Shown: positions 1 to 64,000 of the stretch, piece by piece
How the letters are laid out: every line of letters starts with the position of its first letter
Numbering within the stretch: position 1 is the stretch's first letter
Assembly (NCBI GenBank): GCA_029784825.1
Contig: JAFMAU010000003.1
Span: 34,378 to 98,377, forward strand
Direction of reading: 5' to 3'
DNA: 64,000 nucleotides
Source of the DNA: Nitrososphaerota archaeon
GTDB taxonomy: Archaea; Thermoproteota; Nitrososphaeria; Nitrososphaerales; UBA183
Program-made: the position numbers and the translations under genes
Notes under the pieces: model-generated
What the model saw: only the letters and a program-made list of their open reading frames with translations
What the model was told of the DNA's origin: nothing
Database searches by the model: none

Positions 1-196
1 AGAGCGTCTTCCCCTGGAGCCGCGAAGACGTCAGGAGCTTGACCTGGCTGTCGCACAGCTCGCACTTCACGTTCTTCATCCCGCAGCTCATGCAGATGCG
101 GCCCACTCCGACCACGAACGGGAAGGTCCCCGCTTCGGATTCGAGCGTCCCGCAGAGGGCGCACCTGGCGGGCGCCTTGGTGGAAAGATGCTGCAC
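1..196 (-). CDS. Zinc-ribbon protein, 3' part cut off by the window edge
   Basis: Reading leftward from a GTG at 196, the frame is open to the window edge. It encodes about 65 residues with three CxxC knuckles: RCALCG, RICMSCG and KCELCD. This is a treble-clef or zinc-ribbon arrangement, so it is probably a metal-binding protein, but the family cannot be named from a fragment. An in-frame TAA lies just upstream of the start, so the start cannot be much further out. The TATA-like element at 218-230 lies about 28 nt upstream and fits a leaderless transcript. It is divergent from the enolase-superfamily gene at 258. Confidence 0.6.
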   Translation of the reverse strand, partial: MQHLSTKAPARCALCGTLESEAGTFPFVVGVGRICMSCGMKNVKCELCDSQVKLLTSSRLQGKTL

Positions 197-217
197 GAAC
201 CTGCCGCAAGGAGGCCG

Positions 218-230
218 TTAATCAATTTAA
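218..230. promoter_or_regulatory. Shared AT-rich divergent promoter element
   Basis: A 13-base AT-rich tract in GC-rich DNA lies about 28 nt upstream of the GTG at 196 (minus) and about 30 nt upstream of the ATG at 258 (plus). Its position fits an archaeal TATA box serving two leaderless genes. Inference from spacing only. Confidence 0.45.
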
Positions 231-257
231 GGTCGCCCCGACGCGGCAACGGCCAAG

Positions 258-1346
258 ATGAAGGTGGAGGCTGTCGACGCGTTCCCCATCAGGCTGAAGG
301 CCAAGGAGAAACTGAGGGGAGGGAGCTTCACCTACAGCCACTACCGGACCGTCCTGGTCAGGGCAGTCTGCGACGGCGTCGAGGGGTGGGGGGAGGCGAT
401 GACCAGGGCGGAGCCCAGGCCGACCGTGATTCTCGTCAGGGAGATGGCGAAGCCTTTCGTGGGGAAGCAGCTTAGAGGCCCCTCGGAAGCCTGGGAGGCG
501 GTCTGGAGGAACCTCAGGGTGCGCGGACACACCCGGGGCACCGACGTGGAGGCACTCAGCGGAATCGAGATTGCCCTCTTCGACTGCTACGCGAAGCTCT
601 CGAAAAAGCCGCTGAATCGCGTGCTCTCGACGAGGCCGGCGGAGAAGGTCGACGCATACGCGGGCTCCTTGTTCGAGTCCAGGGGGCCGCTGGAGACGCA
701 GGTGGAAGCCGTGAAGGCATCAGGCCTGTCAGGCGCCAAGGTCAAGGTCGGCTTCGGCCCCGACGAGGACCGGGCGATTCTGAAGCGAGTGCGCAGGCTG
801 CTGGGCGACGGGATGCTCGTCGCGGACGCCAACGGCGCCTATGATTTCCGGACCGCCAAAAGGGCGTGCCAGCTCTTTGCCGACCTCGACCTAGCTTGGT
901 TCGAGGAGCCTCTCCTCTCCGACGACTGGGAAGGGTACCAGAAGCTCCGACTGCGCAGTCCGGTGAAGCTCGGCGCCGGCGAGTCGTGGTTCGGGGGCGA
1001 CTTCGACGAGACCGTCAAGCGGCACCTCGTCCACGTCCTTGAGCCCAGCGTCAGCAGGTGCGGCGGGGTCGGAACGGAACTGCTGGTGGGGAAGCTCGCC
1101 GCCCGAGGCAAGCTCGGCTTCTCGCCGATGACCGGCATGAATTCTGCGATATCGTTGGCGGCGTCGATCCACGTCGCATCGGCGGTTTCTTCCCTGGGAG
1201 TCGAGTACAACCCGTTCGCCAATCCGCTGCAGACCGACCTGGCGTCTGGACTGCCCAAGCCGAAGTCCGGGAAGCTTGAGGTGCCGAGGAGACCGGGCCT
1301 GGGCCTGGAGGTCGACGCCGGGTTCGTCCGGCAGAACGCGGGCTGA
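258..1346 (+). CDS. Enolase-superfamily (mandelate racemase/muconate lactonizing-like) protein
   Basis: The 362-residue protein has the family's two-domain layout, an N-terminal capping domain and a (beta/alpha)7-beta barrel. The KVK pair is on strand 2. The three acidic metal ligands fall in ADANGAYD, WFEEP and GAGESW, so the Mg site looks intact. The His-Asp dyad of the mandelate racemase subgroup is absent: the region normally reading QPDVSRCGG is EPSVSRCGG, and the usual PH motif is SPMTG. Substrate is therefore unassigned; acid-sugar dehydratase or racemase activity is only a family-level guess. The ATG is about 30 nt from a TATA-like element, which supports this start. A second, canonical family member (49597-50778) is the likely gluconate dehydratase. 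Confidence 0.75.
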   Translation: MKVEAVDAFPIRLKAKEKLRGGSFTYSHYRTVLVRAVCDGVEGWGEAMTRAEPRPTVILVREMAKPFVGKQLRGPSEAWEAVWRNLRVRGHTRGTDVEALSGIEIALFDCYAKLSKKPLNRVLSTRPAEKVDAYAGSLFESRGPLETQVEAVKASGLSGAKVKVGFGPDEDRAILKRVRRLLGDGMLVADANGAYDFRTAKRACQLFADLDLAWFEEPLLSDDWEGYQKLRLRSPVKLGAGESWFGGDFDETVKRHLVHVLEPSVSRCGGVGTELLVGKLAARGKLGFSPMTGMNSAISLAASIHVASAVSSLGVEYNPFANPLQTDLASGLPKPKSGKLEVPRRPGLGLEVDAGFVRQNAG

Positions 1347-1447
1347 CTCTTCCCAGCGGGGTCGGAAGGGAGAGGGGGTCCACGCGCGTTACTACCCTTA
1401 GGAATCGTCCACCCTACTTAATTCTGGGAGCCGCAGCCGCGAGCAGG

Positions 1448-3319
1448 ATGTCGGTGCCATTGGCAGCGCGGAACGGGACGCGACCCTCGGTAATCATCCG
1501 GAGCTATCCAGTCCCGGTCTTCGCGCTCATCGGTCTGCTTGCCGGCGGGCTGGCGATGCTTCCATTCGGGCGACCCGACGCTGCGAGACTGATCTGGTAC
1601 GGCACCCTGATAGTGGGCGGCGCACCCGTTCTCGTCAAGACATCCAGGGGGATGTTGAAGGGCAAATTCGCCGCCGACGTGGTGGCGATGCTGGCAATCG
1701 TCACTGCTATCCTCACCGACGAGGCGTTCGCGGGGGTAATCATTGTTCTGATGCAGACCGGCGGGGAGGCGATCGACGATTACGGCTTCAGGAGGGCATC
1801 ATCATCCCTCGAAGAACTCATCTCCCGCGCTCCCAGGACTGCGAGGCGCAGGAAGGACGACGCAATCGAAGAGATCGACGTGAGACAGGTCGAGGTCGGA
1901 GAGCTTCTCCTGGTCCGGTCAGGAGACCTGATCCCGGTCGACGGAGTGGTCGTCAGCGGAGCAGCCGAGGTCGACGAGTCGGCCCTGACAGGGGAGCCCC
2001 TCCCGCGGACCAAGAACGCTGGCGAGGACTTGCTGAGCGGCAGCATAAACGTGGGCCACGCCTTCGACATGAAGGCGACGAGGGTCAGCGGCCAGAGCCA
2101 GTACTCAAGAATCGTGGAGCTTGTCAGGACGGCACAGGAGAAGAAACCCCCGATTCAGAGGCTCGCAGACAGGTATGCTGTCTGGTTCACACCCGCGACG
2201 CTCGGAGTCGCCGCTTTCAGCTGGCTGATGACCCAGAGCCTCGACGCGTTCCTCGCAGTCCTCGTCGTGGCGACGCCTTGCCCCCTCATACTTGCGACGC
2301 CTCTGGCGGTAATCTGCGGCGTGAACAGGGCCGCGAAGGAGAACATCATAGTGAAGAGCGGCGCGGCCATAGAGCAGATCGGCAAGGGGAAGGTTGTCAT
2401 ATTCGACAAGACCGGGACCATAACCTACGGCTCGCCGGTCATAGAGAGGGTGGTTCCCCTCCGGGGGACGGAGGAAGAGGTGCTGAGACTGGCAGCCAGC
2501 GTGGAGCAGTTCTCATCGCATCCTGTCGCGGTCGCCTTGGCGCAGGAGGGCAGGGACAGGCTGGGCGGCCTGCTTGCGGTAAGCAACGTGCGGGAGTCTC
2601 CGGGCCAAGGCATAGAGGCAGACGCTCCAGCGGGACGCGTGGTGGTCGGCTCACAGAAGTTCGTTGAAGGCAGGCTCGGAAGAGAATTCGACGACTCCTC
2701 GAAGGGGGTGCTGAGAGAAGCCCAGAAGAAGGGGAGCCTCTTCTCGTTCATAGCTGTCGACGGGCAGCCAGCCGGAGTCATCGTCTTCAACGACAGGCTT
2801 CGTCCGGGCGTCCCCTCGATGATTCGGAGCCTCCGGGAGCTGGGGGTCGAGCACACCGTCCTGCTGACCGGAGACAACAGGGTCAACGCAAACACCATAG
2901 CCCTGGAAGCAGGCATCGAGAGGGCTGAGGCGAATCTCCTCCCTGAAGAGAAGGCCGAAGAGGTGAAGAGACTGATCGAACAGTATCAGTGTGCGATCAT
3001 GGTCGGGGACGGCATCAACGACGCCCCGGCCCTGGCTACAGCGACCGTCGGGGTGGCAATGGGCGCCCACGGGACTGGAATATCTGCGGAGGCAGCCGAC
3101 GTCGTGCTCCTGGTGGACGACGTGACCAAGGTCGCTGACGGAATCGCGATCGGACAGCGGATGACCAGGATAGCGAAGCAAAGCATCTTCTTCGGAATCG
3201 GAACAAGCTTCGTCCTGATGATGATCGCCAGCTTCGGATTCATCCAGCCCGCGAGCGGGGCGGTCATGCAGGAAGCGTTGGACATCGCCGTGATTCTGAA
3301 TGCCCTGCGCGTCCGCTGA
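1448..3319 (+). CDS. P1B-type heavy-metal-translocating ATPase (TPC motif)
   Basis: The 623-residue membrane pump has the P-type hallmarks: TGEP at about 181-184, phosphorylation motif DKTGT at 320-324, the P1B-specific HP dipeptide in SSHPVAVAL, and the hinge GDGINDAPAL. There is no N-terminal metal-binding domain. The membrane metal motif reads ATPCPLILATP (TPC at 276-278) rather than CPC or SPC. TPC is the signature of the little-studied P1B-5 subgroup, linked to Ni or Fe in a few bacteria, so the cargo here is open. Membrane segments lie at about 20-60, 80-100, 245-290 and near the C-terminus. It has no operon partner; the next genes encode Tat components. Confidence 0.88.
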   Translation: MSVPLAARNGTRPSVIIRSYPVPVFALIGLLAGGLAMLPFGRPDAARLIWYGTLIVGGAPVLVKTSRGMLKGKFAADVVAMLAIVTAILTDEAFAGVIIVLMQTGGEAIDDYGFRRASSSLEELISRAPRTARRRKDDAIEEIDVRQVEVGELLLVRSGDLIPVDGVVVSGAAEVDESALTGEPLPRTKNAGEDLLSGSINVGHAFDMKATRVSGQSQYSRIVELVRTAQEKKPPIQRLADRYAVWFTPATLGVAAFSWLMTQSLDAFLAVLVVATPCPLILATPLAVICGVNRAAKENIIVKSGAAIEQIGKGKVVIFDKTGTITYGSPVIERVVPLRGTEEEVLRLAASVEQFSSHPVAVALAQEGRDRLGGLLAVSNVRESPGQGIEADAPAGRVVVGSQKFVEGRLGREFDDSSKGVLREAQKKGSLFSFIAVDGQPAGVIVFNDRLRPGVPSMIRSLRELGVEHTVLLTGDNRVNANTIALEAGIERAEANLLPEEKAEEVKRLIEQYQCAIMVGDGINDAPALATATVGVAMGAHGTGISAEAADVVLLVDDVTKVADGIAIGQRMTRIAKQSIFFGIGTSFVLMMIASFGFIQPASGAVMQEALDIAVILNALRVR

Positions 3320-3471
3320 CCGGCGACGAGTCCCGGCACGGGGCCGCTCCGCCTCCTCCTGCGGGGATTAGTCATCATCCAAATCCTGCCCGTCGGGATT
3401 GTTGTATTTTGTGTTCTCACGGCTGAGAATCGTCTTTCTATCTTAAATCGGCGAATGGAATCGCACGCCTT

Positions 3472-3810
3472 ATGGCATTGGACCCGCTTGAATGGGTGGT
3501 GATAGGGGTAGTCGTGATAGTAATCTTCCTCTGGGGGCCAAGCAAGATCCCTGAGATCGCCAAATCCATAGGACTCGCGAAGAAGGAGTTCGACTCTGCC
3601 AAGACAGCCTGGCAGAATCCCGCAGAGAATCTTCTGCAGCAGGCGTCGCAGCTGCCGACGAGGCCGCCTCAAGCCTCTGCCGACGACGTTCTCATCCAGA
3701 CAGCCAAAAGGATGGGAATCGCAACGGAGGGCAAGACCCGCGAGCAGATATCCGAGGAAATGGTGTCAGCCCGGGCCGCCCCAAAAGATCAGCCAACGTC
3801 GACTCGGTAG
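3472..3810 (+). CDS. tatA: TatA/B-family twin-arginine translocase subunit
   Basis: The 112-residue protein has one short N-terminal membrane helix (about residues 8-22) followed by GPSKIPEIAKSIG, the hinge and amphipathic helix typical of TatA. A longer polar tail follows. It would form the protein-conducting component of the Tat system, exporting folded proteins. A TATA-like CTTAAAT near 3441 lies about 28 nt before the ATG, suggesting leaderless transcription. tatC follows 121 bp downstream on the same strand, which supports the assignment. TatA and TatB cannot be separated by eye in archaea. Confidence 0.88.
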   Translation: MALDPLEWVVIGVVVIVIFLWGPSKIPEIAKSIGLAKKEFDSAKTAWQNPAENLLQQASQLPTRPPQASADDVLIQTAKRMGIATEGKTREQISEEMVSARAAPKDQPTSTR

Positions 3811-3931
3811 GAAGACGACCGCCAGGATTCGAAGGCTAGGAAGCAGACCGGACCATGCACCCTACTTCGCCCGGGCACCGCACATCGGGACCTAATGACG
3901 GTCGGGGGTCGGAGGAGGGTGCAGACCGGAA

Positions 3932-4828
3932 TTGACGCAACAGCAGGGGAAGATCCAGGAGCTGACGATGGGGATCTGGGACCACCTGGGCGAGCTCAAG
4001 CACAGGGTCAAGTACATCATAGTCGCCTACGCGGTGAGCCTGGTCTTCTGGCTCCTCATCCCGGCCGGCGACTTCGACGTCAGCGCCCTGTTCACCGGGA
4101 TGTACAGGCCGATGGTCGCCGTCGTCCTCAACAACGCGCAGAGCCTCGCGGCCGGGAGGGTGATCATCATAGCTGGCTCTTTGACAGCGCCGCTCGAAAT
4201 CTACTTCCTGGCCTCGGCGGTGATGGCCCTCATCACCGCAAGCCCTGTCTTCGGGTACGAAATCTACAAGTTTGTTGAGCCCGCCCTCCGCCCGCGCGAG
4301 AAGAGCCTGTTCACGAAGTTCATGGTCGCGTTCACTGGGCTCTTCGTGGGCGGGGCCGCCGTCGGCTACTTCGTCCTCATGCCCGCGATCGTGCGTTTCA
4401 TGTCGTACTTCGCGAACGTGGTGGGTGCGGAACCTATGATCACCGCTGGGGACTACTACGGCATGGTCTTCATGTCCGTGGGGGCCGCAGCGCTGGCATT
4501 CACGACCCCGGTCGTGTTTGTGCTCTTGGTCGACGTCGGGGTGATCTCGACGCGCGCTTTCACGAGCAACAGGCTGTTGATCTACCTGGGCCTCTACATT
4601 CTCGTTGCGGCACTGACGCCGGAGCCGGTCGTCGGCCACTTCGGGATGTTCTTCCCCATGGTGGGAATGATGGAGGTGTCTGTACTAGTCGGGAAGAAGA
4701 TCGAAAGGGACAGGGCGAAGAGGTCCGGGACACCGCTCCAAACGGACAAGATTAGGTGCAGGTACTGCAACTCGCGCATCAAGCGCGAGACGAGGTTCTG
4801 CCCCAAGTGCGGCGCCGCCCAGACGTAG
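3932..4828 (+). CDS. tatC: TatC translocase subunit with a C-terminal zinc ribbon
   Basis: The 298-residue integral membrane protein begins with DHLGELKHRV, the conserved TatC N-terminus, and has about six hydrophobic segments to residue 245. TatC is the twin-arginine signal receptor. Unusually, the last 25 residues form a zinc ribbon with two knuckles, CRYCNSR and CPKCGAA, placed after a charged linker, so predicted cytoplasmic. The TTG start at 3932 is preceded by the purine run GGAGGAGGG at 3911-3919; an ATG at 3968 just before the conserved region is an alternative. The frame runs into the ribbon without interruption, so the fusion is real in this sequence. Confidence 0.9.
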   Translation: MTQQQGKIQELTMGIWDHLGELKHRVKYIIVAYAVSLVFWLLIPAGDFDVSALFTGMYRPMVAVVLNNAQSLAAGRVIIIAGSLTAPLEIYFLASAVMALITASPVFGYEIYKFVEPALRPREKSLFTKFMVAFTGLFVGGAAVGYFVLMPAIVRFMSYFANVVGAEPMITAGDYYGMVFMSVGAAALAFTTPVVFVLLVDVGVISTRAFTSNRLLIYLGLYILVAALTPEPVVGHFGMFFPMVGMMEVSVLVGKKIERDRAKRSGTPLQTDKIRCRYCNSRIKRETRFCPKCGAAQT

Positions 4829-4843
4829 CGTCCTGGCCCGGCC

Positions 4844-5407
4844 CTATTTCCCTACGCAGAGTTCTACTAGGGAGACTGACTCGCCTGTTCCGGTCATGCG
4901 GACGGCCGCCGTCGGGGCGGTCCCGGTCGAAATCCGACACAGGTCCCAGGGGCTGGCCACGCCTCCCTGGTGGGCTCCGTTGGCGATTGCCGTGTTCAGG
5001 AGGAGGCAATAGTCGAGCTTGAGCGCGTTGGCGGTGCGCCCGTCGGGGACCTGCGCGAAGAAGAAACGCTGCTGCCCCATCGAGGTCCCGCATTGGTAGC
5101 CCGCGGTCACGGCTGCCACTGTGGACGTCACATTGCCGGCACCCCCTGATGCCGTGGTCCGCGTTTCCAAGTTGGAGGGCGTGACATAAAGAAAGGAGAC
5201 GTTCCCCACCGCTATGGCATCCCCGTCGTGAGTCGACGAGAAGTTCACGACCTGGGAGTAGTACCCGTCGGGGAAGTAGGTCGAAGGGTCAGAAGCGGCT
5301 ACGGACCAGTTCGCTGCCGCGGAGCTGGTGTGACCCAGGGTCGAGGGCAGCTCGCTGGCCAGCATGTAGCCTGCGGCCGCGGAGGCCATCATGACGACCA
5401 AGACCAC
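4844..5407 (-). CDS. Secreted or membrane-anchored protein of unknown function
   Basis: The product has about 187 residues. It opens with a hydrophobic segment (MVLVVMMASAAAGYMLA) and continues as a Ser/Thr/Tyr-rich extracytoplasmic domain with four cysteines (YQCGTS, LDYCLL, DLCRIS, VELCVG) that could form disulfides. The N-terminus resembles a signal anchor or type-IV-pilin-like leader. The frame stays open upstream with a basic stretch but no ATG, GTG or TTG, so the GTG at 5407 is the only conventional start and leaves the helix without its usual positive residues. The true start may be non-standard. The product is not recognised. The gene converges on tatC with a 15-bp gap. Confidence 0.55.
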   Translation of the reverse strand: MVLVVMMASAAAGYMLASELPSTLGHTSSAAANWSVAASDPSTYFPDGYYSQVVNFSSTHDGDAIAVGNVSFLYVTPSNLETRTTASGGAGNVTSTVAAVTAGYQCGTSMGQQRFFFAQVPDGRTANALKLDYCLLLNTAIANGAHQGGVASPWDLCRISTGTAPTAAVRMTGTGESVSLVELCVGK

Positions 5408-5445
5408 GGCGATTGGCAGTCTGGTCGTGACCCTGGTCCTGAATT

Positions 5446-5778
5446 GTGCCCGCGCCTTCCGGTCCGCCGACTCGGGCCGTGCGCGGTTCGCCCCGCCTTC
5501 AGCCCCTCAAGACAAGCCACCGAACATTGCCCAGGCGCGACCTGTTCCAAACAGAAGGCGCAGAGCCGTTTCTCGAGATTGATAACAGACTTTCCGCAGC
5601 ATCAGAGGTCCGGTCGGACCTTCTCGGACGGCTTGCTCCTGGCACGACTACCTCCGTCCCGGTTGTCCGAGTGGAGGAGGCGGCAGTGCTCGGCAGACCA
5701 GACGCGAGGGTCGGCCGGGCGCTATTCATGCTAGTCTCCCTTATCTCCGAAAAGGCCGACGAGGTCGTCGACGTTTGA
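5446..5778 (+). CDS. Possible small hypothetical protein
   Basis: An open frame of 110 codons from a GTG. Its second half (from about residue 35) has a plausible soluble composition with acidic helices, while the first 30 residues look like non-coding translation. It overlaps the 3' end of the HAD gene on the other strand by 48 bp. No family is recognised and no promoter is clear, so it may be spurious. Confidence 0.22.
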   Translation: MPAPSGPPTRAVRGSPRLQPLKTSHRTLPRRDLFQTEGAEPFLEIDNRLSAASEVRSDLLGRLAPGTTTSVPVVRVEEAAVLGRPDARVGRALFMLVSLISEKADEVVDV

Positions 5779-6531
5779 TATCGCAGCCAAAGCCCGGGTA
5801 CCGCTGATGTCCTTGTCCACTCCGGTCTTCACGAGAATGGAATCGATTCCTGCCCGCCTGGCCCCTTCGATGTCTGTGTCGAGCTGGTCCCCGACCATCA
5901 GGGCCTCGCGGGCCGTGCAGCCGGCGTCCTTCAGAGCGACCTTGAACATCAGGGTGGCGGGCTTGCCCACCTCGATCGATTTCTTGCCTGCCGCGTACTC
6001 AAGGGCCCTCACTATGGGACCCGTGGCCATGGCAGGGCCGTCGCGGGCCATGTAAAGCGCGGAAGTGTGCGTGGCGACTATAGGGGCGCCGTTCCGGGCG
6101 ACCGTGGTCGCTTGGTTGAGCTTTTCGTAGGTGAGGTGCCTGTCGAGCCCGACGACCACGAAGTCTGCCCGGTCGCCCTCCACCCTCCGGTGGCCGAAGC
6201 GCCTCATCTCGGTCTCTAGGCCACGCTCGCCGACCAGGTAGTAGGTCACCTTCCCGAACTTCGAGCGGAGGTGCTGAGCTGTCACGACGGAGCTTGTGAG
6301 CACCTCGTCTCTTCGCACCGGAACACCGGTCTCGATGAGGCGAGACCAGACGGTATCGGCCGTGTCCGTCGAGTTGTTGGTGAGCACGAAGAGCTTCTTT
6401 CCCCGCCTCCTGAGCTCCTTGACAATCCTCGTCCCGCCGATCTTGATCCTGCGCTCCTTACCCTTGTAAAAGACGCCGTCCAGGTCGAAGAGGAAGAGCT
6501 TCTTCGCGCTGAGGTCGATGCGCCCGGTCAT
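5731..6531 (-). CDS. HAD-superfamily phosphatase, NagD-like (subclass IIA)
   Basis: The 266-residue protein carries the four HAD motifs: DLDGVFYKG (nucleophile and acid Asp), VLTNNSTDT (motif II), a Lys in the GKP region, and MVGDQLDTDIEGA (motif IV). The layout matches sugar-phosphate, phosphoglycolate or p-nitrophenyl phosphatases of subclass IIA with a mid-protein cap; the substrate is unknown. Its ATG overlaps the stop of the upstream aconitase X small-subunit gene (6528-6531), so the two are probably translationally coupled. This context may tie it to isoprenoid precursor metabolism, but that is inference. Confidence 0.85.
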   Translation of the reverse strand: MTGRIDLSAKKLFLFDLDGVFYKGKERRIKIGGTRIVKELRRRGKKLFVLTNNSTDTADTVWSRLIETGVPVRRDEVLTSSVVTAQHLRSKFGKVTYYLVGERGLETEMRRFGHRRVEGDRADFVVVGLDRHLTYEKLNQATTVARNGAPIVATHTSALYMARDGPAMATGPIVRALEYAAGKKSIEVGKPATLMFKVALKDAGCTAREALMVGDQLDTDIEGARRAGIDSILVKTGVDKDISGTRALAAISNVDDLVGLFGDKGD

Positions 6532-6953
6532 TCGGATATCACCAGCTCGCCCTCGGTGCCCCTGAGAGAGACGCGCTTCCCCGTCTTCAGGCTCGAGTAC
6601 ATCTCCTTGGGAAAGGAAGAGGCCACAGGTATCGACCTGCCGTAGACGATCTTGGCGAGTGTGGAGCCGATGACGGCCGAAAGGTCCGTCGACTCCGTCA
6701 CGATGGCGGCCGGCAGGTTCCCCTGTCTGGCAGTCTCAAGGAACCAGGCCGAAGCGGTGGTGGAGCCCTTGCCGAATGGATAGAACAGGACCTTCCCCTT
6801 CACGTTCTCGCCCTTTATGTCGCTGCGGACGTCCGTGACATTCCCCGAGGAGGGGTCGACGCCGTGCGCGAATGTGAAGGCCTTCCTGGACAGGAGAGCC
6901 ACGCCCGAGACGTCGCCCGGGATGAGGCCGCGACCCTTGAAGCTCTTGGTCAT
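6528..6953 (-). CDS. Aconitase X small (swivel, DUF126) subunit, probable phosphomevalonate dehydratase small subunit
   Basis: The 141-residue protein matches the swivel domain of aconitase X: FKGRGLIPGDVSGVAL near the N-terminus, then PFGKGSTTASAWFLE and the conserved SIPVASSF stretch. In archaea this subunit pairs with the DUF521 large subunit to dehydrate mevalonate 5-phosphate to trans-anhydromevalonate phosphate in the modified mevalonate pathway. The start ATG overlaps the stop of the large-subunit gene by ATGA. A much longer open frame continues upstream, but it is antisense-like sequence through the large subunit, so the ATG at 6953 is taken. Confidence 0.88.
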   Translation of the reverse strand: MTKSFKGRGLIPGDVSGVALLSRKAFTFAHGVDPSSGNVTDVRSDIKGENVKGKVLFYPFGKGSTTASAWFLETARQGNLPAAIVTESTDLSAVIGSTLAKIVYGRSIPVASSFPKEMYSSLKTGKRVSLRGTEGELVISE

Positions 6954-8158
6954 CTGGTCACTTCCTCGATTATCTTCTCGGTGGGCGCGTAGCGGATCTT
7001 GATCTCTCCCTCGGAGGACACGAGCTCGGCCAGCTTCGCGGAGTTCGTCATGACGACGTTGAACCCCATCCTCTTCAGCGGGGATATCTCGGCGTCCGTC
7101 GTGTGGGTGAGCCTGGCACCGGATGCTTCGATCCCGCCCTTGATCCCCGACCTGGAGGCCATGTCGAAGGCCTGCGTCGAGGTGTAGATGTACATCTTGA
7201 CGCCGTCGATGAGCTTCCTCCCGCTCAGCCGCTTGGCGAGGTCGCCCATCTCGCTCACCGAAAGGTGGGGGACTCCGAAAGCCACCAGATCCGGGCGCTC
7301 GGTCGTCTGGTCGAGCTCGGCCTCGACGGAGTCGAGGTCGGACCGTTGGATTTCGACCCTCTCCAGCGCCTCCCCGCCAGAAGCGTCCTCCTCGGTGCTG
7401 GACCCCGGCGTTATTCCGGGGAGGTGGATCATTGTGATCGGGCCCGCCGCTGCCGCAGCTGCGCCGAGGTGCTTCACCTCGTCGCTGGTGATGTTCTGCG
7501 GGAGGCCGTTCAGAACCGGCACCCTCGCGCCCGAGGTCTTGCCCAGGAAGAAGCCGACGCTCCGGTAGTCGAGGTCGCTGAGCTTCCCCGCGCCGACCCT
7601 GAAGGACATTCTCGCCCTCCTGTTCTCGTCGAGCAGCATCCCGAACCTCGGAGTGAGGCCGGTGAGCGCGCACGCAAGGTCCAGCCCTGACGTTATCTTG
7701 TTGGTGCGGCACCCGATGAGGGTGTTGGCGAAGACGACGGAGCTGGACTCGGACCAGGCGACGATCTCGCCCGTCTTCGGAAAGTTGCAGACCTGGTACT
7801 GCACGCAGGTCCAGCATGGGATGCCGCCCAGCTTTCCGTACGCCCGGCAGAGCCTGAACTGCTTCTCGGCGTAGTCCTCAGGGATGCCGAAGCTGCGCCA
7901 GTTTTCGAGGTCAACGCTCGCCGGGTCCACGGTCGTGGGCACGGCGAACTTCCCGCCCGCGCTTGCGAATTTCTCCAGCATCTCGATGCCCGCCTCGTGG
8001 AGGCTGCTGAAGTGCGCCAGGACGTGCCCCGACACGATGGGCACCAGCGAATCCGCAGCCATGGCGTCTCCTACGTTAGTCAGGATCTCCATGGCGAGCT
8101 GCTTTGCTTCTCCGGCTTCCCCTCGGAGAACCTTCTCTTGACCAGAGTCGAGGTGCAT
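6950..8158 (-). CDS. Aconitase X large (DUF521) subunit, probable phosphomevalonate dehydratase large subunit
   Basis: The 402-residue protein shows the aconitase X core: WSESSSVVFANTLIG followed by CRTNK, a cysteine-rich stretch (PCWTCVQYQVC) that could ligate the Fe-S cluster, and VMTNSAKLAEL near the C-terminus. The family dehydrates mevalonate 5-phosphate in the archaeal mevalonate pathway. One oddity: where many relatives have a DTC-type cysteine before VMTNS, this protein reads THTTDAE, so that ligand appears absent. The ATG at 8158 has a TATA-like CTTTAATAAG about 30 nt upstream, supporting this start over the longer frame. First gene of a three-gene coupled operon with the small subunit and the HAD phosphatase. 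Confidence 0.85.
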   Translation of the reverse strand: MHLDSGQEKVLRGEAGEAKQLAMEILTNVGDAMAADSLVPIVSGHVLAHFSSLHEAGIEMLEKFASAGGKFAVPTTVDPASVDLENWRSFGIPEDYAEKQFRLCRAYGKLGGIPCWTCVQYQVCNFPKTGEIVAWSESSSVVFANTLIGCRTNKITSGLDLACALTGLTPRFGMLLDENRRARMSFRVGAGKLSDLDYRSVGFFLGKTSGARVPVLNGLPQNITSDEVKHLGAAAAAAGPITMIHLPGITPGSSTEEDASGGEALERVEIQRSDLDSVEAELDQTTERPDLVAFGVPHLSVSEMGDLAKRLSGRKLIDGVKMYIYTSTQAFDMASRSGIKGGIEASGARLTHTTDAEISPLKRMGFNVVMTNSAKLAELVSSEGEIKIRYAPTEKIIEEVTR

Positions 8159-8183
8159 CGGAGCGGCCTTCGGCCAGCCAATT

Positions 8184-8193
8184 CTTATTAAAG
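8184..8193. promoter_or_regulatory. Shared TATA element between aconitase X operon and iron alcohol dehydrogenase
   Basis: The tract CTTATTAAAG (CTTTAATAAG on the other strand) sits about 30 nt from the minus-strand ATG at 8158 and about 28 nt from the plus-strand TTG at 8216. A single near-symmetric element could drive both leaderless transcripts. The whole intergenic space is 57 bp. Confidence 0.5.
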
Positions 8194-8215
8194 TCAGTCG
8201 TGAGTTGAAGGAGAG

Positions 8216-9376
8216 TTGAACTTCTCCTACTTCCTGCCGACAAAGGTCGTCTTCGGCTTCGGCTCGCTCGCGGGGATTGGCCAGGAAGCGAAGTCTCTGA
8301 AGGCGACCAGGGCCCTGATCGTGACCGACAGGGTGATGGTGAAGACGGGGGCGGTCCAGAAGGTCGTTTCGGCCATGGGTGGAGTCTCTGCCGATGTCTT
8401 TGAGGACGTCGAGGCCGAGCCGAGGGTGGAGGTCGCCGACGCCGTAGCACAGAAGGTGAGGGGCGGGAAGTACGACGTCGTGGTGGGGGTGGGCGGAGGA
8501 AGCTCGATGGACATGGCGAAGGTTGCGGCTGCGTTCGCGACCAACGAGGGCCCGGCCAGGAAGTACGTGGGGAACAACCTGTTCGCGAACACGCCGGTGA
8601 AATCGATGATGGTGCCGACCACCGCGGGGACGGGCGCAGAGCTCACAGTGACCTCGATGGTGACCGTCGACGGCCACAAGCAGTGGATCAACAGTCCGCT
8701 GATGCTCCCCACGGTCGCGGTGGTGGACCCCGAGCTCACGCTGACGATGCCCCAGGGAGTGACCGCAGCCACCGGCATGGACGCGCTCTGCCACAACACC
8801 GAAGCCTACCTTTCTGGGCTCGCAAACCCCATCACTGATGCGGCTGCGCTCGAAGGGATCAAATTGATCAGTTCAAACCTCGAGAAGGCGTACGACGACG
8901 GCTCCGACCGCAAGGCGAGGGAGGCGATGAGCCTGGGGGCGCTTCTCGGGGGCATAGCGCTGCAGGGTAAGATGGTCTACGGGCATTCGATCGGATACAC
9001 CATAGCCACGCGCTTCAGGCTGCCCCACGGAGTCTCCTGCGGCCTGCCGCTGCCCTACGTCATCGCCGGCTATTCGGTGGCCTGCGCCCCGAAGATGAAG
9101 AAGCTGGCTGAAGCCTTCGGGACGGACTCGTCGGCGGACGAACCCGACAAGCTGGGTCTGGCCGCAGCATACAGGGCCGGCGAGATTGCGGCGCACCTCA
9201 AGATCCCTCGCAGCATGAAGGAGCTCGGGGTGAAGAAGGAGGACATTCCAGCTCTAGCCGCGGAGTGCATCAACATGTACCCGAGGCCGAACAGCCCGCT
9301 CGTCTTCGACGAGGGGACCATGACCAAGTTCTACGAAGCGATGTGGGAAGGGCAGCTGGCAATGAGCCTCCCCTGA
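8216..9376 (+). CDS. Iron-containing alcohol dehydrogenase family protein
   Basis: The 386-residue protein belongs to the group III (iron-dependent) alcohol dehydrogenases. It shows the NAD(P)-binding GGGSSMDMAKV, the conserved TTAGTGAELT, and the metal-site histidine regions DALCHNTEAYLSG, YGHSIGYT and LPHGVSCGLPLPYV. The substrate is unknown: primary alcohols, lactaldehyde or hydroxyacids are all possible. The TTG start at 8216 has a purine-rich GAAGGAGA just upstream and a TATA-like element about 28 nt away. The gene is divergent from the aconitase X operon. Confidence 0.88.
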   Translation: MNFSYFLPTKVVFGFGSLAGIGQEAKSLKATRALIVTDRVMVKTGAVQKVVSAMGGVSADVFEDVEAEPRVEVADAVAQKVRGGKYDVVVGVGGGSSMDMAKVAAAFATNEGPARKYVGNNLFANTPVKSMMVPTTAGTGAELTVTSMVTVDGHKQWINSPLMLPTVAVVDPELTLTMPQGVTAATGMDALCHNTEAYLSGLANPITDAAALEGIKLISSNLEKAYDDGSDRKAREAMSLGALLGGIALQGKMVYGHSIGYTIATRFRLPHGVSCGLPLPYVIAGYSVACAPKMKKLAEAFGTDSSADEPDKLGLAAAYRAGEIAAHLKIPRSMKELGVKKEDIPALAAECINMYPRPNSPLVFDEGTMTKFYEAMWEGQLAMSLP

Positions 9377-9452
9377 TTGTGAATGCCAGTCCCTTCCGCC
9401 AGTGACGGCTACGCGAGCGGTCGTTGGAAAAAAGGCCGGGACGGACCTGCGC

Positions 9453-9728
9453 CTAGGCGGGTCCGTAGATGGCGTTGAATTCGCTCACAGAGTGGCGAGT
9501 AGGAGGATTCACCGAAGCCAGCAGTCGCTCCAGGGACTCCTTGCTCTCGGACTGCCAGACGCAGTAGGCCCTCGGGGCATCCTTCGAAAGGAGGACGCGC
9601 TGAAGGCTGAATCCCTTCGGCAGCTTTCCTGACTTTGCATTCGAGATGATCCCGGAAACGACCGAGACCACGTCGTTGGTCTTGGCGCTGTCCCACTCGT
9701 GCTGCACGACGAATGTCTTCGTGTCCAT
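9453..9728 (-). CDS. Small ferredoxin-fold protein, DUF4242-like
   Basis: The 91-residue protein begins KTFVVQHEW and contains RAYCVWQSESKESLERLL and SEFNAIYGPA. This pattern of strands with an aromatic-Cys-aromatic centre recalls the DUF4242 or dimeric alpha/beta-barrel small proteins, with no assigned reaction. The ATG at 9728 begins the conserved part; a GTG at 9782 in frame would add 18 residues of low-complexity sequence. The gene is divergent from the HTH regulator at 9827 and shares its AT-rich promoter region near 9793-9803. Confidence 0.55.
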   Translation of the reverse strand: MDTKTFVVQHEWDSAKTNDVVSVVSGIISNAKSGKLPKGFSLQRVLLSKDAPRAYCVWQSESKESLERLLASVNPPTRHSVSEFNAIYGPA

Positions 9729-9826
9729 GGCGACTGTCGCGGCTCCACTGGGGATAGGCGTTCTGCCAGCGGCCGCCGGCACTGTGCGGAAAGGCTTTTT
9801 GATGAGGATTACGTGCGAGAAGGACG

Positions 9827-10528
9827 ATGTTCGACGTTTCGCTCAGGCTCGACCACCAGATGCCGTTCAGCAACCTTTCGAAGGCGTTCCCAAAGGCCAG
9901 GATCCAGAGATGGTGCAACCTCCAGGTCGACATCCTGGAGATAGAGACCCCGGTCGAGGGCGAGTCGGCGAAGGCGGAGTCGTGGCTGAGGCAGGCGGTG
10001 AAGAAGCTCGGGGCCAAGCTCATCCGGATCAACAGATACTCGCCAAAGTCGTTCGAGGCGGTCGTCGGCTGCAAGTGCGCGATGGACAACTCCTCGGTGT
10101 CCGTCATCGAGTGGGCTGGGTGCATACCGGTGATGCCGGTGAATTATGGAGACGGTCTCGAGTACTGCAGGCTGCTCGCGTTCACCAAGGAAAACCTGAA
10201 CAGCGCCATAACGAGGCTCTCGAAGATATCCAAGCTTGAGATAACAAGCAAGAGCGTCGTGCCTAGGGAGTCGGCCAAGGGCGCGATAACCATACCCGTC
10301 GACGAGTTCCTGGGGTCGCTCACAGGAAAGCAGCTCGCGGCTTTTATGTCAGCCATGCAACTGGGCTACTACAGCCTGCCCAAGCGTGTGACGATGGAAG
10401 AAGTGGCCAGGAGCCAGGGAATGAAGCGCTCGACCTACGAGGAGCACCTCAGGAAGGCGGAGCTGAAGATACTGCAGTCGATGAGGCCCTACGCCAGGCT
10501 GGCCTACATGTCCGCCAAGAGCAAGTAG
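9827..10528 (+). CDS. HTH_10 (bacterio-opsin activator-type) transcriptional regulator
   Basis: The 233-residue protein ends in a C-terminal helix-turn-helix of the bacterio-opsin activator type: LTGKQLAAFMSAMQLGYY, then MEEVARSQGMKRSTYEEHLRKAE. The N-terminal 150 residues form a poorly conserved sensor-like domain. Such proteins are abundant in Haloarchaea and Thaumarchaeota and act as DNA-binding regulators; the target here is unknown. The ATG follows a TTTTTGA tract near 9795 by about 28 nt, which suggests a leaderless mRNA. Regulation of the divergent small gene at 9453 is a reasonable guess. Confidence 0.85.
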   Translation: MFDVSLRLDHQMPFSNLSKAFPKARIQRWCNLQVDILEIETPVEGESAKAESWLRQAVKKLGAKLIRINRYSPKSFEAVVGCKCAMDNSSVSVIEWAGCIPVMPVNYGDGLEYCRLLAFTKENLNSAITRLSKISKLEITSKSVVPRESAKGAITIPVDEFLGSLTGKQLAAFMSAMQLGYYSLPKRVTMEEVARSQGMKRSTYEEHLRKAELKILQSMRPYARLAYMSAKSK

Positions 10529-10535
10529 AGACCAA

Positions 10536-10994
10536 TCACTGGTAGGGAAGGCGTCCGTTGCCTCCGGCGATGTGGGGTTTGATCCTCTGCTCGATCATCG
10601 ATTTGGGCGCTGCCCCGACCAGGCCGTCCACGGCCTCTCCGTCCTTGAATATCAGGACGGTCGGGATGCCCTGTATGCCGAACTCGCGGGCAACGTTCGG
10701 GTTGTCGTCCACGTTCAGCTTCCCGAACGTGACCTTGCCGGCCATCTCCGCCGATAGCTCGTCCAGGATCGGCGAAACCACCTTGCAGGGGCCGCACCAA
10801 GGCGCCCAGAAGTCGACCACCATCACAGGATGGTTCCTCACTGTGTTGTGGAAGTCGGCGTCGGTCAGGTTGATCGGGGCGCCGGAGGCCTTCGCGGGAG
10901 CCCCCTGGGCTGACGAGGTTCCGCGCCTCATCATTTCCCCCAACCTCTGCGCTTGAATCCGTTCGATTTCATCGTCTGTCGTCGTTTGATACAC
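10536..10994 (-). CDS. trxA: Thioredoxin with an N-terminal extension
   Basis: The 152-residue protein has the thioredoxin fold with active site WAPWCGPCK (Cys67 and Cys70), the conserved Asp in VVDFWAP and the cis-Pro region IPTVLIFKDGE. It would act as a cytoplasmic dithiol reductant. About 40 residues precede the domain, including a charged helix (DEIERIQAQRLGEMMRR) seen in other archaeal thioredoxins. The GTG start at 10994 has a TATA-like TAATAATATACG near 11020-11031, about 30 nt upstream. It converges on the HTH_10 gene. Confidence 0.92.
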   Translation of the reverse strand: MYQTTTDDEIERIQAQRLGEMMRRGTSSAQGAPAKASGAPINLTDADFHNTVRNHPVMVVDFWAPWCGPCKVVSPILDELSAEMAGKVTFGKLNVDDNPNVAREFGIQGIPTVLIFKDGEAVDGLVGAAPKSMIEQRIKPHIAGGNGRLPYQ

Positions 10995-11155
10995 CTGCTC
11001 TCCCGGTCGGGGCCCGGGCGTATATTATTACCGCTGGCAGCCGCCGGCTCTCCCGCGGAAGAGGCCCGGCTGGGCGCGGTCCCCTCGCAAGGGTGAAAAT
11101 CGTGACCGCCGTTTATTATCGCCGAGCCGGCGAAGGCGCTCCGAGAATCGTGCAG

Positions 11156-11770
11156 ATGGTCAAGCTGGACCTGAGGAAGGAGATGCAGGAGTACTATCAG
11201 TCGCCCGCGGGCGAAGCGGTGGTAATCAAGGTGCCGAAGACGCGGTTCATCATGGTCGACTGCAAGGGAGCTCCGGAAAGCGCTTCGTTCGCGGGTGCCA
11301 TCCAAACCATGTACGGACTGGCGTTCACGCTCAAGTTCAAGGCGAAGAAGAAGCTCGGCAAGGACTTTCCTGTGATGCCCTTGGAGGGCCTGTGGTGGGT
11401 GAAGGGCGACGGCTTCGACGCGAAGAAGAGAGACGATTGGCTCTGGACACTGATGATAATGCAGCCGAGCCTAGTAACGAGGGGGATGTTCGAGGAGGCG
11501 CTGGAGGAGCTGAAGCGGAAGAAGGCGACCTCCGCGATTCTGCCTGCTCGACTGGAAACGTTTGAGGAGGGGCTGAGCCTACAGACGATGCATGCGGGGC
11601 CCTGCTCGACCGAAACCGGGACGATTGCCAAAATCGAAGCGTTCGCCAGGGAGAACGGATACAGGATGACCGGCAAGCATCATGAAGTCTACCTCGGCGA
11701 CCCCAGGCGGGCAGCTCCGTCGAAACTGAAAACAGTGATTAGACACCCGATTGCGGGGTCAGAGACATGA
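11156..11770 (+). CDS. GyrI-like small-molecule-binding domain protein
   Basis: The 204-residue protein matches the stand-alone GyrI-like/UCP031644 type: it begins VKLDLRKEMQEYY and carries MPLEGLWWV, LMIMQPSLVT, the basic-helix region, and GKHHEVYLGDPRRAAPSKLKTVIR. Members bind or hydrolyse small hydrophobic ligands in some cases, but no activity is known for this one. The start at ATG 11156 agrees with the family N-terminus and sits 38-45 nt after TTTATTAT at 11111-11118; in-frame GTGs at 11150 and 11093 are alternatives. The stop overlaps the next gene by ATGA, so the two are coupled. Confidence 0.8.
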   Translation: MVKLDLRKEMQEYYQSPAGEAVVIKVPKTRFIMVDCKGAPESASFAGAIQTMYGLAFTLKFKAKKKLGKDFPVMPLEGLWWVKGDGFDAKKRDDWLWTLMIMQPSLVTRGMFEEALEELKRKKATSAILPARLETFEEGLSLQTMHAGPCSTETGTIAKIEAFARENGYRMTGKHHEVYLGDPRRAAPSKLKTVIRHPIAGSET

Positions 11771-12213
11771 TCTGCCCCAAATGCGGTAAGCAAGCTCCTG
11801 ACGGGGCCGCCTTCTGCCCTTTCTGCGGTAGTGACCTGAAGCGGGTCACGCCCAGCCAGAGCATGATGCTTCTGACCTCCAACTACGCCCCTGGCTACAA
11901 GGTGGACAAGGTCCTGGGACTGACCTACGGGATCACCGTCCGGTCGCGAGGGCTCGGGGGCAACATCATGGCTGGGCTGCGCACTATTGGAGGCGGTGAG
12001 ATCAAAGAGTATAGCGAAATGGCCCATCAGGCGAGGCAGCAGGCGCTGGACAGGTTGGCCGAGCATGCCAAGAGCATGGGCGCGAACGCGGTCATGAGTG
12101 TGATGTTCGACTCGACGGAGATCGGCACGACCATGGACGAGATAATCGCGTTCGGCACGGCCGTCGTCATCTCGCCGGTCAGCGGTCCGCAGGAATTCGT
12201 GAAGTTGAGCTAA
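11767..12213 (+). CDS. Zinc-ribbon plus YbjQ (UPF0145) family protein
   Basis: The 148-residue protein joins an N-terminal zinc ribbon (CPKCGKQ and CPFCGSD, residues 3-22) to a YbjQ domain with YGITVRSRGLGGNI and ARQQALDRLAEHAKSMGANAV. YbjQ proteins form pentamers of unknown function, once suggested to bind heavy metals. The gene is coupled by ATGA overlap to the GyrI-like gene. The ribbon fusion hints at a nucleic-acid or protein scaffold, but nothing more can be said. Confidence 0.82.
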   Translation: MICPKCGKQAPDGAAFCPFCGSDLKRVTPSQSMMLLTSNYAPGYKVDKVLGLTYGITVRSRGLGGNIMAGLRTIGGGEIKEYSEMAHQARQQALDRLAEHAKSMGANAVMSVMFDSTEIGTTMDEIIAFGTAVVISPVSGPQEFVKLS

Positions 12214-12345
12214 GCGAAGTGCAAGGCGGTCTGCATCAGGTAGAACCCATCCAAGCGCTTCGCATGGACACGCCAAGGTGAAAGTCCACAGAACCAACGC
12301 GCATCAGACTTATAGACCACCGAAAAAGGAAGTTCAGAATTCAAA

Positions 12346-13809
12346 ATGAAGATGTTCGTTGGCGGAGAATTGGTAGAATCCCATACGAAGGCCACCTTCA
12401 ACGTGGCAAACCCGGCAACGGGTGAGGTCGTGGACTCGGTCCCGAAGGGGGACAGAGAGGACGTGAAGGAAGCTGTTGACAATGCGAAGAGTGCTTTCAG
12501 GAAGTGGTCGGAGGCGCCCTCCCTCGACCGTTCGAGGGTGCTGTTCAAGATTGCGGAGCTTGTCAGGGCTAATCTCGAGGAGCTTGCGAAGACGCTCACA
12601 ACCGAGCAGGGAAAACCTCTTGGAGAGGCGAGGGGCGAAATCGGGTCCTTCGCCAACAGCTGTGAATACTACGCTGGCCTCATCGGAAGAGAGAGGGGGG
12701 CGCACACACCCTTCTCAACCGGCGAGGGTTACTTCATAGTGACAAAGCGGCCCATCGGAGTGGTGGGTGCAATCCTGCCCTGGAACTTCCCTGTGTCGCT
12801 GATGGGCTGGAAAGTCGCTCCGGGGCTTGCAGCCGGAAACACCTTCGTGGTAAAACCTGCAAGTTCGACCCCGCTGACAGATATCAAGGTCGCGGCGCTT
12901 GCGGTCAAGGCAGGGCTGCCCCCCGGCGCATTGAACGTGGTCACCGGGCCGGGAGCTGTGGTCGGCGAGGAGCTGCTTGACAACCCGAAGGTCTCGAAGA
13001 TCGCGTTCACTGGAGAGACGGCGACGGGGCGCCGAATCATGGAGGGCTCTGCCAAGTACATCAAGAGGCTGACGCTGGAGCTGGGCGGCTCCGATCCGAT
13101 GATCGTCTGCGACGACGCGGACATCGACCTCGCGGTGGAGGGCGCAGCCTGGGGCAGGTTCAGGAACGCTGGGCAGTCCTGCACTTCGGTCAAGAGGCTC
13201 TTCCTCTTCAAGTCGATAGCCGACATATTCACGAAGAAGCTGGCCGAGAAGGTGATGACCATCCACATCGGGAACGGGCTCGATCAGGGCACCCACATGG
13301 GACCGATCCACAACCAGCCCCAGAGGGAGAAGGTAGAGGAGATGGTCGAGGACGCGAAGGGCAGGGACGCGAAGGTCCTGGTCGGCGGGGAACGGCCCAA
13401 AGACAAGGCGTTCCAGAAGGGCCTCTTCTACGAGCCCACCCTGCTGAAGGACGTCGACTACGACGCGATGATGGCAAAGGAGGAATGCTTCGGCCCGGCG
13501 CTGCCGATTTTCGTCGTGAACGACCTGGAGGAGGCGATAGAGCGGGCCAACGACACGATCTACGGCCTCGGGTCATCAGTATGGACCAAGGACATGGAGA
13601 GGGCTTACCACGCAGCAGAGAGAATCGAGGCGGGAACCACCTGGGTCAACTCGCCGCCAATCGCCAGGGCTGAGGTGCCCTTCGGCGGGTTCAAGCAGAG
13701 CGGCTTTGGAAGGGAGCTTGGCATCGAGGGGCTCGACCACTACTACGAGACCAAGAGCATCCAGGTGCTCGAATACGGCAAAGGGAAGAAGTGGAAGTTC
13801 CCGGTATAG
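12346..13809 (+). CDS. NAD(P)-dependent aldehyde dehydrogenase (succinate-semialdehyde DH-like)
   Basis: The 487-residue enzyme is a full-length ALDH. Landmarks are PWNFPVSLMGWK, the Glu-bearing LELGGSDPMIVC, catalytic Cys in NAGQSCTSVKR and the C-terminal FGGFKQSGFGRELG. Overall character resembles succinate-semialdehyde or medium-chain semialdehyde dehydrogenases, but the substrate cannot be set. It is clearly different from the ALDH at 52246, which lies in the sugar cluster. CTTATAG near 12309 lies about 30 nt before the ATG. It stands alone between YbjQ and the convergent thermopsin gene. Confidence 0.88.
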   Translation: MKMFVGGELVESHTKATFNVANPATGEVVDSVPKGDREDVKEAVDNAKSAFRKWSEAPSLDRSRVLFKIAELVRANLEELAKTLTTEQGKPLGEARGEIGSFANSCEYYAGLIGRERGAHTPFSTGEGYFIVTKRPIGVVGAILPWNFPVSLMGWKVAPGLAAGNTFVVKPASSTPLTDIKVAALAVKAGLPPGALNVVTGPGAVVGEELLDNPKVSKIAFTGETATGRRIMEGSAKYIKRLTLELGGSDPMIVCDDADIDLAVEGAAWGRFRNAGQSCTSVKRLFLFKSIADIFTKKLAEKVMTIHIGNGLDQGTHMGPIHNQPQREKVEEMVEDAKGRDAKVLVGGERPKDKAFQKGLFYEPTLLKDVDYDAMMAKEECFGPALPIFVVNDLEEAIERANDTIYGLGSSVWTKDMERAYHAAERIEAGTTWVNSPPIARAEVPFGGFKQSGFGRELGIEGLDHYYETKSIQVLEYGKGKKWKFPV

Positions 13810-13871
13810 GCTGTCAAAGAACGCGATCCTTCTCACAGAGCGGGCCGCGAAATCAGAATCCAGATGATTCT

Positions 13872-15614
13872 CTAGAAAGGCACTGCCGGCGGAGGCGGGG
13901 AAGCGGCTGGCGGCCGCCTGCGCCTGAGAGCCATGAAAGCGGCAACGATGACTGCGAAGACCAGAACCGTCGACCCGACGCCCAGGAAAAAGCCAGTCGT
14001 CTCGGCCGATGAGGTGGAACCCGACGGCGTCTCTGAGGTCAAGCTGCTGGTGGCGGTGGAGGACGTGGACGAGCCTCCCGAGGCCGTCGTGGTCCCCGAA
14101 GAGGAAGTGGAGGTCAGGGAGGTGGAAGTGCTCGTTGTGCCGGTCGTCTGACCCGTTGACGCGGGCGAAGCGTGCAGGGTGCTCGGGTCCAGCGCGAGGG
14201 AGGCGCTGCCCAGGTAGGAGTAGTTCGGGGCTGGTCCTGGAGCGAGTTGCGCGATGCCGTTCGCGTATGTCACGACAAGGTTGTCTGCGGCTTCGCCGGT
14301 GTTACCGCTGAATCCGTAGTAGGATGGGAACGAAACCAGACTCGGGCTTGTGGCGTTCTGGTAGAACAGGCCGAGCGTCGAATTCAGTTGCGCGAAGTGG
14401 GCGGTTTCGAGGTTGGCTTCGCCTGCGAAGACCAGCTCCGCGTCGTAATAGTCGCCGACTGGCGTTGTCGAGTTCCCGTTGACGTCGAAGTAGGCGGCTT
14501 GTATGCTGGAGTCGTGGATGGTGACGTTGTCAAACCATCTGGTCGGGGATGAGACTGCGGTCCCGTTCGAGAGCAAGCGATACCCGAACTGGACCATCAC
14601 CCCAGTCTTCTGCAGGACGGCCGCGTTCACCAAGAGTCCGATGCGGAGGGGGAGAGCGTAGGTGTTGTTGCTCGGAGAGTAGTCATAGACGTATCCCTTT
14701 CCCGGGGAGTTGGGGTTTGTGGGCGAGACGAAGCCCCCCTTCAGGAAGTTGGTCGATGTCACAGTCTGATTGCTCAGGAAGCCCGAAAGGTCTGTGCTGT
14801 TCCAGATCTCGTCCCCGAACGAGACCTTCGAGGCCGAGGTCACGAAGTCCGGCGTGTTCTGGACCCAGTAGTCCTTCTGCACCGAGCTTCCGTTGTCCGC
14901 GACTACCAGCACTGCGTTGAGCTGCAGCGTAGCTCCCGCAACGTTGACGCCGTAACGGAAGGCGTTCGGAGTGTTGACCTGGAGCGCGGAGATGTTGGCG
15001 ACGCCCGCTATCCGGCCAGTCCTGACTTCGTATGGGACTGCCACGCCGGAGTCGTTGTAGATCCCAAACGAGGCGATTCCGGAAGCCAGCGGAGGCGGGG
15101 CGACGGGACCGTAGCTGAAAGGCGTGCTGGGATGGAGACTGTAACCAAGCTCAACACTGGCCCTGTAGAGGTAGGCGTAGAACAGCATGTAGAACTGCCC
15201 CATCGGGAGCGCGACTGTGTTCTCCACGCTGGTCCCGTTCTGGTAGGTCATCGAATTGGAGATGGGGTCGTTGGGGTCGCTCGCGAACAGGTTGTACTGG
15301 GCCGAAGTCATCACGGCGACCGAAATCGGAACGTCGCTGGACACGGAGTACTGCAGCACCGATTTGTTCGAAAAGGAATCGATCTCCACGTTCTGGTAGT
15401 ACCCTCGGCGCAGCGTGAAGGACTGAGTCAGGGGCACCGAGGTTGCTGACGTACCGGGCAACTTCGGCGCCGGCGGGCCTCTAGTCGCCACCGCGGGAGG
15501 GGGCAGTTGGGCTGCGAGCATTGAGAAGACCAGCAGAAAGGAGAGGACGGCGAGTCTTCCCTTGCCCTCCTCTTTGAGCGTGGGCAATCTCCGGCTTCTC
15601 GATGCTTTGGCCAA
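13872..15614 (-). CDS. Thermopsin-family (A5) secreted acid protease
   Basis: The 580-residue protein has a basic N-terminus and hydrophobic signal (about residues 20-40), then the thermopsin landmarks: ASGIASFGIYNDSG, the PYEVRT turn, LQLNAVLVV and DYWVQNTPDF. The C-terminus has a 60-residue Ser/Thr/Gly stalk, a membrane helix and an arginine-rich end, so the enzyme is probably displayed on the cell surface. Thermopsins are pepsin-like enzymes working at low pH, which suggests an acidic habitat. The family's catalytic residues are not firmly known, so activity is not proven by motif. Confidence 0.82.
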   Translation of the reverse strand: MAKASRSRRLPTLKEEGKGRLAVLSFLLVFSMLAAQLPPPAVATRGPPAPKLPGTSATSVPLTQSFTLRRGYYQNVEIDSFSNKSVLQYSVSSDVPISVAVMTSAQYNLFASDPNDPISNSMTYQNGTSVENTVALPMGQFYMLFYAYLYRASVELGYSLHPSTPFSYGPVAPPPLASGIASFGIYNDSGVAVPYEVRTGRIAGVANISALQVNTPNAFRYGVNVAGATLQLNAVLVVADNGSSVQKDYWVQNTPDFVTSASKVSFGDEIWNSTDLSGFLSNQTVTSTNFLKGGFVSPTNPNSPGKGYVYDYSPSNNTYALPLRIGLLVNAAVLQKTGVMVQFGYRLLSNGTAVSSPTRWFDNVTIHDSSIQAAYFDVNGNSTTPVGDYYDAELVFAGEANLETAHFAQLNSTLGLFYQNATSPSLVSFPSYYGFSGNTGEAADNLVVTYANGIAQLAPGPAPNYSYLGSASLALDPSTLHASPASTGQTTGTTSTSTSLTSTSSSGTTTASGGSSTSSTATSSLTSETPSGSTSSAETTGFFLGVGSTVLVFAVIVAAFMALRRRRPPAASPPPPAVPF

Positions 15615-15840
15615 TTGGTGGGATTCGACTTCTGGATGGCTGCCTGCGTTCCAATCATTAATGCCTTTTCCATGGTCAGTCCGACTTCCCTCCGCAATTG
15701 CCCCGAGATTGTGCGGCCTGACTGGTGTGCGTTGTGGTCCTTGGGGCCGATGGGAAGAGACTCCGCGAGGTCCTCTCTAATCAGGCTGGTTCAGGGTTTC
15801 TTGGGGACGGCCTCTGGTTGTTCTGGCGGCTCGGCTGCGA

Positions 15841-16275
15841 TCAACCGTTTTGGGCTTCCTTGCGGTCAGCCATCCGAGGACGACCCATCCCGCTCTTCAC
15901 AGCTGCGGCCGTCAGAATCGCTCCAATCACGACTAGTGCGATGCCACTATAGTTGCGGCTGTAGACCGGCAGATTGCCTGCGGGGAGAGGCAGGCAAGAG
16001 GGAGGAGGATCCAGAGGAGTGTACGAAGCAGACGTTATGCTGCACGTAGCGTTGTAATCGACGTGAGTCCATGAGGGAGGACTCCAGATCGGGTACATTG
16101 AGTAGGTGACGGGGACGCTTTGGTAGCCGGAGGACGTGCACCCAGGTGCGCAGGTCTCGAAGTGGCCTTGCACCTCATAGATGGTGTAGTAGACGGCTCC
16201 GAAGACGGCAAGATACAGGCCGGCGACTATGAGGGCCAGTCCAACCAAGAGGCCGACTTTCCATGCGCGTCTCAA
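15841..16275 (-). CDS. Two-membrane-segment protein of unknown function
   Basis: The 144-residue protein has a membrane helix at about residues 8-30 and a second at about 108-128. The loop between is Pro/Ser/Tyr-rich with five cysteines (CAPGC, CSI, SCLPL), predicted outside the cell. The start TTG at 16275 follows a possible overlapping gene. No family is recognised. The 226-bp gap to the thermopsin gene shows nothing clear. Confidence 0.5.
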   Translation of the reverse strand: MRRAWKVGLLVGLALIVAGLYLAVFGAVYYTIYEVQGHFETCAPGCTSSGYQSVPVTYSMYPIWSPPSWTHVDYNATCSITSASYTPLDPPPSCLPLPAGNLPVYSRNYSGIALVVIGAILTAAAVKSGMGRPRMADRKEAQNG

Positions 16276-16546
16276 TGGCCCCGGGCCCCGTTGGGTGAGC
16301 GGTATTCCGAATTGTCGTGGGCCATTTGTTCCCGCCGTGCATGCTGATGCCCGCTCTGCCCGCCAGCATGTTTCCGTACGAGGCTTGGCGCGGCCTCGCG
16401 GTGTCGTGGCAAGTCAGGCAAATCCACTTGGTGTGGAAGTGTCCATCCCAAACATACGCCTTGCGGTCGAACCGCCCACTCCGAGGAGGAACGAGCCTCC
16501 AAGAGATGCTTGAGTGGCGAATCAACCGACTTTCCACAATCCCCAA
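16175..16546 (-). CDS. Possible small Cys/His-bearing protein
   Basis: An open frame of 123 codons lies between the membrane protein and uS10. Residues 25-95 look coding, with AYVWDGHFHTKW followed by CLTCHDTARPR, a CxxCH-type knuckle. The last 35 residues overlap the start of the next gene and look like noise. It may be a small metal-binding protein or a relic. Little else supports it, and on the other strand this 350-bp interval shows only the uS10 promoter. Confidence 0.3.
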   Translation of the reverse strand: MGIVESRLIRHSSISWRLVPPRSGRFDRKAYVWDGHFHTKWICLTCHDTARPRQASYGNMLAGRAGISMHGGNKWPTTIRNTAHPTGPGAIETRMESRPLGWTGPHSRRPVSCRLRSRLLHHL

Positions 16547-16627
16547 AATTGGGGGCGTAAACCGCAGACTTCCCAGAGCCGCTGGAAAAAACAGCTAAAT
16601 AGACTCTGGCAGGCCGCATGAAAGAAA

Positions 16628-16939
16628 ATGCCTCAGTACGCCAGGATCAAGCTTACGAGCACAAACCTCCCCGAGCTCGAGAAGGTGGCCAAGGACATCA
16701 GGGACATCGCCGAGAAGACCGGCGTCAAGGTGAAGGGGCCCCAGCCGCTTCCGACCAAGAGGCTGAAGATAACGACCCGAAAGGCTCCCACGGGCGAGGG
16801 AAGCCACACCTTCGACCATTGGCAGCTGAGGATTCACAAGAGGATACTTGACGTCCAGCCCGACGACAGGACGATGCGGGCAATTACGAAGCTCAGGATT
16901 CCCGACGACGTCAAGGTCGAAATGATTCTGACGGCCTAG
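16628..16939 (+). CDS. rps10: Small ribosomal subunit protein uS10
   Basis: The 103-residue protein is archaeal uS10. It begins with YARIKLTSTNLPELEKVAKD, continues through KGPQPLPTKRLKITTRKAP and has the family end (DVKVEMILTA). It is part of the 30S head and is full length. CTAAATAG near 16594-16601 lies about 28 nt from the ATG. It is not beside an EF-1A gene here, and it overlaps the convergent epimerase by 4 bp. Confidence 0.96.
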   Translation: MPQYARIKLTSTNLPELEKVAKDIRDIAEKTGVKVKGPQPLPTKRLKITTRKAPTGEGSHTFDHWQLRIHKRILDVQPDDRTMRAITKLRIPDDVKVEMILTA

Positions 16940-17829
16940 CCCGTCTTCCTTACCCATTCAATCGTACGCTTCAGCCCTTCCTCCAGCGTCAGTTCGTGCT
17001 TGTAGCCGAGGACCTTTTGGACCTTCTCAGTGGACGGGTAGCTGACCTGGGGCTCCTTCTCCTGCTCGCTCCTCGGAGGCGCGCTGTTGAGGACGGAGCT
17101 TGACCCCGTGAGTTTCTTTATGGTCTCCGCAAGCTGCCTGACTGTGACCGCCTTTTCGCCGCCGAAGTTGAAGGCGTTACCAACGGCCTTGTCATCGTTC
17201 AGGATCGACAAAGCCAGCTTGGCGTAGTTCGCAGCGTACGACGGGGAGGTGGTGTCCCTGCCTCCTCCGAAGAGCGTGATCGGCTCGTTCTTCAGGCAGG
17301 CCCTGATGAACCTGATCGTTGCCCTGGTCGGCTGGTCGTACTCACCGAAAAGGAGCCAGCTGCGCGTGATAGAGACGGGCAGACCCTTGGCCCTGAAGTA
17401 CCCCATAGCCAGGTTCTCGGAGACTACCTTCGAGTAATCGTATGGCACTCTTGGTTCGAAGGGCGAGTCCTCCTTCACCGGGTTCTTCTTTGGCGCGCCG
17501 AAGACGTTGGCAGACGACGCGAAGAGAAACCGCTTCGCGTTCTTCTTCAGGGCCAGTTCCAGCATGTTGAGCGTCCCGAAGCAGTTGACCTCGAAGCAGA
17601 GCTTGGGGTTCTCGATCGTCTTCTTGATCTCTGTGATGGCTGCGAGGTGGACCACGGCGTCGAAGTCCAAGGAGGCGAGCTTGGTGAAGACGAAGTCGTT
17701 GCTGAGCAGGTCGCCGCTGACCGGAAAACCGCCAAGGTCTGTTGGAATCACTTCAACGTCGTGACGCGTGAGGTAGTCCACAAGGTTCCTCCCCACCATC
17801 CCGGAGGCGCCCGTGACGAGGACCTTCAA
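16936..17829 (-). CDS. NAD-dependent epimerase/dehydratase (extended SDR)
   Basis: The 297-residue protein has the N-terminal Rossmann motif VTGASGMVGRNL, the HLAAITE region and the catalytic pair YDYSKVVSE (YxxxK). It resembles UDP-glucose 4-epimerase and related nucleotide-sugar epimerases, but specificity is not readable. A TATA-like CTTAAATAG near 17854-17862 lies about 28 nt upstream of the ATG at 17829, consistent with leaderless transcription. Confidence 0.88.
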   Translation of the reverse strand: MKVLVTGASGMVGRNLVDYLTRHDVEVIPTDLGGFPVSGDLLSNDFVFTKLASLDFDAVVHLAAITEIKKTIENPKLCFEVNCFGTLNMLELALKKNAKRFLFASSANVFGAPKKNPVKEDSPFEPRVPYDYSKVVSENLAMGYFRAKGLPVSITRSWLLFGEYDQPTRATIRFIRACLKNEPITLFGGGRDTTSPSYAANYAKLALSILNDDKAVGNAFNFGGEKAVTVRQLAETIKKLTGSSSVLNSAPPRSEQEKEPQVSYPSTEKVQKVLGYKHELTLEEGLKRTIEWVRKTG

Positions 17830-18013
17830 TTTCGACGCGCGGCGCTCTCGACTCTATTTAAGAGAATGTCGGAGAGGTTCTGCAAAACTGGCGGGGCGGG
17901 TCGAAGCCGCCGGCTTCGAGTGCTGCTCCGCCACTGTCATACTGGCACAACGACCCGACAGGTGAGAAGTTTCCCGTCAGCCGGGTGAGAGTCAGCCCAT
18001 CCGTCCTTGGAAC

Positions 18014-18335
18014 CTATGGACTCTCGACTATGACCTCGCCGTTCATGATGGGGTAGCAGGAGCAGGTGCAACGGTATGTTCCGGGAATCGTGAACGTGTA
18101 GGTGTACGACTGCCCGGTTGCCAGGTCCCCGGAAGAAAACCCGGAGGCGGTCAGGATGTTATGGGGGACTTGGTCCAGGTTGGTCCAGGTTGGTCCAGGT
18201 CAAGGTGTTGTTCACCCCGATCACGACGGTGATCATCTGGGGATTGAACTGGTTGGTGCTGTCGCTGCCTGGCTCGCCGTTGACCGCAGGTATGACCACT
18301 TGGACGGCGTGCAGCCCGGAACCGGCTCCTGCCAC
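18014..18335 (-). pseudogene. Frameshifted cupredoxin-like gene
   Basis: Reading leftward from about 18335, frame one gives NPQMITVVIGVNNTLTWTNLDQ and then stops at a TAA. A second frame resumes with HNILTASGFSSGDLATGQ and YTFTIPGTYRCTC, and ends at a TAG at 18014. The two join into one plastocyanin/cupredoxin domain if one 10-bp unit of the tandem repeat at 18170-18199 is removed. The C-terminal copper loop reads CSCYPIM, where C-x-x-H-P-x-M is expected, so the second His ligand is replaced by Tyr. No signal peptide is seen; the frame starts right after the upstream gene's stop. Either a decaying gene or a phase-variable one. Confidence 0.65.
18170..18199. repeat. Three exact tandem copies of a 10-bp unit
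   Basis: Three perfect copies of TTGGTCCAGG lie inside the cupredoxin frame. Ten is not a multiple of three, so each gain or loss shifts the frame. Two copies would restore an uninterrupted cupredoxin (TWTNLDQVPHNILT across the joint). The pattern is typical of replication slippage. Confidence 0.9.
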
Positions 18336-18349
18336 CCGTTCACACGGAG

Positions 18350-18745
18350 CTAGGCTGTCGGAAGCCCAGCCAGCTTCGAAGCCAGCTCTTTGACCAGCTC
18401 CTCGTCGACGACCCCGTAGCCCATTGCGTCCGTGCCGTCCCTGAGGACCACTGGCATCCTGGCGACATGGAAGGGGACCTCGAACCCTGCTGCCCTGCCC
18501 TCGTCGCCTGCTTCGTGGAGCTTCTCGCAGGTTCCGTCGTGGTAACGAAAGTGGGCGACCATCACCACCCTTCGCTCTCCGAACCCGCCTCCCCTCCCGC
18601 CCGCGGCCAAAGAACCTTCGAGTATCTTCATCAGGACCAGCTCGTTTTCTCCTGCGAGAGACTTGAGGTCAACGTCCTTTGACGCTATGACGACGACCCG
18701 TGACGGTCCGGCGAGGAGACTCGACAGCTCGTCTATGGGAGTCAT
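18350..18745 (-). CDS. Hypothetical protein
   Basis: The 131-residue soluble protein has a Gly-rich central loop (AAGGRGGGFGERR) and a Cys/His segment (RYHDGTCEKLHEAGDE), then PFHVARMPVVLRDG near the end. The order of a hydrophobic strand, a Cys region and VARMPVVLRDG loosely recalls a thioredoxin-like fold with its cis-Pro strand, but there is no CxxC. No family is recognised. Its stop lies just upstream of the cupredoxin frame, so the two may have formed an operon. Confidence 0.6.
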   Translation of the reverse strand: MTPIDELSSLLAGPSRVVVIASKDVDLKSLAGENELVLMKILEGSLAAGGRGGGFGERRVVMVAHFRYHDGTCEKLHEAGDEGRAAGFEVPFHVARMPVVLRDGTDAMGYGVVDEELVKELASKLAGLPTA

Positions 18746-18902
18746 CGCGCGGAGTGCTGCCTAACCCTTGACGGCTCGACATCGACGGCCTTATCGGTTA
18801 GCCTCGGCTCGTCCAAGGTTGGCGCCTGCCACCTCGGTTTCTATTTAACGATTGGAACTGTTCTGAACTCTTTTTTAATGAACCGAAACGGCGCACCACG
18901 TC

Positions 18903-19844
18903 TTGAGGATAGTAATAGCGCTCGGCGGTAACGCGCTCGAAGAGCCCGGGCAGCACGCCTCATACGAGTCGGAAGAGGTGAACGTCAAGAAGGCGTGCAG
19001 CCAGATGCTCGAAATCATCGAGCACGGCCACCAGCTCGTAATCACGCACGGCAACGGCCCTCAAGTCGGGTACCTCGAACTCCAGCAGGCCTCGGTCCCG
19101 AACGTGCCGGTCCAGCCGCTGCATGTCCTAGGAGCGATGACCCAGGGCGAGATCGGATACCTCATCCAGCGGGAGCTGGGGAACCTTCTCCGCTCAAAGT
19201 CGATCAAACGGAGGGTGGTCTCGGTGGTGACGCAGACGCTTGTGGACAAGGATGACCCCGCGTTCAGCGCACCTTCGAAGCCGATCGGCCCGGTATATGA
19301 TGAAGCGGGGGCCGCGCAGCAGACGGCGCGGGGGTATGTCATGAAGAATGTGGTACTGAAGGGAGGCTCTGGATTCAGGCGGATAGTACCCTCGCCGGAG
19401 CCCATCAGAATCATCGAGGCGGAGCTGATTTCATCCCTAGCGGAGACTGGCTCGATAGTCGTGGCCTCGGGGGGTGGCGGGATCCCGGTAGTCCAGAAGC
19501 CGAACGGCGACCTTGAGGGCGTGGACGCCGTGATCGACAAGGACCTTTCAGCGGAGAAGCTGGCGGAGGCGGTGGGCGCCGACCTGCTCCTCATCCTGAC
19601 CAACGTCGAAAGGGTGAAGCTGGACTACGGCAAGCCGGGAGAAAGGGACGTCGAGTCGATGACGGTCGCCGAGGCGAAGAAGCACATGAAGGAGGGTCAG
19701 TTCGCACCCGGAAGCATGGGGCCCAAGGTACTCGCCTGCGTGAGGTACGCCGAGTGGGGCGGAAGGCCCGGCATCATCACGTCGCTGGAAAGGGCAATCC
19801 TGGCTCTGGACGGGAAGGAAGGGACGCGGATCACCCTAGAATAG
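18903..19844 (+). CDS. arcC: Carbamate kinase
   Basis: The 313-residue protein is an amino-acid-kinase-fold enzyme with ALGGNAL at the N-terminus, VITHGNGPQVGYLEL, VASGGGGIPVV and the C-terminal FAPGSMGPKVLA, all typical of carbamate kinase. It interconverts carbamoyl phosphate plus ADP and carbamate plus ATP. The TTG start at 18903 is about 30 nt from the TTTTTTAATG element at 18868-18877. Neither an ornithine carbamoyltransferase nor an arginine deiminase gene is nearby, so its pathway is unclear; the damaged carA-like gene 3 kb away makes its role in carbamoyl phosphate supply interesting. Confidence 0.9.
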   Translation: MRIVIALGGNALEEPGQHASYESEEVNVKKACSQMLEIIEHGHQLVITHGNGPQVGYLELQQASVPNVPVQPLHVLGAMTQGEIGYLIQRELGNLLRSKSIKRRVVSVVTQTLVDKDDPAFSAPSKPIGPVYDEAGAAQQTARGYVMKNVVLKGGSGFRRIVPSPEPIRIIEAELISSLAETGSIVVASGGGGIPVVQKPNGDLEGVDAVIDKDLSAEKLAEAVGADLLLILTNVERVKLDYGKPGERDVESMTVAEAKKHMKEGQFAPGSMGPKVLACVRYAEWGGRPGIITSLERAILALDGKEGTRITLE

Positions 19845-19912
19845 CAGCAATAGAGGAGACGGAGTGGCAAGTCGCTTCCGCTTCGCGCGTTTGCATTCCA
19901 CTGTGTTGCCAC

Positions 19913-20077
19913 TCACGGAGCAGGCCATACCCAGACTAGCCCAATCACCAGCACCACGATTCCGGTTGCGAGCAGGCCGGCTAGAGGTGTCGAGGAGCCT
20001 CTCGCAGCGAGCAGGACGCCGCTCAAAGCCGAGGTGATTCACCCAATCAGGATGAGCCTGATCTTGACTGTCTTCAT
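19913..20077 (-). pseudogene. Two-helix small membrane protein interrupted by an in-frame TGA
   Basis: From the ATG at 20077 the frame reads KTVKIRLILIG, then TGA at 20039-20041, then a continuous second part with two hydrophobic stretches (SALSGVLLAA and GLLATGIVVLVIGLVWVWP) to a TGA at 19913. The TGA falls inside the first hydrophobic segment, where Gly, Arg or Trp would fit. The product would be 54 residues. This is a probable nonsense mutation or base-calling error in a small gene; no family is recognised. Confidence 0.4.
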
Positions 20078-20149
20078 ACGTCCACCCCATTCCTGGCACA
20101 CGCCGCTACCACGAGCCCAGAAGCCGGAGCAGACTGCGGAATCAGATTC

Positions 20150-20896
20150 CTACTTCCATTTCGTCAGTATCTCCTCCCTGCGGAACGTAGCTTTGGCGAC
20201 GTAGAGCATGAGCACGTCGACCGCTAAGAGGACGCCCGCGATGAGAAGAAGGTTGTTGATGTCGCCGAGGTCTACCAGATTCAGTTCGCCAGAAACGTAG
20301 ATGCCTGCGAGCGGGAGCATCAGCAGAATTCCAATCTGTTGCGCGATTCGCACATCGCTCACCCTTGCCGAGACGATGACGTTCCATTCGACACTCATTA
20401 CTATCGCGAGAGGGACCATGAGAAAGAGAACAGCGGCCGCATTCCAGTTGGGGAAGAAGTTGTAACCCAGCGTGGTATGCGTCACGAGGTCAGTGAGACC
20501 CATGAAGACCGTGGCTGCTCCCAGGATGGCCGTAACGGGCGGGAGGAACGCCGCAATCCCCTTTCCGAGCAAGATCTCGCCGTCGGTCGTTGGTGTGGCA
20601 AGAAGCGGTTCGAGGCTCTTCTCGACTTTCTCGCCGACCAGACTGTAGGAGGCGATGGTCGACGGAATCATGCCTGCGAGTATCAGATAGAAGAAGCTGA
20701 ATGAAGGTAGGAGATAGGTGAGCGCCGCCGCTCCGACTCCTTTCCCGCCACTCCCGTGCCCCGCATACTCGATTACAACCGGGAAGAGAAACGAGATGAG
20801 GAGCGGGACGACGATGAGGGAATAGATTATGTTCTTCTTCCTCATGAACACCTTGAAGTCCTTCGAGGCGATGATCCACGATTTCGAGAGCCTCAC
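20150..20896 (-). CDS. ABC-2 type transporter permease
   Basis: The 248-residue membrane protein has about six hydrophobic segments and a charged N-terminus (SWIIASKDFKVFMRKKN) typical of ABC-2 exporters and Na+/drug efflux permeases. It would form the membrane channel for the ATPase encoded just upstream: its start overlaps that gene's stop at 20893-20896. The substrate is unknown. The last coding bases lie next to the small interrupted gene. Confidence 0.85.
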   Translation of the reverse strand: MRLSKSWIIASKDFKVFMRKKNIIYSLIVVPLLISFLFPVVIEYAGHGSGGKGVGAAALTYLLPSFSFFYLILAGMIPSTIASYSLVGEKVEKSLEPLLATPTTDGEILLGKGIAAFLPPVTAILGAATVFMGLTDLVTHTTLGYNFFPNWNAAAVLFLMVPLAIVMSVEWNVIVSARVSDVRIAQQIGILLMLPLAGIYVSGELNLVDLGDINNLLLIAGVLLAVDVLMLYVAKATFRREEILTKWK

Positions 20897-21813
20897 TTCT
20901 CAGCCCTCACGAGGTTGAGGTAGGCATCCTCCAACGACGAACCGACTATGTTGACGGTCTGGACGCGGCCGCCGGCCCGCACTACCGTCTCGACGATTGC
21001 GGCATTCTCTCTTTCGGGGTCCTTCACACCGATGGTCAGTCTGCTGCCATCGGCTTCCACGCTCCCCATCGGCATCTTCCTCAGGGCGGCCAAGACAGCT
21101 TCGCTCGCCTGCTCCAGCTGAATCACCGTTTTCCGGCCGCGGACTGACCGCTCGAGCTCGGCCGGGGTGCCCGTAGCCATCAGCCGTGTGTTCAATATCC
21201 CGATCTTGTCGCAGACTCTCTGCGCTTCGTCTAGGTTGTGCGTGTTCAGGAAGATTGTCCTCTTATCCTTCTTGAGTTCCAAGATGAAATCCCTGACCGT
21301 CTTCGACGCCTCTGGGTCCAGGTTCGCCGTGGGCTCGTCCATGAACAGTACCTGCGGATCGTGCACGAGCGCGCGTGCTATCGCGAGCTTCTGCTTCATT
21401 CCCTTCGAGAACGTGCCCGCGGCGACGTCCCGCTTCTCCCAGAGGCCCAGCATCGTGAGCAGGCGCTGGATGTTCTCCTTCCTCTTCGCGTCGGGACATT
21501 CGTAGAGCTTCCCGTAGAAGTCCAGGTTGTCGTAGGCGCTGAGTACCTCATAGAGGCCCACGTTGTCGGGGACTAGCCCTATGAGCTTCCTGATACTCAA
21601 CGAGTCTGTTTCCCTTCCCACGTCGTACCCCGCTATCCTAGCGACTCCACTCGTCTTCCCTATCAGACAGCATAGCATCCGAACCGTCGTGGTCTTCCCG
21701 GCGCCGTTTGGTCCTAGGAAACCGAAGACCTCGCCGTCGTCCACACGGAGTGTCAGACCGTCCACTGCGGTCAGGTCTCCGAACTTCTTGGTCAGGTTTT
21801 CAGTCTCAATCAC
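20893..21813 (-). CDS. ABC transporter ATP-binding protein
   Basis: The 306-residue ATPase has Walker A GPNGAGKTTTVRML, signature FSKGMKQKLAIARAL, Walker B VLFMDEPTANLDPE and the switch His in FLNTHNLDEAQRV. The C-terminal extension (from about residue 225) resembles the DrrA/CcmA-type accessory domain of exporters. It pairs with the ABC-2 permease that follows with an ATGA-like overlap. The GTG start at 21813 is fixed by an upstream in-frame stop. A TATA-like tract lies near 21875-21882, leaving a leader of about 35 nt. Confidence 0.9.
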   Translation of the reverse strand: MIETENLTKKFGDLTAVDGLTLRVDDGEVFGFLGPNGAGKTTTVRMLCCLIGKTSGVARIAGYDVGRETDSLSIRKLIGLVPDNVGLYEVLSAYDNLDFYGKLYECPDAKRKENIQRLLTMLGLWEKRDVAAGTFSKGMKQKLAIARALVHDPQVLFMDEPTANLDPEASKTVRDFILELKKDKRTIFLNTHNLDEAQRVCDKIGILNTRLMATGTPAELERSVRGRKTVIQLEQASEAVLAALRKMPMGSVEADGSRLTIGVKDPERENAAIVETVVRAGGRVQTVNIVGSSLEDAYLNLVRAEK

Positions 21814-21902
21814 GTCGCATCACCATTGGGGTGGCTTTCCACTGCGGCCCGCGAGGAGCGAGGCCGGCATCCCCGATAAATACGGTTCGGTCGGCACAAG
21901 AA

Positions 21903-21998
21903 TTGAATCTGAAGATAGACTTGGCCCTCGCGTACAAGCGCCGAGAAGATGGCCGAGGACGCGACGGCCACTCGAGGGGAAATCAGGGAGACAGGTGA
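21903..21998 (+). CDS. Possible 31-residue leaderless peptide or gene relic
   Basis: A TTG at 21903 lies about 25 nt after GATAAATAC at 21875-21883 and opens a short frame, LKIDLALAYKRRE and on to a TGA. A different frame continues from 21949 (MAEDATATRGEIRETG) with similar charged-helix character, so this may be the start of a gene broken by a frameshift near 21945. The 295-bp interval between the ABC ATPase and the CarA chimera shows nothing else. Confidence 0.2.
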   Translation: MNLKIDLALAYKRREDGRGRDGHSRGNQGDR

Positions 21999-22108
21999 GA
22001 AAGCGCTCCGACCCCAGACATGCCTCCTCAGAAGGGCTTGGGAAGTGCTGCGCGCTGCGTGGTCACTCTCGTTGTTCGTCAGCTTGTTCGCCTCGCCGTT
22101 GGTCGCAC

Positions 22109-23392
22109 TCAGATCCCGAGCTTCACCGACCTTTCCAGCGCGGAAACCAGAGTGGTCGCCAGCTCAGCGTTTGTGATGATTGGTATGCCGAACTCTACGG
22201 CCCTCCTCCTGATCAGATAGTCGTTCCTCACTTCTTCCTCTTCGAAGCTCTTCGGAATGTTGATGACGAGGTCCACTTTCCTCTGAGACAGGAATGTCGA
22301 AACATTGGGCTCTAGTTTCTCCATTGGCCAATGAAGAAACGTTGTTTCAACCCCGTTTGTCTTGAGGAACCTTGCAGTTCCTCCTGTTGCGCAAAGCTCG
22401 AAGCCGAGCGCGTCTAACTTGCGAACGGTCGGAAGGAGGAGCTGCTTCGTCTTTGGCGGGCCTGTGGACAGGAGAATCGAACGCTTAGGCAGGCGGAAGC
22501 CGGAAGCGAGGAGCGACTTCAGGAACGCTTCATGGAAGGTCTTCCCGAAGCAAGCGACCTCGCCCGTCGAGACCAGGGGAAGGTCTGTCTCGAGGAGGGA
22601 TCGGACCGACTTGATTGCCGACCGGCAGAGTGCCGGGTCGCCAGGGCCGTTGGAAATGACGACGCCGCTGGGGTTCGTTGCGCCCACCTCTTCAGCACCG
22701 GTGTCGCAGAGTACCTGGACGACATTGAACCCCCTCGCCAGCAGGTTTCTGAGAATCCCGAACTTCATCCCGCAGTCGATGACCACAACTGTGGGGCCGC
22801 CGCCCTTGTACCGCCCTGGCTGGGAGGTCGAGACCCGACCGACAAGGTCGGTAGAATTCGGGTCTTGGAGAGACCTCGCGGCCTGTTTCAGCCTCTCGAG
22901 ATCGAGCGACGGGCCGACGCTGGTCAGCCCCAGCATCGTGCCGCTGGTCCGCAGCCTCTTCGTCAACTCACGGGTGTCTATCCCTGAAATCCCTGGGATG
23001 CCGCTCTCCTTCAGCCATTCGGGGAGCGACGACCGGGAGGACCGGTGGGAGGGCCTCGCCTGCGCCTCGGCGACTGCACAGCCAGTCACCTTGATGGAGT
23101 CGGATTCGAAGTGAAGCGGTATTCCCGATTCATCGACAAGGTCGCGGCGAGGTACCCAGTAGTTGCCGACAAGGGGCCAGGTCTGGACCAAGATCTGCCC
23201 GCAGTATGAAGGGTCTGTCAGCGATTCTGGGTATCCGACCATCCCTGTGTTGAAGACGACCTCGCCTGAGACTGTACCCCCCGCGCCAAAGCCCCTTCCG
23301 AGGAAGACGGTGCCATCCTCGAGAATAAGGACTGCGTTCTGCTCCGGGCCCAGCACTTTCCGGAAGGCTTCGTCTCCGGGAAGCTGATTCAA
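22109..23392 (-). CDS. CarA N-terminal region fused to CarB C-terminal domain (carbamoyl phosphate synthase chimera)
   Basis: The 427-residue frame is unbroken. Residues 1-274 match the carbamoyl phosphate synthase small subunit: EDGTVFLGRGFG, GEVVFNTGMVGYPE, GISGIDTRELTKRLR, and the start of the glutaminase domain, VVISNGPGDPALC. At residue 274, just before the GICLGHQ-type nucleophile segment, the match switches to the large subunit's C-terminal regulatory domain: STGEVACFGKTFHEAFLKSL, LCATGGTARFL, and DYLIRRRAVEFGIPI. The joint lies at 22570/22571. Missing are the glutaminase Cys/His/Glu and all of CarB's ATP-grasp domains, so it cannot make carbamoyl phosphate. It reads like an in-frame deletion of about 3 kb across adjacent carA and carB, real or from assembly. 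Confidence 0.85.
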   Translation of the reverse strand: MNQLPGDEAFRKVLGPEQNAVLILEDGTVFLGRGFGAGGTVSGEVVFNTGMVGYPESLTDPSYCGQILVQTWPLVGNYWVPRRDLVDESGIPLHFESDSIKVTGCAVAEAQARPSHRSSRSSLPEWLKESGIPGISGIDTRELTKRLRTSGTMLGLTSVGPSLDLERLKQAARSLQDPNSTDLVGRVSTSQPGRYKGGGPTVVVIDCGMKFGILRNLLARGFNVVQVLCDTGAEEVGATNPSGVVISNGPGDPALCRSAIKSVRSLLETDLPLVSTGEVACFGKTFHEAFLKSLLASGFRLPKRSILLSTGPPKTKQLLLPTVRKLDALGFELCATGGTARFLKTNGVETTFLHWPMEKLEPNVSTFLSQRKVDLVINIPKSFEEEEVRNDYLIRRRAVEFGIPIITNAELATTLVSALERSVKLGI

Positions 23393-23431
23393 GCCTGGCG
23401 AGGGTCTTCAGGACTCCTCGCGCGTCGAAAC

Positions 23432-23440
23432 GTTAAATCT
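23432..23440. promoter_or_regulatory. TATA-like element between carA chimera and moeA
   Basis: The tract GTTAAATCT lies about 30 nt from the TTG start of moeA (23467) and about 44 nt from the start of the carA-like gene on the other strand. It fits a leaderless moeA transcript and possibly a short-leader divergent transcript. Confidence 0.4.
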
Positions 23441-23466
23441 GGAAGAAAGGCTGCCGAACACGCCAG

Positions 23467-24711
23467 TTGGTTTTCGAGATCTCACAGTACCTCTCCGTGA
23501 GGGAAGCGCTTTCGCATGCACTGGCCGAACTCGGGCAGCCGGTGCCCGAGACGGTCCCGGTCAAGAGGGCCTTCGGCAGGGTCGCGGCAGCGAATGTTGT
23601 CAGCAGTGCGGACGTCCCAGCATTCAGCACGTCTCACAGAGACGGGTTCGCGATTCGGGCGGAGGATTCGGCAGGGGCGACAGAGGCAAAGCCGTCGAGA
23701 TTCACTCTTGTAGGCAACATACCTCTGGGCAGAAGGCCAACCAAGGGCCTGGGAAAGGGCGAGGCAGTCCGCGTGGCGACCGGGTCCTTCATTCCAACCG
23801 GAGCCGACGCGGTTGTGCAAGTCGAGGATGCGAAGGTCGTCGGAGGGAGGCTGCAGGTCACCCGCGAAGTCCCCCTCGGGTCGTATGTCTTCGGAGCGGG
23901 GGAGGATGTCAGGAAGGGCAAGGTCGTAGTGAAGAGTGGCGAGGTGCTAAGGGCGCAGGACGTGGGGATGCTTGTAGCGCTGGCCGTCAGAGAGGTCAAG
24001 GTCTGGAAGAAACCCATGGTCGCCATCCTCGCGACAGGCAACGAGCTCACCAACTCGATGTCCCCTAGCACCAACAAGACGAGGAACAGCCACGCGCTGG
24101 TTTTCGTTTCAATGGCCAGGGCGCTCGGATGCGATGTCGTCGACCTGGGGATCGCCAAGGACAAGGTGGGGGTCATTCTCGGGCGGCTTTCCAGGGGCCT
24201 CAGAGAGGCGGACATCGTGATGATGACGGGCGGCACCTCGGTGGGCAAGCTGGACCTGGCCGATGACGTACTTTCAAGGCTCAGGCCCAAGGTCCTCTGC
24301 CACGGGCTCAGGATGGACAGAGGAAGGGTTGCCGGACTGGCGGTGGTGAAGGGAAGGGGCGTCGTCATGATGCCGGGCCCGATTCAGGGAGCGATGAACG
24401 CCTTCATCCTTCTGGGGCTCCCGATGATCGAGAAGTTGTCTGGGAGAAGCGCGGTCAGGATGACCATGGGCGCGAAGCTGACACGGCGCTGGGAGGCGCG
24501 GAAGAAGTTCCCCAATTTCACAAAGGTCGTCTACCTCAGAGTCTTCCAGTCCAGGACCGGAGTCGCGGCTGAGCCGCTGGCGGGGGAGACCGAGTCGATG
24601 ACGCTGCTGACTGATTCGAACGCCTATGCGGTGATACCCGAGGAGATAACCTCCCTCGAGGCGGGTCGCGAGATAGACGCGCACCTACTTCCCGGCTTTT
24701 CCTTTGTCTAG
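23467..24711 (+). CDS. moeA: Molybdopterin molybdotransferase
   Basis: The 414-residue protein begins with YLSVREALSHALAELG and carries STSHRDGFAIRA (substrate-site Asp), IPTGADAVVQVEDA, ILATGNEL and DIVMMTGGTSVGKLD, all MoeA signatures. MoeA inserts molybdate into adenylylated molybdopterin in the last step of cofactor assembly. The domain set is complete, including the C-terminal beta barrel. The TTG start at 23467 follows a TATA-like element. Its last 27 bases overlap the convergent mocA-like gene. Confidence 0.93.
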   Translation: MVFEISQYLSVREALSHALAELGQPVPETVPVKRAFGRVAAANVVSSADVPAFSTSHRDGFAIRAEDSAGATEAKPSRFTLVGNIPLGRRPTKGLGKGEAVRVATGSFIPTGADAVVQVEDAKVVGGRLQVTREVPLGSYVFGAGEDVRKGKVVVKSGEVLRAQDVGMLVALAVREVKVWKKPMVAILATGNELTNSMSPSTNKTRNSHALVFVSMARALGCDVVDLGIAKDKVGVILGRLSRGLREADIVMMTGGTSVGKLDLADDVLSRLRPKVLCHGLRMDRGRVAGLAVVKGRGVVMMPGPIQGAMNAFILLGLPMIEKLSGRSAVRMTMGAKLTRRWEARKKFPNFTKVVYLRVFQSRTGVAAEPLAGETESMTLLTDSNAYAVIPEEITSLEAGREIDAHLLPGFSFV

Positions 24712-25302
24712 GGCCGGCCTGGCAGAAAGAAGCCTCTCGACCTTCAGGACGTCAGCGGGGACGTCGACGTCCAGCAACACACCGACGTCGTCGACCGGGA
24801 CCTCTTCGACCGAGTAGCTCTTGCTTTCGACTAGGACCTTGGCTCCCACGTCTCCCTTCAGACTTCTCAGCTCGGGGAAGAGTCTCTTTCTGAAGAGGAT
24901 GGGGTTGCCCCTCCTGCCCCCACAGACTGGGACGATGATTTCGGCGTCCGAACGCCTGTGGGCTTCGATGAGCGAATCGATGGTCGAAGCCCGCAGCAGT
25001 GGCTTGTCTCCAAGCCCGATGACCGCTGCCTCGCTCTTGGGGTCGATGGAGTCGAGGGCAACCTTCACGGAAGAGCTGATGCCCCTGCCGGGCGAGGGGT
25101 TCACCACCACGCGGAGCCCGCGCCTCCTTGCCCTCATCCACTTCGTATCGGGGCCGACGACCAATATCACCTGGTCGAGGCTCGACTCAAGGAACCGCTC
25201 GACAGAGTACTGAAGCATGGGCTTTCCTGCGAGTTCCAGGGACTGCTTCGGCGTCCCCATCCGTCTGGAAGCGCCGGCAGCGAGAATGATCCCGCTGATC
25301 AT
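24685..25302 (-). CDS. MobA/MocA-type molybdopterin nucleotidyltransferase
   Basis: The 205-residue protein has the nucleotide-binding start ILAAGASRRMGTPKQSLEL, followed by the VIGLGDKPLL region and PVCGGRRGNPILF, as in MocA (CTP) and MobA (GTP). Charge-rich PKQ rather than the MobA GxDK pattern, and xdhC nearby, favour cytidylyl transfer for xanthine-dehydrogenase-type enzymes, but this is inference. It would add the second nucleotide to molybdopterin. A TATA-like CTATAACC lies near 25320-25327, about 22 nt before the ATG. Confidence 0.8.
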   Translation of the reverse strand: MISGIILAAGASRRMGTPKQSLELAGKPMLQYSVERFLESSLDQVILVVGPDTKWMRARRRGLRVVVNPSPGRGISSSVKVALDSIDPKSEAAVIGLGDKPLLRASTIDSLIEAHRRSDAEIIVPVCGGRRGNPILFRKRLFPELRSLKGDVGAKVLVESKSYSVEEVPVDDVGVLLDVDVPADVLKVERLLSARPALDKGKAGK

Positions 25303-25355
25303 CTGAGACCCGGTTCGGTTATAGCCTTACTTGTGGCTTCCTGAGTGGCAGCCCA

Positions 25356-26477
25356 TCACAGCGAGAACGCGTTGACGCCCTGGACCCTTCCGGCTCCCTT
25401 CATCATTGAGAACCAAGAGTCGCCGGAGTCGAGGCTCCCGAAGACCTCGCCCGTGGTTGTCCCGAAATAGACGCCCGGGTCTCTCTGTCCGTCGGTGGCC
25501 ATGCCGTCTCGAAGCACGCAGGTGTGGACTCCCCTGGGGAGGCCCTTGGTCAGCTCCTGCCAGTCCTTTCCGTCCCTCCTGTAGACAGCGAGCTTGCCAA
25601 TGATGCAGGAGTTGTGCTTCTTGCAGACGCCCTGGAACGCGGGCACTGTGAAGAGCTTGGACGAGCCGTCTTCGGTCAGGACTATCGGGAACCCGTGGCG
25701 GACCTTGTCCCCGGGGCTGATGTCGACCCACCTGTCGCCCGAGTCCCGGGATTCGAAGACGCCGCAGTGGTTCTGCTGGTAGACCAGCCCGTTGCTCTTG
25801 GCCGAGAGCACGACCTTGTGGGTGCATCCGTGCACGTTCTTGAGGTGCTCCTTCATCTTGGTCGCGTCGTCCAGGGGCTGCTGCCCTGGCGGGTCCAGCC
25901 ATCCTCCGACCGGGCAGCTGTCCATCTGCCCGTCCCGTATGCGCTTCCATGCCTTGCCTCCGTCGTCGGACCTGTAGGTCCCGTTCCCGGAAGCGACAAG
26001 ATAGAGCCTTTCTCTGTCGGCAGGGTCGACCCGGACCGTGTGGATGCAGAGACCCGTCGTCCCCATGGCCCAATCTATCCCCCAATCGTTCCTGCCGGGA
26101 GCAGTGTGCAACCCCACGACTTCGTTCCAAGCATTGCCGTTGTCCTCGCTCTTGAACAGGTGGCCATAGTGGGTCCCCGCATACATCACGGAAGGATGCT
26201 TGGGGTCCACCCCGAAAGTCCAGACCTTCCTCACGTTCAAACCCCTGCTCGAAGGCCTCCAGGTCTTCCCGAGGTCCTTGGACCGGAAGACGCCCTCGGT
26301 GTGGGTGGCCGCGAAGAGGATGCCGGCCTTTGGATTGTAGGCGAAACTGTTTACGCTCTCTCCCTTCAGGAGCTTGGGGCTCCTCCTCCACTTGCCCCTG
26401 CCGGAATCGGATGAGAAGAGATAGCAGCCGTCCGTGGTGCCGACCGCGACCAATGTCCGTTCCCCTGAACGAGGCAC
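25356..26477 (-). CDS. BNR/sialidase-type beta-propeller protein
   Basis: The 373-residue protein is made of repeated SxDxGxxW (Asp-box) blades, for example RSKDLGKTWRPSS, KSEDNGNAWNEV, RSDDGGKAWKRI and GSLDSGDSWFSMM. This predicts a six- or seven-bladed propeller. It has no signal peptide or membrane segment, so it is likely cytoplasmic. Several Cys and His in the middle (GCTHKV, CKKHNSC) may bind metal. Function is unknown. It interrupts the molybdenum cofactor cluster between mocA and xdhC, which hints at a link with Mo enzymes. Confidence 0.8.
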   Translation of the reverse strand: MPRSGERTLVAVGTTDGCYLFSSDSGRGKWRRSPKLLKGESVNSFAYNPKAGILFAATHTEGVFRSKDLGKTWRPSSRGLNVRKVWTFGVDPKHPSVMYAGTHYGHLFKSEDNGNAWNEVVGLHTAPGRNDWGIDWAMGTTGLCIHTVRVDPADRERLYLVASGNGTYRSDDGGKAWKRIRDGQMDSCPVGGWLDPPGQQPLDDATKMKEHLKNVHGCTHKVVLSAKSNGLVYQQNHCGVFESRDSGDRWVDISPGDKVRHGFPIVLTEDGSSKLFTVPAFQGVCKKHNSCIIGKLAVYRRDGKDWQELTKGLPRGVHTCVLRDGMATDGQRDPGVYFGTTTGEVFGSLDSGDSWFSMMKGAGRVQGVNAFSL

Positions 26478-26591
26478 GGCCTCCTGAAGCAGAAACGGAA
26501 TTTAACGATTTCCACCGCGCACCATATGATATTGTGAGTCAGGCGGGCTAAGGATTAATATCCAGGCAGTCACGGATTGAACTCTGGAAGA

Positions 26592-27452
26592 ATGAAGAAC
26601 TCCGAGTTCGCCCGGCTCATGAACAGCCTGACCAGCCGCAGGGAGCCGTTTGCGCTCGCAACAGTGGTGAAAACCGAGGGGTCCACCATAGGGAAACCGG
26701 GCTTCAAGGTCATGATTTCCAAAGACGGGGAGATCCTCTACGGGTCGCTGGGCGGGGTCTGTCCCGAGTCTGCATTGGTCGCCAGCGCAAAGAAGACGAT
26801 CGCGAACGGCCAGCCCAAGAACGTCAAGATCTACCTGGAGGACGTAGAGTCCGCGGTCGAGGGCGTGGTCAAGAGCCAGAACGAGGACGAGATACACGTG
26901 GAGACCAACTGCGGCGGGATGATGGAGGTCTACATAGAGCCGTACATGCCCCAGCAGCGGCTGATACTCATCGGTCAGGGAGGGAAGGACGACGTCGAAG
27001 ATTCCCTCGTCAAGCAGGGCAAGGCGTTGGACTTTGAGGTGGTCGTCATCGACCATGCCCCGGTGCTGACTGAGGAGCCGGACGAGCTGATCAAGGACCT
27101 GGACTACGACCTCTCGAAGTTCAAGTTCTACGACTCCGACTCGGTCGTCATCCTGACCAAGGGAGCCAGGGACGTCGAGGCTCTCGCGGCCCTGTCGAAG
27201 TTCAAGCTGAGGTACGTCGGCCTCATGGCGAGCAAGCAGCGCGCGGTGGACGACGTCGAGGAGCTGAGGAAGAAGGGCGTTGACAGGAAGTTCGTCGAGG
27301 CGGTGCGGACTCCCATCGGCGTCGACGTGGGAGCCATAACCCCGGCGGAGATCGCGCTCAGCATATTGACGGAGATAGTTGCGACGAAGTACGGCAAGAC
27401 CGTGCCGAGCAGGAGCCTCAGCGCCAATCCGATGCAGCTAAGGCAGGCCTGA
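26592..27452 (+). CDS. XdhC/CoxI-family protein
   Basis: The roughly 286-residue protein matches XdhC: the N-terminal PFALATVVKTEGSTIGKPG, the Cys-containing LGGVCPESALV and ETNCGGMMEVYIEP, then a Rossmann half with LILIGQGGKDDV and GLMASKQRAVD. These proteins carry molybdopterin cytosine dinucleotide and insert it into xanthine dehydrogenase or aldehyde oxidoreductase-type enzymes. ATG 26592 is preferred; an in-frame TTG at 26577 would add five residues. GGATTAATAT at 26552-26561 gives the promoter. No Mo-hydroxylase structural gene lies in the window. Confidence 0.88.
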   Translation: MKNSEFARLMNSLTSRREPFALATVVKTEGSTIGKPGFKVMISKDGEILYGSLGGVCPESALVASAKKTIANGQPKNVKIYLEDVESAVEGVVKSQNEDEIHVETNCGGMMEVYIEPYMPQQRLILIGQGGKDDVEDSLVKQGKALDFEVVVIDHAPVLTEEPDELIKDLDYDLSKFKFYDSDSVVILTKGARDVEALAALSKFKLRYVGLMASKQRAVDDVEELRKKGVDRKFVEAVRTPIGVDVGAITPAEIALSILTEIVATKYGKTVPSRSLSANPMQLRQA

Positions 27453-27455
27453 GCC

Positions 27456-27887
27456 TCAGGCCCGGATGGGCTTCCCTTCGACCCAGCGGTTGGTCCCGCG
27501 CACCCTTTCCCTTTTCCAGAGCGGCAGGCCAGTCTTTATCCTGTCTATGGCGTACCTGCACGCCTCGAAGGCCTCGGCCCGGTGCGCCGAGGAGACGGCC
27601 ACAACCACGCTGACCTCGCCTATCCTCAGCCTGCCTTCCCTGTGATACATGCTGACCTTCTTGACCGGCCACTTCTTCATCACCTCCGCCCCGATGACCT
27701 TCAGCCTCTTCTCGGCCATCTCCCTGTAGGCCTGGTACTCCAGCCCGTCGACCCTCCCGAACTCGCTCCTGTTCCTGATGGTGCCCGTGAAGACGACTAT
27801 GCCTCCGGCAGTCGGGTCCTCCACCTCCTTCATCGCCTTGGCAGGGCTGATCTTCCCGCGGGTCAGGCCAGTCCGGAGTCGCGCCAT
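27456..27887 (-). CDS. moaE: Molybdopterin synthase large subunit
   Basis: The 143-residue protein has the MoaE core: GGIVVFTGTIRNRSEFG, a YQAYREMAEK helix, HREGRLRIGEVSVVVAVSS and AHRAEAFEACRYAIDRIK, and ends with WKRERV, which contains the catalytic Lys and Arg region. It binds MoaD and converts cyclic pyranopterin monophosphate to molybdopterin. Its start lies 1 bp downstream of the moaD stop, so they form an operon with moaA. Confidence 0.93.
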   Translation of the reverse strand: MARLRTGLTRGKISPAKAMKEVEDPTAGGIVVFTGTIRNRSEFGRVDGLEYQAYREMAEKRLKVIGAEVMKKWPVKKVSMYHREGRLRIGEVSVVVAVSSAHRAEAFEACRYAIDRIKTGLPLWKRERVRGTNRWVEGKPIRA

Positions 27888-27888
27888 T

Positions 27889-28137
27889 CTAGCCGCCTGC
27901 CACCGGCGGGAGCACGCCCACCTCGTCGCCGTCCTTCACACGGTCGTCGGGCTCGGCAATCTCCTGGTTGACTGAGAGGCGGAGAGACCTCGTCATGGGC
28001 TGGAGGCCCGGATGGAGCTTGACGAGGTGCTTCAGGACCGAGGCGGCTGTGGACTTGGCTTCGGTCTCGATGAACTCGGCCGGCTTCTCGACCACATCTC
28101 TGGCACCGGCGAAGTAGACTACCTTGATTCTCGCCAA
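27889..28137 (-). CDS. moaD: Molybdopterin synthase sulfur carrier subunit
   Basis: The 82-residue ubiquitin-like protein starts at a TTG (28137) as ARIKVVYFAGARDVV and ends in VLPPVAGG, with the C-terminal Gly-Gly that is thiocarboxylated. It lies between moaA (5 bp upstream) and moaE (1 bp downstream). A longer open frame upstream is antisense-like sequence inside moaA and is not used. Confidence 0.9.
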   Translation of the reverse strand: MARIKVVYFAGARDVVEKPAEFIETEAKSTAASVLKHLVKLHPGLQPMTRSLRLSVNQEIAEPDDRVKDGDEVGVLPPVAGG

Positions 28138-28142
28138 GGGGC

Positions 28143-29162
28143 TCAACCACCGATCGCGTTCATGTTGCGGGGCTTCCCCCAGCCCTCGCTCAGGGAGGTC
28201 ATGTAGCCGACTCCCGGCGGCTTCTTCTTGACCACTTCGCGGATGTACGCTTCGAGCTGGGCGTCGGTGCTGCCGTCCCTGATGTAGGGCTTGAGGTCGT
28301 AGTATTCGGTGTCGAAAAGGCAAGACAGGAGTTTGCCGTCGGAGGTGAGCCTTATCCTGTCGCAGTCGTCGCAGAAAGGCTCGCTCATGGATGTGATGAG
28401 GCCGAGGTCCCCGGGCCCGTCGTTGACTGACCAGAGGGAGGCGGTCTTTCCCGTCTTGCGGCCCATGGCCTTTAGTCCGTGCCTCTTCCCCACGATGTCC
28501 ACGATCTCCTTCCCCGTTATCACTGCGTCCGGATTCCAGATTCCCAGTCCGTCCAGCGGCATGAACTCGATGAACCGTATGGAAAGGCCCCGAGAATGCG
28601 CGTAGTCGAAGAGCTCGTAGAGCTCGTCCTCGTTGTAGCCCCGGATGGCTACGCTGTTGATCTTTACCGGGTCCAGGCCGACCCTGACCGCCTCTTCGAT
28701 CCCATCCAGCACGCGCGGCAGCGCGTTGATTCCTGATATCTTGGCGAACCTGTCCGGCTTCAGGCTGTGGAGGCTGACCGTGACTCCGCGGAGGCCCGCC
28801 GACCTCATCGCCTTGGCCTTCTGCTTCAGGAACCAGCCGTTGGATGTCATGTCCACGGAATCGATCCCGCCGATGGAAGTGAGCCCCTTGACCAGGTCCT
28901 CGAGGTTCGGCCTCAGGAGGGGTTCCCCACCCGTGACCCGTATGCTGTCGATCCCGAGCGATGCGAGTACGCGCGTTATGTGCTCGATCTCCTGGAAGGA
29001 GAGCTGGTCTGCGGTGGGCAGCCACTTGACCTTCGACTTGTCGGGCATGCAGAAAAGGCAGGCGAAGTTGCACCTGTCTGTGACCGAGATCCTGAGCTTC
29101 TTGGCCACCCTTCGTCTGCCGTCGATGAGCGAACCTAAGGCTGGAACTGTCGAAGACGGCAT
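28143..29162 (-). CDS. moaA: GTP 3',8-cyclase
   Basis: The 339-residue radical SAM enzyme has the CxxxCxxC motif in RISVTDRCNFACLFC (Cys31, 35, 38) and the C-terminal cluster region FCDDCDRIRLTSDGKLLSCLF. The C-terminal GG is present (NAIGG). It makes the first intermediate of molybdopterin synthesis. A TATA-like GTTTTAGT at 29187-29194 lies about 27 nt from the ATG at 29162. It is the first gene of moaA-moaD-moaE and is divergent from moaC. Confidence 0.94.
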   Translation of the reverse strand: MPSSTVPALGSLIDGRRRVAKKLRISVTDRCNFACLFCMPDKSKVKWLPTADQLSFQEIEHITRVLASLGIDSIRVTGGEPLLRPNLEDLVKGLTSIGGIDSVDMTSNGWFLKQKAKAMRSAGLRGVTVSLHSLKPDRFAKISGINALPRVLDGIEEAVRVGLDPVKINSVAIRGYNEDELYELFDYAHSRGLSIRFIEFMPLDGLGIWNPDAVITGKEIVDIVGKRHGLKAMGRKTGKTASLWSVNDGPGDLGLITSMSEPFCDDCDRIRLTSDGKLLSCLFDTEYYDLKPYIRDGSTDAQLEAYIREVVKKKPPGVGYMTSLSEGWGKPRNMNAIGG

Positions 29163-29296
29163 CTTAAATCGAGCTGCGGCAGCCGCACTAAAACCTTACG
29201 GGGGTTCCCACGAAATCCGGAGGCGTTCCCCGGCCGTGAGCGTGAAGTGGGAGCGGGCCTCCGCCTCGGGAGAAGCTATATGGCGTACGGGGCACG

Positions 29297-29758
29297 GTGC
29301 GGGCGCAGTTGTTCCGTCAGGTCGACGTTTCATCCAAGCCCGTCTCGTACAGGAGGGCCACGGCCACGGGCGTGATCAGGCTGAAGCCCTCGACACTCAG
29401 GACGATCAAGAGGGGAGGGGTCGAGAAGGGCGACCCCCTCGCACTGGCGAGGCTGACCGGAGTGGTGGCCGCGAAGCGGACGTCGGACATGCTTGCGCTC
29501 TGCCATCCGCTCAGGCTCGACGCGACCCAGGTCAGGGCCGAGGCGATCGAAGGCGGCATAAGGGTCACCGCCACGGTGGTCGCCAAGGAGAGGACGGGGG
29601 TCGAGATGGAGGCCCTGACAGCCGTGTCCATAGCTCTGCTCAACATCTGGGACGTGACCAAGCAGTACGAGAAGGACTCGGGCGGGCAGTATCCCTCGAC
29701 GCGGATCGAAGGGATAAGAGTGACCAGCAAGGTGAAGAGAAAAGTTGATGCCTCATGA
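29297..29758 (+). CDS. moaC: Cyclic pyranopterin monophosphate synthase
   Basis: The 153-residue protein has MoaC motifs: VSYRRATATGVIRLKPSTL, MLALCHPLRLD, TGVEMEALTAVSIALLNIWD and EKDSGGQYP. It turns the MoaA product into cPMP. The GTG start lies about 20 nt after CTATATGG near 29277-29284. The stop overlaps the start of the moaB-like gene, indicating translational coupling. Confidence 0.94.
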   Translation: MRAQLFRQVDVSSKPVSYRRATATGVIRLKPSTLRTIKRGGVEKGDPLALARLTGVVAAKRTSDMLALCHPLRLDATQVRAEAIEGGIRVTATVVAKERTGVEMEALTAVSIALLNIWDVTKQYEKDSGGQYPSTRIEGIRVTSKVKRKVDAS

Positions 29759-30266
29759 GAAGCACCGGAGCAGCGGTTCCGGGCAGATCGCGGTCGTAGT
29801 GGTAACAGTCAGCACCAGCAGGTACGCGTCAAAGCAACAGGGAGGAAAGGCCGATGACGAGTCGGGGGACGTCGCGGCCAGGGAGCTGGGCAGACTCGGC
29901 CACAGGTTGGCGCGCAGAGAGCTCATCTCGGACGAACCCAGCATGATAAGGAGCGAGGTGGAGCGCTTCCTGAAAGGGGAGGACGACGTTCTCGTCTTCC
30001 TGGGCGGGACCGGAGTCTCCAAGAGGGACGTGACAATCGAATCCGCACGCCCCTTCTTCGAAAAGGAGTTGGACGGGTTCGGGGAGTTGCTGCGAAGCGC
30101 CAGTTTCAAGAAGGTCGGGGCGGCCTCGGTGCTCACGCGGGCCACAGCCGGCGTCGCCAGCGGGAAGCTCATCCTCTGTCTGCCCGGTTCGCCAGACGCA
30201 GCCGCGACAGCGCTCAAGAGCTTCGGAAAGGAAATGCCGCACGCCCTCTTCGTGGCCCGGAGCTGA
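29748..30266 (+). CDS. moaB: MoaB/MogA-family molybdopterin adenylyltransferase
   Basis: The 172-residue protein carries VVTVSTSRYASKQQGGKADDESG near its start, VFLGGTGVSKRDVTIESA and LPGSPDAAATALKSF. These are the adenylation-site motifs of the MogA/MoaB family that prime molybdopterin for MoeA. It overlaps moaC by 11 bp. ATG at 29748 is preceded by an in-frame TTG at 29745; either may be used. Confidence 0.9.
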   Translation: MPHEKHRSSGSGQIAVVVVTVSTSRYASKQQGGKADDESGDVAARELGRLGHRLARRELISDEPSMIRSEVERFLKGEDDVLVFLGGTGVSKRDVTIESARPFFEKELDGFGELLRSASFKKVGAASVLTRATAGVASGKLILCLPGSPDAAATALKSFGKEMPHALFVARS

Positions 30267-30283
30267 ACTGGAGCCGACTCCAC

Positions 30284-31471
30284 TTGGAAACGGGCACCCC
30301 AGGGATCACGAGGGCGGCGGCCGCCATCGCCATAGCCGTCATGTTCGTCGTCCCCGCCCCCCAGTCGGGGTCGAGCGCGGTGAACATCGCCTACGGCCGA
30401 TCATGGCCGCGGTCCATAGTGATCGACCAGGCGAGGCAGCTCGCCTACGTCGACGGGGAATCGGGGATCTATCCTCCTGACGGGTTCTCCTTCGGCGTCA
30501 TCAGCATGGCCAACCAGAGCCTGGGCACCGTCCTGGGACTGCCGGGCATCGCGGGCGAGCTGGCCCTGGACGCGAGCTCCGGCACCGTATACGCCGCCGG
30601 GCAGGACTCGGTCACAGTAATCGACGCCAAGAACATGTCCATTGAGCGCACGATCCCGCTGAAGATACCGATCTTCAGCATTGCCTTCGACGGCTCGACC
30701 GGCCACCTGCTGATAACCAGCGGCAATCGTGTGTTCCAGATGGACACAGTCAGCGGAAGGCTCCTCCGGAACGCCACCGTGGGCGAATCTGCCGAGGGAA
30801 TGGCAGTCGACCCCGCGGCTGGGACAGTCTTCGTGGCCAACTACCTTTCCTCGTCCGTCTCGGTCCTGCGCACAGCAGACCTTTCCAGCGTGAAGACGGT
30901 CGAGCTTCCGCCCGGGTCGTACCCCGCGCAGCTCTCCCTCGACACCGGGCGCGCAATCCTCTATGTCACCACGGACGGTGAGTCGGTAGCCGAAGTGAGT
31001 TCCAGCTCCTACGCTGTGGTCGGGAGCATCCGGGTCTCCCAGTCCAGCGCGAACGGGACCTACGCCCTGGCAGTGGACCCGTCGAGGGGCAGGCTCTTCG
31101 TGGCCACAGAGCCGGGCACCACAGTCTCGGAGCTGAACGCTGCCACTGGCGCGCTCATCGCGACCTTTGCCCTGGACTCCGCGGCGTTCGAGATGGCGGT
31201 CGGCCAGGCAACGGGGAAGCTCTACGTGACCAACTACCATCAGGTCACGGTGATTACTCCGGTTGAAGCAGAGGCGGTTGCGCCGCAGTCTCCGCAGTAC
31301 GGCCTGTGGGCTGTCGTCGGGGGCGCCTCGACAGCCGCGGTCGTTGCCCTCTACCTTTGGAGGTTCACTGCCATCGGTGGAAGGCGGGGTGGTCCTTCCC
31401 GACAGCGACGAACAGGCCGCTCATGGTTGCAGTCTTCACACCGCCAGCCTCAAGCTGGCCCTTCACGGTGA
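30284..31471 (+). CDS. Secreted YVTN-type beta-propeller protein with C-terminal membrane anchor
   Basis: The 395-residue protein has an N-terminal hydrophobic signal (about residues 8-28) and a propeller of repeats such as GTVFVANYLSSSVSVL, RLFVATEPGTTVSELN and GKLYVTNYHQVTVI. A membrane helix near residue 350 and a basic tail end it. It probably sits on the cell surface; ligand unknown. Its last 107 bases overlap the convergent thioesterase gene and encode a low-complexity Arg/Gln tail, so the real end may differ. It follows moaB by 17 bp. Confidence 0.75.
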   Translation: METGTPGITRAAAAIAIAVMFVVPAPQSGSSAVNIAYGRSWPRSIVIDQARQLAYVDGESGIYPPDGFSFGVISMANQSLGTVLGLPGIAGELALDASSGTVYAAGQDSVTVIDAKNMSIERTIPLKIPIFSIAFDGSTGHLLITSGNRVFQMDTVSGRLLRNATVGESAEGMAVDPAAGTVFVANYLSSSVSVLRTADLSSVKTVELPPGSYPAQLSLDTGRAILYVTTDGESVAEVSSSSYAVVGSIRVSQSSANGTYALAVDPSRGRLFVATEPGTTVSELNAATGALIATFALDSAAFEMAVGQATGKLYVTNYHQVTVITPVEAEAVAPQSPQYGLWAVVGGASTAAVVALYLWRFTAIGGRRGGPSRQRRTGRSWLQSSHRQPQAGPSR

Positions 31472-31835
31472 CGCGGTTCCCGTCTATCTTCTCGACCCAG
31501 GCGCTGAGGCGCCACCGTCTGTCGACCGGCGTCGGCTTTAGGAACGTAACCGTGTATTCCGCAGTCACCGTCCCCGGCGGGCTGGAAAGCCCTCTCTCCT
31601 TCATGAGGAAGTACGTGGCCGCCCAGTTCCCGTTGCAGTCCATCAGCACGGATATGATTCCCCCGCTGGCGAAATCGGCGAAGGCCACGTGATGCCGTTG
31701 GGGCATCCAGTCTGCCACAACCTTGTCTCCCTCTGGGCGGCTCTTCACCTGGAGGCCCTTCGCGTTCTTCGGTCCGCACCCGAAGCAGGTGCTGTTGGGG
31801 GCGAAGGTATCCTGAAGGCTCTTCTGCTCCGGCAT
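31365..31835 (-). CDS. PaaI-like hotdog-fold thioesterase
   Basis: The 156-residue protein has the hotdog core HHVAFADFASGGIISVLMDC followed by TAEYTVTFLKPTPVDRR, typical of PaaI and YbgC-like acyl-CoA thioesterases. The N-terminus carries CFGCGPKNAKGL, a motif frequent in this branch. The acyl substrate is unknown. The gene overlaps the 3' end of the propeller gene by 107 bp and precedes a PLD-like gene running the same way. Confidence 0.82.
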   Translation of the reverse strand: MPEQKSLQDTFAPNSTCFGCGPKNAKGLQVKSRPEGDKVVADWMPQRHHVAFADFASGGIISVLMDCNGNWAATYFLMKERGLSSPPGTVTAEYTVTFLKPTPVDRRWRLSAWVEKIDGNRVTVKGQLEAGGVKTATMSGLFVAVGKDHPAFHRWQ

Positions 31836-31837
31836 CG

Positions 31838-32566
31838 CTAGCCCTTCCCCGCCAGGATTCTCTCGACGTCGTCCTTCTGCAGCCTCAGGTTTGACGCGAT
31901 CAGCTCGGCAGACGTCGTCTGGTTGGTCTGCCTCGCCTTGCCGACGACCTCGGCCAGATAGTCAGCGTATGGCTTGGCGTCGGCCGAAGTCCAGCGCTTC
32001 TCGAACTCCTGCCTGAACATCGACGCCACGCTCTCCGAGGGGACCACGTAGCCCTTTCTGGTCGGCTCGTCTTTTCCCTTCCTCTCAGGGACGCCTATCA
32101 CAACAGACTGGTCGTCGACTATCATGTATCGCATGTCGCTCACCAGGACCTCCGGATTGAACCTGACGCTGGCGCCCGCCTTCTGGTACAACTGAGCCAC
32201 GTGAAGGCGGTCTGGAGCCCTGGGAAGGATGTACCTGACCTCGGCGCCGCGCGCGACTGCCCCGGATATCGCGCTCGTGACCTGGTTGATCACCTCCGTC
32301 TCTTCCGCGGAGGGAGAGCTGCCCGTGACTACGCCCGTCACGGACTTCTTCGCAGATTGAATCGAACCGAGAACGCTGACGAAGTACTCCTGCCTCGAGA
32401 CCACATCGGTGGCGGCGGTCAGCCTCTGGACGAGCCTGTCCCTTCCGTGCAGCTCCCTCCTGTTCAGCACCAGGAGCGTGATTGTGACGATCAGGAGGAA
32501 GAGCTCCACCCCCAGAAGGACCACGTTGACGACGTCCGACTGCAGAATGGGCATGGCCCGTTCCAT
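31838..32566 (-). CDS. Membrane-anchored PLD-like domain protein
   Basis: The 242-residue protein has an N-terminal membrane helix (about 12-34), a coiled-coil-like charged linker and a domain with VRYILPRAPDRLHVAQLY, RYMIVDDQSVVIGVPERKG and ASMFRQEFEKRW. This matches the degenerate phospholipase D-like fold found in archaeal TrmB-type sensors. The active HKD motif is not seen, so it is more likely a sensor than a nuclease. It lies 3 bp upstream of the thioesterase gene, indicating an operon. Confidence 0.65.
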   Translation of the reverse strand: MERAMPILQSDVVNVVLLGVELFLLIVTITLLVLNRRELHGRDRLVQRLTAATDVVSRQEYFVSVLGSIQSAKKSVTGVVTGSSPSAEETEVINQVTSAISGAVARGAEVRYILPRAPDRLHVAQLYQKAGASVRFNPEVLVSDMRYMIVDDQSVVIGVPERKGKDEPTRKGYVVPSESVASMFRQEFEKRWTSADAKPYADYLAEVVGKARQTNQTTSAELIASNLRLQKDDVERILAGKG

Positions 32567-32758
32567 GACACCAGCGGTAAAAAGCGTTTGGAGGAACCCG
32601 CGGTTCTGGTGACTCCCCGTCGGACGCGCCGCCGGACGCCCTGCCGCTTCCCGAGTCGTGCGAGAAAGGCGTCCAGAGAACTGGGTTGGGAAAATACATA
32701 AGAAGACGGCCAGACCGTTTCGATTCGGACCGAGAGAACGACGAGCCAGCTATACGAC

Positions 32759-32983
32759 GTGGATAGGCGCCCGTGGCGGACCCTGCTCTACTGCACCGGC
32801 GTGGGTGTGGGTTTCTTCGTATCTCTTTTCTTGGCCCTCCATCTCGTTCTGATTTATTCCGGAATAGCTCCCGATCCGTCCGTCTTCAGATTCTATCCAA
32901 TCATGGCTGGACTCGGCGTGCTCTTCGGCTTCGAGAGGTGGTGGGCCTACGAGCAGGGAGGGGTCAATCCCTTCCACGAATAG
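32759..32983 (+). CDS. Small two-helix membrane protein
   Basis: The 74-residue protein has hydrophobic stretches at about 10-32 and 45-58, with a short tail FERWWAYEQGGVNPFHE. The GTG start is the first conventional codon; AAAATACATA near 32693 gives a possible promoter with a leader of about 35 nt. No family is recognised. The 244-bp gap to the PadR gene holds only its promoter and operator. Confidence 0.5.
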   Translation: MDRRPWRTLLYCTGVGVGFFVSLFLALHLVLIYSGIAPDPSVFRFYPIMAGLGVLFGFERWWAYEQGGVNPFHE

Positions 32984-33187
32984 TCCGCCCAGCGACTACA
33001 TCACTTCGAGGATTACCGCCCCAGCCCGTCCGACGGGGAGTCACCAGAACCAACCCGCAGCCACTCCTTGCGCGGGGGGCCCGTCGACGCTGGACGGGCC
33101 GCGAGTCGCGCGGACAGGTGCGCAGGCTACTAGGGACGGTGGGCTGCGCGGACCGCGGTTGCCAAGACTGGCCCGAGGGGGCAATCA

Positions 33188-33220
33188 TTTTATACGGACA
33201 TAATTACGCGATATATCGCG
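33188..33220 (+). promoter_or_regulatory. TATA box and 14-bp perfect palindrome upstream of padR
   Basis: TTTATACG at 33188-33195 is followed by the perfect palindrome CGCGATATATCGCG at 33207-33220, which covers the expected transcription start and ends 8 bp before the TTG start. Such a placement fits an operator for autorepression by the PadR protein, inferred from position only. Confidence 0.55.
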
Positions 33221-33227
33221 ATACAGG

Positions 33228-33701
33228 TTGTTTGCCCCCTCAAGGGCCCGCGGGGTCGGATGGGTCAGGCGCGGCGACGCGCGCCTCCTGGTCTTGGAGG
33301 TGCTGAAGGAACGGCCGATGCACGGCTACGAGGTGGGGAAGGCCATAGCCCAGCTCTTCGGCGGTGCCTACGAACCGAGCCCGGGGGTCGTCTATCCCAA
33401 CCTGCAGTGGCTTGAGGACGAGGGGATGCTGGAGCCGCTCCAGCGGAACGGGAAGAAGGTGTACAAGGTGACCGAGAAGGGAAGGAAGTTCGCGGCTCAG
33501 GGGCGGGTGGAGCTGCTGAGGCTGCTGGAGATCGGCCGCGGCACGTCGAAGGGCGCGAAGTGGGCCCTCATAACCGAGGGGAGGCAGCTGACAAGGGAGC
33601 TGGCCCTGGCCTTCCCCGACTTGGCGGAAGCCAAGGCAAGGAAGCTGGTCATGGTCTTGCATGAGGCGCGGGAGAAGGTCGAGAGGGTGCTGGAACAATG
33701 A
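33228..33701 (+). CDS. PadR-family transcriptional regulator
   Basis: The 157-residue protein has the PadR winged helix: LVLEVLKERPMHGYEVGKAI, PSPGVVYPNLQWLEDEGML and VYKVTEKGRKF. A C-terminal helical region probably dimerises. PadR proteins commonly repress adjacent transporter genes. Here the TTG start follows a palindrome at the likely transcription start, and the stop overlaps the next gene by ATGA, so the regulator heads an operon with a surface protein and an ABC system. Confidence 0.88.
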   Translation: MFAPSRARGVGWVRRGDARLLVLEVLKERPMHGYEVGKAIAQLFGGAYEPSPGVVYPNLQWLEDEGMLEPLQRNGKKVYKVTEKGRKFAAQGRVELLRLLEIGRGTSKGAKWALITEGRQLTRELALAFPDLAEAKARKLVMVLHEAREKVERVLEQ

Positions 33702-35752
33702 GGATGGAGGTGGGCCAGTTCTTGGGCGGGGAGAGGAGGCCGGTTCTGTTCCTCCTCCTGGCCATACTCGCTGCGTCGCTCATCGAGTGGAGCCCGTCCG
33801 TCGCGGCAGACAGCGGCGGGCCGATAGAGGTGACCGGCTTCAACGTGCTGACCGCCAGCTGGGGAACCGCGACCACCTCGGTGTCGGTGGCACCGGGCAG
33901 CCAGTACGTTCCGCTCACGGTTACCCTCCAGTACTTTTACGCCAACACCGCGTCGGCCATACAGATGACGCTGACCATGCCGCCTGGGTTCACCGATGCG
34001 AACGGCGCGCCGTTGGCCGTGGCCTTCGTGTCCGGGACCGTCACGTCGGGCTCCACAGTCACGGCGACCTTCTACCTCAACATCGCCTCGAGCACCGCCA
34101 CAGGCACTTACTTCTTCCCCCTGGCGGTCAACTGGGCCGCCCAGATTTCCACGCCGCAGCAGTCCGTCGCGCTCGTGCAGCACACCTACGCGACCGTCTA
34201 CCTCAAGGGCAAGGCCATGCTCAACTTCCAGGCGTCTCAGAGCTCCCTGATTCCCGGCCAGGTGAACGGCATTCAGTTCGTCCTGAGCAACACCGGGAGC
34301 GGCTCAGCGAACCAGATCGCAACGACCGCGGCCGCCACGAGCGCCACGGTCAGCGTCCTGAACCCATTTCCATTCGTCGCATCCCTGGCTCCCAACTCAA
34401 GCGTCGAGTCGACCTTGAAGGTCTTCGTCCCCTCGTCGGCTTCCGGCTCCGCGGTCGGAATCACCTTCACTTCGACATACACAGACTCCAACGGCAACGC
34501 TGCCCAGTTGTCGCAGACTGTGGGTCTGTACTCGGTCAGCACTGCGGCGATACCTGCGGCAAACTCGCTTTCCGTGGGCGCGACCAGCAGCTCGGTGGTG
34601 GCAGGCTCAACGTCTCGGGTCGCGTTCTCGATCAAGAACGACGGACAGCAGCAGGCCTATGCCCCGACGGTCACTCTGACCGCGTCGAGCCCGTTGGTGG
34701 TCACTGCCAATTCCACAGTCACGATGCCCGGTTTCGTGCTGAGTCCCGGAGGCACCCTTCTCTACTCGGCCGAGGTGACCGCGGGCGCAGGGGTCACCGG
34801 AGGCTTCTACACCGGGACCATCGCGATCGCGTTCACCGATCAGTCCGGCGACAGCTTCAGCCAGACTGTGCCAGTCACGTTCCAGGTCACAGTGCCGGTG
34901 ACCCAGGTTACCGCCTCGTCGGTCGTCTCCCAGATAGGCATCGGCAGAATCTCCACCGTCTCCTTCATGATAAGCAACTCGGGAACGTATCCCGTCTATT
35001 CGCCCAGCGTCGCTCTCGCCGTGCCGTCGGGTCTCGCCGTCACCTCCAACTCCACGGTCTCCATGACTGGCCTGGTGCTGGCGCCTGGCCAGAGCGTCAG
35101 ATACACCGCGGGCGTGACTACCGGGCCGAAGACGGCCGAGGGAGCCTACCCGGCCACCCTGACCGTCGGCTACGTGGACCAGTTCGGCAACTCCCACTCG
35201 TCGACCTTCAATGTGGGCCTGGTGGCAGTTGGGGAGATTCAGCTGGTCGTTCAGAACCAGAAGGTGTCAATCAACGGGACGACCGTGTCGATGACCGGCA
35301 CGCTCCTCAATGAGGGGCTGGCCAACGCGTACTACACCCAGGTGACCGGGACGTTGACGGCCGGGACCACCCAGCTGGCCGCCGCCTCCTCCTACGTCGG
35401 CGAGGTGGACTCCAACACGCCGCTTCCGGTCTCGCTGTCGATGACCATCCCGTCCAGCGACCTTGCCTCGCTGAACGGGACCGGCACCTTCACCCTCACG
35501 GCCGACTACCAGAACGACTTCGGCCAGGCGCTGCAGTTCAAATCGACGGAGAAGGTTCAGCTCTCCGGCGGCTCTTCGACCGGAGCCTCCCCAGCCACGC
35601 CCTCCAGCGGCCAGACGGTGAGCACCCAGACCTTGGACGTTGTGAGATATGGAGCACTCGGGCTGATCGCCATAGCAGCGCTCGCCACCGCGCTCTACCT
35701 GCGGCGCGGACGGTCCAAGAGGAAGGCCGGCTCGAAGTCCGACGTATACTAG
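33698..35752 (+). CDS. Secreted S-layer/CARDB-like repeat protein with C-terminal anchor
   Basis: The 684-residue protein has a signal-like segment at about 15-36, then repeated Ig-like domains of about 120 residues, each with NSTVTMPGFVLSPGGTLLY-type motifs (NSTVSMTGLVLAPGQSVRY repeats later). A Ser/Thr linker, a membrane helix at about 648-665 and a basic tail follow. It matches archaeal COG1361-type S-layer-domain proteins found next to FtsX-like permeases. It is coupled to padR by ATGA overlap and may be the extracytoplasmic partner of the ABC system downstream. Confidence 0.78.
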   Translation: MRMEVGQFLGGERRPVLFLLLAILAASLIEWSPSVAADSGGPIEVTGFNVLTASWGTATTSVSVAPGSQYVPLTVTLQYFYANTASAIQMTLTMPPGFTDANGAPLAVAFVSGTVTSGSTVTATFYLNIASSTATGTYFFPLAVNWAAQISTPQQSVALVQHTYATVYLKGKAMLNFQASQSSLIPGQVNGIQFVLSNTGSGSANQIATTAAATSATVSVLNPFPFVASLAPNSSVESTLKVFVPSSASGSAVGITFTSTYTDSNGNAAQLSQTVGLYSVSTAAIPAANSLSVGATSSSVVAGSTSRVAFSIKNDGQQQAYAPTVTLTASSPLVVTANSTVTMPGFVLSPGGTLLYSAEVTAGAGVTGGFYTGTIAIAFTDQSGDSFSQTVPVTFQVTVPVTQVTASSVVSQIGIGRISTVSFMISNSGTYPVYSPSVALAVPSGLAVTSNSTVSMTGLVLAPGQSVRYTAGVTTGPKTAEGAYPATLTVGYVDQFGNSHSSTFNVGLVAVGEIQLVVQNQKVSINGTTVSMTGTLLNEGLANAYYTQVTGTLTAGTTQLAAASSYVGEVDSNTPLPVSLSMTIPSSDLASLNGTGTFTLTADYQNDFGQALQFKSTEKVQLSGGSSTGASPATPSSGQTVSTQTLDVVRYGALGLIAIAALATALYLRRGRSKRKAGSKSDVY

Positions 35753-35768
35753 CCGAGGGAAGAGTGCG

Positions 35769-37094
35769 ATGCGCTTCCAGGACCTAGTGAAGTTCGCATG
35801 GAAGGCGATGGCGGACAGAAAGCTGCGGACAGCCCTGACCATAATCGGCATAGTCATAGGCCCGGCCACCATAGTCGCGCTTCTGGGGGCGACTCAGGGA
35901 TTCAGCAACGCCGTCACCTCCGAGTTCGCGAGCACCGGGTCCACGAGCATCTTCGTCACCCCTGTGGGACGGGGCTCGACTCTCACAGCCAGCGACGTCT
36001 CCACCTTCGAGGGCATGGGCGGCGTTCAGGCGGCTGTCCCCTTCTACCTGAACCAGGGGACGATAACCCAGGGCTCGGTCACCTCGGCTGTTCAGGTGCT
36101 GTCCATGGATTTCTCGGAGATAAACCAGGTTCTGCCCGGCCTCAAGCTGGCCTCCGGAGCCAACCCCGGTGACAACGACCTCGGCGGGGCGAACATCGGC
36201 TACTCCATCGCGTACCCCAACGCCGTGGGCGCCACAAACACCACCGTGGGCCAGCTGGTGACCGTGACGTTCGCGGGGTTCGGGGGGGTCAGCGGCTCGG
36301 CCGCGAGTGGTTCCCGCACGTTCGCTGTGAGAGGGGTCTACGCCCAGTTCGGCCAGGGCTTCCTGATCAATCCTGACAGCACCATATTCGTGGCGCTCTC
36401 GACCGGCCAGGCGATCCTGCACACGAACGACTACAGCGGCATCGTCGTGGTGGCGACGTCGGCGAACACTGTCAACCAGGTGTCGACTGAGATCAGCGAC
36501 CAGTTCGGGACTGCCGTGAGGGTCATCACGGTCAGCTCGATACTCTCGACCATCCAGTCGGTGACGAGCGGCATAGGGACCATCCTGGGAGGCATCGGCG
36601 GCATCTCCGTGCTGGTTGCCTTCATCGGCATAATGACGACCATGTTCACCACCGTCGTGGAGCGCACAAAGGAGATAGGGGTGCTGAAGGCGATAGGCTA
36701 CAGCAGCGGGAACATACTGTCCGTCTTTCTTGTAGAAGCGCTCGTCACTGGCTTCGTCGGAGGGGTGATTGGCGCAGGGACCGGCGTAGGCCTCGCGTAC
36801 CTCATCGTGATAGTCTTCGCCAACGGATTCAGTTTTGGCGGAGGAGGGGGCGGAGGCGGAGGGCTCGGCGGCTTCGGGGGGACTGTGGTCGGCGGAGCAG
36901 GGAGGGGGGCGGCAGCTGCCACCCGGACGGCGACACCCAGCACGGTCAGCGGCCTACACATCGTCCCTGCCATATCGCCGGAACTCGTTCTTCTCGCGAT
37001 TGGCCTCGCGACTGCGGTCGGGGCACTTGCGGGGTTCTTGCCTTCTTGGAGGGCTTCGCGGCTGACACCCGTCGAGGCGCTGAGGAAGGAATAG
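35769..37094 (+). CDS. FtsX/MacB-type ABC permease
   Basis: The 441-residue protein has an N-terminal membrane helix in RTALTIIGIVIGPATIVALL, a large extracytoplasmic domain and three C-terminal helices, the MacB/FtsX layout; VVERTKEIGVLKAIGYS is the conserved coupling region. Between the last helices lies an unusual glycine run (nine Gly after SFG, then GLGGFGG). It would work with the ATPase 4 bp downstream, in mechanotransmission or export of lipid or peptide. Same operon as PadR. Confidence 0.88.
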   Translation: MRFQDLVKFAWKAMADRKLRTALTIIGIVIGPATIVALLGATQGFSNAVTSEFASTGSTSIFVTPVGRGSTLTASDVSTFEGMGGVQAAVPFYLNQGTITQGSVTSAVQVLSMDFSEINQVLPGLKLASGANPGDNDLGGANIGYSIAYPNAVGATNTTVGQLVTVTFAGFGGVSGSAASGSRTFAVRGVYAQFGQGFLINPDSTIFVALSTGQAILHTNDYSGIVVVATSANTVNQVSTEISDQFGTAVRVITVSSILSTIQSVTSGIGTILGGIGGISVLVAFIGIMTTMFTTVVERTKEIGVLKAIGYSSGNILSVFLVEALVTGFVGGVIGAGTGVGLAYLIVIVFANGFSFGGGGGGGGGLGGFGGTVVGGAGRGAAAATRTATPSTVSGLHIVPAISPELVLLAIGLATAVGALAGFLPSWRASRLTPVEALRKE

Positions 37095-37098
37095 GACC

Positions 37099-37797
37099 AT
37101 GTCGGCTCCAGGACCGGCGATCGAAGTGGACCACGTCTCGCGCATATATGCAGAGGGGACCGAAGCCATGACAGTCGCTCTGTCCGACGTCTCGTTCACA
37201 ATCAACAAGGGGGAGCTGGTCGCGATCATAGGTCCCTCTGGTTCGGGAAAGAGCACCCTGCTCAACCTGATCGGCGCGCTCGACAGGCCCAGCAAGGGGA
37301 GGGTCCTGATAGACGGGCAGGACATATCGAAGATTCCCAACTCACAGCTCGCCAAGATCAGGAACAGGAAGATAGGGTTCGTCTTCCAGTCGTTCAACCT
37401 CATCAGCAGGATCACGGCGGTGGAGAACGTGGAGTTGCCTTTGCTGGTGACATCGATGCCGCGCGATCAGGTCAGGGAACGGGCGCTCTCGCTTCTCGAC
37501 GGATTCGGGATCAAGAACAAGGCGTACAGGAAGCCGAGCCAACTGAGCGGCGGCGAGCAGCAGCGTGTGGCTGTGGCAAGAGCTCTGGCTACGGACCCGC
37601 TGGTGCTGCTGGGTGACGAGCCGACGGGCAACCTGGACACAAAGTCCACCCAGGTGATGGTCGGCCTGTTCAAGAGGCTGAACGCGGAGTTGAAGAAGAC
37701 GATTGTGGTCATAACGCACAACCTGGACATAGCTGCGGAGTTCAGGCGCGTGATATCTCTGAGGGACGGCCAAGTGGTGGAGACATATGAGAACTGA
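37099..37797 (+). CDS. MacB/LolD-type ABC ATPase
   Basis: The 232-residue ATPase carries Walker A GPSGSGKSTLL, the Q-loop VFQSFNLI, signature LSGGEQQRVAVARAL and Walker B LLGDEPTGNLD, then the H-loop VITHNLDIAAE. It matches the LolD/MacB branch and pairs with the permease just upstream. It powers conformational change, probably for export or extracytoplasmic regulation rather than uptake. Confidence 0.92.
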   Translation: MSAPGPAIEVDHVSRIYAEGTEAMTVALSDVSFTINKGELVAIIGPSGSGKSTLLNLIGALDRPSKGRVLIDGQDISKIPNSQLAKIRNRKIGFVFQSFNLISRITAVENVELPLLVTSMPRDQVRERALSLLDGFGIKNKAYRKPSQLSGGEQQRVAVARALATDPLVLLGDEPTGNLDTKSTQVMVGLFKRLNAELKKTIVVITHNLDIAAEFRRVISLRDGQVVETYEN

Positions 37798-37872
37798 TAA
37801 GCCTCTCCCAGCAGATGCGCGGACCACCTCACCGAGAACGCTTAATGACGGGTCGGAGGTCAGCGGTCTTTG

Positions 37873-38226
37873 ATGCCTCGAAAGCTCGTATTGGCCGGAA
37901 TAGTGATAACGGGCGCAGGATTGGCACTGCTGGGCTACCTCGACCCAGTCATTAGGATAATCTTCTTCGGGCAGACAGGGCTTGGACTGGCTGGGGGAGG
38001 GGGAGCTTTCACCAGGACTGGCACGTTCGTCGGGAACTTCACCGGCGGCAACGGCCGGTTCGTCGGGAGAGGTGCGACGACGTCTGTCGTTTCTGTGGCG
38101 ACGATCATAGTCTTCGTGGCGACTGTCGTGGGGCTGCTCCTTACCATAGCAGGGTCCTTCGCGACAGGAAGACCAATGCCTGCCGGCGCGGGTCCTGCCC
38201 CAGCCGCGTCTGCAAAGTCAGATTGA
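37873..38226 (+). CDS. Small two-helix membrane protein
   Basis: The 117-residue protein has a helix at about 5-25, a Gly-rich loop (LAGGGGAFTRTGTFVG), a second helix at about 75-98 and an Ala/Pro-rich tail. It is 76 bp after the ATPase gene, so it may belong to the PadR operon. ATG 37873 has a TTG codon just before it. It is not recognised. Confidence 0.5.
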   Translation: MPRKLVLAGIVITGAGLALLGYLDPVIRIIFFGQTGLGLAGGGGAFTRTGTFVGNFTGGNGRFVGRGATTSVVSVATIIVFVATVVGLLLTIAGSFATGRPMPAGAGPAPAASAKSD

Positions 38227-38244
38227 GGAAGCGCGTCGGCGCAG

Positions 38245-41200
38245 CTACGGAGCTGGCGTCGAGCCCGCTGGCCTGGCCGCCCTTCCCGACTTCCTCCGAA
38301 GGAGGAAGACCGCCAGACCGACTACCACAACGACCGCCGCGACCACGATGCCGAGGGACGTGGTGCTGAGCAGGACCGAGGCGGGAGTTACGCTCTGGGT
38401 CGAGGCGTCGCCAGTCACCTGAGCGGAAAAGCCCAGGCTTGAGACGGTCGCCGTGAAAGTGCCCAGCGGGATGGACGGGGCTGTGAAGGTGCCGTCTCCA
38501 CCGGTGGTCCCAGACAGGACCGCCCCGTTGGCTAGGGTCATCTTGACCTGGGCTCCAGAGACAGCGAGGCCCAGGCTGTCGGCCACCTTCAGGGTCGCGT
38601 CGTAGACTCTTGCCTTTATCGCGACGGAGTTCGGGCCGGTGACGGAGTACTGGGAGGTTCCCGAAGGCTTGACATCGACTCCTTCGTATGTGACCTTGGC
38701 CAGGGTGAACGAGGTGCCGTTGTCCAGCCACGTGCTGAAGCCGGGGACGTCCTGGGTCTGGCCTCTGACGGAGACCTGGAGGTCCGAAGGCGTTATCGCC
38801 ATGGACCCCGAGGCGTTGGTGAAAGTGAATGCTGTGTAGTATTGGGTGACAGATTTCACGTCGATCGTGTGGGGAGAATTCATCGTGAGGCTGACGGAGA
38901 ATGTCCCACTCCCCGCCTCTGGCACGGAAGTTACTGAGCCCCCGTCGACGCTGTATCCGGTGGCGGAAATCCTGGATTTCTGCGAAACAACGTTCCAGAC
39001 GTTGCTGTAGTTGACTGTAACGGAAGCGCCGGAGTCGTACCAGCCGGCGTCGCCGCTGATCTTCGGTGGCGTGACGGATGAAACAGATCCAGTGGGCATC
39101 GAAAGCTGGTACTGCGTCACTGACGTGGCGGTGACGGATTGCGGCGATGAAATCGAGTTGGTCGAGAAGGCGCTGACCGTTCCAGTTGTCGCGACTGCCG
39201 TCGAGCTCCCGCCGTTCACCGAGTATGCAGTCAGCCTGTTCCCAGAGCCGGATGCCCTTCCCCAGACGCCGTTCAGCGCGAGGGAGACCGGCGTGCCTTC
39301 GTCGTACCAGTAGACATCGCCCTTGATGGTGGGCTGTGTGATGGAGGAGAGAGCCTGGGTGGCCACGGAATCGAGTGAGACCTGGTATTGGCGCACAAGG
39401 CTGACGGCCAGCGTGTGCGGTTGCGACATGGTTATGGAGAAGGGCACTGAGCTGAGGGTCAGCGGGAACGCCTGGGACGGGCCGCCGTCCAGACTCGCCG
39501 ACGCGGCTCTAAAACCAGCGCCGTCGGCCCTGCCAAGGGTGGTCGTGATGTTGACGGAGGCTAGCGCTCCTTCGTTGTACCAGGAGGTCGTGGTCATCAA
39601 CTCGGTGACGGTCAGAGCGTACTGGTGGTAGTAGCTCAGGGGTATCGTCGCTGCGCCGGAGACAGTGCCGTTCGCTGAGGGGGAGTACCAGCGCTCTTCT
39701 GCCGTTGAGCCCGCGAGTGGGTTCGTGGCCGAGTAGGTCTGGCCGGCGTCGACCCATACCTGTTGCAGCGTGCTGGTGAGAGGCTGCGTGAAGGCGGAGC
39801 CGAAGGAGAGGCTGCTCAATGTGGGGGCGCTCGGGAGTCCCGAGCCCACGATTGCGTAGTCGAAGCTGAGCAGATACTGGTGGTAGAACGGAACGGTGAC
39901 TGTGCCCGCGGCTGTGATTGTGCCTGCTTTGGTCGATGTTGCCCACCTTTGGTTCGCCGACGACCCCGACAGTTGCGCTGGATAGGAGTAGGTGGAAGAG
40001 GCGTCGCCCCAGACGGCTGTCCCTGTCGTCGTAGAAGTGATGATGCCGAACTGGGTGTAATTCACAGCGGGAGAGCTGTACCCGGTCCCTCCGCCGACGA
40101 TGTTGAATCCGTAGGTGACGGAGAACTGATGGTAGTAAACCAAGGCAGTCGTCACTGAGGATGTTGCCGTCCCTGACGTCGCTTGATTGGTCTGCCACCT
40201 AACGGTGGAGGACGACCCGGTCAGCGGGTCATTGATGCTCCAAGAGCTTCCGGGGTCGGCCGAGTAAGACGTCGGGGTGTTGCTGAGGACAGCGGTTTGC
40301 TGCGCTCCGCCGATAGTATAGGTAAGAACCGGCGCGCTGTAGCCGCTGCCCCCGCCAGAAACAGAGAAGCTCGCCGTAATCTTGACGGTGGTAGGCGGCG
40401 TCGGCGTGACCATCCAGACGCCGCGGCCATGCGTCGCAGCGATCAGCTGGTTCGAGGAGGTGATCTCTAGGTCGAACACGGCTATGTTAGGGAGTCCAGT
40501 ACCGGGTGTAGCCCAAGTCGCTCCCGAGTCGGTCGAATAGTAGGTACCGTGGTCTGTCCCAACGTAAAGGTTCCCCGCCTTGTCTATCCGAACGACGTTG
40601 ATCCTGTCGGGCGCGGCAGACAACACGGCCCCTTGCCAGGCCCCTGACTGTAGGACGAACTTGTGGAGGGTGGTCTGGTAGGCCGCCGCCACGTAGACCA
40701 GATTCGCGTTGCTGGGGTCGACAGCCAGGCCGCTAACCGGGAATCCAGTGATCGTGCCTACGAGCCGCCAGGTGGTTCCGCCGTCGTTTGAGACCTTTAT
40801 CTCTCCTGATGCGTCACCGAGATAGACGGTGCTGCTGCTGGAGGGAGCGACAGCCAGGACCGAGATGACCGCGCCGCCCAGCGGACCGCTGACGTCGTTC
40901 CAAGTTGTGGCGAAGTCGGTCGTCTTGTACACATGGGTCCCGCCGATGTACAGGGTGCCCGGAGTGCTGGGGTCTTGGGCCACGGGCGCAACGAACTCGC
41001 TGTTGTCATTCTGGTTAATCCCGTTCACTGCATCTTGGAAGGTGTTGCCTCCGTCGGTCGACTTGCGAAAGTCCAAGTTGACGTAGTTGCAGTATGCTAT
41101 GCTTGGATTCGTGGACTCCACACCGCTCCACCCCCCGTCGCCCCCTCCGACCTGCGGCCAAGATGACGACCCGGTGTACTTGTCGCACCCGTTGTCCTGG

Positions 41201-42681
41201 GCCCCGCCGATCAGGAACGTGCTTGGAGTGCCCGCAATCGAATAGAACTGGGTCAACCCTAGGCCGGCGTTGAGGTCCGTCCAGGTCGTGCCTCTGTCGG
41301 CAGACTCCCAGATGCCGCCGTCGTTGCCTTCGTAGATCGTGCTGGAGGTTGACGGAAGGAAAGCGAAAGCGTGCTGGTCGGGGTGAAGCGACCCGGGCGA
41401 GAATCCGCCGAGGTCTGTCCAAGAAGCGCCTCCGTCAGTGGAAAGGAAGAGGTCCACACCGCCGAAATACAACACATTAGCGTTGGACGGGTCCGCCGCA
41501 ATCAACAGGTCGTAATCGCACTGACCGTTGCAGGGTGTTATGCCGGTGGCTGGATTGGGCGGTGAATTCAGGGCGACTATCTGGCCAGTCGAAAGGTCGT
41601 CCCTGTATATCCCGTAAAGGTTGCCGGCGGTGTCGCTGAAGGCGGCATACACAGAGCCGGGTTTCGCAGCAGTTGTTGCTATCGTTGCCCTGCACCCAAC
41701 CCCGGTCATGCAATTCGTAGAGGTCAGGTGCAGGAGTATGCTCCAGCTCGAGCCGTCGTCAGTCGACCTCCACACGGTTCCGTTGAACCCCGCTGCGTAG
41801 ACCGTGTTAGAATTTGTCGCGTTGACCACGAGTTCGGAGAAGCTTACCTCCAAGCTGTGAGACACCAGCGTGGGCGTCCACGTACTCCCTCCGTCTGTGG
41901 AGAGGTATACGCCGTAGGCTGATTGATTTGAATCCGTGAAGAATCCTTTGCAGCATACGCCGCGGGTGGTGGAGACTAGCAACCTGTTTGGATTGCTGGG
42001 GTTTACGATGACCCCAGAGATGGCGCTCCCCTTGAACGTGCTCTCTCCGTAGACTGCCCAAGTCTTCCCACCGTCGGTTGACTTCAGAAGGCCGGCTCCG
42101 GAGTAGCTGTCCCCGGAGTGGTTCGGTTCGCCTGTCCCAGCATAGATAGTCTTCCCGTCAGCGGAGATCGTGATGGAACCGATCGCCAGGCTGGGCTCGC
42201 TGTCCGTCAAAGGCGTCCATGTGCTTCCACCGTCTGTAGTCCTCCAGACACCTCCCTGGGCGCCTCCGATGTAGATGTTCTTCGTGTTGCTGCTGTTGAC
42301 AGCTATCGCAGTGACCCGACCGGAGAAGGGGGGCGTCCCATAGTAACTCGGAGTGCTGGTGGGTGCGACTATTGGCTTCGGGCCGAGCTCGGACCAGGCT
42401 GTGATTCCAGCGGGCGTCGAGGGGCCAGCGGGCGGTCGTGCCGAAGGCGGAGGAAGGGAGGCGGGCGGAGGCCCACCTGCGGGCGGGGACTGCGCCGAGG
42501 GCCATAGGTGTGTCAACTGAGATGTGGGTAGGAGTTCTTCGGGGACAGAATTATCGTGGACCGACTGGACGGCGCCAGGTTGGGCACTAATCGACAGCGA
42601 CGAGGCCAGCGCAGCTGGTACGGCAGGAAGAAGCATGGCCAGCAAGAAGACGGATACAATGAGCTTCATCGCCGTTGCCAA
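38245..42681 (-). CDS. Giant surface protein: BNR propeller, repeated beta domains and membrane anchor
   Basis: The 1,478-residue protein starts with a signal peptide (MKLIVSVFLLAMLLPAV), then a Pro-rich linker and a large Asp-box propeller to about residue 760 (SADGKTIYAGTGEPN, STDGGSTWTP and similar). The middle holds tandem beta modules beginning YYHQF/YHQY with GGGxGYSxP, followed by a second module type with QYQ, PxIxGDxxWYDxG and a YSVxGG core. A carboxypeptidase-regulatory-like domain (VSGAQVKMTLANGAVL) precedes a C-terminal helix and basic tail. It is probably exported and anchored. ATG 42669 is an alternative start. The ligand or role is unknown; adhesion or glycan binding is plausible. 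Confidence 0.8.
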   Translation of the reverse strand: MATAMKLIVSVFLLAMLLPAVPAALASSLSISAQPGAVQSVHDNSVPEELLPTSQLTHLWPSAQSPPAGGPPPASLPPPSARPPAGPSTPAGITAWSELGPKPIVAPTSTPSYYGTPPFSGRVTAIAVNSSNTKNIYIGGAQGGVWRTTDGGSTWTPLTDSEPSLAIGSITISADGKTIYAGTGEPNHSGDSYSGAGLLKSTDGGKTWAVYGESTFKGSAISGVIVNPSNPNRLLVSTTRGVCCKGFFTDSNQSAYGVYLSTDGGSTWTPTLVSHSLEVSFSELVVNATNSNTVYAAGFNGTVWRSTDDGSSWSILLHLTSTNCMTGVGCRATIATTAAKPGSVYAAFSDTAGNLYGIYRDDLSTGQIVALNSPPNPATGITPCNGQCDYDLLIAADPSNANVLYFGGVDLFLSTDGGASWTDLGGFSPGSLHPDQHAFAFLPSTSSTIYEGNDGGIWESADRGTTWTDLNAGLGLTQFYSIAGTPSTFLIGGAQDNGCDKYTGSSSWPQVGGGDGGWSGVESTNPSIAYCNYVNLDFRKSTDGGNTFQDAVNGINQNDNSEFVAPVAQDPSTPGTLYIGGTHVYKTTDFATTWNDVSGPLGGAVISVLAVAPSSSSTVYLGDASGEIKVSNDGGTTWRLVGTITGFPVSGLAVDPSNANLVYVAAAYQTTLHKFVLQSGAWQGAVLSAAPDRINVVRIDKAGNLYVGTDHGTYYSTDSGATWATPGTGLPNIAVFDLEITSSNQLIAATHGRGVWMVTPTPPTTVKITASFSVSGGGSGYSAPVLTYTIGGAQQTAVLSNTPTSYSADPGSSWSINDPLTGSSSTVRWQTNQATSGTATSSVTTALVYYHQFSVTYGFNIVGGGTGYSSPAVNYTQFGIITSTTTGTAVWGDASSTYSYPAQLSGSSANQRWATSTKAGTITAAGTVTVPFYHQYLLSFDYAIVGSGLPSAPTLSSLSFGSAFTQPLTSTLQQVWVDAGQTYSATNPLAGSTAEERWYSPSANGTVSGAATIPLSYYHQYALTVTELMTTTSWYNEGALASVNITTTLGRADGAGFRAASASLDGGPSQAFPLTLSSVPFSITMSQPHTLAVSLVRQYQVSLDSVATQALSSITQPTIKGDVYWYDEGTPVSLALNGVWGRASGSGNRLTAYSVNGGSSTAVATTGTVSAFSTNSISSPQSVTATSVTQYQLSMPTGSVSSVTPPKISGDAGWYDSGASVTVNYSNVWNVVSQKSRISATGYSVDGGSVTSVPEAGSGTFSVSLTMNSPHTIDVKSVTQYYTAFTFTNASGSMAITPSDLQVSVRGQTQDVPGFSTWLDNGTSFTLAKVTYEGVDVKPSGTSQYSVTGPNSVAIKARVYDATLKVADSLGLAVSGAQVKMTLANGAVLSGTTGGDGTFTAPSIPLGTFTATVSSLGFSAQVTGDASTQSVTPASVLLSTTSLGIVVAAVVVVVGLAVFLLRRKSGRAARPAGSTPAP

Positions 42682-43173
42682 CGAGCTAGGTGCACTCCCG
42701 CACTGGTTGCGCGCATAGAAACAGTCTCGCGAGAAGCGACCTCGCCAATGGCAAACATTGCGGTTCGTGGATTATTAAGTTGAAAGACTAGACCGAACGG
42801 GACTTGCTTTGAAGGACGAGGAAAAACGGGGTATCGGAACCGGAGGTTGGCATTCTGGGAGCGGGGGCCCCGAGAGAAGGCGAGTCTGGATGGTAGCGGA
42901 GGGGAGGCCGAGCTTGACAGGGATTTGCGGGGAAACGTCTCGAGGAAAGAGTCTTGGGCGTCGGCTGCTGGCCTGAGGAGTCCACCCTTCAGGCTTGGAA
43001 GGGCTGAGCGACTCCCGTTTCCGAAGGTAACCTTCGACTTGGGATACAGCAGGAGGCATGCCAATGGCGGCGTGGTCGCATCGCGCCTGACCTCCTCTAC
43101 CCTTTCCACAATTTGAGAACCGAGTAATGACCTTGAACGCGACTTCGCGTCCAAACAAACTAGGTGAAACAGG
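42682..43173. other. Gene-poor interval upstream of the giant surface protein
   Basis: Long frames exist on both strands here but all are Arg/Ser/Pro-rich and look like non-coding translation. A TATA-like CTTAATAATCC on the minus strand near 42769-42779 would give the surface protein a leader of about 60-75 nt, longer than most leaders here. Nothing else is recognised. Confidence 0.5.
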
Positions 43174-43548
43174 ATGAACAACAAGATCCGCAAAAGCGTC
43201 GTCGACGAAAGGAGAAGCTATTGTCCACCGACATCCCTGACCGACCTGGTCAAGGTCTACTGGAAGTCGGACCTGGGAGACGACATCGAGGTCATGGTCG
43301 ACCCGGACTCGAAGACGGACCCGACGGCGCAGAGAGACATAGAGGCGTCGGCAAGGAAGAGCGGGAAGATGGTTGTCCAGTCCGCGGGAGAGAAGAAATT
43401 CGTTCGCCTCGTCATGAAGGTGACGAAGAAACCCACCATATTCCAGCCAAGTAATCGGGCCGCGCGAACCCAAGGCGGGAAGCCTCCCGCTCGCAGTGGA
43501 AACCCTGGGAAAGGAACCAGGTGCCGGGAATGGAAACAAAGCTGCTAA
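43174..43548 (+). CDS. TusA/SirA-like sulfurtransferase-type small protein
   Basis: The frame encodes 124 residues. Residues 15-85 fit the TusA/SirA fold: SYCPPTSLTDLVKVYWKS with the Cys-Pro of the family, DDIEVMVDP, then RDIEASARKSGKMVV and a final strand FVRLVMKVTKK. TusA proteins relay persulfide sulfur, for example to molybdenum cofactor or tRNA. The last 40 residues are basic and low-complexity and overlap a relic on the other strand, so the true end may be earlier. ATG 43174 begins the protein. Confidence 0.5.
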   Translation: MNNKIRKSVVDERRSYCPPTSLTDLVKVYWKSDLGDDIEVMVDPDSKTDPTAQRDIEASARKSGKMVVQSAGEKKFVRLVMKVTKKPTIFQPSNRAARTQGGKPPARSGNPGKGTRCREWKQSC

Positions 43549-43781
43549 TGACCGACGACCCAGCCATTGCGCCTGCCAAAGAGAACGCAAGCCGCGATGA
43601 GCGAGACTGTAAACGCGACCGTCACTGGCAATTGAGGCGGGAACTCGGGCACCACGCTTCCGGAGGTCGTCGCCGATGTCGCGGTCTGCGAGCTTGTTGA
43701 GCTAATCGAAAGGCTGGCGCTTTGCGTCGGGGTGCTGATTGTGGAGGGAAGACCAACTAGGGAAACCGACTCAGAAGAGCC
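43545..43781 (-). pseudogene. C-terminal stalk and membrane anchor of a lost surface protein
   Basis: Reading leftward after a TGA at 43782-43784, the frame has no start codon in a suitable place. It encodes a Ser/Thr stalk (TSSQTATSATTSGSV), then VVPEFPPQLPV and a hydrophobic helix VAFTVSLIAACVLFG, and ends RRNGWVVGH at a TAG. PEFP followed by a helix and basic residues is a common archaeal surface-protein ending. The N-terminal body is absent, so it is a truncated relic beside the phosphatase gene. Confidence 0.5.
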
Positions 43782-43797
43782 TCATACTCTTGTGTCT

Positions 43798-44490
43798 CTA
43801 CTTCAGCATCAGCTCGCCTATGGCCTCGGCGGCGCCTTCACCATCTGGTCGGCTCGCAATGTAGTCGGCCTCGCTCTTCAGTGCCTCCACCGAATTCAGC
43901 AGAGCTATCCTGACATTTGAAACCCTGAACATGGGAAGGTCGTTCTCCCCGTCGCCGATGCAGACCACTCCATCACCTATGCCCAGCCTCCTTAGAGCTT
44001 CTTTGAGACCAGAACCCTTGTCGAAACCCGTGGGCCCGACCATTATCCTGTCCTTGTTGAGCTCGATCTTTGCTCGGCCGCCCACCAGCGACCTAGCCTC
44101 GTCCAGCCTTTCCCTGCCCAGCGAGATGAGGACCTCCTCGAATCCCTGACCGAGGACCTTGACGAACTTTTTCCTCTCCCTCAACCATCGCTTCGGGGCT
44201 AGCGTCGACTTCGTCCCGCTAATCACAAGGATAGTTCCGTTCTCCGCCACCACCGCGTCGAACATCCCCAAGTCCACCAATTCCTGCAGCTCGGAGACGC
44301 TGCGCCCAGTCGCGAGTATCACTTTGACCCCAATCGCCCTGAGTTTCGCAATCCTTTCTGCAAGATCTGAGTTGAGCGGCTCGCCATCGGTAATTGCCGT
44401 GCCGTCGAAATCCAGTGCCAGAGCTCGGAATCCCATGGTATCCCATTTGATGGCCCCTACACGTTTGGTGTCAGACATCCTGCCAGTCAT
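43798..44490 (-). CDS. HAD-superfamily phosphatase (Cof/phosphoglycolate phosphatase-like)
   Basis: The product is up to 230 residues: ALDFDGTAITDG (motif I), VILATGRSVSEL (motif II), Lys in motif III and VVCIGDGENDLPMF (motif IV). It resembles archaeal phosphoglycolate phosphatase and sugar-phosphate phosphatases with a type IIB cap. The start may be at 44490 or at the ATG near 44436 just before the domain. It follows the GT4 gene by 24 bp in a row with a nucleotidyltransferase and a glycoside hydrolase, so a sugar-phosphate substrate is likely. Confidence 0.85.
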   Translation of the reverse strand: MTGRMSDTKRVGAIKWDTMGFRALALDFDGTAITDGEPLNSDLAERIAKLRAIGVKVILATGRSVSELQELVDLGMFDAVVAENGTILVISGTKSTLAPKRWLRERKKFVKVLGQGFEEVLISLGRERLDEARSLVGGRAKIELNKDRIMVGPTGFDKGSGLKEALRRLGIGDGVVCIGDGENDLPMFRVSNVRIALLNSVEALKSEADYIASRPDGEGAAEAIGELMLK

Positions 44491-44514
44491 CGATCCTGCG
44501 GGGGGGCGACCGCG

Positions 44515-45894
44515 CTACCTGTACGCCCTCAGGGCGCCTTCGAAGGTCTCCTTCAACGAGGTCACTGCCGCGTCTATTGAGCAGAGCCTAGCAGTCATCG
44601 CGCCGTTCTCCCCCATCTTGTGCGCCCGGTCGCCGGACTCGAGCAGCTGCGAAACCTTGTCCGAGAACTCCTCTTCGACCCCCGACGAGAAGGCGTACCC
44701 GTTGACGCCGTCTTGGACCAGCTCCGAAGAACCGGCGCCGTTGCTGACGATGCAGGGCTTCTTGTGGAGCCAGCCCTCTACCGGAGTCAGATTGAAACCC
44801 TCGATTCTCGACGGGACGAGGACGGCCTCTGCGATTCCGTAGAGCGCGTTAAGCTCGACGTGGTTGACGTGGCCAGCGAAGATAACCCTCCGTCCTAGGC
44901 GAAGCGCGTGCACGATCCGCCTCAGGTGGTCGCCCCAGAGTTGGGCCTTCGGATTCCGCAGCCCCCCTCTTTGGCTGCTCGTGAAGCTCCCGTTGCCAAC
45001 GAGCAACAGCCTTGCTTCCGGGTACCTTTTGGCCACGCGGGCCATCGCCCTGATGGCCACATCCTGGTTCTTCACCGGGTCCATCCTTCCCACCACGAGG
45101 AGCAGCCTGTCGCCGGCGCCTATGCCTAATCTGGCCTTCACCGCGCTGATGGCACTCCTTGAGGGAGCGCTCCATTCCGCCGGGTCGAGATAGGGATAGA
45201 CTGCGCTGACAGGTCCGCTGTAGCCCGCCCGAATCAGCCCCTCGAGGTCGCGCTTGCTGCTTACGATGATCGAGTCGAAGCTGGCGATGCTCTTCAGTAT
45301 GAGAGTCCTAAGCCGGAGGGAAACCTCGTCCAGCCTGAACGGGATGTGCCATCTGAAAACAACGGGCGCGGAGGGCCCAATCAGTCCTCCGATGAGAAGC
45401 TGTTGAAAGTCATGGACCCAGAAGAGGTCCACCTCATGGAGCATATCAAGCATCCTTCGGGCGCACAGCCAGTTGTACTCGGCGTAGGCCTGGTACTCCG
45501 CTGGATTGAACGCGAGCTTCCCTAGCCCGTGAATCTCCTTCCAGATCCCTTCCTTGAAGTTGGCGTAGAGCAGAAGCTGCTTCTCTTCCAGGGACAAGTT
45601 GTAAAGACGTATGTGACCGGTTACGACTTCGCTGGGCGCCCCCGGCCCCAGCGAAATCCAGCTCGCATCGCTGACCAGCCCGGTCTTCAGCATCCGCCTC
45701 AGTGCGGCGTGGACCATGCCAGCTACCCCGCCTGGAGTGTACTCGTAGTCAGACCCTTGCTCCAGCTCTTCCAGTTTGACCACGCCGCTCTGGTAGTTCA
45801 GCCTCTCCCTCAGTTCCGAGTAGCTCGCCTTGAACCTGACCAGGGGCGTCTGGGTGTTCACGCAGAGCCTTATTCTCAAGTCACTCCCTCCCAA
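44515..45894 (-). CDS. Glycosyltransferase, GT4-like
   Basis: The 459-residue protein has a C-terminal GT-B domain with LLLVVGRMDPVKNQDVAIRA, ARLLLVGNGS and PSRIEGFNLTPVEGW, the E-x7-E region of family 4. The N-terminal half has FWVHDFQQLLIGGL and RWHIPFRLDEVSLR, which recall trehalose-synthesising enzymes (TreT or OtsA). A retaining transfer from an NDP-sugar is expected. Its neighbours (nucleotidyltransferase, HAD phosphatase) suit a two-step synthase/phosphatase route, perhaps for trehalose or a glycosylglycerate; this is inference. Confidence 0.8.
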   Translation of the reverse strand: MGGSDLRIRLCVNTQTPLVRFKASYSELRERLNYQSGVVKLEELEQGSDYEYTPGGVAGMVHAALRRMLKTGLVSDASWISLGPGAPSEVVTGHIRLYNLSLEEKQLLLYANFKEGIWKEIHGLGKLAFNPAEYQAYAEYNWLCARRMLDMLHEVDLFWVHDFQQLLIGGLIGPSAPVVFRWHIPFRLDEVSLRLRTLILKSIASFDSIIVSSKRDLEGLIRAGYSGPVSAVYPYLDPAEWSAPSRSAISAVKARLGIGAGDRLLLVVGRMDPVKNQDVAIRAMARVAKRYPEARLLLVGNGSFTSSQRGGLRNPKAQLWGDHLRRIVHALRLGRRVIFAGHVNHVELNALYGIAEAVLVPSRIEGFNLTPVEGWLHKKPCIVSNGAGSSELVQDGVNGYAFSSGVEEEFSDKVSQLLESGDRAHKMGENGAMTARLCSIDAAVTSLKETFEGALRAYR

Positions 45895-45903
45895 TCTCGC
45901 GCT

Positions 45904-46722
45904 CTACCTGTTAGCGAACCGCCTGGAATCAAAGAGCGTCTTCTCCGCCTCTTCCAAGTCCTTCTGGGTGTTCACCGGGAGCCAGGCCTCGACTGGCACG
46001 AAGACTGCGTATAACTTCCCCTCATCGGCGAGCTTCGGGATTAGCGTCTGTTCGATGCCCCACCGCGCCCCGGCCTCGCTGAGCTTGCCAATCGTCTGGT
46101 ACACAGGCGGCTCGAAAATGTAGAGTCCGACGGATGTGGCCTTCTTGATGAATGGCTTTTCCTGGAAGTCGGATATCAGCCCGGAATCATCAACTACGCC
46201 TGTTCCATAGGGCCACCTCCTGCCTCTAGTCATGGCGAGGCTCGCGGTCGCGTGGAGCGCCTCGACCCCGTGCATGTGCTCAAGCAATATTCTCAGTGGG
46301 AGCGACTCGTCCACGAATATGTCATCCGGGAACGTGACCACAGACCTCTTCGACCTGTCCACAACGCCCGACCTCAGGGCCTGGCGAAGAGCGTTCGCGC
46401 GTCCCTGCCCAACCTCCTTGTCCACCGAGATTCTCGCGCTTATCCCGAATCTCTCGCCCTTGCCTATGTGGTCCTGAACTGCCTTCGAGCCGTATCCAAG
46501 GAGGAACACGAACTCTTCGTAGCCGCATGCCGAAAAGAGCCCGACGCACCTGTCTATGAGTAGCGTACCGCCCACCTCCAAAAGAGCCTTGGGTCGGTCG
46601 GACCCCATCCTCCTTGCGAGGCCGCCCGCAAAAATCAGCACCTGGGTGTTTCTGATTTCATTTCCTAGCTTGGAAACGACTCTGCCCTCCCGGCGCGATT
46701 GGGCTAGCTTGTAACGCTTCAA
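45904..46722 (-). CDS. Sugar-phosphate nucleotidyltransferase
   Basis: The 272-residue protein has the signature VLIFAGGLARRMGSDRPKALL, the TFPDDIFVDESLPLR acid region and TRGRRWPYGTGVVDDSG. It matches glucose-1-phosphate thymidylyl/uridylyl- or mannose-1-phosphate guanylyltransferases; the base is not readable. The TTG at 46722 overlaps the stop of the upstream hydrolase gene (TTGA), which is a coupled start; a longer frame extends to 46773. It sits 9 bp before the glycosyltransferase gene and likely supplies its donor. Confidence 0.85.
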   Translation of the reverse strand: MKRYKLAQSRREGRVVSKLGNEIRNTQVLIFAGGLARRMGSDRPKALLEVGGTLLIDRCVGLFSACGYEEFVFLLGYGSKAVQDHIGKGERFGISARISVDKEVGQGRANALRQALRSGVVDRSKRSVVTFPDDIFVDESLPLRILLEHMHGVEALHATASLAMTRGRRWPYGTGVVDDSGLISDFQEKPFIKKATSVGLYIFEPPVYQTIGKLSEAGARWGIEQTLIPKLADEGKLYAVFVPVEAWLPVNTQKDLEEAEKTLFDSRRFANR

Positions 46723-47840
46723 CTCGCTCCTCTCCCCTTCAGTTCCTTGATGATGTGGGCTAGCCTGTACCACGCCTCTTTGGGCCCGCCCTTCTCGTCT
46801 ATGAGCCCGAAGTGGTTCTCCTGCTCTGGGAATGACCTCCAGGCGGTGTCTATGTACCTCCAGATGCCTATGGCGTTGATCCCTTCGGTCGCCAGTGCTT
46901 CCCTGAGCGCGAGCTCAACATACTGGGCCTGCTTCTGGCTGCTGTACCCGAGGAAAGAGGGGCCGCTAGGGTAGCCGGTTTCGGCGATGAAGACTGGCTT
47001 CCCGATTGCCCTCGAATACTCGGACGCGGTCTTGAACTCTGACAGGTTGATGGGGTCTGCGGCTCTGTAGTTCGGATAGTAGTCCAGCCCGACCAGGTCG
47101 CAAGCTGCCGCCACCTCGTTGATCGCTTTGATGGGTTTGTCGGCTTCCAGGTTGATGATCGTCCTCGCAGAAGGGTCCTCTTCGTGGACGGCCTCGTTTA
47201 GCGTCTTCAGCAGGTCATCCCTGAACTCCTTGGAGTCCACCCAGGAGGCGCCCTTCCTCCAGCCGGCCGTCTCGTGCATCTCCCACCAGTTGGGTTCGTT
47301 TTCAATCTGCCAGTTCTTGACTCTGTCCTTGTACCTCCTCACGACCAACTTCGCGTGCACAGCCGCCCTGCGCAGGTAGAGCGTGGGGTCGGCGTCAACT
47401 GACAGCCCCTCGGGGAGCATCCTCTGGTAGCCGCAGGCCAGGACGGGGATGATGCCGATGTCTTTGGCGCTTAGAGAATCGACGAAGCTGTCCAAAGGGT
47501 ACTCCGGGTATCCGGATTCGGCGAGCTCGCCCAGCGACGCCGCGGGCACGGGTTTGGGCTCGAAAAAGAGCCAAGAGAACCAGCACCTGACATAGTCGAC
47601 GCCCGCGCTTTGCAGGTTGTCTGCAAGGGCGAGGGACGCCCTCGCGGTCCCACCTCTCGGCTCGGGGTCGCCGTGGGCCCTGATTTCTGCCTCTTCCAGC
47701 TCGTCGAGGAACCTTCCTTCCGGAATACTGATGGACAGCAGGTGGGGGAAGATTATCGACTTCGGTTCCTTGACTCCGGCGAACCTCCACGAAGCGTCTA
47801 TGTTCACCCCGAAGCTGAATCTGCTGGTCAGGTCCATCAT
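46719..47840 (-). CDS. Clan GH-A-like glycoside hydrolase
   Basis: The 373-residue protein is a TIM barrel with the acid/base motif NWQIENEPNWW (strand 4 Glu after Asn) and the nucleophile motif PVFIAETGYPSG (strand 7). It lacks a signal peptide, so it acts in the cytoplasm. It resembles GH5/GH39/GH42-type retaining enzymes, but the family and sugar cannot be set by eye. It is the first gene of a row with a nucleotidyltransferase, GT4 and HAD phosphatase, suggesting turnover of the same glycoside. Confidence 0.7.
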   Translation of the reverse strand: MMDLTSRFSFGVNIDASWRFAGVKEPKSIIFPHLLSISIPEGRFLDELEEAEIRAHGDPEPRGGTARASLALADNLQSAGVDYVRCWFSWLFFEPKPVPAASLGELAESGYPEYPLDSFVDSLSAKDIGIIPVLACGYQRMLPEGLSVDADPTLYLRRAAVHAKLVVRRYKDRVKNWQIENEPNWWEMHETAGWRKGASWVDSKEFRDDLLKTLNEAVHEEDPSARTIINLEADKPIKAINEVAAACDLVGLDYYPNYRAADPINLSEFKTASEYSRAIGKPVFIAETGYPSGPSFLGYSSQKQAQYVELALREALATEGINAIGIWRYIDTAWRSFPEQENHFGLIDEKGGPKEAWYRLAHIIKELKGRGAS

Positions 47841-47989
47841 TGGTCTCCCGCCCTGGCGGCTCGGTGGCTCTTCTTATTTCATGCCCTCCCTGATCTCTCG
47901 CTGGGTTCGCCTCCAACTCTTGAGGGTCGCTAATCCGTCGCCGGCGGAACAGGAAAACGCGTAATTATGGTGGGAGACATTCGTGGCCC

Positions 47990-48664
47990 ATGACATTCGA
48001 GCTGGAAACTGGCGGCGCTGTCGACCTCTCCCAGACGGTCACGAACGGGATGACGATTTACCTGGGCGATCCAGTACCAAGCGTACGCAGGGTCAAACAG
48101 ATCAGAACTGACGGCGTTAACGTCTCGGAAGTGCTGCTCGGCTCGCACACCGGCACCCACGTGGACGCCCCACTTCATTTTATTGAAGGCGGCAAATCCG
48201 TCGACACCCTTTCGCCGGAGCTATGCGTGGGCGAGGCTGTCGTTATCGACCTGGGGGACAAGCCGCAAGGATCAGAGATATCGCCAGAGGATTTAGGAAG
48301 GGGTTCACTGGTCGACAAGGATGGGCTGATCGTGCTGCTCTACACAGGCATGAGCAAGCTATGGAAGAACCTTGCCGCGAGGACCAACTTCACCTACCTC
48401 TCGCCCGAGGCAGCCGACTGGCTTGTCCTGAAAAAGGCGAAGACCGTCGGGATCGACTACCTGAGCGTCGAGAAGTTCGGTTCTAGGGACGCGCCGGTTC
48501 ACAGGAAATTGCTTTCGAACGGGATCCCGATAATCGAGTCGCTGAACGAGAAGCTAGGGATCTTCGCTGGGAAGCGGATCTTCCTCGTCTGCCTTCCTCT
48601 CAAGGTCGGCGGAAGCGACGGAGGTCCGGCCAGGGCGCTCGCATACCCTCTCAGAGCGCGATGA
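47990..48664 (+). CDS. Cyclase-family metal-dependent hydrolase (kynurenine formamidase-like)
   Basis: The 224-residue protein has the cyclase signature SHTGTHVDAPLHFIEGG, whose His and Asp residues bind Zn or Mn, and a second conserved region DYLSVEKFGSRDAPVHRKLL. Known members hydrolyse N-formylkynurenine, isatin and other ring amides. It ends four bases before the KDG aldolase gene in the same operon. A gluconolactonase is otherwise absent from this pathway cluster, so a role in opening gluconolactone is a testable guess. A TATA-like GTAATTATGG near 47961-47970 is the likely promoter. Confidence 0.85.
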   Translation: MTFELETGGAVDLSQTVTNGMTIYLGDPVPSVRRVKQIRTDGVNVSEVLLGSHTGTHVDAPLHFIEGGKSVDTLSPELCVGEAVVIDLGDKPQGSEISPEDLGRGSLVDKDGLIVLLYTGMSKLWKNLAARTNFTYLSPEAADWLVLKKAKTVGIDYLSVEKFGSRDAPVHRKLLSNGIPIIESLNEKLGIFAGKRIFLVCLPLKVGGSDGGPARALAYPLRAR

Positions 48665-48668
48665 TGGC

Positions 48669-49565
48669 ATGACCCTCTCCCTGAAGGGAATCTGGTCGCC
48701 GATGCCCACCCCCTTCGCCAAGGACGGTGAGGTGGACTACCCGAGGCTGAAGCAGCTGGTCGACAGGCTCGTCGAAGGCGGTGTCGACGGACTCTTTCCG
48801 CTGGGTACGACTGGCGAGTTCTTCCTCCTCACCAAGGAGGAGAGAAAGCGGGTAGTCGAAGCGGTGGTGGAACGGGCCAACGGACGCGTGCCGGTGCTTG
48901 CGGGCGTCTGCGACCCGGCACCCAGGAACGTCGCAGCCTACGCGGAAGACGCCCGCGACGCCGGGGCCGACGGCGTCGTTGCCACTCCTCCCTACTACTA
49001 CACCACGACCGACGATGGCCTCTACGCCCACTTCCGGGCCATACAGGAGTCGGTTTCCCTTCCGCTGGTCCTGTACAACATCCCCGAGTGGACCCATAAC
49101 TTCGTGCCCGTCGGCGTGGTCTCCAGGCTGGCGGAGGAGAAACGAATCGTGGGGATGAAGTACACGGAGTACAACATGCTCAACCTCTCCAAGTTCGTCG
49201 AGGCGGTCGGCGGGATGATCGGGGTGCTCACAGGCTCGGACGCGATGACCTACGCGTGCCTCGAGCTAGGCGGTTCGGGAGCCGTGATAAGCATAAGCGA
49301 CGTCTTTCCGTCCGAGGCCTCCAGCATCTACGACCTGGCCGTAGCGGGGAAGCATGAGGAGGCAAGGAAGGTGCAGAGGCGCCTGCTGCCCGCCATCGAG
49401 GCGGTAGGCATGGGGAAGTTCCCCGCGGGCCTCAAGGAGGCAATGAGGGTCGTCGGGTTCCCGGTCGGGGAGGTGCGGACGCCGCTCCAGCCCCTCCAGC
49501 CGCACGAGAAGGAGTCGGTGAGAAGGCTCGTCTCCAAGACAGGCTCCGGAGACCGAGAGACGTAA
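48669..49565 (+). CDS. kdgA: 2-keto-3-deoxygluconate aldolase (DapA superfamily)
   Basis: The 298-residue barrel protein has LFPLGTTGEFFLLTKEER, the Tyr in LPLVLYNIPEW (Tyr136) and Schiff-base Lys in VGMKYTEYN (Lys164). GTTGEF fits KDG/KDPG aldolases of archaea rather than lysine synthesis. It cleaves KDG to pyruvate and glyceraldehyde in the non-phosphorylative pathway. The gene sits between the cyclase-family gene and gluconate dehydratase, which supports the assignment. Confidence 0.9.
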   Translation: MTLSLKGIWSPMPTPFAKDGEVDYPRLKQLVDRLVEGGVDGLFPLGTTGEFFLLTKEERKRVVEAVVERANGRVPVLAGVCDPAPRNVAAYAEDARDAGADGVVATPPYYYTTTDDGLYAHFRAIQESVSLPLVLYNIPEWTHNFVPVGVVSRLAEEKRIVGMKYTEYNMLNLSKFVEAVGGMIGVLTGSDAMTYACLELGGSGAVISISDVFPSEASSIYDLAVAGKHEEARKVQRRLLPAIEAVGMGKFPAGLKEAMRVVGFPVGEVRTPLQPLQPHEKESVRRLVSKTGSGDRET

Positions 49566-49596
49566 AAGAAGGAAGAAATTTTCTTCAGAACGCCAG

Positions 49597-50778
49597 ATGA
49601 AGATTTCCACAGTCCAGGTCTACACCCTGGGCCAGCCCGCAAAGGCAGGCGGAGCCACCTGGGCAGGCACGTCAATCATCGTGAAGGTGACGACATCAAA
49701 CGGACTGGTGGGGTTCGGCGAGGCCGTTCCCACGCTGAGGGTCCAGCCTGTGGTCCAGTCCATCCACGAGGTGGAGAGGGTCTATCTGGGAAGAGACCCC
49801 CAGGACGTCGAGCTCAACCAGCACGAATGGCACAAGAACGACTTCTACCTTCCTGTCTCATTCGAGTCGACCACCGCTCTGAGCGCGGTGGACATTGCCT
49901 GCTGGGATATAATCGGCAAGTCCCACGGCGTCCCGATCCACAGGCTGCTGGGGGGAGCGTTCAGGCGCAGGGTCAGGCTCTACTCCAACGGCTGGTACAG
50001 CGACTGCGTGAGGCCGGAGCAGTTCGGAGCGAGGGCGAAGAAGTATGCCAAGATGGGGTACACGGCCCTGAAGTTCGACCCTTTCGGTTCGTACTACGAC
50101 TACATAGACAGGAAGGGCCTCGACCTGGCCTACAGACGGGTCAAGGCCGTCAAAGACTCGACGCGGGGCAAGGTGGAGCTGCTCATCGAACACCATGGGA
50201 GGTTCAACCCCAACTCCGCCATCATGATAGCGCGGAGACTGGCCCCCCTGGACCCTCTGTTCATGGAGGAGCCGATCCACCCCGACAACGTCGAAGGGTT
50301 GAGAAAGTACAGGTCGTCCACGACTGCCCGGGTGGCCCTCGGAGAGAGGATACTCACCAAGGAGCAGGCAGCCGGCGTCTGCTCCAACCACCTCACCGAC
50401 TTCCTGCAGGCAGACATTACGAACATAGGGGGCGTGACCCAGGCGAAGAAAGTCTGCGCCATAGCCGAGGCCTATGGAGTCGAGATGGCCTTCCACAACG
50501 CCTTCGGCCCTATCCAGAACGCAGTGACACTGCAGCTCGACGCCTCCATTCCCAACTTCCTCATACAGGAGTCGTTCTACGACGTCTTCCCGGAATGGAA
50601 GAGGAAGCTCGTGAAGGGGGCGACGCCGGTCAGGGACGGCCACTCCGACGTTCCCACCAGGCCCGGCCTCGGGGTGGACGTCGACGAGAGAGTCCTCGAA
50701 GAGTACAGCTTCGAGGGGCAGGAGTTCTTCAACCCCGACGAACCCGTCTGGGTCGTGAAGGGTACTTGGAAGGCCTAG
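49597..50778 (+). CDS. Gluconate dehydratase
   Basis: The 393-residue enolase-superfamily protein closely resembles the Sulfolobus gluconate dehydratase in full: VGFGEAVPTLRV, the SFESTTALSAVDIA stretch, FDPFGSYYDYID, IEHHGRFN, MEEPIHPDN and GERI for metal ligands, DITNIGGVT for the Asp and AFHNAFGPIQ for the catalytic His. Unlike the paralogue at 258, the His-Asp dyad is intact. It dehydrates D-gluconate to 2-keto-3-deoxygluconate. The stop immediately precedes the convergent glycerate kinase gene. Confidence 0.93.
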   Translation: MKISTVQVYTLGQPAKAGGATWAGTSIIVKVTTSNGLVGFGEAVPTLRVQPVVQSIHEVERVYLGRDPQDVELNQHEWHKNDFYLPVSFESTTALSAVDIACWDIIGKSHGVPIHRLLGGAFRRRVRLYSNGWYSDCVRPEQFGARAKKYAKMGYTALKFDPFGSYYDYIDRKGLDLAYRRVKAVKDSTRGKVELLIEHHGRFNPNSAIMIARRLAPLDPLFMEEPIHPDNVEGLRKYRSSTTARVALGERILTKEQAAGVCSNHLTDFLQADITNIGGVTQAKKVCAIAEAYGVEMAFHNAFGPIQNAVTLQLDASIPNFLIQESFYDVFPEWKRKLVKGATPVRDGHSDVPTRPGLGVDVDERVLEEYSFEGQEFFNPDEPVWVVKGTWKA

Positions 50779-52140
50779 TCAGCGCTTCCCGATCAGGGCC
50801 AGCGTGACGTCGTTGACGTTGGTTCCGGTCGAGCCCGTTACAATCAGGTCTCCGAGCTTCTCGAAGAATGCGTGGGAGTCGTTGTCGCGCAAGAACTTGG
50901 TTGGGTTCATCCCGGCGGCCTCCGCCCGCTCCACTGTTTCCGAGTCAGCAACGGCCCCTGCTGCGTCGGTCATTCCGTCTATCCCGTCAGTCCCCATGGA
51001 GAGGATCGTGACTCCGCGTTTGCCGTCCAGCTCGATGGCAGCCGCCAGGACCAGCTCCTGGTTCCTCCCTCCCTTGCCCTTTCCCCTGACCCTCACTGTA
51101 GTCTCACCACCCGCCACCAATGCGACAGGCCTGCCGACGAAGGAGGACGCAGCCGACTTGGCCAGCGTCCTACCGAAGACTCGCGCTTCTCCGGTGACCG
51201 TTGTCGACAGCAGTTTGGCGTCGTAGCCCATCCCTCTGAGCGCGTCGCCCGCAGCGGCGCACGCCTCGTCGTTCGACCCGACCAGTATGTTCCTGACCCT
51301 GCTGAACACCTCGCTGCCGGGCTTCGGCGTCTCCGGCGTCCGCCCCTCGACGCCGGAGGATATCGCTCTCCTCACAGACTCTGGCGCCCTTTTCCAGAGC
51401 CGGCGCCTCTCCAGGACCTCCCTTGCCATCTCATAGGTGGTGCCGTCAGGCACGGTTGGGCCCGAGGAGACCGACCCCAGGTCGTTTCCTATGACGTCGG
51501 ACACTATCAGCGAGACAAGCGTGGCGCCCCTGAAACGCTCGGCCAGCCTCCCTCCCTTGATCTGGGAGAGGTGCTTCCGCACGCAGTTGAACTCCCCGAT
51601 ATCCGCCCCCGAGTTGAGCAGCAGCTCCGTCACCTGCCGCAGGTCTTCGGGCGACACGCCCTCTACTGGCATGGGCATCAGCGCAGAGCCGCCCCCCGAA
51701 ACGAGGCAGAGCATCAAGTCCCCGGGCCCAGGCTCCCCCATAGAACGCAGCATCGAGCGCGTCGCCTCTACGCCCCTCTGCGTCGGTAGCGGATGGGTCG
51801 ACGGTTCGAACCTTATCCTCTTCAGCTGTGGGAGCTCCTGTCCCTCGGGCACCACAACCGAGCCTGTCGTTATCCTGTCAGCTAGGATCGACTCCAGCTC
51901 TGCAGCCATCAGCGCCGACGCCTTTCCCCCGCCGAGTACCAGCACGCGACTGAAGGCCTCCAGGTCCAGGTTCACGTCTCCGACCCGGAGCCTGCCCGCG
52001 TCCAGCGAAACCGACCGTCTGACCATCCGCCCCGGGTCGGCTGCCGCGAGTGCCTCTCGGGCGGCAACGAGCGCGTCCCTTCTAGCTCCCTGTGCTGCTG
52101 CTATCGCATCCTCCAACTTCGAGTTCGTCGCGACCACCAT
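50779..52140 (-). CDS. gckA: Glycerate 2-kinase (MOFRL family)
   Basis: The 453-residue protein has the family motifs LVLGGGKASALMA, CLVSGGGSALMPMP, SDVIGNDLGSVSSGPTVPD and the MOFRL domain GGETTVRVRGKGKGGRNQEL, MGTDGIDG. It phosphorylates glycerate at C2, the final specific step of the non-phosphorylative Entner-Doudoroff route. The start ATG at 52140 has GTTTTATC (GATAAAAC on plus, 52161-52168) about 25 nt upstream, so the longer open frame upstream is not used. It is divergent from the aldehyde dehydrogenase gene. Confidence 0.93.
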   Translation of the reverse strand: MVVATNSKLEDAIAAAQGARRDALVAAREALAAADPGRMVRRSVSLDAGRLRVGDVNLDLEAFSRVLVLGGGKASALMAAELESILADRITTGSVVVPEGQELPQLKRIRFEPSTHPLPTQRGVEATRSMLRSMGEPGPGDLMLCLVSGGGSALMPMPVEGVSPEDLRQVTELLLNSGADIGEFNCVRKHLSQIKGGRLAERFRGATLVSLIVSDVIGNDLGSVSSGPTVPDGTTYEMAREVLERRRLWKRAPESVRRAISSGVEGRTPETPKPGSEVFSRVRNILVGSNDEACAAAGDALRGMGYDAKLLSTTVTGEARVFGRTLAKSAASSFVGRPVALVAGGETTVRVRGKGKGGRNQELVLAAAIELDGKRGVTILSMGTDGIDGMTDAAGAVADSETVERAEAAGMNPTKFLRDNDSHAFFEKLGDLIVTGSTGTNVNDVTLALIGKR

Positions 52141-52160
52141 CCTCTTTCGTGGCGCCTGCC

Positions 52161-52226
52161 GATAAAACTGTGCAAGCGGCCGCGGTGGCCGGCCCGTCGT
52201 TTCACGAGTCCCAACCTGTAAATACG
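52161..52226. promoter_or_regulatory. Back-to-back promoters of glycerate kinase and aldehyde dehydrogenase
   Basis: GATAAAAC at 52161-52168 lies about 25 nt from the glycerate kinase ATG on the minus strand, and GTAAATACG at 52218-52226 about 25 nt from the ALDH ATG at 52246. Both fit leaderless archaeal promoters, about 50 bp apart, and could be co-regulated. Confidence 0.5.
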
Positions 52227-52245
52227 CGGCTCTGAAATTCGTACC

Positions 52246-53730
52246 ATGGCCGCAGGCAGCGTCCCCCGCGAGAAGATGCTCGTCGACGGAGACTGGGTCG
52301 GCGAGGGCCGCGCAACCATCGATGTGGTCAACCCAGCAACCGAGAGTGTGGTGGCCAGGGTTCCTAAGGGCACCAGGGATGACGCCAAGGCTGCACTGGA
52401 AGCGGCCCAGAGGGCCCAACCCAAGTGGGCCGAGCTCCCGCCCATCGAGAGGGCCTCCTACCTGAAGGAGGTGGCGCGCCTAATCAGGGAGAACAGGGAG
52501 CGCCTCGCCAGGACGCTCACCATGGAGCAGGGGAAGCCGCTCTTCGAATCTAGGCTGGAGGTCGACGGCTCCGCCGCCCATTTCGATTACTTCGCCGAAT
52601 TCGCGAGACGCATAGAGGGCGACGTGCTCCCGAGCGACTATCCCGAGCAGACGATCACTATACTCAAGCTGCCCATCGGCGTGGTGGCGGCAATCACGCC
52701 CTGGAACTTCCCCTCGGCCATGGCGGCCAGGAAGCTGGCGCCGGCCTTGATTACGGGCAACGCGGTGGTCGCCAAGCCATCCAGCAACACCCCGCTCAGT
52801 TCCATCGAGATGGTGAAGCTTGTGGAGAGGGCGGGAGTCCCGAAGGGCGTGGTCAACCTGGTGACGGGCAGCGGTTCCGACGTGGGCGACGAGCTCTGCA
52901 GCAACCCAATCACAGGCCTGATCACAATGACAGGAAGCACAGACGCGGGAAGGAAGATCATGCAAGCCTCAGCCAACCACATGAGCAAGCTCATCCTGGA
53001 GCTAGGCGGCAAGGCTCCGTTCATAGTCTGGCGCGACGCCGACATGGAGTGGGCGCTGAAGTGCGCCATCTGGGCCCGCTTCTGGAACTGCGGCCAGACG
53101 TGCATCAGCTCCGAGAGGATGTACTTGGACAGAAGCATAAGGGAGAAGTTCCTGTCGCACTACCTGAAGATGGCCCGGGAGCTGCGGATGGGCGACCCCG
53201 TTGCCGCAGGAACGGACCTCGGCCCCATGGTCAGCAAGACGGAGAGGGAGACCTCCGAGTCTTTCATCGAGCAGGCCGTGGAAAACGGCTCCAAGGTCAT
53301 CCTAGGGGGCAAGAGGCCCGACAGGCCGTCCAAGGGATTCTACCTCGAGCCCACGGTCGTCGAGGACGTCGCCCAGGACTCGCCGATAGTCCAGGAGGAG
53401 GTGTTCGGGCCGGTGGTCCCTGTCCTGGAGGTGGAGACCTTCGACCAGGCGATATACATGGCAAACGACTCGGACTACGGCCTGGCCTCCTACGTCTTCA
53501 CCAGGGACAACGTCAACGTGATGAAAGCGATGCACAGGATCAAGTTCGGCGAGTGCTACATCAACCAGGTGGGCCCCGAACAGCTCCAGGGCGCGCACAC
53601 GGGGTTCAGGCTGTCGGGCCTGGGAGCCGAAGGGTCAAGATACGGCCTGGAGCTTTACACCCAACTCAAGACCTGCTACGTCGACTGGAGCGAGAGGCCG
53701 AGCCTGCCCTACCTCTTCCCTTACGACTAG
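52246..53730 (+). CDS. Aldehyde dehydrogenase, probable glyceraldehyde dehydrogenase
   Basis: The 494-residue ALDH has PWNFPSAMAARKLAP, LELGGKAPFIVW and the catalytic Cys in NCGQTCISSERMYLD, plus the C-terminal GSRYGLELYTQLKTC. It resembles lactaldehyde/glycolaldehyde and the NADP-dependent glyceraldehyde dehydrogenase of Thermoplasmatales, which oxidises glyceraldehyde to glycerate. Its place between glycerate kinase (divergent) and glucose dehydrogenase (13 bp downstream) supports this. Sulfolobus uses a Mo enzyme for this step instead. Confidence 0.85.
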   Translation: MAAGSVPREKMLVDGDWVGEGRATIDVVNPATESVVARVPKGTRDDAKAALEAAQRAQPKWAELPPIERASYLKEVARLIRENRERLARTLTMEQGKPLFESRLEVDGSAAHFDYFAEFARRIEGDVLPSDYPEQTITILKLPIGVVAAITPWNFPSAMAARKLAPALITGNAVVAKPSSNTPLSSIEMVKLVERAGVPKGVVNLVTGSGSDVGDELCSNPITGLITMTGSTDAGRKIMQASANHMSKLILELGGKAPFIVWRDADMEWALKCAIWARFWNCGQTCISSERMYLDRSIREKFLSHYLKMARELRMGDPVAAGTDLGPMVSKTERETSESFIEQAVENGSKVILGGKRPDRPSKGFYLEPTVVEDVAQDSPIVQEEVFGPVVPVLEVETFDQAIYMANDSDYGLASYVFTRDNVNVMKAMHRIKFGECYINQVGPEQLQGAHTGFRLSGLGAEGSRYGLELYTQLKTCYVDWSERPSLPYLFPYD

Positions 53731-53743
53731 GAGGTGGGAGCAG

Positions 53744-54811
53744 ACGAAGGCAGTCACGGTCATACCCCGGAAGCCCGGCTCCCTCCGCGTGACGGACGTC
53801 GCCGACGCAGCGGCCGGGCGGGGCCAGCTCCTCCTGAACGTGAAACGCGTGGGCGTCTGCGGAACTGACGAGGACATCATCGCAGGATTTTACGGAGAGG
53901 CGCCGAAGGGGTCGCCCTACCTCATACTGGGCCACGAATCTCTCTCCACTGTGGAGGAGGCGGGCCCGGAAACAACGGGTTTCAGAAGGGGTGACCTGGT
54001 CGTCCCGACGGTCAGACGCGACTGTCCCGAGGAGTGCCTGAACTGCCGGAGCGGAGAGTCGGACATGTGCATGACGGGCCACTACAGCGAGCACGGCATC
54101 AAAGGCCTGCACGGCTTCGCGTCGGAGCTCGCGGCGACAGACGCGCGCTTCGTGGCCAAACTGCCGCAGTCCCTCTCCGAGGCCGGGGTCCTCCTCGAAC
54201 CGCTCACCATAGTCGAGAAGGGCGTCGCACTCACCTTCGCAGCTCAGAATGCTCGCATGAAGTGGGAGCCCGGGAGGGCCCTTGTCCTTGGTTCTGGGGC
54301 CGTTGGCCTGCTTGCCACCGCTGTCCTGAGACTTCGCGGACTCTCTGTAGACGCGGTGGCCACGAGGCCCGCCGACGCGCCAAAGGCCAGACTCGTCTCG
54401 TCCCTCGGTGCAACGTATGTCGACGCCAAAGAGACGCCCATCTCCTCCCTTGGGAGGAGCTATGACATCGTCTTCGAGGCCACGGGTTCCACCGACGTGG
54501 CCCTGGAGGCCCAGAACCTAACGAGGGTGAATGGCGTCGTTTCCTACGTTGGCATCTACAGGTCCAAGGTCGAGACCGAGGACGCGGGCAGCCTCTTCAC
54601 GGACTTGGTGCTCGGAAACAGGCTCCTCTTCGGGTCCGTCAACGCCAACATATCCTACTTCCGCCAGGGGTCCGACGACCTGGTCAAGGTCGCCAGGGAG
54701 TGGCCGGGCTTCCTGGAGAAGATGATTACTGAAAAGGTTCCGCTGGAGAAGGCAGAGCAGGCCTACGGCCCGAAGGGAGATGAGAGTGTGAAGACCGTCG
54801 TGGAGATGTGA
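53744..54811 (+). CDS. gdh: Glucose 1-dehydrogenase (zinc-dependent MDR)
   Basis: The 355-residue protein has the GDH pattern VGVCGTDEDIIAGFYGEAP, LILGHESLSTVEE and four Cys (DCPEECLNC, DMCMTG) of the structural zinc, then the Rossmann motif LVLGSGAVGLLA. It oxidises glucose to gluconolactone. The family N-terminus (KAVTVIPRKPGSLRV) starts at an ACG codon at 53744 with a GGAGGTG at 53730-53736; the first conventional start is GTG 53789, which would remove the N-terminal strand. ACG as a start, or an ATG to ACG change, is implied. Confidence 0.85.
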   Translation, partial: TKAVTVIPRKPGSLRVTDVADAAAGRGQLLLNVKRVGVCGTDEDIIAGFYGEAPKGSPYLILGHESLSTVEEAGPETTGFRRGDLVVPTVRRDCPEECLNCRSGESDMCMTGHYSEHGIKGLHGFASELAATDARFVAKLPQSLSEAGVLLEPLTIVEKGVALTFAAQNARMKWEPGRALVLGSGAVGLLATAVLRLRGLSVDAVATRPADAPKARLVSSLGATYVDAKETPISSLGRSYDIVFEATGSTDVALEAQNLTRVNGVVSYVGIYRSKVETEDAGSLFTDLVLGNRLLFGSVNANISYFRQGSDDLVKVAREWPGFLEKMITEKVPLEKAEQAYGPKGDESVKTVVEM

Positions 54812-54992
54812 GTCCGCGCGAACTAGATCTTTCATGTCACAGTCGAGGGAAATTCGAGTTCGGCGCAAGAACCTCTTTCAAGATTGCGCGTCGGGGGGTC
54901 TTCAAGTACCCGCTCCTGGGCCTGGTTGACGATGCTTGACGACTCGGCCCACCACGGCTAATATTAAGAACGGAACCGGGGCTCAAGGAACT

Positions 54993-56819
54993 GTGGCCCA
55001 GTTATTCGAAGTCCCCAGCAAGGAGCCCTACAAGCCCATTTCGGGCTACGGAGTCATAGGCAACACCAGGACAGTAGCCCTGGTTGGCTACGACGGCTCC
55101 ATAGACTGGTGCTGCCTTCCCAAGTTCGACTCGCCGAGCGTCTTCGCCGCCCTCCTGGATGCCAAGAAGGGCGGGAGGTGGGTGATACAGCCGTCCGGCG
55201 ATTCTGTCTCTTCGCAGAGCTACCTGGAAGACACAAACATCCTGCGCACCGACTTTCGAATCGACACCTCGCACGTGCAACTTACGGATTTCATGCCGTG
55301 CTCCCACACCAGCGAGGCCTGGTCGACGCCGCCAGAGATCCACAGGGTGGTCTCATGCATCAGCGGCTCTTCGGACATGAGGTTCGTCTTCAAACCGGTC
55401 TTCGAATATGGTGCGAAAATCCCCAACGTCGTCAGGGCCGAGCACGGTCTCGCCATGAAAGAGGAGAAGCACGAGATGGTCCTCTCCTGGTCAGTCCCCT
55501 GCGAAGCTTCCCAGGACGGCGCGGACGGGACCTTCCACATCGAGCAAGGCGAGAAGAGAGCCTTCGTTCTCAGCTACGGCGAAGCGATCCCAAGAAGGAC
55601 AGAGGAGTATCATGTGGAGCGGCAGCGTGCGAGGACGGAGGTCTTCTGGCTGGACTGGGCGTCGCAGCTGCGCTACAGGGGGAAGTGGCGGAGCCAGGTA
55701 GTCAGGTCTGCCCTCGCACTGAAGCTGCTCGTCTATTCCCCGACCGGTGCCATAGTCGCAGCCCCAACGACCTCCCTGCCAGAGGCGCTGGGAGGAAACA
55801 GGAACTGGGACTACAGGTACTCCTGGATCCGGGATTCCGCCAATTCGCTCTGGGCGTTCCACATCCTCGGGTGCAGAACTGAGACAGAGGCCTATCTCCA
55901 CTGGCTGATCGACAACAACCCTTCGCTCGACCTCGACCTGAGGCTGATGTACGACGTCGATGGGAGCACCAACATAGCCGAAAGGGAGCTGAAGCACCTA
56001 GAGGGATACAAGGGGTCGAGCCCCGTCCTGGTCGGCAACGCTGCTGTAGAGCAGCTCCAACTCGACGCCTACGGCTACATGCTCGACTCGCTCTACTTCT
56101 CCCACAGGCACGGCAAGGCGGTGAGCGAAGAGATGTACTACAGGTTCGTCAGGCCGCTCGCCAACTACATTGTCGAGCACTGGACCGAACCAGGCAACGG
56201 CATCTGGGAGATAAGGAACAGGAAGGAGCACTACGTCTACACGAAGGCGTGGTCCTGGGCCGGACTAGACAGGGCGGCGAAGATTGCGAGGGCCACCGGA
56301 CATGTCGAAGACATATCCGAGTGGAGGGCCATCCAGAGGAAGATCAAGGCCGAAGTGATGAGGAAGGGGTGGAGCACGACGAAGCGGTCGTTCGTGATGC
56401 GCTACGGGACCAATGACCTCGACGCGTCCGTGCTGATGCTGCCGCTGATAGGGTTCATTGACGTCGGCGAAGAGAAGGCGGTGGCGACCATCGACGCGAT
56501 CGGGAAGGAACTGGGGAGGGGCGCCCTCCTCTACCGATACATTGCCAAGGACGGCCTGAAGAAGAAGGAGGGAGCGTTCCTTCTGTGCGGCTTCTGGCTC
56601 GTCTCCTGCTTAGCGAAGATGGGAAGGACCGAGGAAGCGCTCAAGAACTTCGAGGAGCTCGCAGGCTACGCCAACCATTTGGGGCTCTTCTCGGAGGAGG
56701 TCGACCCTGACACCCGCCAGGCCCTGGGGAATTTCCCTCAGGCCTTCAGCCACATGGGCCTCATACTTGCCACCAACGCCCTCGACAAGGCGCTCGGCGA
56801 AAACCAAGCACAGCAATAG
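54993..56819 (+). CDS. GH15 glucoamylase/trehalase-type hydrolase
   Basis: The 608-residue enzyme has the GH15 landmarks: ISGYGVIGNTRTVALVGYDG with IDWCCLPKFDSPS, NWDYRYSWIRDSANSLWAF, acid Glu in GNGIWEIRNRKEHYVYTK and base Glu region FSEEVDP, then GNFPQAFSHMGL. It releases glucose from starch, glycogen or trehalose; no signal peptide is seen, so it is cytoplasmic. GTG at 54993 is about 27-34 nt after TAATATTA at 54959-54966, so this start is preferred to a TTG at 54936. It can feed the glucose dehydrogenase just upstream. Confidence 0.88.
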   Translation: MAQLFEVPSKEPYKPISGYGVIGNTRTVALVGYDGSIDWCCLPKFDSPSVFAALLDAKKGGRWVIQPSGDSVSSQSYLEDTNILRTDFRIDTSHVQLTDFMPCSHTSEAWSTPPEIHRVVSCISGSSDMRFVFKPVFEYGAKIPNVVRAEHGLAMKEEKHEMVLSWSVPCEASQDGADGTFHIEQGEKRAFVLSYGEAIPRRTEEYHVERQRARTEVFWLDWASQLRYRGKWRSQVVRSALALKLLVYSPTGAIVAAPTTSLPEALGGNRNWDYRYSWIRDSANSLWAFHILGCRTETEAYLHWLIDNNPSLDLDLRLMYDVDGSTNIAERELKHLEGYKGSSPVLVGNAAVEQLQLDAYGYMLDSLYFSHRHGKAVSEEMYYRFVRPLANYIVEHWTEPGNGIWEIRNRKEHYVYTKAWSWAGLDRAAKIARATGHVEDISEWRAIQRKIKAEVMRKGWSTTKRSFVMRYGTNDLDASVLMLPLIGFIDVGEEKAVATIDAIGKELGRGALLYRYIAKDGLKKKEGAFLLCGFWLVSCLAKMGRTEEALKNFEELAGYANHLGLFSEEVDPDTRQALGNFPQAFSHMGLILATNALDKALGENQAQQ

Positions 56820-57273
56820 TCGACGCTTCAGGGAGCGCGTCTACCGCCGGGCTCAGGGAAAGTGGCAGGGAACAGCGTGAATCCAGCGCAGGCGGGGCGA
56901 GACAGCGAGATCAGTCGCGCTACATGGCGTGAGAATCAGCAGTGGGGCATCCTCGGTCTGCGCTCTGCTGACGTTCAGTCGAAGAACCTCACCTCCACGG
57001 GTTCCTTTCTCCCTGTACTCCCTCATTCCGCAGTAGGTGACTGTCATGGACAACGCGATGATTACACCGAGTCCGAGAGCCTCTTTGGGCATCCCAGGTC
57101 GAGCCGGGTCACGACCGTGCTGCGCGATATCAGGAGTACTTCAAGAACCTCGTTGAATTGGGCATACTCCGCGAGTTCGGTAAGGGGTCGCCTGGCCCTG
57201 ACCCTTTCGGCCAAACATGGACATGCGGCGCCGAAGGGTGGTCCGCTTAAATTCTCCACGGGACTGATTAGTT
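56820..57273 (+). other. Interval with possible gene relic
   Basis: No clear gene. On the plus strand between about 57080 and 57249 a start-less frame reads RYQEYFKNLVELGILREFG then GKGSPGPDPFGQTW, which has coding-like composition and may be the end of a lost gene. CTTAAATTC at 57247-57255 is the promoter of the next gene. No copy of the tRNA-Ser 3' end was seen here. Confidence 0.3.
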
Positions 57274-57492
57274 GTGAATATCACAATTCGGATTTCTGAT
57301 GAGTTGTTCGCCTTCTACTCGGCGTATCTTAAGGCCCAGAACACCAACTGCGGCGAGTACATTGCAAGGCTTCTTCGGGAGGACGTCAATGCCATAATAG
57401 AATCACTAGAACCAGGAGACATTCCCTTTCTGTTCAACTTGCCTTCCTCGCTCAGAGTCAAGGTTACGACTGATTCGCCTTCCGCTCCATGA
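57274..57492 (+). CDS. Small ribbon-helix-helix-like protein
   Basis: The 72-residue protein begins NITIRISDELFAFYSAYLK, then EYIARLLREDVNAIIESLE, which fits a ribbon-helix-helix DNA-binding fold (strand, then two helices). The GTG start lies about 22 nt after a TATA-like element, so it is leaderless. It converges with a second, clearer ribbon-helix-helix gene, overlapping by 29 bp. It is probably a regulator or antitoxin of the integrated element. Confidence 0.5.
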   Translation: MNITIRISDELFAFYSAYLKAQNTNCGEYIARLLREDVNAIIESLEPGDIPFLFNLPSSLRVKVTTDSPSAP

Positions 57493-57625
57493 GTAGTTTC
57501 ACAGCCTTCTCGAAGGCGTGGGATCTGTTCCTGAAGTTGTCTTCTCTGACCTGCGAGTCTATCCAGTCCAGTACCTTCTTGTCAACCGCTATGGAGACCT
57601 TCTCCTTGACCAACAGTCCCACCAC
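57464..57625 (-). CDS. Ribbon-helix-helix (CopG/Arc-like) protein
   Basis: A 53-residue frame from GTG 57625 to TAA at 57464 reads KEKVSIAVDKKVLDWIDS, then NFRNRSHAFEKAVKLLMERK. This is the classic archaeal ribbon-helix-helix pattern: a strand with alternating residues, a helix, the RNRS turn and a second helix. An in-frame TAA upstream at 57638-57640 limits the start. The inverted repeat at 57651-57677 lies in its promoter, so autoregulation is likely. Confidence 0.6.
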   Translation of the reverse strand: MVGLLVKEKVSIAVDKKVLDWIDSQVREDNFRNRSHAFEKAVKLLMERKANQS

Positions 57626-57650
57626 TGCTCTAGTCGGTTATTCTCCCTTG

Positions 57651-57677
57651 TTACTACCCGGTCATACTGGGTAGTAA
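57651..57677. repeat. Perfect inverted repeat with 9-bp arms, likely operator
   Basis: TTACTACCC (57651-57659) and GGGTAGTAA (57669-57677) are perfect inverted arms around a 9-nt spacer. The right arm runs into a TATA-like GTAATATAC serving the plus-strand gene at 57717, and the left arm is 26 bp from the minus-strand RHH start. Its position between divergent genes fits a ribbon-helix-helix operator. Confidence 0.55.
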
Positions 57678-57716
57678 TATACGGCCTTGCGATATGGGCT
57701 TGGATGTCAAGGTATC

Positions 57717-57914
57717 ATGTCAGGAACAGGCGATGACAAAAGCGATTCATCCAGCAGCTCGAGTGCAAAGCCCAAGTTGTGTGTCTTCTGTGCTCTCTCT
57801 CATCCCGCGAGAGAAGGTTACGAGCTGATTGCGTGGCAAGGCGATAGGTGCGAATGCAAGAAGAGTGGGTGCAAACACACTTCCGGGGACAAGGTCGATG
57901 AGGTGCTGACTTGA
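57717..57914 (+). CDS. Small Cys-rich protein, possible zinc-binding
   Basis: The 65-residue protein has a Ser/Asp-rich start (SDSSSSSSAKPK), then CVFCALSH, and CECKKSGCKH, giving five Cys and two or more His that could bind one or two Zn ions. The ATG at 57717 follows the GTAATATAC element by about 38 nt; an in-frame TTG at 57687 is an alternative. No family is recognised. It belongs to the element region downstream of the inverted repeat. Confidence 0.45.
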   Translation: MSGTGDDKSDSSSSSSAKPKLCVFCALSHPAREGYELIAWQGDRCECKKSGCKHTSGDKVDEVLT

Positions 57915-58037
57915 TATCCTAATCATCTTTGCAGAAGCGTGGCTGTCCATGTCGTTAATGATGTCGCCCATGGAGCCCTGAGTCTATGCTAACGCTCATT
58001 AATCCCGCGGCATCTTCTTCCTGATGAGGTAAGGGGA

Positions 58038-58508
58038 ACGAAAACTACAATCGTAGCTGCAGGTGCGACGCTCCTATTCAATGTCGTAAGGGGAGCTGCG
58101 GCTGGGTACACATTCTACTTGCTATATGAGGTAGGGCCCGTCCAACCATCTTCGGCGTATGCGCCCTCCCTCGCATTGACTTCCGCGGTCAGCCTCGCTC
58201 TATATCCGATTCCGTTCCTCTTTTTCTTCTGGGTGGGATGGAATGCGAAAAATCTCGCAAGAAATCTTGGTTCCCTAACCCTAGCCCTATTTGCCGGTTC
58301 CCTCTTCGGATACCTTGCTGGTTTTGCAGCGATGATTCTAGCGTACTCGGTCTCGGTCCCACTTGTCACCAGCGTCGACATCTTCGGAACCCTCCAATTC
58401 ACTTTTCTGGCCTTCAGCGCGACGGCCATGGCCTATCTCTGGAAGTCCAAGGGTGTTTCCTCGGCTGTGGACAACCCGCTTGTAGCTGGGCTTCACGCAG
58501 GAGGCTAG
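58038..58508 (+). CDS. Four-helix membrane protein with a possible ACG start
   Basis: The frame from ACG 58038 encodes about 156 residues with four hydrophobic segments: TIVAAGATLLF, the LALTSAVSLALYPIPFLFFF region, LALFAGSLFGYLAGF and FTFLAFSATAMAYL. The first conventional start is TTG 58119, which would cut off the first helix. GAGGT at 58026-58030 precedes the ACG, and a TATA-like CATTAAT lies near 57997-58003. No family is recognised. Element cargo is likely. Confidence 0.4.
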   Translation, partial: TKTTIVAAGATLLFNVVRGAAAGYTFYLLYEVGPVQPSSAYAPSLALTSAVSLALYPIPFLFFFWVGWNAKNLARNLGSLTLALFAGSLFGYLAGFAAMILAYSVSVPLVTSVDIFGTLQFTFLAFSATAMAYLWKSKGVSSAVDNPLVAGLHAGG

Positions 58509-58683
58509 TGGTGCCTTTTGGTTGTAGGCGTACTTCTCGCTTCAATACAACGGGTGAGGGAAGCGTTCGAATCGACGAACAGACGGGTGGTCATTTGTCC
58601 GAATTGTGAAGGTCATAACCACTCTGGCTACTTCAGAGGGCCGTCCGACTCGAACCTGAATTCCGGCATGGCTTCCCTCTTGA

Positions 58684-59620
58684 CTGAAACAGACAATCGA
58701 AGAGTTCTTTCACAGATTAGCTCGCAATCTTCTCAAACCTGGTGAAAAGTCAGAACGCACCACAGTAGCATTTTGGGGGTGCCCTAGCGGCCAGGTCGAA
58801 AGCCTCGATCCCGCCAAAATCGCCTTCCTGGGCCCCAACAAGACCAGATTCAGCGTCAACCCCTTCGAACTTCCTCCCGGCTCGGACGAGGACGACCAGA
58901 ACGTGAAGTCTGTTTACATAGGATTCGTGATGAAGGTAATCGAAGAGTGGTACGGCGCAGACCCGAAGAAGACACCACGGATGTTGAGGATCTTCCGCTC
59001 CTTAATCTCATACCTCTACGCTCTGACCGACAGCCCCACGTTCATCGACCTTCATGACATCGTGGTCGGGCTTCAGGCTAGCGACGAAGCCATCCTGAGA
59101 CATGGCGAACGTCCTCGACAAGCTCGAATTTGAGGCTCTGAAGAAGGAGCTCACTTCAATCTCGGATATGAGATGGGAAGCATTCGACCCAGGCCTGACG
59201 CGTCTATCGGAGTTCGCAGTAGACCCCTACCTTCGAAGGCTCTTCGGTGCCGCCAGGCATTCCGCAGTGGGTTTCACGAAGCCCCTCGATCCTGGACGGC
59301 AGACAATCATCCGCGTGCCGAGCCACGAGGTCGGGCTACACATCGGCCCCCTCGTGCAATCTGTAATCCTACTGAAACTATGGTTTGCAGTGCTTTGGAG
59401 GGCCACCAAGGTACCGGTGAGGGAGAGGACGCCCGTCGTGCTGTGGTTGGACGAGTTCCAGGACCTTCAGCGGCTGCAGGCCATCCAGACGATACTCTCG
59501 CAGGCGAGGTCCCAGGGACTCTGCCTGATGCTGAGCCATCAGGCGACTGCGCAGCTCGATGATTCCCTGCTGAGGATCATAATCGGGAACGCGGGCGTCC
59601 AGGGCGCGGGGAGGGTGAGT
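58684..59620 (+). pseudogene. Broken HerA/TraG-like conjugation ATPase
   Basis: An open frame from 58684 without a start encodes HRLARNLLKPGEKSERTTV, then IAFLGPNKTRFSVNPFELPPG and SLISYLYALTDSPTFIDLHD. It shifts frame near 59100; the second part reads MANVLDKLEFEALKKELTSI, VPSHEVGLHIGPLV and the Walker B TPVVLWLDEFQDLQRLQAI, followed by LMLSHQATAQL. This is a VirD4/TraG/HerA-type ATPase, missing its N-terminal Walker A and its C-terminus. It would have powered DNA transfer in a conjugative element and is now decayed. Confidence 0.6.
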
Positions 59621-59639
59621 TTTTCAGCGTGCAACGTGG

Positions 59640-60652
59640 ACACTCCACGAGAACGATCTGGGATGCCTCGCCCTGCGCCTCATCCCTCGACAGTCCGCAT
59701 ATGGCTAGCACGCTCCTGTCCAAGTCCTTACACTCCAGTGCACGCACCTTCTCGACATCTTCGTCCCGAGGGTCCACCCTGCGAAGAGCGAGAGCTTCGA
59801 GTCCGTAAGCTTGTCCGCCATCTAGGTGAGCTGTGTATACCTGAACAGATACGGCCACACCTCTTTCTTCACAACCGCCCTGTTCGCAGAACCTCTGACA
59901 ATCATGCGGAAGTGGGGATAGCTCAGCCCCTCTGCCGTGTGTCCTCTGCCGAGGGCACACCACAATGGTGCGCTGCCGTCACCGCGAGAGGGATGGACGG
60001 AAAGCCATTTCGTCAACGGACGAAAGGACGTGACAAGCGGAATCCTCTTCTGCCCTGTCTTTCCCTTCGTTGAGACCACGCAATAGTCCTGTAGGAATTG
60101 GACTGACCCGACGCGCGTCGACAGAGGCTCTCCGGGACGGAACGCTCCCTCGAACAGCACCGAGATCATGGCCTCGTCCCCAGGATTCCGTGCAGCCTTC
60201 ATCATCGCGACGACGTCGTCCGATGAAAGGAGTTTGTCGGGCGTTACCCTAGACTCCTTCTCCGCCTCAGCAAGGCTCACGTTCAGCCTGATCCATGAGA
60301 CCTCATCTGGGAACGGATTATCGCGAGAGACGCTGCCGCTCCTCAGATACTGGAAGAACTTCTTCAGCGCGAGCTTGTAGCCGTGCTTTGTCCAGATCTT
60401 GTAGTTCGAACGGTTTAGCTATCCGACGAAGGACTCGACCTCCTTCCTCCCTGCGGTTTGGATATCCATGTTCTCTAGTATCCTGAGGCACTGCGCGTGT
60501 CTCAACACCTTGACCGAGGAGAGACCAGAAGCCTGAAGGTGGGTCAGGAACTCGACTCCCTTCTCGCCGTTGGGCATCTCCTTCAGGCGCTCCAGCATCC
60601 TGGTCAGCTTCTCCCTCGTGTAGTAGATGTCTGACTCCTCCCTGCGTTGCAT
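59640..60652 (-). pseudogene. Tyrosine recombinase (integrase), interrupted by two TAG codons and a frameshift
   Basis: Read leftward, an N-terminal SAM-like domain (from MQRREESDIYYTREKL, ending ESFVG) stops at TAG 60419-60421 but continues in frame as LNRSNYKIWTKHGYKLALKK. A catalytic domain follows (ISVLFEGAFRPGEPL with the Arg region, then VWPYLFRYTQLT) and meets TAG 59822-59824, continues as MADKLTDSKLSLFAGWT, and shifts frame near 59755 to reach KDLDRSVLAICGLS. The expected end (SRRYVH then LDRSVLAIYGL) needs the shift. It lies about 45 bp from the tRNA-Ser 3' end, the usual position for an integrase. Confidence 0.7.
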
Positions 60653-60696
60653 GCTCCCCTTACCACAAAAGCGAGGCTCCATACTCTAAGGAGGTA

Positions 60697-60793
60697 CGCC
60701 GGGAAAGGGATTCGAACCCTTGCGACCCGTGAAGGTCACGGGCTTTCTTGGCTGGACTCAAGGCCCGCGCAATAACCACTCTGCCATCCCGGC
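60697..60793 (-). tRNA. tRNA-Ser(UGA) with a 12-nt intron
   Basis: The gene folds as a class II tRNA: acceptor GCCGGGA/TCCCGGC, three-bp D stem GCA/TGC, anticodon stem CGGGC/GCCCG, anticodon TGA at 60758-60760, variable arm GACC/GGTC, T arm AAGGG-TTCGAAT-CCCTT and discriminator G. The anticodon stem only closes if a 12-nt intron (60745-60756, between positions 37 and 38) is removed, the canonical archaeal site. The long variable arm and G discriminator fit serine. The integrase relic begins just past its 3' end. Confidence 0.9.
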
Positions 60794-60871
60794 AGTTCGC
60801 ACGAGGATAGGAAGTCGATTTAACCGTTGAAGCGTTGGGCACAGGAAAATGGTTTTACCCGCTAACATCGG

Positions 60872-61741
60872 ATGGTGTCTTCGTTGGCGACGATAGTCAG
60901 ACCGGCAAGACCCTCTGACAAGGCTCCCCTGATGGAGTTCATCTCCCGCATCTGGGGCGGGCACGACTACATTCCCCGCGTCTGGGAAGATTGGTTGCAG
61001 GACCGCAACGCGAAGACGTTCGTGGTCGAGGTCGACGGGAAGCCTGTCGGGATGAACAGGGTGAAGTTCCTCGAAGACGGCAACGCCTGGCTCGAGGGGG
61101 CGAGGGTCCACCCAGGCTTCCGCGGCACCGGGCTGGCGTCATTGCTCGGCAAAGATGCGATTCGGGCTGCAGCCAGGAGCGGGAAGAAGATGGTCAGACT
61201 CGCCACCAACTCTCGGAACAGGTCTGCGAGGAGGCAGATAACCAAGATGGGCTTCGCAGAGCTCGCCCGCATGAGCGTCTACAATCCTGGGACCCGTTCC
61301 CGATTCGGCCGTCAGCGCGGCGTCAGGCTGGCGGCCCGCTCGGACCTCGCCTCGCTCGTAGGATTGATTCGGTCTTCCCGAGAGTTCAAGGTCGGGGGCG
61401 GCGTCTTCTGGGACGGATTCAGGGCGACCGCGCTTACAGCCGGGACAATCAGCAGGGCGGTCAGGGAGCGCCGCGTCTACGTGTCTGACGGCGCCGCAGC
61501 AATCTTCAAGCGCGGTACTGAAGGAGACGACCCGTTCCTGCAGATCTGCTTCGCCTGCGGGAATCAGAGGGGCGTCGTGAAGCTCATCAAACACGCCTTC
61601 GGCCGTCCCCTGACAGACAGGAAACCGGAGAGATTCCTGTGCGCGCCCCAGGGCTCACCCCTGACATCGACCGCGAAGAAGGCGGGGCTCGTTCGGTGGG
61701 CTTCATTCATACTTTTCCAGCGAAGTTCTGCCAACGGTTAA
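60872..61741 (+). CDS. GNAT-family N-acetyltransferase
   Basis: The 289-residue protein has an N-terminal GNAT domain with VVEVDGKPVGMNRVKF, LEGARVHPGFRGTGLASLL (acetyl-CoA loop RGTGLA) and NSRNRSARRQITKMGF. A second, less clear domain follows from about residue 150, perhaps a degenerate GNAT repeat. The acceptor substrate is unknown. It lies 78 bp from the tRNA gene and runs away from it; a GTG at 60875 is an alternative start. Confidence 0.82.
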   Translation: MVSSLATIVRPARPSDKAPLMEFISRIWGGHDYIPRVWEDWLQDRNAKTFVVEVDGKPVGMNRVKFLEDGNAWLEGARVHPGFRGTGLASLLGKDAIRAAARSGKKMVRLATNSRNRSARRQITKMGFAELARMSVYNPGTRSRFGRQRGVRLAARSDLASLVGLIRSSREFKVGGGVFWDGFRATALTAGTISRAVRERRVYVSDGAAAIFKRGTEGDDPFLQICFACGNQRGVVKLIKHAFGRPLTDRKPERFLCAPQGSPLTSTAKKAGLVRWASFILFQRSSANG

Positions 61742-61766
61742 TACCCGCCAGTCCGGCAGCGGAATC

Positions 61767-62657
61767 ATGGAGAAAGAGGTAGGCAAGCTGGCGGTCCTCG
61801 GAGCAGGCCTAATGGGTCATGGGATCGCCCAGGTGGCCGCCCAGGTCGGCAACTTCTACGTGTCATTGCTCGACGTCAACCAGGAGCTCGTCGACAGGGG
61901 AATGAAGATGATCGAAGGGAGTCTCGGGAAGTTCGTGGAGAAGGGGAAGATGACCCAGGAGCAGGCGTCGGCCGTTCTCTCCCGAGTCCACCCCACGACG
62001 GACCTGAAGGAGGCGGTCAAGGGGGCTCAGCTTGTCATCGAGGCCGCGACCGAAGACCCCAAGCTCAAGCTCGACCTCTACAGGAGAGTCGCGGAGCTCA
62101 TCGACGCGGAGGCCGTGCTCGCCTCCAACACCTCGTCGATCAGCATCACGCTTCTCGCCTCGGCCACAAAGCACCCGGAGAAGGTCTGCGGGATGCACTT
62201 CTTCAACCCGCCCCAGCTGATGCCGCTCGTGGAGATAACCATGGGAAAGAAGACCTCGAAGGAGACGGTGGCGACTGTGAGGGGCGTCTCGGAGAGGATG
62301 GGAAAGGAGACAGTGCTCTGCAAGAAGGATTCTCCGGGCTTCATCGTGAACAGGATACTAGTCCCCGCGCTCAACGAAGCCGTCTTCCTGGTGCAGGAGG
62401 GAGTGGCCGACCCGGAGGACGTCGACAAGGCGGTGAAGCTCGGGCTGAACTGGCCCATGGGCCCGCTGCAGCTGCTCGACTACGTCGGCCTGGACACGAC
62501 GCTGAACATCACCCAGGTGTTCATGAACGAGTTCCAAGACCCGAAATTCCGCCCAAGCCCCCTCCTTCGTGAGATGGTGAGGGCTGGAATGCTGGGGAGG
62601 AAGAGCGGGAAGGGCTTCTACGAATGGAGCTCGCCCGGGTCCTCTAAGACGAAGTGA
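61767..62657 (+). CDS. 3-hydroxyacyl-CoA dehydrogenase (3-hydroxybutyryl-CoA type)
   Basis: The 296-residue protein has the NAD motif VLGAGLMGHGIAQVAA, the SNTSSISIT region, GMHFFNPPQLMPLVEI with the catalytic His, and KDSPGFIVNRIL, then NWPMGPLQLLDYVGLD. It is the short, single-function form and fits beta-oxidation, butyryl metabolism or the 3-hydroxybutyryl-CoA step of CO2-fixation or PHB pathways. A TATA-like GTTAATAC near 61737 lies about 29 nt before the ATG. Its end overlaps the convergent thioesterase by 14 bp. Confidence 0.92.
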   Translation: MEKEVGKLAVLGAGLMGHGIAQVAAQVGNFYVSLLDVNQELVDRGMKMIEGSLGKFVEKGKMTQEQASAVLSRVHPTTDLKEAVKGAQLVIEAATEDPKLKLDLYRRVAELIDAEAVLASNTSSISITLLASATKHPEKVCGMHFFNPPQLMPLVEITMGKKTSKETVATVRGVSERMGKETVLCKKDSPGFIVNRILVPALNEAVFLVQEGVADPEDVDKAVKLGLNWPMGPLQLLDYVGLDTTLNITQVFMNEFQDPKFRPSPLLREMVRAGMLGRKSGKGFYEWSSPGSSKTK

Positions 62658-63048
62658 GCTTGTCTCTCACGTCGTCGGGGACTGGCATCGTCTTCCCACT
62701 CCTGTCTATCAGCGCGTGGACCGTGTGGCCCGTACAGAGCAGCTTCATGTCAGGCAGCTTGTAGACTTCGTTCTCGAACCGGATGCTCTTGTTTCCGACC
62801 CTCGCCACCCTGGTCTTGACGACCACCTCGTCGTCGAACCTCGCAGGCGACCTGTAGTCGGCGTGGGCCTGCACCACGGGGATCCGAATCCCAAGCTTCC
62901 TCCAGTCCTTGTACGCCAGACCCACGTCCCGAAGCAGGCTCATCCTGCCGACCTCGAACCAGGAGAGGTAGTGAGCGTAATATGCTACCCCCATCGTGTC
63001 GGTCTCACCAAACCTCACCCTGACCTGCGTTTCATGCCAAGAGGCCAT
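62644..63048 (-). CDS. YbgC/4-hydroxybenzoyl-CoA-type acyl-CoA thioesterase
   Basis: The 134-residue hotdog protein has VRFGETDTMGVAYYAHYLSW with the catalytic Asp and FEVGRMSLLRD, then RSPARFDDEVVVKTRVARVG. It hydrolyses acyl-CoA of unknown chain. It converges on the 3-hydroxyacyl-CoA dehydrogenase gene, so a role in the same acyl-CoA pool is likely. The first residues (SWHETQVRVRF) are echoed in the relic at 63322-63633. Confidence 0.85.
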   Translation of the reverse strand: MASWHETQVRVRFGETDTMGVAYYAHYLSWFEVGRMSLLRDVGLAYKDWRKLGIRIPVVQAHADYRSPARFDDEVVVKTRVARVGNKSIRFENEVYKLPDMKLLCTGHTVHALIDRSGKTMPVPDDVRDKLTSS

Positions 63049-63125
63049 GGATTCGCCTCCAAATGGAGGGTTTATTCAGTTTCTCCTGAGCCTCTGGATT
63101 GGACGGGTTGCATCTCATCAATAGC

Positions 63126-63633
63126 CTAGGTACCGTCTAAGATATCCAAGGCACACCTTCCCTGATGCTGATGTCTCTTTCTTCTTGAGCGCAGATACTT
63201 GCGTAATCTCGTTACCTGCTTGAGTTTCTTATTTGTTCTAAGGCATGGGAGAAGGAAGTTCAGTTCCTTCGCTATGTTCTCCAAGCCGTGGATTGTTGCA
63301 AAGTAGGTTCTGCTGCTTTTCTTAGTACATGCCGCATCTAATCCCATCCTTCTTTGCTCCGTCGATGTAGTCCAAGAGCGGCGCCCTTTCGTTCTGAGTG
63401 ATTACCAAGACAGAACCTCCCTTCCCAACAATGCCAGGACCGAGTGAGCCTTCAGTGTCGAACCAACTAGCACGTTCCTGCCTCGTCATTGGCCGCCTTG
63501 GCAATCGTTCAGCCCGACGATAAGTGGCAAGTGCATTTGGAGGCCAATGCTTGTCGACGACAGAATCCGAGACACCGATCTCTTCGTAGCGGACTCTCAT
63601 CCTGTGTTCGTGCCAGGAGCGCACGGCGACCAA
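63126..63633 (-). pseudogene. LAGLIDADG homing endonuclease relic with a thioesterase-like start
   Basis: Two overlapping minus-strand frames form one protein. The first reads RSWHEHRMRVRYEEIGV, echoing the thioesterase N-terminus, then MTRQERASWFDTEGSLGPG, the LAGLIDADG motif, and VLVITQNERAPLLDYIDG, ending in a stop at 63322. The second, shifted near 63330-63345, gives TYFATIHGLENIAKELNFLL, LPCLRTNKKLKQVTRLRKYL, the C-terminal part of such endonucleases. The region is AT-richer than its neighbours, suggesting recent transfer. A thioesterase duplicate interrupted by an endonuclease is one reading; it is not proven. Confidence 0.5.
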
Positions 63634-63647
63634 CCAGCTTCCATCGC

Positions 63648-63657
63648 TTTTTAAAAT
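63648..63657. promoter_or_regulatory. Shared TATA-like element at the window's right side
   Basis: The tract TTTTTAAAAT lies about 25 nt from the endonuclease relic's start on the minus strand and about 27 nt from a TTG at 63680 on the plus strand. It fits leaderless transcription of the acetyltransferase from 63680. Confidence 0.4.
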
Positions 63658-63679
63658 GGCGCACGACGATGAATCAGAA

Positions 63680-64000
63680 TTGGTTCCGCTCAGGGTCAGG
63701 ACGTTCAGGATGGACGACTATCCGAGGGTCAGGGCGGTCTGGAAGGAGTGCGGGCTTGAAATCCGGCCAGGCGACAGCCGCAGGGAAATCGAACTGAAGG
63801 TCGAGCGAGACCCGGAGCTCTTCCTGGTGGGGGAGGTTGACGGCAAGATTGTCGCGTCGGTCATCGGGGCGTGGGACGGCAGGAGGGCGTGGATTTACCA
63901 TCTAGGTGTGCTCCCTGCGTTTCAGAGGAGGGGCGCCGCGAGCCGGCTGGTGCGCGAGGTCGAAAGAAGGATGAAGGCGAAGGGGGTGGTCAAGGTGAAC
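63680..64000 (+). CDS. GNAT-family N-acetyltransferase, 3' part cut off by the window edge
   Basis: The frame continues past the window. It reads RTFRMDDYPRVRAVWKECG, then LFLVGEVDGKIVASVIGAWDG and the acetyl-CoA region YHLGVLPAFQRRGAASRLV (Q/RxxGxA). This is a RimI-like acetyltransferase; its acceptor is unknown. Start TTG 63680 is chosen from its distance to the AT tract; an ATG at 63656 lies inside that tract and is less likely. Confidence 0.8.
   Translation, partial: MVPLRVRTFRMDDYPRVRAVWKECGLEIRPGDSRREIELKVERDPELFLVGEVDGKIVASVIGAWDGRRAWIYHLGVLPAFQRRGAASRLVREVERRMKAKGVVKVN

Follow-up and report, generated by a model that had tools for sequence, protein, structure and literature searches.

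A CarA-CarB chimera beside a carbamate kinase gene, probably a relic of carbamoyl-phosphate synthase loss in an archaeon related to Nitrososphaerales

Introduction

What does an open reading frame represent when it begins as CarA and ends as the last part of CarB, the two subunits of carbamoyl-phosphate synthase (CPS)? Such a frame lies near a carbamate kinase gene (arcC) in the window, that is, the whole stretch of 64,000 nucleotides analysed here. It could be an error of the assembly, a protein kept for another role or the remainder of a gene pair that is being lost. The evidence set out below points to a genuine and recent product of deletion within a carA-carB pair, in an archaeon related to Nitrososphaerales, and most likely to a relic that is disappearing.

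Anatomy of the chimeric frame

The frame and its parts are placed in the window as follows.

22109..23392, minus strand: chimeric CarA/CarB open frame, 427 codons from TTG
23354..23356, minus strand: likely real start, GTG at residue 13 (by-eye alignment with the starts of 378-residue CarA homologues)
22571..23392, minus strand: residues 1-274, derived from CarA, with homology from residue 17 on (homology and domain matches)
22928..23329, minus strand: CPSase small-chain domain, residues 22-155 (Pfam)
22574..22786, minus strand: residues 203-273, first part of a class I glutamine amidotransferase domain that breaks off ahead of the Cys nucleophile (Pfam)
22570..22571, minus strand: joint between Leu274 (CarA) and Val275 (CarB) (alignment with genomes G588 and G632)
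22112..22570, minus strand: CarB-derived C-terminal part, residues 275-427 (profile match and homology)
22172..22438, minus strand: MGS-like (allosteric) domain, residues 319-407 (Pfam)

The minus strand is free of stops over 22109-23392, and the plus strand over the same positions is interrupted by them. By eye, Val13 (GTG) aligns with the Val or Met starts of 378-residue homologues, and the real product, on this alignment, probably starts there and has about 415 amino acids. Residues 1-16, mostly ahead of the likely start, have no homology match. From residue 17 to residue 274 the chimera aligns with the CarA protein P0002 at 75% identity, and 99% of residues 268-427 align with the CarB fragment P0121 at 81% identity. 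A chance open reading frame was ruled out, since both halves are homologous to known proteins.

In Pfam, the CarA half carries the small-chain domain CPSase_sm_chain (PF00988, residues 22-155, 153.4 bits), followed by a GATase match (PF00117, residues 203-273) that covers profile positions 1-75 of 190. The CarB half carries MGS (PF02142, residues 319-407) with 70.9 bits against a cut-off of 24.1, and no ATP-grasp family was matched anywhere in the chimera. With the CarA model TIGR01368 the score is 247.2 bits, below the cut-off of 307.35 and confined to profile positions 1-250 of 361, whereas a second CarA model, NF009475, is passed (228.2, cut-off 221). The CarB model TIGR01369 gives 85.5 bits (cut-off 1027) over profile positions 896-1051 only. 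Compared with these models, the two halves are unmistakably CarA and the C-terminal domain of CarB, and the glutaminase nucleophile and both ATP-grasp domains are lacking.

The loss of the nucleophile follows from the alignment with the CarA proteins of G588 and G632, the closest ones in the genomes searched at 64 and 65% identity, where the glutaminase motif G-I-C-L-G begins two residues after the position of Leu274. A preliminary description of this DNA had proposed, with no strand given, one uninterrupted frame of 427 codons, a joint at 22570/22571 and the absence of the glutaminase Cys motif and of both ATP-grasp parts. All of this is borne out, with Leu274 encoded by 22571-22573 and Val275 by 22568-22570 and the missing parts confirmed by Pfam, TIGR01369 and the alignment with G588 and G632. 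Judged from its sequence, the chimera product cannot make carbamoyl phosphate.

Origin of the joint

At the joint, P0002 reads ...VPLLGICLG and the relatives of CarB read ...MVSTGEVACFG, and the window has ...LPLV-STGEVACFG. By this comparison Leu274 (CTG) would come from CarA, and Val275 (GTC) most simply from CarB. As far as can be judged by eye from the relatives, the carA and carB sides of the joint have at most about two bases in common (TG).

In both G588 and G632, carA is directly followed by carB, and the two overlap: CarB homology starts, in a different frame, when about 20 bases of carA are still to come. Further on, carB is interrupted by contig ends, the remaining carB end being found on other contigs. 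Each of the two genomes has one CarA and pieces fitting one CarB, other matches to the CarB profile reaching at most 63 bits. A natural carA-carB fusion gene was ruled out, as the pair overlaps in different frames in these genomes. Given this overlap, one deletion of about 3.1 kb is a well-supported explanation of the chimera. The missing DNA is estimated from the 378-residue CarA and the CarB of locus L001 as about 351 + 2,740 - 20 bases. Such a single event would have removed the C-terminal third of carA, including the glutaminase Cys, together with about 910 carB codons, including both ATP-grasp domains, and would have brought the two frames into register by luck, a one-in-three chance. The preliminary description had invoked a single in-frame deletion of about 3 kb in an adjacent carA-carB pair; adjacency (in G588 and G632) and size hold up, but the length cannot be a multiple of three, because carA and carB stand in different frames. 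A tblastn search of the window with P0002 and the L001 CarB gave the chimera alone (next E values 2.5 and 0.34), which rules out a further stretch of CarA or CarB in the window, and so also that the missing part of carAB lies elsewhere in it.

Gene neighbourhood and relatives

The genes around the chimera are the following.

16936..17829, minus strand: NAD-dependent epimerase, also near arcC in G580, G541 and G632
18350..18745, minus strand: gene for a 131-aa protein, also near arcC in G580, G541, G632 and G572
18903..19844, plus strand: arcC, carbamate kinase, full length (TIGR00746, above cut-off)
20150..21813, minus strand: genes for an ABC-2 permease and an ABC ATPase, lying between arcC and chimera
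23467..24711, plus strand: moeA, in divergent orientation to the chimera; in G580 it directly follows arcC

The arcC gene lies 2.3 kb beyond the 3' end of the chimera. Its product matches the carbamate kinase model TIGR00746 over its full length with 388.7 bits (cut-off 358.25), and the solved structure closest to it in sequence is 1e19, which is labelled carbamate kinase. Among the matches listed, other ArcC proteins are 95%, 87-88% (ten of them), 82% and 81% identical over the full length, followed by 62%. One of them, P0244 (88%), and the CarA protein P0003 (75%, 378 aa) are both given with a JGI contig of 11,475 bases. A sister lineage thus probably has an intact carA near arcC, P0003 and P0244 being in all likelihood on one contig.

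Within the family of G588 (46 genomes), G580 is the nearest by both ArcC (62%) and MoeA (58%). Twelve frames of its locus L120 (G580:C1:240000-258000) have counterparts in the window, with order and orientation conserved: acnX, aldehyde dehydrogenase, the epimerase, the 131-aa gene, arcC, moeA, mobA, xdhC, moaE and three more. Between arcC and moeA, G580 has neither the chimera nor the ABC-2 permease/ATPase pair found in the window at 20150-21813. The longest moeA frame of G580 starts 294 bases after arcC, and the part that aligns with the window's MoeA about 0.6 kb after it, the corresponding gap in the window being 3.6 kb. Throughout the G580 genome there is no match to the chimera, matches to the CarB profile reach at most 58 bits (cut-off 1027) and no ATCase match exceeds the cut-off (best 139.5, cut-off 236.95).

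Two further arrangements are found around arcC. G572 has a row made up of the 131-aa gene, arcC, a gene for a 178-aa protein, carB, carA, pyrB and a pyrI-like gene, in which arcC faces carBA as in the window. In G541, where neither the chimera nor the CarB profile found a match, one strand carries pyrB, a pyrI-like gene and arcC consecutively, with 86 bases before arcC (L118, 5694-8155). This row suggests a carbamate kinase that would feed aspartate transcarbamoylase. The two pyrI-like genes score 116.7 and 119.6 with TIGR00240, below its cut-off of 148.55. On the contigs of G588 and G632, carAB was not found beside arcC, and this makes the ancestral place of the window's carAB uncertain; it may have stood here from the start or have been brought in. 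Leaving aside fragments of G610, the other listed members of the family have CarA at 46-52% identity, and their MGS matches are much weaker. The MGS type of the window is common to G588 and G632, most of their family matching it much more weakly. In G606 the arcC gene (L121, G606:C212) is split into two frames, which cover query residues 1-193 and 204-310. An unusual pairing is seen in P0158, a 308-aa protein given with MGS and PF02397.

Other parts of the window hold features of their own. A match to TraG/TraD-like coupling proteins (59102-60073) lies about 600 bases from a tRNA gene (60696-60794) whose anticodon is read as four letters, perhaps owing to an intron, and the stretch 59102-60794 is a possible integrated element. 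A 1478-aa protein (38245-42681) shows matches of the Sortilin/BNR type and a weak carboxypeptidase-regulatory-like end.

Sequence constraint and predicted structure

In a CarA tree of 35 rows, the end branch of the window measures 0.197, and the path leading from the fork shared with P0002-P0004 to those proteins about 0.22; this fork has only 44% support, and P0006 may be equally close. In an MGS tree of 27 rows, the window's branch is 0.075 and that of P0121 is 0.159, and their fork has 98% support. This lack of rate acceleration implies either a recent deletion or a product that remains under constraint.

The two halves of the chimera were also compared at conserved sites. At 54 near-invariant CarA sites (122 rows, the 298-aa partial P0108 being left out), the chimera has three changes, G79W, W117R and P228L, all of them radical; this is the joint highest number, shared with P0072, and the median is none. 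The near-identical pairs P0002/P0003 and L096/L098 mask each other's changes, so that their zeros are unfair controls. In a set of close CarA relatives (19 rows, 103 sites) the window has three violations, which is no extreme count, since P0011 also has three and P0006 five, the latter conservative. The MGS half shows no violation at 61 invariant sites of the close set (11 rows), and a single change, L388V, common to P0121, at 45 sites of a set of 123 rows.

In codon adaptation (0.63) and in third-position GC (0.73) the chimera stands at the low end of the window's genes, but clear erosion is not seen; the reference consisted of 18 frames, among which 6528-7817 was left in, largely in the wrong frame. 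The AlphaFold2 model has a mean pLDDT of 78.7 and a pTM of 0.52. Its MGS region is confident, with pLDDT above 90 over most of residues 301-420, and the N-terminal part is patchier, with low-confidence stretches. As far as signs of a relic are concerned, the essential catalytic parts are lost, and no internal stop or frameshift is present over the 427 codons.

Relic, retained protein or assembly artefact

The preliminary description had left three options, a relic, a repurposed protein or a collapse of the assembly, and had recommended that the same junction be sought in protein databases. Among the matches listed, one protein, P0001, carries it: the joint and the length are those of the chimera, from which it differs by V399I. 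Its cluster comprises two member sequences and one contig. In the search with the whole query (8,000 candidates scored), P0001 is the sole protein with both CPSase_sm_chain and MGS among the best 120 of 7,737 matches, and the same holds among the best 120 of 343 matches to residues 268-427. The search of genomes with the chimera (1,088 genome searches, repeats included: 1+81+398+162+400+46) gave, among the matches listed, no other short frame holding both parts. Frames of carB and carA that look truncated in G496 and G416 (loci L128 and L129) were dropped as further cases, since they run into or stand at runs of N. P0122, a CarB relative with an internal gap of, by eye, about 100 residues in the second ATP-grasp part, may be an assembly product; it is given with no contig data and was left out as evidence.

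In the artefact reading, an intact carAB would have been collapsed or misjoined during assembly. Loci of this kind do assemble badly, as seen in the carAB of G588 and G632, broken by contig ends, and in the truncated frames at runs of N in G496 and G416. Moreover, a contig of 179,548 bases is given both for P0001 and for the window's ArcC (P0240); it is probably the window's own contig, so that the sequences with the joint may not be independent and the second may come from the same project. Against this, V399I means that two DNA sequences carry the joint, the two sides of which share only some two bases by eye from the relatives. An intact form, if common, would be expected among the matches, and no intact carAB of the window's own species was found among those listed: identity reaches at most 75% for an intact CarA and 81-82% for a CarB end. 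An artefact is therefore improbable, and of the three options the collapse lost ground to the relic.

About as improbable is a retained and repurposed protein, in which a truncated CarA scaffold and a working MGS ligand-binding domain would serve, with no catalysis, to sense or regulate such things as nucleotide levels. In its favour, both sequence variants keep the frame intact, neither half evolves faster than its intact relatives, the MGS part is conserved at all the invariant sites of the close set and it is predicted with high confidence. However, the amidotransferase domain is cut midway, the N-terminal part of the model has low-confidence stretches within a modest pTM, three near-invariant CarA sites carry radical changes and, apart from P0001, no relative of this architecture is known among the matches listed. 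The more specific proposal of a catalysis-free metabolite sensor, kept in an archaeon that lacks CPS and makes carbamoyl phosphate by carbamate kinase, is highly improbable. A recent deletion product that is being lost remains the favoured reading, and it leaves the question of whether the relic has any metabolic consequence. It would have none if a second, intact carAB elsewhere in the genome made carbamoyl phosphate. The window covers only part of a contig, and the CarB present in most of the family, with a much weaker MGS match to the window, is of a type that may coexist with the one seen here; yet G588 and G632, the nearest by CarA, have one CarA each and pieces fitting one CarB, and G580, the nearest by ArcC and MoeA, shows none. 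A second carAB is thus unlikely, although less so than either an artefact or a repurposed protein, and the lost carAB is inferred to have been the organism's only carbamoyl-phosphate synthase.

Supply of carbamoyl phosphate

The loss of CPS would be tolerable with the conserved carbamate kinase next to the chimera, or with the uptake of pyrimidines and arginine, and ArcC may supply carbamoyl phosphate. As a general replacement of CarAB, ArcC was rejected, there being no association over all 46 genomes of the family: it is present in 8/13 genomes without CarB and in 14/33 with CarB (Fisher p 0.33). In the genomes of at least 1.5 Mb, a cut chosen post hoc, it is present in 5/5 without CarB against 11/23 with CarB (p 0.053), so that a co-occurrence of ArcC in place of CarB is suggestive at best. 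An ATCase above the cut-off is missing in 11 of the 13 genomes without CarB and in 3 of the 33 with it (p 2e-6); part of this co-loss comes from the position of pyrB next to carA in several genomes, where both can be missed at once. As most of the CarB-less genomes also lack ATCase, some of them may be incomplete or may take up pyrimidines instead. Of the 13, G541 and G606 keep ATCase, and each of these two has arcC.

The capacity of archaeal carbamate kinases for this role has been studied in Thermococcales. According to PMC13260591, the kinase of P. abyssi made carbamoyl phosphate at 120 mM ammonium and 60 mM bicarbonate, and CPS-less E. coli grew with the kinase of P. furiosus when given 20-50 mM ammonium bicarbonate. 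The same paper reports that in T. kodakarensis, which has no carAB, disruption of arcC had little effect, and that ArcE/ArcB, the enzymes that provide carbamoyl phosphate from arginine, could not be replaced by arcC. A review (PMC6022934) treats the Pyrococcus kinase as anabolic. The locus described here resembles the CPS-less Thermococcales with carbamate kinase in that arcC is likewise present where carAB is lost or absent; T. kodakarensis differs, arcC being insufficient there and carbamoyl phosphate coming from arginine by way of ArcE/ArcB (PMC13260591).

Discussion

Fusions of the two CPS parts occur elsewhere: in the single-chain enzymes of animals (CPS I, CAD), a glutaminase-type part stands ahead of the synthase part. 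Those fusions retain the synthase part, whereas the fusion of the chimera would have arisen by losing it. The MGS part of the chimera scores 95.8 bits with the mitochondrial CPS (ammonia) and 33.5 bits with the large chain of 1a9x. In the open papers of PubMed Central on carA-carB fusion, carAB deletion or pseudogenes, no report of such a joint was found, the one listing being a Klebsiella colonization study, and those searched for group I.1c Thaumarchaeota with pyrimidine biosynthesis gave nothing.

The interest of the chimera lies in its place, as a broken carAB beside a conserved carbamate kinase, with a collinear relative that seemingly has no carAB. An archaeal lineage seems to be caught here in the course of losing CPS, flanked on one side by a sister lineage whose carA is intact and probably close to arcC and on the other by the collinear G580, which has no carAB at that site. 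The window and G541 thereby offer a place outside Thermococcales in which carbamate kinase can be tested as a source of carbamoyl phosphate, a role on which the literature is divided (PMC6022934 against PMC13260591).
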